Both the position numbers and the translations under genes were made by a program. This document shows, in pieces, positions 1 to 12,197 of a stretch of 12,197 nt of DNA. The first letter of the stretch is position 1. Every line of letters begins with the position of its first letter. Origin of the DNA: a bacterium (GTDB lineage Bacteria > Patescibacteriota > Minisyncoccia > Phycocordibacterales > VMEP01); the NCBI GenBank assembly GCA_030699625.1, contig JAUYLU010000055.1, positions 1 to 12,197 on the forward strand, in the 5' to 3' direction. The notes beneath the pieces are model-generated. The model was not told the origin of the DNA and did no database searches. It saw nothing but the letters and a program-made list of their open reading frames with translations.

Positions 1-59
1 CGCACCTGCCGCTCGAACTTGCGGTTATCGATATTTGCGCCGGGGCGCGAAGCGTCTAG
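1..59 (+). CDS. Possible C-terminal end of an upstream gene (partial)
   Basis: Reading from base 3, an open frame encodes about 18 residues ending in ...VIDICAGARSV and stops at TAG 57-59, 20 bases before the next gene's start. Twelve of its 18 codons end in G or C, which fits the local style, and the spacing fits the tight packing seen elsewhere. The fragment is too short to assign to a family. Another frame is also open to the window edge and runs into the next gene, so this call rests only on spacing and codon use. It is a weak call. Confidence 0.25.
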   Translation, partial: HLPLELAVIDICAGARSV

Positions 60-79
60 CCGTCAATGGCGTTGTATCT

Positions 80-1264
80 ATGGACATCGCGCGCGAAGCA
101 CGGAAATTGCTGGAAGAAAACCGCCGCGTGACGGGCGACCATCAATACACTGTCCCGTCGGGCGACCACTATCCGTACCAATGGCTGTGGGACTCGTGTT
201 TCCACGCCATCGCCCTCGCGTCCTTCGAGCCCGAGGCGGCGAAGGCGGAATTGCGCTCGCTTTTTTCCAAGCAGTTCATGAACGGCATGCTCCCGCACAT
301 GATCTATTGGGAGCCCGGCGCCCTGCACAAGTACGAATGGGGAACCGCCGGCACGAGCGCGCTCACCCAGCCGCCCATGGTCGCTTACGCCGCGTGGGAG
401 ATTTACAAGCGCACGAACGACCGGGCGTTCATCGAGGAGACGTACCCGTCGCTCCTGCGTTTCTACCACTACCTCATTTCGGAGCGCGACCCGCGCGACC
501 ACCACCTCGTGGGCATCATCAATCCCGACGAATCCGGCGAAGACGATTCGCCGCGGTTCGACGCGGTCCTCAACGTGCCGCCCGACGTTTCCGCCGCCGA
601 ACACCTCCGCCGCCGCCTCGAGCTCGTGGAGGCGAACCGCGCCTGCAACTTCGACGCCGAGCTGTGCATGAGCCGGCATTTCTGGGTGAAGGACGTTCCC
701 TTCAATTCGATACTGGCGAAGAACCTGGAAATAATGGGGCACATCGCCTCGCTGCTCGGCAATCACGACGACGAGAATTTCTGCATGCTCCATCTCGGGC
801 TCGTCAAAGACGCCATGCGGGAGCGGCTGTTTGCCGATGGCATGTTCTATTCGAGCACGGGGCAGGACTACAAGCTCTTGCGGGTGGAGACGTGGGCCGG
901 GTTCGCCCCGCTTTTCGCCGACCTCTACAAGCCCGAAGAGGCGGAGTCCGTCGTCCGTGAGCGCCTCTTCGACCCGGAGACGTTCTGGTCTCCGCACGGC
1001 GTACGCACGGTCTCGCGCCGCGAGCCCTCGTACCGCTCCGACGGTTTTTGGCGCGGGTCGACATGGATGGCGCCGCACTGGTTCCTCTACAAAGGGCTCG
1101 TGGCGTACGGCTTCGCCAAGGAAGCGGCGCAAATTCGCAACGCAAGCGCCGCGCTCATCGAACAGTCGGGGTTCAGGGAGCACTACAATCCGGAGACGGG
1201 GGAAGGGTACGGCGCCCGGGACTTTACCTGGGGAACGCTCATTCTTGATATGATCGAAGCATGA
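80..1264 (+). CDS. GH63-like glycoside hydrolase (mannosyl-/glucosylglycerate hydrolase or trehalase-like)
   Basis: This 394-residue protein has no signal peptide, so it is probably a cytoplasmic (alpha/alpha)6-barrel hydrolase of the GH63/GH37-like superfamily. Visible landmarks are QWLWDS (residues 34-39), ESGEDDSPRFD (151-161), YNPETG (369-374) and the C-terminal DFTWGTLILDM (381-391). By analogy with mannosylglycerate hydrolases, D155 in the DDSP motif would be the general acid and E367, just before HYNPETG, the base. The ATG at 80 is preferred over TTG at 35 because MDIAREARKLLEENR is the usual family start; there is no clear Shine-Dalgarno. The stop overlaps the next start as ATGA, so the gene is translationally coupled to the isomerase. 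The substrate is inferred: it may be a glycosylglycerate or another small alpha-glycoside whose hexose passes to the next two enzymes. Some relatives are annotated as amylo-alpha-1,6-glucosidase, so debranching activity is an alternative. Confidence 0.8.
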   Translation: MDIAREARKLLEENRRVTGDHQYTVPSGDHYPYQWLWDSCFHAIALASFEPEAAKAELRSLFSKQFMNGMLPHMIYWEPGALHKYEWGTAGTSALTQPPMVAYAAWEIYKRTNDRAFIEETYPSLLRFYHYLISERDPRDHHLVGIINPDESGEDDSPRFDAVLNVPPDVSAAEHLRRRLELVEANRACNFDAELCMSRHFWVKDVPFNSILAKNLEIMGHIASLLGNHDDENFCMLHLGLVKDAMRERLFADGMFYSSTGQDYKLLRVETWAGFAPLFADLYKPEEAESVVRERLFDPETFWSPHGVRTVSRREPSYRSDGFWRGSTWMAPHWFLYKGLVAYGFAKEAAQIRNASAALIEQSGFREHYNPETGEGYGARDFTWGTLILDMIEA

Positions 1265-2196
1265 CCAACCGGCTCGAACAGATGCTGTCGCACACGCAGG
1301 AGCTCGAGCGACCGCGCGCCGAGGCTCCTTCCGCCGTCGCGGCCGGCGCCATGGGAGGTTCCGCGCGGGCCGCGGACGCGCTCGCCTTTGTGCTTCCCGG
1401 GAAGCGCATAACGGTGCACGAGGATTTCGACCTGCCGGCGGACGCGCCGGAAAACGCGCTCTATCTCGCCGTATCGTACTCCGGCGAGACCGAAGAGGCG
1501 ATTTCCTTCGCGCGTGCGGCGCTCGCGAGGCGCCTCCCGTTCGCCGCGGTGGCCTCGGGCGGCGCGCTCGCAAAGCTCGCGCGGGAAGCGGGCGCGCCGC
1601 TTGCGCTCGTGCCCCCGGGAATGCCGCCGCGCGACGCGCTTTTCCATATGCTCCGCGCCGCACTCGCGGCAGTCGGCGAGACCGAAGCGGCGCTTTCGGA
1701 GTCCGTCATCTCCCTTCCGGACGATGCACGGCTCGCGCGGGCGGCGGAGGCGCTCGCCGGAGCCATCGAGGGCAAGATTCCCGTGTTCTATGCTTCAGTG
1801 CGCAACGAGGCGCTCGCCCGTATCGCTAAAATGTACTGCAATGAAAGCGGGAAAATCCCCTCGTTCGCGGGCGCGGTGCCGGCGCGCGCACACGACGAAC
1901 TGCAGGGCTTCGACCCGTCCGGACCGCACGCCGCGCGCGGCGGCGACTATCTTCCGGTATTTTTTCGCGACGGGAGCGACGACCCTCGGACGGTGCGGCG
2001 CATCGACGTCATGAAAGAGATGCTCGAACAGATGGGAATGAGGGTCCATGAGATAGCGCTGCCCGCCGCGCCGCGCGGTACGGGGCTCCTCTATTCTTGG
2101 CGGCTTATGCAGGAAGCCTCGCGCCTGTTCGCCGGGCGGCACGGCATCGACCCCGCCGCCGCGCCCATCATCGAAGCGTTCAAACGGAAACCATGA
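1261..2196 (+). CDS. Bifunctional phosphoglucose/phosphomannose isomerase (SIS family)
   Basis: This 311-residue cytoplasmic enzyme probably interconverts glucose 6-phosphate (and mannose 6-phosphate) with fructose 6-phosphate. The N-terminal SIS domain shows a glycine-rich AMGGSA loop (30-35) and the phosphate-binding strand AVSYSGETEEA (70-80). The second half, from about residue 172, matches the C-terminal domain of bacterial/archaeal PGI/PMI: NESGKIPSF followed by ARAHDELQGFD. E195 and H211 are 16 residues apart, the same spacing as the catalytic Glu203/His219 pair of the Pyrobaculum aerophilum enzyme. Length is close to the family norm of about 300-350. The N-terminus is rather Ala-rich and its lead-in to the SIS loop is short. 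It overlaps both neighbours by 4 bases, placing it between a glycoside hydrolase and a sugar kinase. Relative activity on glucose versus mannose phosphates cannot be read from the sequence. Confidence 0.88.
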   Translation: MTNRLEQMLSHTQELERPRAEAPSAVAAGAMGGSARAADALAFVLPGKRITVHEDFDLPADAPENALYLAVSYSGETEEAISFARAALARRLPFAAVASGGALAKLAREAGAPLALVPPGMPPRDALFHMLRAALAAVGETEAALSESVISLPDDARLARAAEALAGAIEGKIPVFYASVRNEALARIAKMYCNESGKIPSFAGAVPARAHDELQGFDPSGPHAARGGDYLPVFFRDGSDDPRTVRRIDVMKEMLEQMGMRVHEIALPAAPRGTGLLYSWRLMQEASRLFAGRHGIDPAAAPIIEAFKRKP

Positions 2197-2993
2197 GGAT
2201 CGCATTCGATATCGGCGGGACGCACATGCGCGTGGCGCGGAGCCGCGACGGGAAGACGCTCGAGCGCATAATGGTCCATAAGACACCCGCCGCGGCCGCA
2301 GAGGGGATAGCGCGCCTCGTTGCCGCGGCGCGCGCGCTTTCCGAAGGAGAGCCGATAGAGAGCGTGACCGGCGGCATCGCAGGCATCGTGACCGATGGAA
2401 CGGTGCACAGTTCTCCGAACCTTCCCGGCTGGGAGCGGACGGACGTGGCATCGGCCCTTTCGTCGGCGTTTCCCGAAGCGGCGGTGCGCGTGGAGAACGA
2501 CGCGCTCGCCGGAGCGCTCGGCGAGGCGCGCCGCGGAGCCGGCGCAGGGAACAACATCGTTGCCTACCTCGCCGTCGGCACCGGCATCGGCGGCGCGCGC
2601 GTGGTCGAAGGGAAAATGGACGCCCGCCATGACGGGTTCGAGCCGGGCAAGCAGATACTCGACGTCGGAAGCGGGGAAACGTTCGAGGAGCTCGCTTCGG
2701 GGCCGGCCATCGTGCGGCGATACGGCGTTTCGTCGGTGCAAGAGCTCTCGGACGAGCAGGTAAAAAAAGTCGCCGCCATCATCGCCGACGGCGCCTATAA
2801 CGCCGTCGTGCACTGGTCGCCCGATATCGTGGTGCTCGGCGGCGGCGCCATCGCGTCGGACAGCCGCATGGTGCCAGCCGTGAGAGGCGCGATTGAAAAG
2901 ATACCGACCACCATGCCGTTGCCCCCCGTGGTGGCCGCCCGTTTCGGCGACGAGAGCGCGCTCCATGGCGCCCTCGAGCTCGTTTCCGGCTAA
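2193..2993 (+). CDS. ROK-family sugar kinase, probable glucokinase
   Basis: This 266-residue kinase of the ROK/hexokinase fold probably phosphorylates free hexose at C6 with ATP. It starts directly with the phosphate-1 motif AFDIGGTHMRVA (4-15). It has ENDALAGALGE (101-111) with D103 as the expected catalytic base, the adenosine/phosphate-2 motif VGTGIGGARV (128-137), TFEELASGPAI (163-173) and VVLGGGAI (213-220). Two ROK hallmarks differ. The ExGH motif reads E150-P-G-K153, and the usual Cys-rich zinc site (CxCGxxGC) is absent, its place taken by DVGSGETFEEL. The ATG at 2193 overlaps the isomerase stop as ATGA and puts the phosphate loop at residue 4 as usual; the upstream in-frame extension is out-of-frame isomerase sequence. 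Glucose is the most likely substrate given the isomerase next door, but mannose or an amino sugar is possible. Confidence 0.85.
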   Translation: MRIAFDIGGTHMRVARSRDGKTLERIMVHKTPAAAAEGIARLVAAARALSEGEPIESVTGGIAGIVTDGTVHSSPNLPGWERTDVASALSSAFPEAAVRVENDALAGALGEARRGAGAGNNIVAYLAVGTGIGGARVVEGKMDARHDGFEPGKQILDVGSGETFEELASGPAIVRRYGVSSVQELSDEQVKKVAAIIADGAYNAVVHWSPDIVVLGGGAIASDSRMVPAVRGAIEKIPTTMPLPPVVAARFGDESALHGALELVSG

Positions 2994-3007
2994 TCTGCTT
3001 CCGTTGT

Positions 3008-5686
3008 ATGGCACTATGGCACTCCCTTTCGGCCCTTGAGACGCTCGACAAGCTCGGGAGTGGCACGCGCGGGCTTTCCGCCGAAGAGGCGAGGCGCCGG
3101 CTCGAGCGATACGGCGAAAACAGCCTTCCCGAAGAAAAGCCGCGCTCCACGCTGCGGCTCTTTTTGAGCCAGTTCCAAAGCCCGCTCATCTATATCCTTC
3201 TCGCCGCGAGCGCCATCGTGTTCGCCATGGGAGAGACGGTGGACGGCTCTATCATACTCGCGGTGCTCTTTTTCAACGCCGTCGTCGGCGCCGTACAGGA
3301 AGGCAAAGCGCAACATACGCTTCAGGCGCTCAAGAAATTCGCCGAAACGAGGGCAACCGTGCTCCGCGAAGGAAAGGAGTACGTCGTTCCCGACAGGGAG
3401 GTGGTGCCCGGCGACATGCTCATCCTTCAGGAGGGAGAAAAAGTCCCGGCCGACGCGAGAGTCGTCCTCTCCCAGAACCTGAAAGTGGACGAGGCTTCTT
3501 TCACCGGGGAGTCCGAACCGGTCCACAAGGTCGCCGACGCGCTCGAACGCGAAGACCTGCCGAACGCGGACCAGAAGAACATGGTGTTCAAGGGCACGCA
3601 TGTCGTCGCCGGGAACGCGAGCGCGGTCGCGGTGGCCACCGGCATCTCGACGGCGATCGGCGGGATCGCAAGGCGGGTCTCCGCCATCGACGATACCGAA
3701 ACTCCGCTCAAGGCGAACGTGCGCCATCTTTCCCGGGCGATCATCGCCATCGTCGCCTCGCTCTCCGCGGTCATTTTCATTTTCGGCATCGCTTCCGGCC
3801 ATTCCGTGACGGAAATGTTCACGACCGTCGTTTCGCTTTCCGTCTCCATCATCCCCGAAGGGCTTCCCATCGTCATGACGCTCGTGCTTGCCACGGGCGT
3901 GTGGCGGATGTCGAAACGAAACGCGCTCGTCAAGAAGCTCCAGGCGGTCGAGGCGCTCGGACAGGCGCGGGTCATCGCGGTGGACAAGACGGGGACCATC
4001 ACCAAAAACGAGCTTGTCATACGCACGGCGTGGACTGACGGGAAGCTCTTCGAGGTTGGCGGCGTGGGGTACGAGCCGAAAGGGGATTTCAAGCTCGACG
4101 GAGCTCCGATCGGGGCCGCTGACTATGAACCGATGCTGTTCCTCGGCAAGGTCGCCGCCTTTTCCTCGAACGCCAGGCTCTCCTATATGGAAGAGAGAAA
4201 AGAGTGGCGCATCGCCGGAGACCCGACCGAAGCCGCCATGCTTGTCTTCGCCGAGAAGGTCGGTTTCCGCAAAGACGACCTTGTGGCGTCGGCGCCGCTC
4301 CTTTCGGAAATTCCCTTCGACTATAAGCTCAAATACCACGCCACGGCGCATCGCGCCGACGACGGCCCGTTCCTCTCGGTAACCGGCGCGCCGGAGACCG
4401 TTCTTTCGCTGTGCGAAGCGGTACGGCACGAAGGGAAAGACCACCCGCTTTCCAAGAAAGAAAAAACGGCGCTTGAAGCGACGTTCGTGAGAATGTCCGG
4501 AGAAGGACTTCGCGTGATAGCGGTCGCGGCGAAGCGCGGCGTCCCGGCGCGCATCAGCCCGGGGTCCGTCCACTCGCTCTCGTTCGTCGGATTTTTCGGC
4601 ATGCAGGATTCGCTCCGGCCCGAGGTGGCCGCCGCCATGAAGCGGGCGAAGGAGGCGGGCATCAGGGTCGTGATGATCACCGGAGACCACAAGGCGACCG
4701 CCTGTGCCATCGCCACGGAAGCCGGGATTTACCGCGACGGCGACCTTGTGCTCTCCGGCGCCGACATCGAAGCGATGTTCGAAGCCGAGCTTGTGAAGAA
4801 GCTCCCGTATACGACGGTGTTCGCCAGAGTGACGCCCGAACACAAGATGCAGATCGTGAACGCCTATAAGAAACGAGGCGAAATCGTGGCGATGACGGGG
4901 GACGGGGTCAATGACGCCCCGTCGCTCGTGGCCGCCGATCTCGGGGTCTCCATGGGCAAAATCGGCACGGAAGTCGCAAAAGAAGCTTCTGACATCGTGC
5001 TCCTCGATGATAATTTCGGGAGCATAATCTCGGCTATTGAAGAAGGCAGAAGCATATATAAAACGATAAAAAAGGTCATTCTTTATCTTTTTTCGACCAG
5101 TGCCGGAGAAGTGCTTGTGATTTCCTTCGCGCTTTTTCTCGGATACCCCTTGCCGCTCCTCGCTTCGCAGATAATATGGCTTAACTTTGTCACTGATGGG
5201 TTCCTGACCGTGGCGCTCGCCATGGAGCCCAAAGAGAGAGGGCTGTTGGCCGGCACGTTCGAACATCCAAAGAAATATTTAATCGACTCGCTCATGGTCC
5301 AAAGAATGGTCATCATGGCAGTGCCCATGATGGTCGGGACGCTCGTTCTCTTCAGCCAATACTTTGAAACCGATATGGCTAAGGCGTGGACAATGTCGCT
5401 TACCGTGCTCGCGGTCTTCCAATGGTTCAATGCCTGGAATTGCCGTTCGGAAAGCAAATCGATATTCAGCGTGGAATGGCTCTCGAACAAATACCTCGTC
5501 GGCGCGACGCTCCTGGTCATCGTGCTCCAGATGGCCGCCATATATGCGCCGGTCATGCAGAAAATCCTTCGCACCGTGCCGCTCGATCTTTCCGAGTGGC
5601 TCATGATCGTGCCCATTGCCGCCTCCATAATCATCGCCGAAGAATTTCGCAAGTTTTTTTACCGCAGAAAATCAGCGTCGCTATAG
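3008..5686 (+). CDS. P2A-type cation-transporting ATPase (Ca2+-ATPase type)
   Basis: This 892-residue membrane pump has the complete P-type ATPase layout: an N-terminal cation-ATPase domain beginning WHSLSALETL, actuator motif TGES (166-169), M4 motif PEGLP (283-287), phosphorylation site DKTGT with D326, nucleotide-domain KxxxGDPTE-like stretch (about 398-408), ITGDH (557-561) and the hinge TGDGVNDAP (630-638). The M5-M6 region carries STSAGE (696-701) and NFVTDG (726-731). E284, E701, N726, T729 and D730 align with SERCA E309, E771, N796, T799 and D800. SERCA N768 aligns with S698, and E908 in M8 with Q805. The core of Ca2+ site II is therefore kept while site I is altered, as in one-Ca2+ PMR1/SPCA-like pumps. 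It probably exports Ca2+ (perhaps Mn2+) from the cytoplasm. It follows the kinase by 14 bases and is probably co-transcribed, although no functional link to sugar metabolism is evident. No N-terminal metal-binding domain is present. Confidence 0.95.
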   Translation: MALWHSLSALETLDKLGSGTRGLSAEEARRRLERYGENSLPEEKPRSTLRLFLSQFQSPLIYILLAASAIVFAMGETVDGSIILAVLFFNAVVGAVQEGKAQHTLQALKKFAETRATVLREGKEYVVPDREVVPGDMLILQEGEKVPADARVVLSQNLKVDEASFTGESEPVHKVADALEREDLPNADQKNMVFKGTHVVAGNASAVAVATGISTAIGGIARRVSAIDDTETPLKANVRHLSRAIIAIVASLSAVIFIFGIASGHSVTEMFTTVVSLSVSIIPEGLPIVMTLVLATGVWRMSKRNALVKKLQAVEALGQARVIAVDKTGTITKNELVIRTAWTDGKLFEVGGVGYEPKGDFKLDGAPIGAADYEPMLFLGKVAAFSSNARLSYMEERKEWRIAGDPTEAAMLVFAEKVGFRKDDLVASAPLLSEIPFDYKLKYHATAHRADDGPFLSVTGAPETVLSLCEAVRHEGKDHPLSKKEKTALEATFVRMSGEGLRVIAVAAKRGVPARISPGSVHSLSFVGFFGMQDSLRPEVAAAMKRAKEAGIRVVMITGDHKATACAIATEAGIYRDGDLVLSGADIEAMFEAELVKKLPYTTVFARVTPEHKMQIVNAYKKRGEIVAMTGDGVNDAPSLVAADLGVSMGKIGTEVAKEASDIVLLDDNFGSIISAIEEGRSIYKTIKKVILYLFSTSAGEVLVISFALFLGYPLPLLASQIIWLNFVTDGFLTVALAMEPKERGLLAGTFEHPKKYLIDSLMVQRMVIMAVPMMVGTLVLFSQYFETDMAKAWTMSLTVLAVFQWFNAWNCRSESKSIFSVEWLSNKYLVGATLLVIVLQMAAIYAPVMQKILRTVPLDLSEWLMIVPIAASIIIAEEFRKFFYRRKSASL

Positions 5687-5705
5687 GCGGGGAAGCGGAA
5701 TTATT

Positions 5706-5733
5706 TTGTGGCCGCTTCGCGATGTAGTATGCT
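5706..5733 (+). promoter_or_regulatory. Candidate promoter for the glycogen synthase gene
   Basis: The 55-base gap after the ATPase is more AT-rich than its surroundings. TTGTGG (5706-5711) can serve as -35 and TATGCT (5728-5733) as -10 with a 16-base spacer; an alternative -10 is TAGTAT at 5725-5730. Either would start transcription within a few bases of the ATG at 5742, giving a nearly leaderless mRNA. Both hexamers are imperfect, so this call is tentative. Confidence 0.4.
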
Positions 5734-5741
5734 GATGTCAT

Positions 5742-7292
5742 ATGAAGCTGTTCAGGAAAGACGAGGCGCCCAAAGTCCTTTTTCTCACTTCCGAAGAATT
5801 CCCCTTCGCCAAAGTCGGCGGGCTGGGAGAGGTCATGTTCTCCCTGCCTCGCGCGCTCAAAAAGCTCGGTTGTGACGCGCGCGTGATGATGCCCCGCTAT
5901 GGCAGCATCGACAAAAGCGTGCATAAGACCTCGCTCGTCATGGAAGGGCTTGAGGTTCCGACGACCCCGGACCTCATGGGCAAGCACCTACGGTGCAACG
6001 TACTGCGCTTCGACGCCACCGACGATCCCAACAGCCCGGTGACCACGTATTTCCTCGAGAACCAGGAGTACTACGAACTGCGCTCGAACGTGTACGAATA
6101 TACTGACGACACGATACGCTTCGCCCTTCTCTCACGCGGGTGCCTCGAATTCCTCAATCTCACGCGCGAATGGGTGCCCGACATCATCGTCACGGTGGAC
6201 TGGATGACGAGCTATACGCAGAGCTTTTTGAAGACCGATTACAAAGACTACGACCGGCTTCAGCGTCTCACTGCTATCCTGTCCATCCATAACATTCACG
6301 TACAGGGGCCTTCGCGGCGGTTCCGCTTCACGCCGGAAATGGAGCGCGACGATGGCCATGGGCCGATCCCCGATTTTTTCAGCCCCCGCCTGAAGCACAT
6401 CAACGCCATGCGCCGCGGCATCATGCACGCCGACATGGTGAACACGGTCTCCCCGACGTACGCGAAGGAGCTCACCACGCCGGAGTTCGGCGAAGGGCTC
6501 GACGGCCTCCTGAAAGAGAGGGGAGACAGGTTCTTGGGGATACTGAACGGCATCGATTATGAGAAAAACGATCCGGCGACCGATCCGCTGCTTCCCAAGA
6601 ACTATTCCGCCAAAAGCCTCGATGATCGCACGGAGAACAAGCTGGCCCTTCAGGAGCGCTTCGGTCTCGAGAAGGACCCGAATGCGTTCGTCATCGGTAT
6701 CGTGTCGCGCCTGGCGCGGCAAAAAGGGTTCGCGCTCCTGCAACCCATCATCGAGCCGCTCATCAAAGCCACCAACGCGCAGCTTTTCACCGTCGGCACC
6801 GGCGACACCGAGATAATGGATTTCTTGCGCTCGTTCCAGGACAAATATCCGAAGAACGTGCGTACCCACCTGATGTACGACGACGTATTGCCGCACCTCG
6901 TCTATGGCGGCGCGGACATAGTCCTTATTCCTTCCAAGTTCGAACCGTGCGGGCTCATCCAAATGGAAGCCATGCGCTACGGGGCCATCCCGGTGGCGCG
7001 CCGCACCGGCGGTCTCGCCGATTCCATCGTGGACTATTCGCCCCTGGAGAAGCGCGGCATCGGGTTCTTGTTCGACGAGTTCGATCCGACAGCGCTCCTC
7101 ATCGCCATCATCAGGGCGTTCGAGAGCTGGAACCACAGGGAGAGCTGGAAGAAACTGCAGAAGCGGGCGATGGCGGCCGATTTTTCGTGGGACGCTTCGG
7201 CGAGGGAATACATGAAGCTTTTCAAAAAAGCAATGGCACTCAAAAAGCCCGCCCGGAGCGGCGCGAAACCCTTCACGACGAGCGCGGCGTAA
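5742..7292 (+). CDS. glgA: Glycogen synthase, GT5 family (GlgA-like)
   Basis: This 516-residue GT-B glycosyltransferase should add glucose from ADP-glucose (or UDP-glucose) to a growing alpha-1,4-glucan in the cytoplasm. The N-terminal GT5 domain starts KVLFLTSEEFPFAKVGGLGE, where K24 in KVGGLG is the nucleotide-sugar-binding Lys motif. SIHNIHVQG (181-189) and NTVSPTYAKE (234-243) are further family landmarks. In the C-terminal GT1-like domain, VSRLARQKG (321-329) supplies R323, Q327 and K328, and PSKFEPCGLIQMEAM (397-411) supplies E401, matching E. coli GlgA E377. Length is normal to slightly long (E. coli 477), with extra sequence near residues 70-125 and a basic tail. The usual HDWH motif with its active-site His reads VDWM here (152-155). 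The ATG is fixed by MKLFRKDEAPKVLFLTSEE. A candidate promoter lies immediately upstream, and a membrane-protein gene follows 17 bases after the stop. Confidence 0.9.
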   Translation: MKLFRKDEAPKVLFLTSEEFPFAKVGGLGEVMFSLPRALKKLGCDARVMMPRYGSIDKSVHKTSLVMEGLEVPTTPDLMGKHLRCNVLRFDATDDPNSPVTTYFLENQEYYELRSNVYEYTDDTIRFALLSRGCLEFLNLTREWVPDIIVTVDWMTSYTQSFLKTDYKDYDRLQRLTAILSIHNIHVQGPSRRFRFTPEMERDDGHGPIPDFFSPRLKHINAMRRGIMHADMVNTVSPTYAKELTTPEFGEGLDGLLKERGDRFLGILNGIDYEKNDPATDPLLPKNYSAKSLDDRTENKLALQERFGLEKDPNAFVIGIVSRLARQKGFALLQPIIEPLIKATNAQLFTVGTGDTEIMDFLRSFQDKYPKNVRTHLMYDDVLPHLVYGGADIVLIPSKFEPCGLIQMEAMRYGAIPVARRTGGLADSIVDYSPLEKRGIGFLFDEFDPTALLIAIIRAFESWNHRESWKKLQKRAMAADFSWDASAREYMKLFKKAMALKKPARSGAKPFTTSAA

Positions 7293-7309
7293 GCGGGCCA
7301 TTTTCGATC

Positions 7310-7873
7310 GTGGCAACGGCGAGACAAGGAGCATCCACCTGGAAACGAGACTGTGCGCTCATCTCCCTTTCCGTTCTATTCGCCGTAGCGCTCGTGAAAG
7401 GCGGCGTGCTCGAGGGAGTGTTCTCCGCGCTCGAGGGCGCCGTCTTCTTGGGCGCCTTCGTGGCGGGCGGACTTTTCACCTCGTTCTTCACCGTTCCCAT
7501 CGCTCTCGCCGCTTTCGGCGAGCTCACGGGAACCGCTTCTCCGTGGACCATCGCCCTGTGGGGCGCGTTCGGGGCCACCCTTGCCGACGCGGCCCTTTTT
7601 GCCTTCGTCAAACTGCGGCTCAGCACGTGGCTCATCCACCTTTTCGAGGGGAAGCACCACGAGTGGCTCCGTCGCAAGTTCCGCTACCGCACTTTCCGCC
7701 TCGCCGCGCCGCTCGTGGGCGCCATCGCCATCGCCTCTCCCATACCGGACGAAGTGGGGCTCACGCTTCTCGGCCTCGCCAAGGCGCCCTTTTCCCTCGT
7801 CGTTCCGCTCTCGTTCGTTCTCCACCTCGTGGGCATCTGGGCGGTGGTGGCCGCGTTCCAAGCGGTCGCGTGA
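7310..7873 (+). CDS. Multi-pass membrane protein, VTT/DedA-like features, function unknown
   Basis: From a GTG start this encodes 187 residues with about five hydrophobic segments (roughly 14-30, 45-70, 78-100, 130-143 and 161-185). Landmarks are a small-residue-rich segment GAFVAGGLFTSFFTVPIAL (48-66), WGAFGATLADAALFAFV (84-100) and the conserved-looking loop ASPIPDEVG (142-150) followed by LTLLGLAKAP. The arrangement of re-entrant-like proline and glycine segments recalls VTT/SNARE-associated (DedA-type) proteins, but I cannot show membership. No ATG lies in frame near the start. GTG at 7310 is the first start after the glycogen synthase stop and retains the first membrane helix; there is no Shine-Dalgarno. 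It sits 17 bases after the glycogen synthase gene and is probably in the same transcript. The open frame extending further upstream is a shadow of that gene. Confidence 0.7.
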   Translation: MATARQGASTWKRDCALISLSVLFAVALVKGGVLEGVFSALEGAVFLGAFVAGGLFTSFFTVPIALAAFGELTGTASPWTIALWGAFGATLADAALFAFVKLRLSTWLIHLFEGKHHEWLRRKFRYRTFRLAAPLVGAIAIASPIPDEVGLTLLGLAKAPFSLVVPLSFVLHLVGIWAVVAAFQAVA

Positions 7874-7898
7874 ACGGCCGATAGGATTGTGCTATTCT
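7870..7898 (+). promoter_or_regulatory. Candidate extended -10 promoter for the C39/TPR operon
   Basis: TATTCT at 7893-7898 is preceded by TGC (7890-7892), giving the extended -10 form TGnTATTCT. A weak -35 (GTGAAC, 7870-7875) lies 17 bases upstream, at the end of the preceding gene. Transcription would begin near 7905, leaving a leader of about 10 bases that contains AAAGG just before the ATG at 7915. Confidence 0.5.
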
Positions 7899-7914
7899 TC
7901 CGTCTAAGAAAGGT

Positions 7915-9009
7915 ATGAAAAGACTTCTCATCATGGTTGCGCTCCTCGCCGTCGGTTCGGCGGCGTTTTACGCCGCGGTAAGCGACCGCGGCGGCGAGCG
8001 GGAAGCGATGGCTCCCCGGGAAACAAAAGCCGCGGCTGCCTCCGGGACGGGCGCGGTCGCGGAGCTTCCCGCGAAGAAGGATATTGAAGGCCTCTCGCAC
8101 GTGTTCCAGACGTTCAATAACTGCTCGTCGGTGGCGCTCCTGATCGCCCTCTCGCGCTGGGGCATCGATGACACGCAGGAGCGGATCGCGGCCGGCACGA
8201 GACCCTGGAACAACCCGAAGGGCGACAACGACGACAAGTCGGTCACCCTTTACGAACTTGCCGATTATTCCGCCCAGTACGGCCTCGCCACCTACGTCCG
8301 GCCGAACGGCGACTTAGGGCTTTTGAAGCAATTCGTCGCAAACGACATACCGGTCATCGCCCGCGCCCTCACCTATGCCGACAAGGACTACGTGCACTAC
8401 CGCGTCGCCCGAGGCTACGACGAGGACAGGAACGTGATCATCGAGAGCGACGGCATCGAGGGACCGAACGAGGAATATTCCTACGACAAGTGGATGCACT
8501 TGTGGAAGGATTTCAACTACTCCTATCTCATCGTCGTGCCGCTCTCGAAGCAGGCGCTCGTCGAAGAGATCCTTGGCGACGAGAAGGACGCAAAGACCGC
8601 GTGGCGAAACGCCAAGGAGCGCGCCGAGACGGAGCTCAAGAAAGACGCGAACGACCTGCGGGCACACTACAACCTCGTGACCGCGCTCTACTATCTCGGC
8701 GATTACAAAGGAACGGTACGCGAGTTCGAAAAGATAGAACCGCGCCTCACCGAGCACAAGCTTTGGTACCAGCATGAGCCCATCGAGGCGTATTTCAAGC
8801 TTGGCGCCTACGACCGCGTCATCGCCCTCGCCGACAGCGTTATCGATAACAACAATAAATCCGTCTCCGAGCTCTATATATTGAAGGGGAAGGTCTACGA
8901 GGCGCGCGGCGACCTCGTCGCCGTCCGGGCCGAGTATGAGAAGGCCGTGCAGTACAATAAGAGCCTGTGGGCGGCCAAGGAAGCGCTCGCTTCGCTCAAT
9001 GGGCAGTAG
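7915..9009 (+). CDS. Exported C39-like cysteine-peptidase-fold protein with TPR repeats
   Basis: This 364-residue protein begins with a signal peptide or membrane anchor (MKRLLIMVALLAVGSAAFYAAV), then a low-complexity Ala/Glu linker to about residue 55, so the rest should lie outside the membrane. Residues 60-210 resemble the peptidase C39-like (C39_2) domain: C70 in QTFNNCSSVAL is the expected nucleophile, H161 in VHYRVARGYDED the His, and D179 in IIESDGI the third member. The Gly-Pro that usually follows the Cys is Ser-Ser here. Residues 245-361 form helical repeats of TPR type (YNLVTALYYLGDYKGTVREF, then EAYFKLGAYDRVIALAD, then YILKGKVYEARGDL). AAAGG lies one base before the ATG, but the basic KR start of the signal supports this start. 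It opens an operon with a 2H phosphoesterase and a DUF2914 protein. It may process or bind peptides at the cell surface; substrate unknown. Confidence 0.8.
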   Translation: MKRLLIMVALLAVGSAAFYAAVSDRGGEREAMAPRETKAAAASGTGAVAELPAKKDIEGLSHVFQTFNNCSSVALLIALSRWGIDDTQERIAAGTRPWNNPKGDNDDKSVTLYELADYSAQYGLATYVRPNGDLGLLKQFVANDIPVIARALTYADKDYVHYRVARGYDEDRNVIIESDGIEGPNEEYSYDKWMHLWKDFNYSYLIVVPLSKQALVEEILGDEKDAKTAWRNAKERAETELKKDANDLRAHYNLVTALYYLGDYKGTVREFEKIEPRLTEHKLWYQHEPIEAYFKLGAYDRVIALADSVIDNNNKSVSELYILKGKVYEARGDLVAVRAEYEKAVQYNKSLWAAKEALASLNGQ

Positions 9010-9532
9010 ATATTTCGTGGGATACAGGGTCGGCGGGGAAGCCGCCGACTATTACGCGAAGACCGCCGAGGACCTTGCGGCGCGCTTCGGCGTGCGCGAC
9101 CTCTCGAAATACATCCCGCCGCATTTCACCTTGAAGGCGCCCTTCGAGACCGACAACGTCGCCTTGTTCAAAGAGGAGCTCGCGGCGCTTGCGGCAAAGG
9201 AGCGCGCCACGCCGTTCACGCTTCAGGGGTTCGATGCTCATTCGGGCGGGAGCGTGTATCTTGCCGTAGCGCGAAACTCCGCGTTCCAGCGGCAGGCGGA
9301 GAAGCTCGTGCACGCGCTCTTTCCGTTCGGCGAGCGGGAAAGGACGCTCCGCCTCCCGTTCATGCCGCACGTGTCGGTGGCGCGGCATTTGAGCGACGAG
9401 GAAAAAGCCAAGGTGCTTTCGTACCTCGGCTCGTTCCCGGGGCCGCGCCTTGACCTTTCGTTCGATGGCATGACCCTCTTTGCCCATGACGGCGCGCGCT
9501 GGAACGCGGAGGAAACGTTCACATTCCAATGA
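8999..9532 (+). CDS. 2'-5' RNA ligase family protein (2H phosphoesterase)
   Basis: This 177-residue cytoplasmic protein has both histidine motifs of the 2H phosphoesterase superfamily: HFT at 42-44 (within IPPHFTLKAPFE) and HVS at 124-126 (within FMPHVSVARH). Length and motif spacing of about 80 residues fit LigT/ThpR-like enzymes, which hydrolyse 2',3'-cyclic phosphates or join 2'-5' linkages in RNA; the natural substrate is often unknown. The ATG at 8999 lies inside the end of the previous gene (11-base overlap) and gives the typical start MGSRYFVGYRV; the few codons open upstream in frame lie wholly inside the upstream coding region. Its stop overlaps the next gene's ATG as ATGA, so translation of the three genes is probably coupled. 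The function linking it to an exported peptidase-like protein is not apparent. Confidence 0.85.
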   Translation: MGSRYFVGYRVGGEAADYYAKTAEDLAARFGVRDLSKYIPPHFTLKAPFETDNVALFKEELAALAAKERATPFTLQGFDAHSGGSVYLAVARNSAFQRQAEKLVHALFPFGERERTLRLPFMPHVSVARHLSDEEKAKVLSYLGSFPGPRLDLSFDGMTLFAHDGARWNAEETFTFQ

Positions 9533-10599
9533 TAAACGATATCGCCGCCTTCGTCAGAAAGCACGAGCGCCACATCGGGGTAGCGGCGATTTTCCTCGGC
9601 TTCGTCTGGGACTCGCTCACGCTCGGCAGGCCCGACCAGCTCTTCGAGAACGTCGTGCTCATGGTCTACCTCCTCGTGCCCGCTGCGGGGCTCCTCGTCC
9701 TCGCCATCTATGAACGAAGGGGCGGGCGGGCACCCCTCGTGCTCCTTCCCATCATCCAGTTCGCCTTCGGCAACCTCGCGGGCGGGCTCACCGTGCTCTA
9801 TTTCAAAAGCGGCTCGCTTTCGGCGAACTTCGTTTTCTTCCTCCTTCTCCTCGGCTTTCTTATCGGAAACGAGTTTCTCCGCAACCACTACGCCCGCATG
9901 CAGTTCCATATTTCGGCGTGGTACTTTCTCCTCATCTCGTATTCCGCCCTCATCGTGCCGGTGCTCGTCCGGAAAGTGGGACCCGGCGTCTTTCTCCTCT
10001 CGGGACTCCTCTCGCTTCTTGCAGTCTTCGTGTACCTCCGCCTCCTTTATTTCGTCCTCAAGAGACGGCTCGGCGAGAAGGTCCGCGAGACCATCGGGAA
10101 GACCGTGACCGCCGTGGCCGTCATCTATCTCTCCTTCACCGCGCTCTATTTCCTGAACCTCATTCCGCCCGTGCCGCTCGCGCTCAAATCGGTCGGTATC
10201 TACCATTCGCTCGACAAGCTCCCGAACGGGAACTATCGCGTGTCCTACGAACGTCCGCGCTGGAACGAATTCCTGCGGGAGACAAAGGGCACGTTTGCGG
10301 GCGGCGGGCCGGCCTACTGCATGAGCTCGGTCTTCGCGCCGGTGCGCCTCTCCACCGAGATCTATCACCGCTGGGAGCGCCTTAATGAGGGGACGGGGGA
10401 GTGGGAGACGAAAAGCCTCATCTCGTTCGGCATCCAGGGCGGCCGAAGCGAGGGCTACCGCGGCTACAGCGAGCTTCCGACGCTTCAGTCAGGACGCTGG
10501 CGCTGCTCGGTGGAGACAAAGGCGGGCGCGGTCATCGGCCGGGCGGCCTTCACTGCGGTGAGCGGAGTTGTCCCTATACTTTACGGGAAAGAGCTATAA
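9529..10599 (+). CDS. Seven-helix membrane protein with C-terminal DUF2914 domain
   Basis: This 356-residue protein has about seven transmembrane segments (roughly 16-32, 39-61, 68-92, 99-117, 127-147, 151-178 and 190-211). A soluble C-terminal domain from about residue 265 follows. That domain carries the DUF2914 pattern: YHRWERLNEGTGEWE (279-292), SFGIQGGRSEGYRGYSEL (299-316), LQSGRWRCSVET (319-330) and a final GAVIGRAAF (333-341). In known proteins DUF2914 occurs at the C-terminus of membrane or exported proteins of unknown role. The hydrophobic part also contains family-like stretches such as FLIGNEFLRNHY (110-121). The start overlaps the preceding stop by ATGA. The final codons overlap a candidate promoter for the next gene. 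I infer an envelope role, with the DUF2914 domain probably outside the membrane, but topology cannot be fixed from sequence alone. Confidence 0.82.
   Translation: MINDIAAFVRKHERHIGVAAIFLGFVWDSLTLGRPDQLFENVVLMVYLLVPAAGLLVLAIYERRGGRAPLVLLPIIQFAFGNLAGGLTVLYFKSGSLSANFVFFLLLLGFLIGNEFLRNHYARMQFHISAWYFLLISYSALIVPVLVRKVGPGVFLLSGLLSLLAVFVYLRLLYFVLKRRLGEKVRETIGKTVTAVAVIYLSFTALYFLNLIPPVPLALKSVGIYHSLDKLPNGNYRVSYERPRWNEFLRETKGTFAGGGPAYCMSSVFAPVRLSTEIYHRWERLNEGTGEWETKSLISFGIQGGRSEGYRGYSELPTLQSGRWRCSVETKAGAVIGRAAFTAVSGVVPILYGKEL
10575..10580 (+). promoter_or_regulatory. Candidate -10 box for the downstream membrane-protein gene
   Basis: TATACT at 10575-10580 is a close match to TATAAT and sits inside the last codons of the DUF2914 gene, about 29 bases before the ATG at 10609. 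Transcription would start near 10587, giving a leader of about 22 bases. No convincing -35 lies at the standard distance (TTCACT at 10549-10554 is 20 bases away). Confidence 0.35.
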
Positions 10600-10608
10600 G
10601 ATGAATTC

Positions 10609-11103
10609 ATGGATATTCAGGCTATTTTAGTGCTCGGTCACGTGCTCGGGACGGTGCTCGGGCTCGGCGGCGCCATCGTCGCCGAGGTGCAGGTGACGCA
10701 GGCGCTTCGGGACGGGAAGATCGAAGACGACGAACGGGCGCTCCTCCATGCGAACTACTTCCTCATCAGGATCGGCATGGCGCTCATCATCGTCTCGGGC
10801 CTCGCCCTCATCTGGTGGCACCTCGGGCAGGGGCACCAGTGGGCGCTCACGAGCGAGAAGCTCTGGGTAAAGGAGATCATGGTGGTTGTCATCATCGTGA
10901 ACGCCGTCCTGCTCACCAAGCACTGGATGCCGCTCGCGTTCGGGCGCTCCCTCTCGCTCGTCTCGTGGCTCGGCGCCACCGTGCTCGGCGTCTGGCACAC
11001 CATACCGCTCGGATTCTTCGAATTGCTTCTCGTCTACGCGGCAGTGGTGCTCCTCGTCGCCTTCTTTTTCCGCGCCCACGCCGCTCGCCCGCGTTTCCGT
11101 TAG
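10609..11103 (+). CDS. Four-helix membrane protein with conserved-type histidines, function unknown
   Basis: This 164-residue protein has about four membrane helices (roughly 5-27, 50-70, 88-103 and 116-152, the last perhaps two). Histidines lie at helix ends or inside them: H11 in VLGHVLGTVLGLGGA, H47 in LLHANYFLIRIG, H71 and H76 in the loop after helix 2, H105 in TKHWMPL and H130 in GVWHTIPLG. Similar small proteins with an N-terminal HVLGxxxGxGGA pattern occur in Patescibacteria, and the layout recalls DUF2269/CopD-like four-helix proteins that may bind heme or copper; neither link is proven. The ATG at 10609 gives a normal N-terminus, while ATG 10602 is out of frame and opens only a 9-codon frame. 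The strong -10-like box in the preceding gene suggests independent transcription. The stop is 46 bases before the cupin gene. Confidence 0.7.
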   Translation: MDIQAILVLGHVLGTVLGLGGAIVAEVQVTQALRDGKIEDDERALLHANYFLIRIGMALIIVSGLALIWWHLGQGHQWALTSEKLWVKEIMVVVIIVNAVLLTKHWMPLAFGRSLSLVSWLGATVLGVWHTIPLGFFELLLVYAAVVLLVAFFFRAHAARPRFR

Positions 11104-11149
11104 CAAATCGCCCGCGTTCCGTCTTCAATACACGAACGCCATTCATCGC

Positions 11150-11539
11150 ATGGCCTATATCGTCCATATCGAACAGGCGACGCGGGAAAATTCGTATTTC
11201 CGCAAAGTGCTCCATACCGGCAAGCACAGCCAGCTCGTGCTCATGTCGCTCAAACCCGGCGAATCAATCGGGGAGGAAAAGCACACGGTGGACCAGTTCA
11301 TCCGGATCGAAGAAGGGTTCGGCAAAGTCATCCTCGACGGCCGCGAAACCTCGCTTGCCGCCGAAGACGCGGTGGTCATTCCCGCCGGCACGAAGCACAA
11401 CGTCGTGAACACGGGGAAGAAAGAGCTCAAGCTCTACACCATCTACAGCCCGCCGAACCACATCGACGGCAGGATCCACAAGACCAAGGCGGACGCCGAA
11501 CTCGACGAGGAAGACGAAGCGTTCGGCCACTCGCGCTGA
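11150..11539 (+). CDS. Small single-domain cupin protein
   Basis: This 129-residue soluble protein matches the short cupin family. Cupin motif 1 is seen as PGESIGEEKHTVDQFIRIEEG (36-56), with H45, Q49 and probably E54 as metal-ligand candidates; the second His of the classical HxH is replaced (HTVD). Motif 2 is IPAGTKHNVVNTG (77-89) with H83. The end is acidic and ends GHSR after a conserved-type tail YSPPNHIDGRIHKTKADAE. Relatives with this tail are common, short and uncharacterised; a sugar-binding, sugar-isomerising or metal-dependent role is possible. The ATG at 11150 is the only reasonable start, with no Shine-Dalgarno in the 46-base gap. It stands between two membrane-protein genes and shows no evident pathway partner here. 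Confidence 0.85.
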   Translation: MAYIVHIEQATRENSYFRKVLHTGKHSQLVLMSLKPGESIGEEKHTVDQFIRIEEGFGKVILDGRETSLAAEDAVVIPAGTKHNVVNTGKKELKLYTIYSPPNHIDGRIHKTKADAELDEEDEAFGHSR

Positions 11540-11685
11540 CGCCGAGCAAGGGCCGTTTCTTTCCGCCGTCATGCAGTGAGTCCGCATGACTTTCTATCAA
11601 AAAACGCTCTTCGGGCTTGCCGCCATCCGCGCGTTCAAAGCGGGACGGGCGGTAAGGGGCTGTCGTGCGGGGCGTCTTCACCGTC
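11540..11685 (+). other. Short intergenic stretch, no feature recognised
   Basis: These 146 bases between the cupin and the 47-residue membrane protein hold no convincing gene, hairpin or promoter. A frame beginning MTFYQKTLFGLAAIRAFKAG at 11586 looks plausible for about 25 codons, but then continues as the shadow of the downstream small gene. Apart from the AAGGGG ribosome-site candidate at 11654-11659, nothing stands out. Confidence 0.4.
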
Positions 11686-11829
11686 ATGAACAGGGTCTTT
11701 TGGTGGATCATCGTCGCGCTCGTGCTCGCCGGCATCGTGAGCGTTGCCATCAGGTATCTTTCCCCGTACAACCCGGTGACCGGCGAGCTGATGAACGGGC
11801 CGCGCACCACGACCACGGCCGCGAAGTAA
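11686..11829 (+). CDS. Small single-span membrane protein (47 residues)
   Basis: An ATG at 11686 opens a 47-codon frame beginning MNRVFWWIIVALVLAGIVS. It has one hydrophobic helix (about 4-23), a YLSPYNPVTGELMNG middle and a Thr/Ala/Lys tail. The hydrophobic helix after a short basic start is the usual layout of small anchored proteins. In-frame GTG at 11665 would add seven residues and has the better ribosome site (AAGGGG, 11654-11659, five bases upstream), so the true start may be there. A competing longer frame (11586-11840) reads through the same bases but is Arg/His-rich and has no recognisable features. The gene lies 146 bases after the cupin gene. No family is recognised. Confidence 0.55.
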   Translation: MNRVFWWIIVALVLAGIVSVAIRYLSPYNPVTGELMNGPRTTTTAAK

Positions 11830-11871
11830 TGGTTTTTTAATCGCGCCGTCTCCCATAACCGCACAAGGCAC

Positions 11872-12123
11872 ATGGCACGTTATGGCAAACAATCGCAGGA
11901 GAAAGTGAGGAAGAGCATGCACGAATACAAGCGGGGGCGGCTCACGAGCGGCCGGAGCGGCAAAAAAGTGAAGCGCAGAGAACAGGCCATCGCCATCGGA
12001 CTTTCGCAGGCGCGCCGGAGCGGCCTGCCTGCGCCGCGTCTGCCTGTGCGTGTACGCACGCAGACAGGTCCGACGCGGCAGGCAAGCGCCAAGGTGCCGA
12101 AGAAAAGGTCGAAGAAACAATAA
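11872..12123 (+). CDS. Small basic DUF6496 protein carrying an in-frame palindromic insert
   Basis: This 83-residue, strongly basic protein begins MARYGKQSQEKVRKSMHEYK, continues RGRLTSGRSGKKVKRREQAIAIGLSQARRSG and ends AKVPKKRSKKQ. This is the DUF6496 pattern: a short soluble protein with a QAIAIGLS(E/Q)AR core normally followed directly by (G)AKVPKK. Here about 21 residues rich in Pro, Arg and Thr (residues 52-72, LPAPRLPV...TRQAS) stand between those two conserved parts. The DNA that encodes them is a long imperfect palindrome. Removing it would leave a reading frame of normal family length, about 62 codons. An AAGG lies three bases before the ATG. The gene follows the 47-residue membrane-protein gene by 42 bases. 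Its role is unknown; the positive charge could suit nucleic-acid binding, which is inference only. Confidence 0.8.
   Translation: MARYGKQSQEKVRKSMHEYKRGRLTSGRSGKKVKRREQAIAIGLSQARRSGLPAPRLPVRVRTQTGPTRQASAKVPKKRSKKQ
12023..12084. repeat. Palindromic insertion element within the DUF6496 gene
   Basis: A hairpin-forming sequence of about 60 bases lies wholly inside coding sequence. Paired segments from outside in are TGCCT 12026-12030 with AGGCA 12080-12084, GCCGCGTC 12033-12040 with GACGCGGC 12072-12079, CCTGT 12043-12047 with ACAGG 12064-12068, and GCGT 12048-12051 with ACGC 12054-12057. Small bulges separate them. GCCTGCC at 12023-12029 and GGCAGGC at 12077-12083 are exact inverted ends. The flanks carry AGCG at 12019-12022 and again at 12085-12088, a possible 4-base target duplication. 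Element plus one AGCG is 66 bases, exactly 22 codons, so the frame is kept. I see no second copy in this window. Confidence 0.7.
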
Positions 12124-12139
12124 GCCAGCATCCATCGAC

Positions 12140-12197
12140 ATGCTTACCACTATCGCCGTCATCCTTCTCGTCCTCTGGTTCCTCGGCATCATCGGCG
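12140..12197 (+). CDS. Start of a tiny membrane protein, lmo0937-family-like (truncated by window end)
   Basis: An ATG at 12140 opens a frame reading MLTTIAVILLVLWFLGIIG that runs off the window after 19 codons. A start consisting almost at once of one hydrophobic helix, with the MLxTIxVILLxLWxLG pattern, matches the short lmo0937-family (DUF5670-like) membrane proteins of about 45-55 residues. It lies 16 bases after the DUF6496 stop. The C-terminal half is not visible, so the family call rests on the N-terminus alone. Confidence 0.6.
   Translation, partial: MLTTIAVILLVLWFLGIIG

Follow-up and report, generated by a model that had tools for sequence, protein, structure and literature searches.

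What is the palindromic segment that lies in frame inside a DUF6496 gene of this Patescibacteria-like genome, and does it belong to something that moves? The window, by which we mean the whole stretch of 12,197 nt that was analysed, holds the gene at 11872..12123 on the + strand. In the ORF list its frame of 83 aa reads straight through the segment, and the product matches Pfam PF20106 with an E value of 1.4e-18. The sequence-only reading of this DNA had proposed an in-frame element inserted in the gene, and both the continuing frame and the homologues described below bear it out.

The insertion in the DUF6496 gene

The extent of the insertion was fixed by homologues. Among the best 119 of 7965 scored matches to the DUF6496 protein, 113 have an empty site, with exactly three residues, mostly RSG or RAG, between ...LSxAR and A/GKVP; the other six did not fit the empty-site search pattern. 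The window protein keeps these three residues as R-S-G and has 21 more. Thus, the insertion comprises 63 nt, LPAPRLPVRVRTQTGPTRQAS, at 12025..12087 (+ strand), between a GGC and a GCC codon; the 22 codons including an AGCG copy given by the sequence-only reading have to be corrected to 21. The inserted peptide is LPAPR-LPVRVRTQTG-PTRQAS, there is no stop codon between 12025 and 12087 in any of the six frames, and LPAP or QTG motifs occur in none of the 119 best homologues. Two long DUF6496 proteins (P0002 and P0003) were set aside because they look like domain duplications. The GCCTGCC and GGCAGGC ends and the AGCG on either side (12019..12022 and 12085..12088, + strand), which had been pointed out before, are indeed present. 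A target duplication of AGCG was rejected as improbable, because homologues retain the Gly codon that a 4-nt duplication would remove, and the match is therefore probably a coincidence.

The segment had also been described as one long hairpin. It does fold better than shuffled sequences (DNA z -3.96, with 0/200 shuffles as good; RNA z -2.36, with 6/200 as good), but it is made of two nested palindromes, A within C, and not of one. The left arm of C, CTGCCTGCGCCGCGT (12025..12039, + strand), encodes LPAPR, and its right arm, CCGACGCGGCAGGCAAGC (12070..12087, + strand), encodes PTRQAS; C is a 33-nt palindrome split by A, which is nested in its loop. Palindrome A (12040..12069, + strand) spans 30 nt, including a 2-nt bulge and a 4-nt loop, and encodes LPVRVRTQTG; its hairpin reads GCCTGT-GCGTG-loop-CACGC-(AG)-ACAGGY. 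In an alignment of 12 A copies from four genomes 23 columns are invariant, an invariance that is partly forced, as four of these copies were found by pattern.

Copies in the genome, the order and far lineages

A copy search, proposed along with the sequence-only reading, found further copies in the same genome, in its relatives and in far lineages. Neither of the two outcomes that were set to refute that reading, homologues sharing the segment or the lack of any other copy, was observed. In the genome itself a covariance model gave 42 rows at E<=5, which manual merging reduced to 22 loci at E<=0.114, C-type relatives with weak E values included. Half of these loci (11/22) lie in recognisable genes, namely those for DUF6496, bL28, MnmA, EF-P, NusB, a beta-lactamase-fold protein, RNase J, MiaA, a T2SS/PilB-type ATPase, UvrC and ClpB; the bL28 protein is below the Pfam and NCBIfam cut-offs, and its identity rests on homologues. 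Within the order, 24/297 genomes and 21/165 genera have a match at E<=0.01, and the hosts in these relatives include PrmC, GrpE, KhpB, RNase III, EF-Ts, an M1 peptidase, an M14 peptidase and a glycosyltransferase, among others; the M1, M14 and glycosyltransferase copies and those in RNase J of genome G106 are weak model matches (E 7e-4 to 0.01). The copies in MnmA, both RNase J genes, a response regulator (L070) and a GH3 gene (L105) precede the first domain, where translation from a later start codon could bypass them. N-terminal tails of RNase J carry palindromes in two genomes of the order, our own (L037) and G106 (L066). In a phylum-wide draw of 379 genomes only G000 and G207 match at E<=1e-4, both of this order. 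Copies of A occur several times per genome, in both orientations, and some are intergenic.

The distribution of A is far wider than the order. An exact-arm pattern matches at least 116 stretches in named GTDB genomes; among the matches listed, 80 titles represent 60 assemblies, 16 of which have two or more stretches, and more than 12 phylum-level names appear, from Planctomycetota and Verrucomicrobiota to an archaeon. Nearly all far-lineage assemblies are metagenome bins, so that single misplacements are possible. A further 41 stretches come from viral contigs. The idea of a comparable family in this lineage holds as far as copies in the order go, but the family is not confined to the lineage, it is composite, and its outer arms are those of a nuclease element (see below). 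In plasmids A gave two partial, weak matches and in phages none; the GIY-YIG domain of that element had no match in plasmids at 1e-10, nine phage records at 1e-8 that were all below 60% identity, and 0/23 viral-contig candidates confirmed. After these plasmid, phage and viral-contig searches we rejected plasmid or phage carriage of the element. The element strings were also sought in the literature, where, among the titles listed, the matches look like primers or unrelated matter.

In the wide scans, the unit of A measures 27 or 30 nt in 143/166 copies; 139/166 copies are open in all six frames and the other 27 in five. Unit lengths divisible by three in genes are no evidence alone, since survivors must be in frame, but 91/166 copies fall outside any ORF of at least 100 aa.

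Empty sites and insertion phase

Precise empty sites were found for other copies as well. In the EF-Ts gene of genome G286, A is an exact 27-nt insertion compared with seven DNA-aligned relatives of the genus, and three further relatives are empty by translation, giving ten empty sites in a genus of 13 genomes, where the remaining two had broken matches only. The bL28 protein has a 10-residue insertion relative to P0122, and in alignments to solved structures the insertions in EF-Ts, EF-P, MiaA and the T2SS ATPase stand at gaps or breaks. The bL28 loop before GGRVKIC, which has seven residues in 70/119 homologues listed, carries many different inserts (e.g. GLPRGKAG) in P0123, P0125, P0128, P0161, P0188, P0201, P0209, P0235 and P0239, and it appears to be a preferred place for other insertions.

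Of 34 Pfam-supported in-gene copies of the short kind, here called miniatures, 32 could be scored for phase, and 26 of these start exactly between codons (p 3.5e-8), whereas six miss the favoured phase. This count, with all Pfam-supported cases, replaces an earlier one on 28 chosen genes (22/25 scored). The codon before the miniature is GGC in 11/32 and GAC in 5/32. Because most copies are open in other phases too, the phase bias points to one of three causes, namely descent from elements whose ORF requires this frame, a target preference, or selection on the peptide.

A GIY-YIG nuclease between the arms of C

To judge from the sequences, a longer element, LPAPR-[GIY-YIG nuclease, about 80 aa]-RTRQAG, which is new here, has the arms of C at its ends. 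Fourteen kinds of host protein contain this long element in frame (MsrB, TrmD, cobalamin adenosyltransferase, MGMT, Elp3, HsdR/M/S and others). C arms can be recognised at the DNA level at the nuclease elements of three loci, L295, L340 and L134. The first 14 nt of the left C arm of the window are the left end of the L134 element, and the arm has one mismatch to L295 and one to L340; its right arm resembles the right ends ..GACGCGGCAGGCAGG (L295) and ..TACGCGACAGGCAGG (L340). At L134 the GIY-YIG domain and C arms are in frame in what looks like an HsdM-like protein, a host name that is our own reading of the sequence and has no NCBIfam match. The nuclease also occurs next to A, and at two loci the distance is 7 and 11 nt. 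At L295 the domain (PF01541) is inside MsrB, between the left C arm and A plus the right C arm; at L188 it lies in HsdR beside A, with no clear C arms, and in P0266 (HsdR) it adjoins A while recognisable C arms are absent. In L295, P0244 and P0262 the right C arm directly follows A, and all three show the architecture of the insertion in the window plus the nuclease.

A protein search with the L295 domain, restricted to 125-397 aa, a length limit that favours fusions, returned 29 proteins including the query. A second Pfam domain was found in 26 of them, of 13 kinds: MsrB, MGMT, RibD_C, cobalamin adenosyltransferase, glyoxalase, TrmD, Fic, QueC, HsdS, DUF1156, SET, HSDR_N and N6_Mtase, several of these being the names that we take the Pfam accessions to carry. 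Their inserts have the form LPAPRP-[domain]-(A)GRTRQAG, with an LPAPR-like left arm in 24/29 and a right RQAG in 22/29 proteins by pattern; some of the misses are truncated or variant proteins. In 20 aligned proteins the LPAPR and RQAG columns are at least 90% conserved. When the length limit was lifted, two close matches were obtained among 297 genomes (G286 and G168), both inside host genes, and the three strongest GIY-YIG matches in a six-frame scan of 1.68 Mb of loci were inside host genes too, with G286 counted in both searches. As a control for the arms, 16/30 GIY-YIG loci were readable by a pattern that misses L340 and L134; both arms occur at 1/16, namely L339, which is the same place as L295, and RQAG alone at one of the other 15 (L341). 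L341 (genome G215) has a distant GIY-YIG frame with 46% identity and one TAG inside, with the RQAG motif after it; it may be an older or degenerate representative of this kind.

The same site is reused in homologous hosts (four MsrB, four ATR, three MGMT, two TrmD and two glyoxalase proteins), which would be consistent with homing-type copying into empty alleles. In the TrmD protein P0256, the insert of 94 aa falls between residues 48 and 49 of chain 8byh. Frequent hosts are type I restriction-modification genes (HsdR, HsdM, HsdS) and DUF1156 genes (L188, L159, L134, P0260, P0261, P0263, P0266, P0267 and P0268). The domain is strongly conserved, and the 10-residue mean pLDDT of its structure model is 89-95. 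Its solved relatives are the UPF0213 proteins 1ywl and 1zg2 by sequence, the latter also by fold; these nucleases are short (96 and 107 residues) and were solved alone, whereas the inserted form is bordered by palindromic arms and, on either side, by its host protein. In a tree of the domain, whose support values are modest, some groups follow the host gene (TrmD, MGMT, glyoxalase, HsdR) and others mix hosts (an MsrB with an ATR copy), the picture expected from re-invasion combined with jumping. In the genome of the window, which is 87.8% complete, no close relative of the domain was found at E<=1e-10; it has four PF01541 matches, one of which is UvrC and another, which was inspected, an ordinary stand-alone protein.

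Full, miniature and empty alleles of elp3

The elp3 gene connects the two forms. In the genus of G168, 5/16 genomes have a near-full elp3 match. G168 itself carries the full element, 282 nt or 94 codons; in G665 the codon boundary used in G168 holds a 30-nt palindrome, GLPAASMAQAG; and G667, G236 and G205 are empty at that boundary. The EF-P gene of our own genome carries GLPAASNAAQAG, which is near-identical to the elp3 palindrome of G665. The three states at one site, together with the similar EF-P copy, tie the miniatures to the nuclease element.

Nesting of palindromes

Nesting is not peculiar to the window. A stands in another A at L003 and in C within an RNase III gene at L305, and at L074 (G048 C8) and L073 (G223 C5) A and a second palindrome, CCTGCTTGCGCG..CGCGCAGGCAAG, lie inside one another like Russian dolls. 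Among 152 A copies from named and viral contigs, 18 flank pairs reach a complementarity score of at least 8 compared with 2.3 expected (Mann-Whitney p 4e-11). Since the flanks are complementary far above chance, A tends to occupy hairpin centres. At the junctions the boundary is ambiguous by 1-4 nt (AGGC in tsf), and the two flanking pyrimidines of A copies show a weak correlation (p 0.003). In genome G286 (L285-L292), each of at least eight A copies occupies the loop of a longer palindrome that is common to them all (CTGGATTCC..A..GGAATGACAG), so that the composite itself seems to have been amplified. The A copies at L002, L006, L007, L011, L012 and L014, in three genomes, adjoin a recurrent TTAGAA / CCCGTTAGAAG-like repeat.

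Discussion

The segment in the window is, in our judgement, probably the miniature version of a mobile palindromic element that inserts in frame and has a GIY-YIG long form. The full form would measure about 282 nt, with the palindromic arms CTGCCTGCGCCGCG ... ACGCGGCAGGCAGG enclosing a GIY-YIG endonuclease frame open at either end. Its insertion points would fall between host-gene codons, frequently behind GGC or GAC, and the frame would let the element stay in the product as an unspliced internal domain. We infer from the reading frame that host products retain the inserted segment, and the nuclease likely cuts targets or hairpins and so drives the spread. Small palindromes of 27, 30 or 33 nt may arise by loss of the internal ORF or from mobilised bare arms, so that miniatures would either be moved in trans or be left as deletion scars; in the window, the related palindrome A would then have entered the loop of a C miniature. 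As miniature lengths are multiples of a codon and A has no stops in all or in five of six frames, the host gene survives. The exact insertions, the many copies, the empty sites, the arms shared with the GIY-YIG element and the full, miniature and empty states at one site are observed. Against movement driven by the nuclease count the searches of the window's genome that found no close GIY-YIG relative and the fact that no GIY-YIG element with A arms was seen; the co-occurrence of Y1 transposases with A and the six miniatures outside the favoured phase also speak against this picture.

If only the GIY-YIG element moved, the miniatures would be inert scars of in-place deletion between its arms, and the boundary shared by the elp3 miniature and the full element, as well as the phase bias towards the frame that the ORF needs, would follow directly. 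A, however, is present in several copies per genome, intergenic as well as genic and in either orientation, and it also nests in A, C and other palindromes; no A-armed full element was seen. We regard this explanation as unlikely, if worth keeping in mind. A further idea is that no enzyme is needed and that hairpin-driven template switching or replication slippage spreads the palindromes, since A sits at the centres of inverted repeats and junctions carry 1-4 nt repeats. Against this stand the identical arms in more than 12 phyla among the matches listed, where the arms were fixed by the search pattern, and the conserved GIY-YIG domain between C arms, which make it very unlikely.

If A were a palindrome of the REP type, mobilised by an IS200-like Y1 transposase (RAYT), and the GIY-YIG element a separate passenger that has similar palindromes, this would fit the REP-like hairpin of A, with its asymmetric 2-nt bulge and unpaired 5' tetranucleotide (a rule that we take in part from PMC3733652). 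PF01797 is also commoner in A-positive genomes (22/24 compared with 160/273 A-negative, Fisher p 8.6e-4) and is found in 10/10 strong A carriers. Nevertheless, the co-occurrence of Y1 and A may mirror mobile-element load, the weak carriers G114 and G153 have no Y1 match, and a RAYT flanked by the element, that is, a REPtron, was sought and not found in 53 Y1 loci (163 kb), which include all 22 Y1 matches of nine strong carriers and gave one weak A-like match, in a genome that is not A-positive. Because it also leaves the arms shared with the GIY-YIG element and the three elp3 states unexplained, we consider it improbable. Lastly, the insertion lies near the C-terminus of the DUF6496 protein, mostly beyond the Pfam match (3-56), where an ordinary variable loop of the family could be palindromic by chance. 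The homologue search, in which its motifs were absent, and the copy search, which found related DNA elsewhere in the genome and in other genes, refute this idea, and we give it practically no credence.

Inteins and intron homing endonucleases are gene-embedded elements that carry an endonuclease and reuse sites in conserved genes, and inteins obey a rule on the splicing residues at their junctions. An endonuclease likewise lies within the element in L188, L295 and the listed proteins, and is absent from the window copy. In contrast to those systems, the frame here would keep the domain in the product; no intein family is among the Pfam matches of the elements, whose inserts begin with LPAP and end with RQAG, and an Rfam scan of the window at gathering scores gave no match, group I and II introns included. 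As in MITEs, the ends of the miniature are common to a longer coding element (the C arms of L295, L340 and L134).

Rickettsia palindromic elements (RPEs), to which the segment had been likened, are palindromic repeats that lie in frame in unrelated genes and are translated as added segments, according to the excerpted texts of PMC10969869 and PMC3733652. The analogy is apt in behaviour, as judged from multi-copy palindromes in frame in unrelated ORFs and from precise empty sites, but not in size, since RPEs measure about 150 bp (PMC10969869, excerpt) and the units here 27, 30, 33 and 63 nt. RPEs come from Rickettsia, whereas the present palindromes occur in many phyla and have a nuclease-coding long form. 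The excerpts of PMC3733652 also describe GTAG/CGTC-tagged REPs as hairpins of 20-40 nt with an unpaired tag, some of them intragenic; according to them, CGTC REPs have no known dedicated transposase. A resembles them in hairpin size, in its unpaired tag and in having some copies in genes, but it has an 11-bp GC-rich stem and we found no link to flanking RAYT genes; REP tags are rare in it (CGTC in 9/166, TGTC in 4/166 and CCTC in 4/166 copies), with CGTC in 8/12 copies of the local alignment. Researchers have reported, in a survey (PMC11270868), GIY-YIG insertions in CPR rRNA genes that match neither group I nor group II introns, along with short ORF-less insertions, most insertions being at the tops or bases of stem-loops. 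They are possibly the equivalent of our element in rRNA, sharing the GIY-YIG domain and the short ORF-less forms; they lie in rRNA genes, whereas ours are in frame in protein genes and have palindromic arms. GIY-YIG insertions that lie in frame and have palindromic arms are not described in the titles and abstract openings of the open literature on Patescibacteria, REP, RPE and GIY-YIG.

On balance we lean towards a new mobile class, a GIY-YIG frame open at both ends between palindromic arms, which would insert between codons of conserved genes, remain unspliced in the host protein, re-invade the sites of homologues, jump between unrelated genes and spawn in-frame miniatures of 27-63 nt over more than 12 phyla.

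Palindromes that code for protein segments in frame are familiar above all from Rickettsia, and to our knowledge no mover has been established for them. The present case resembles theirs and has, in addition, a candidate autonomous partner, namely an endonuclease inside host proteins that shows no intron or intein signs. The spread of such palindromes thus becomes testable with one small protein and defined empty, miniature and full alleles. The element can also supply translation and repair proteins with new internal segments, and it calls for caution in domain annotation, as fusions with MsrB, TrmD or HsdR may reflect a parasite and not a function.
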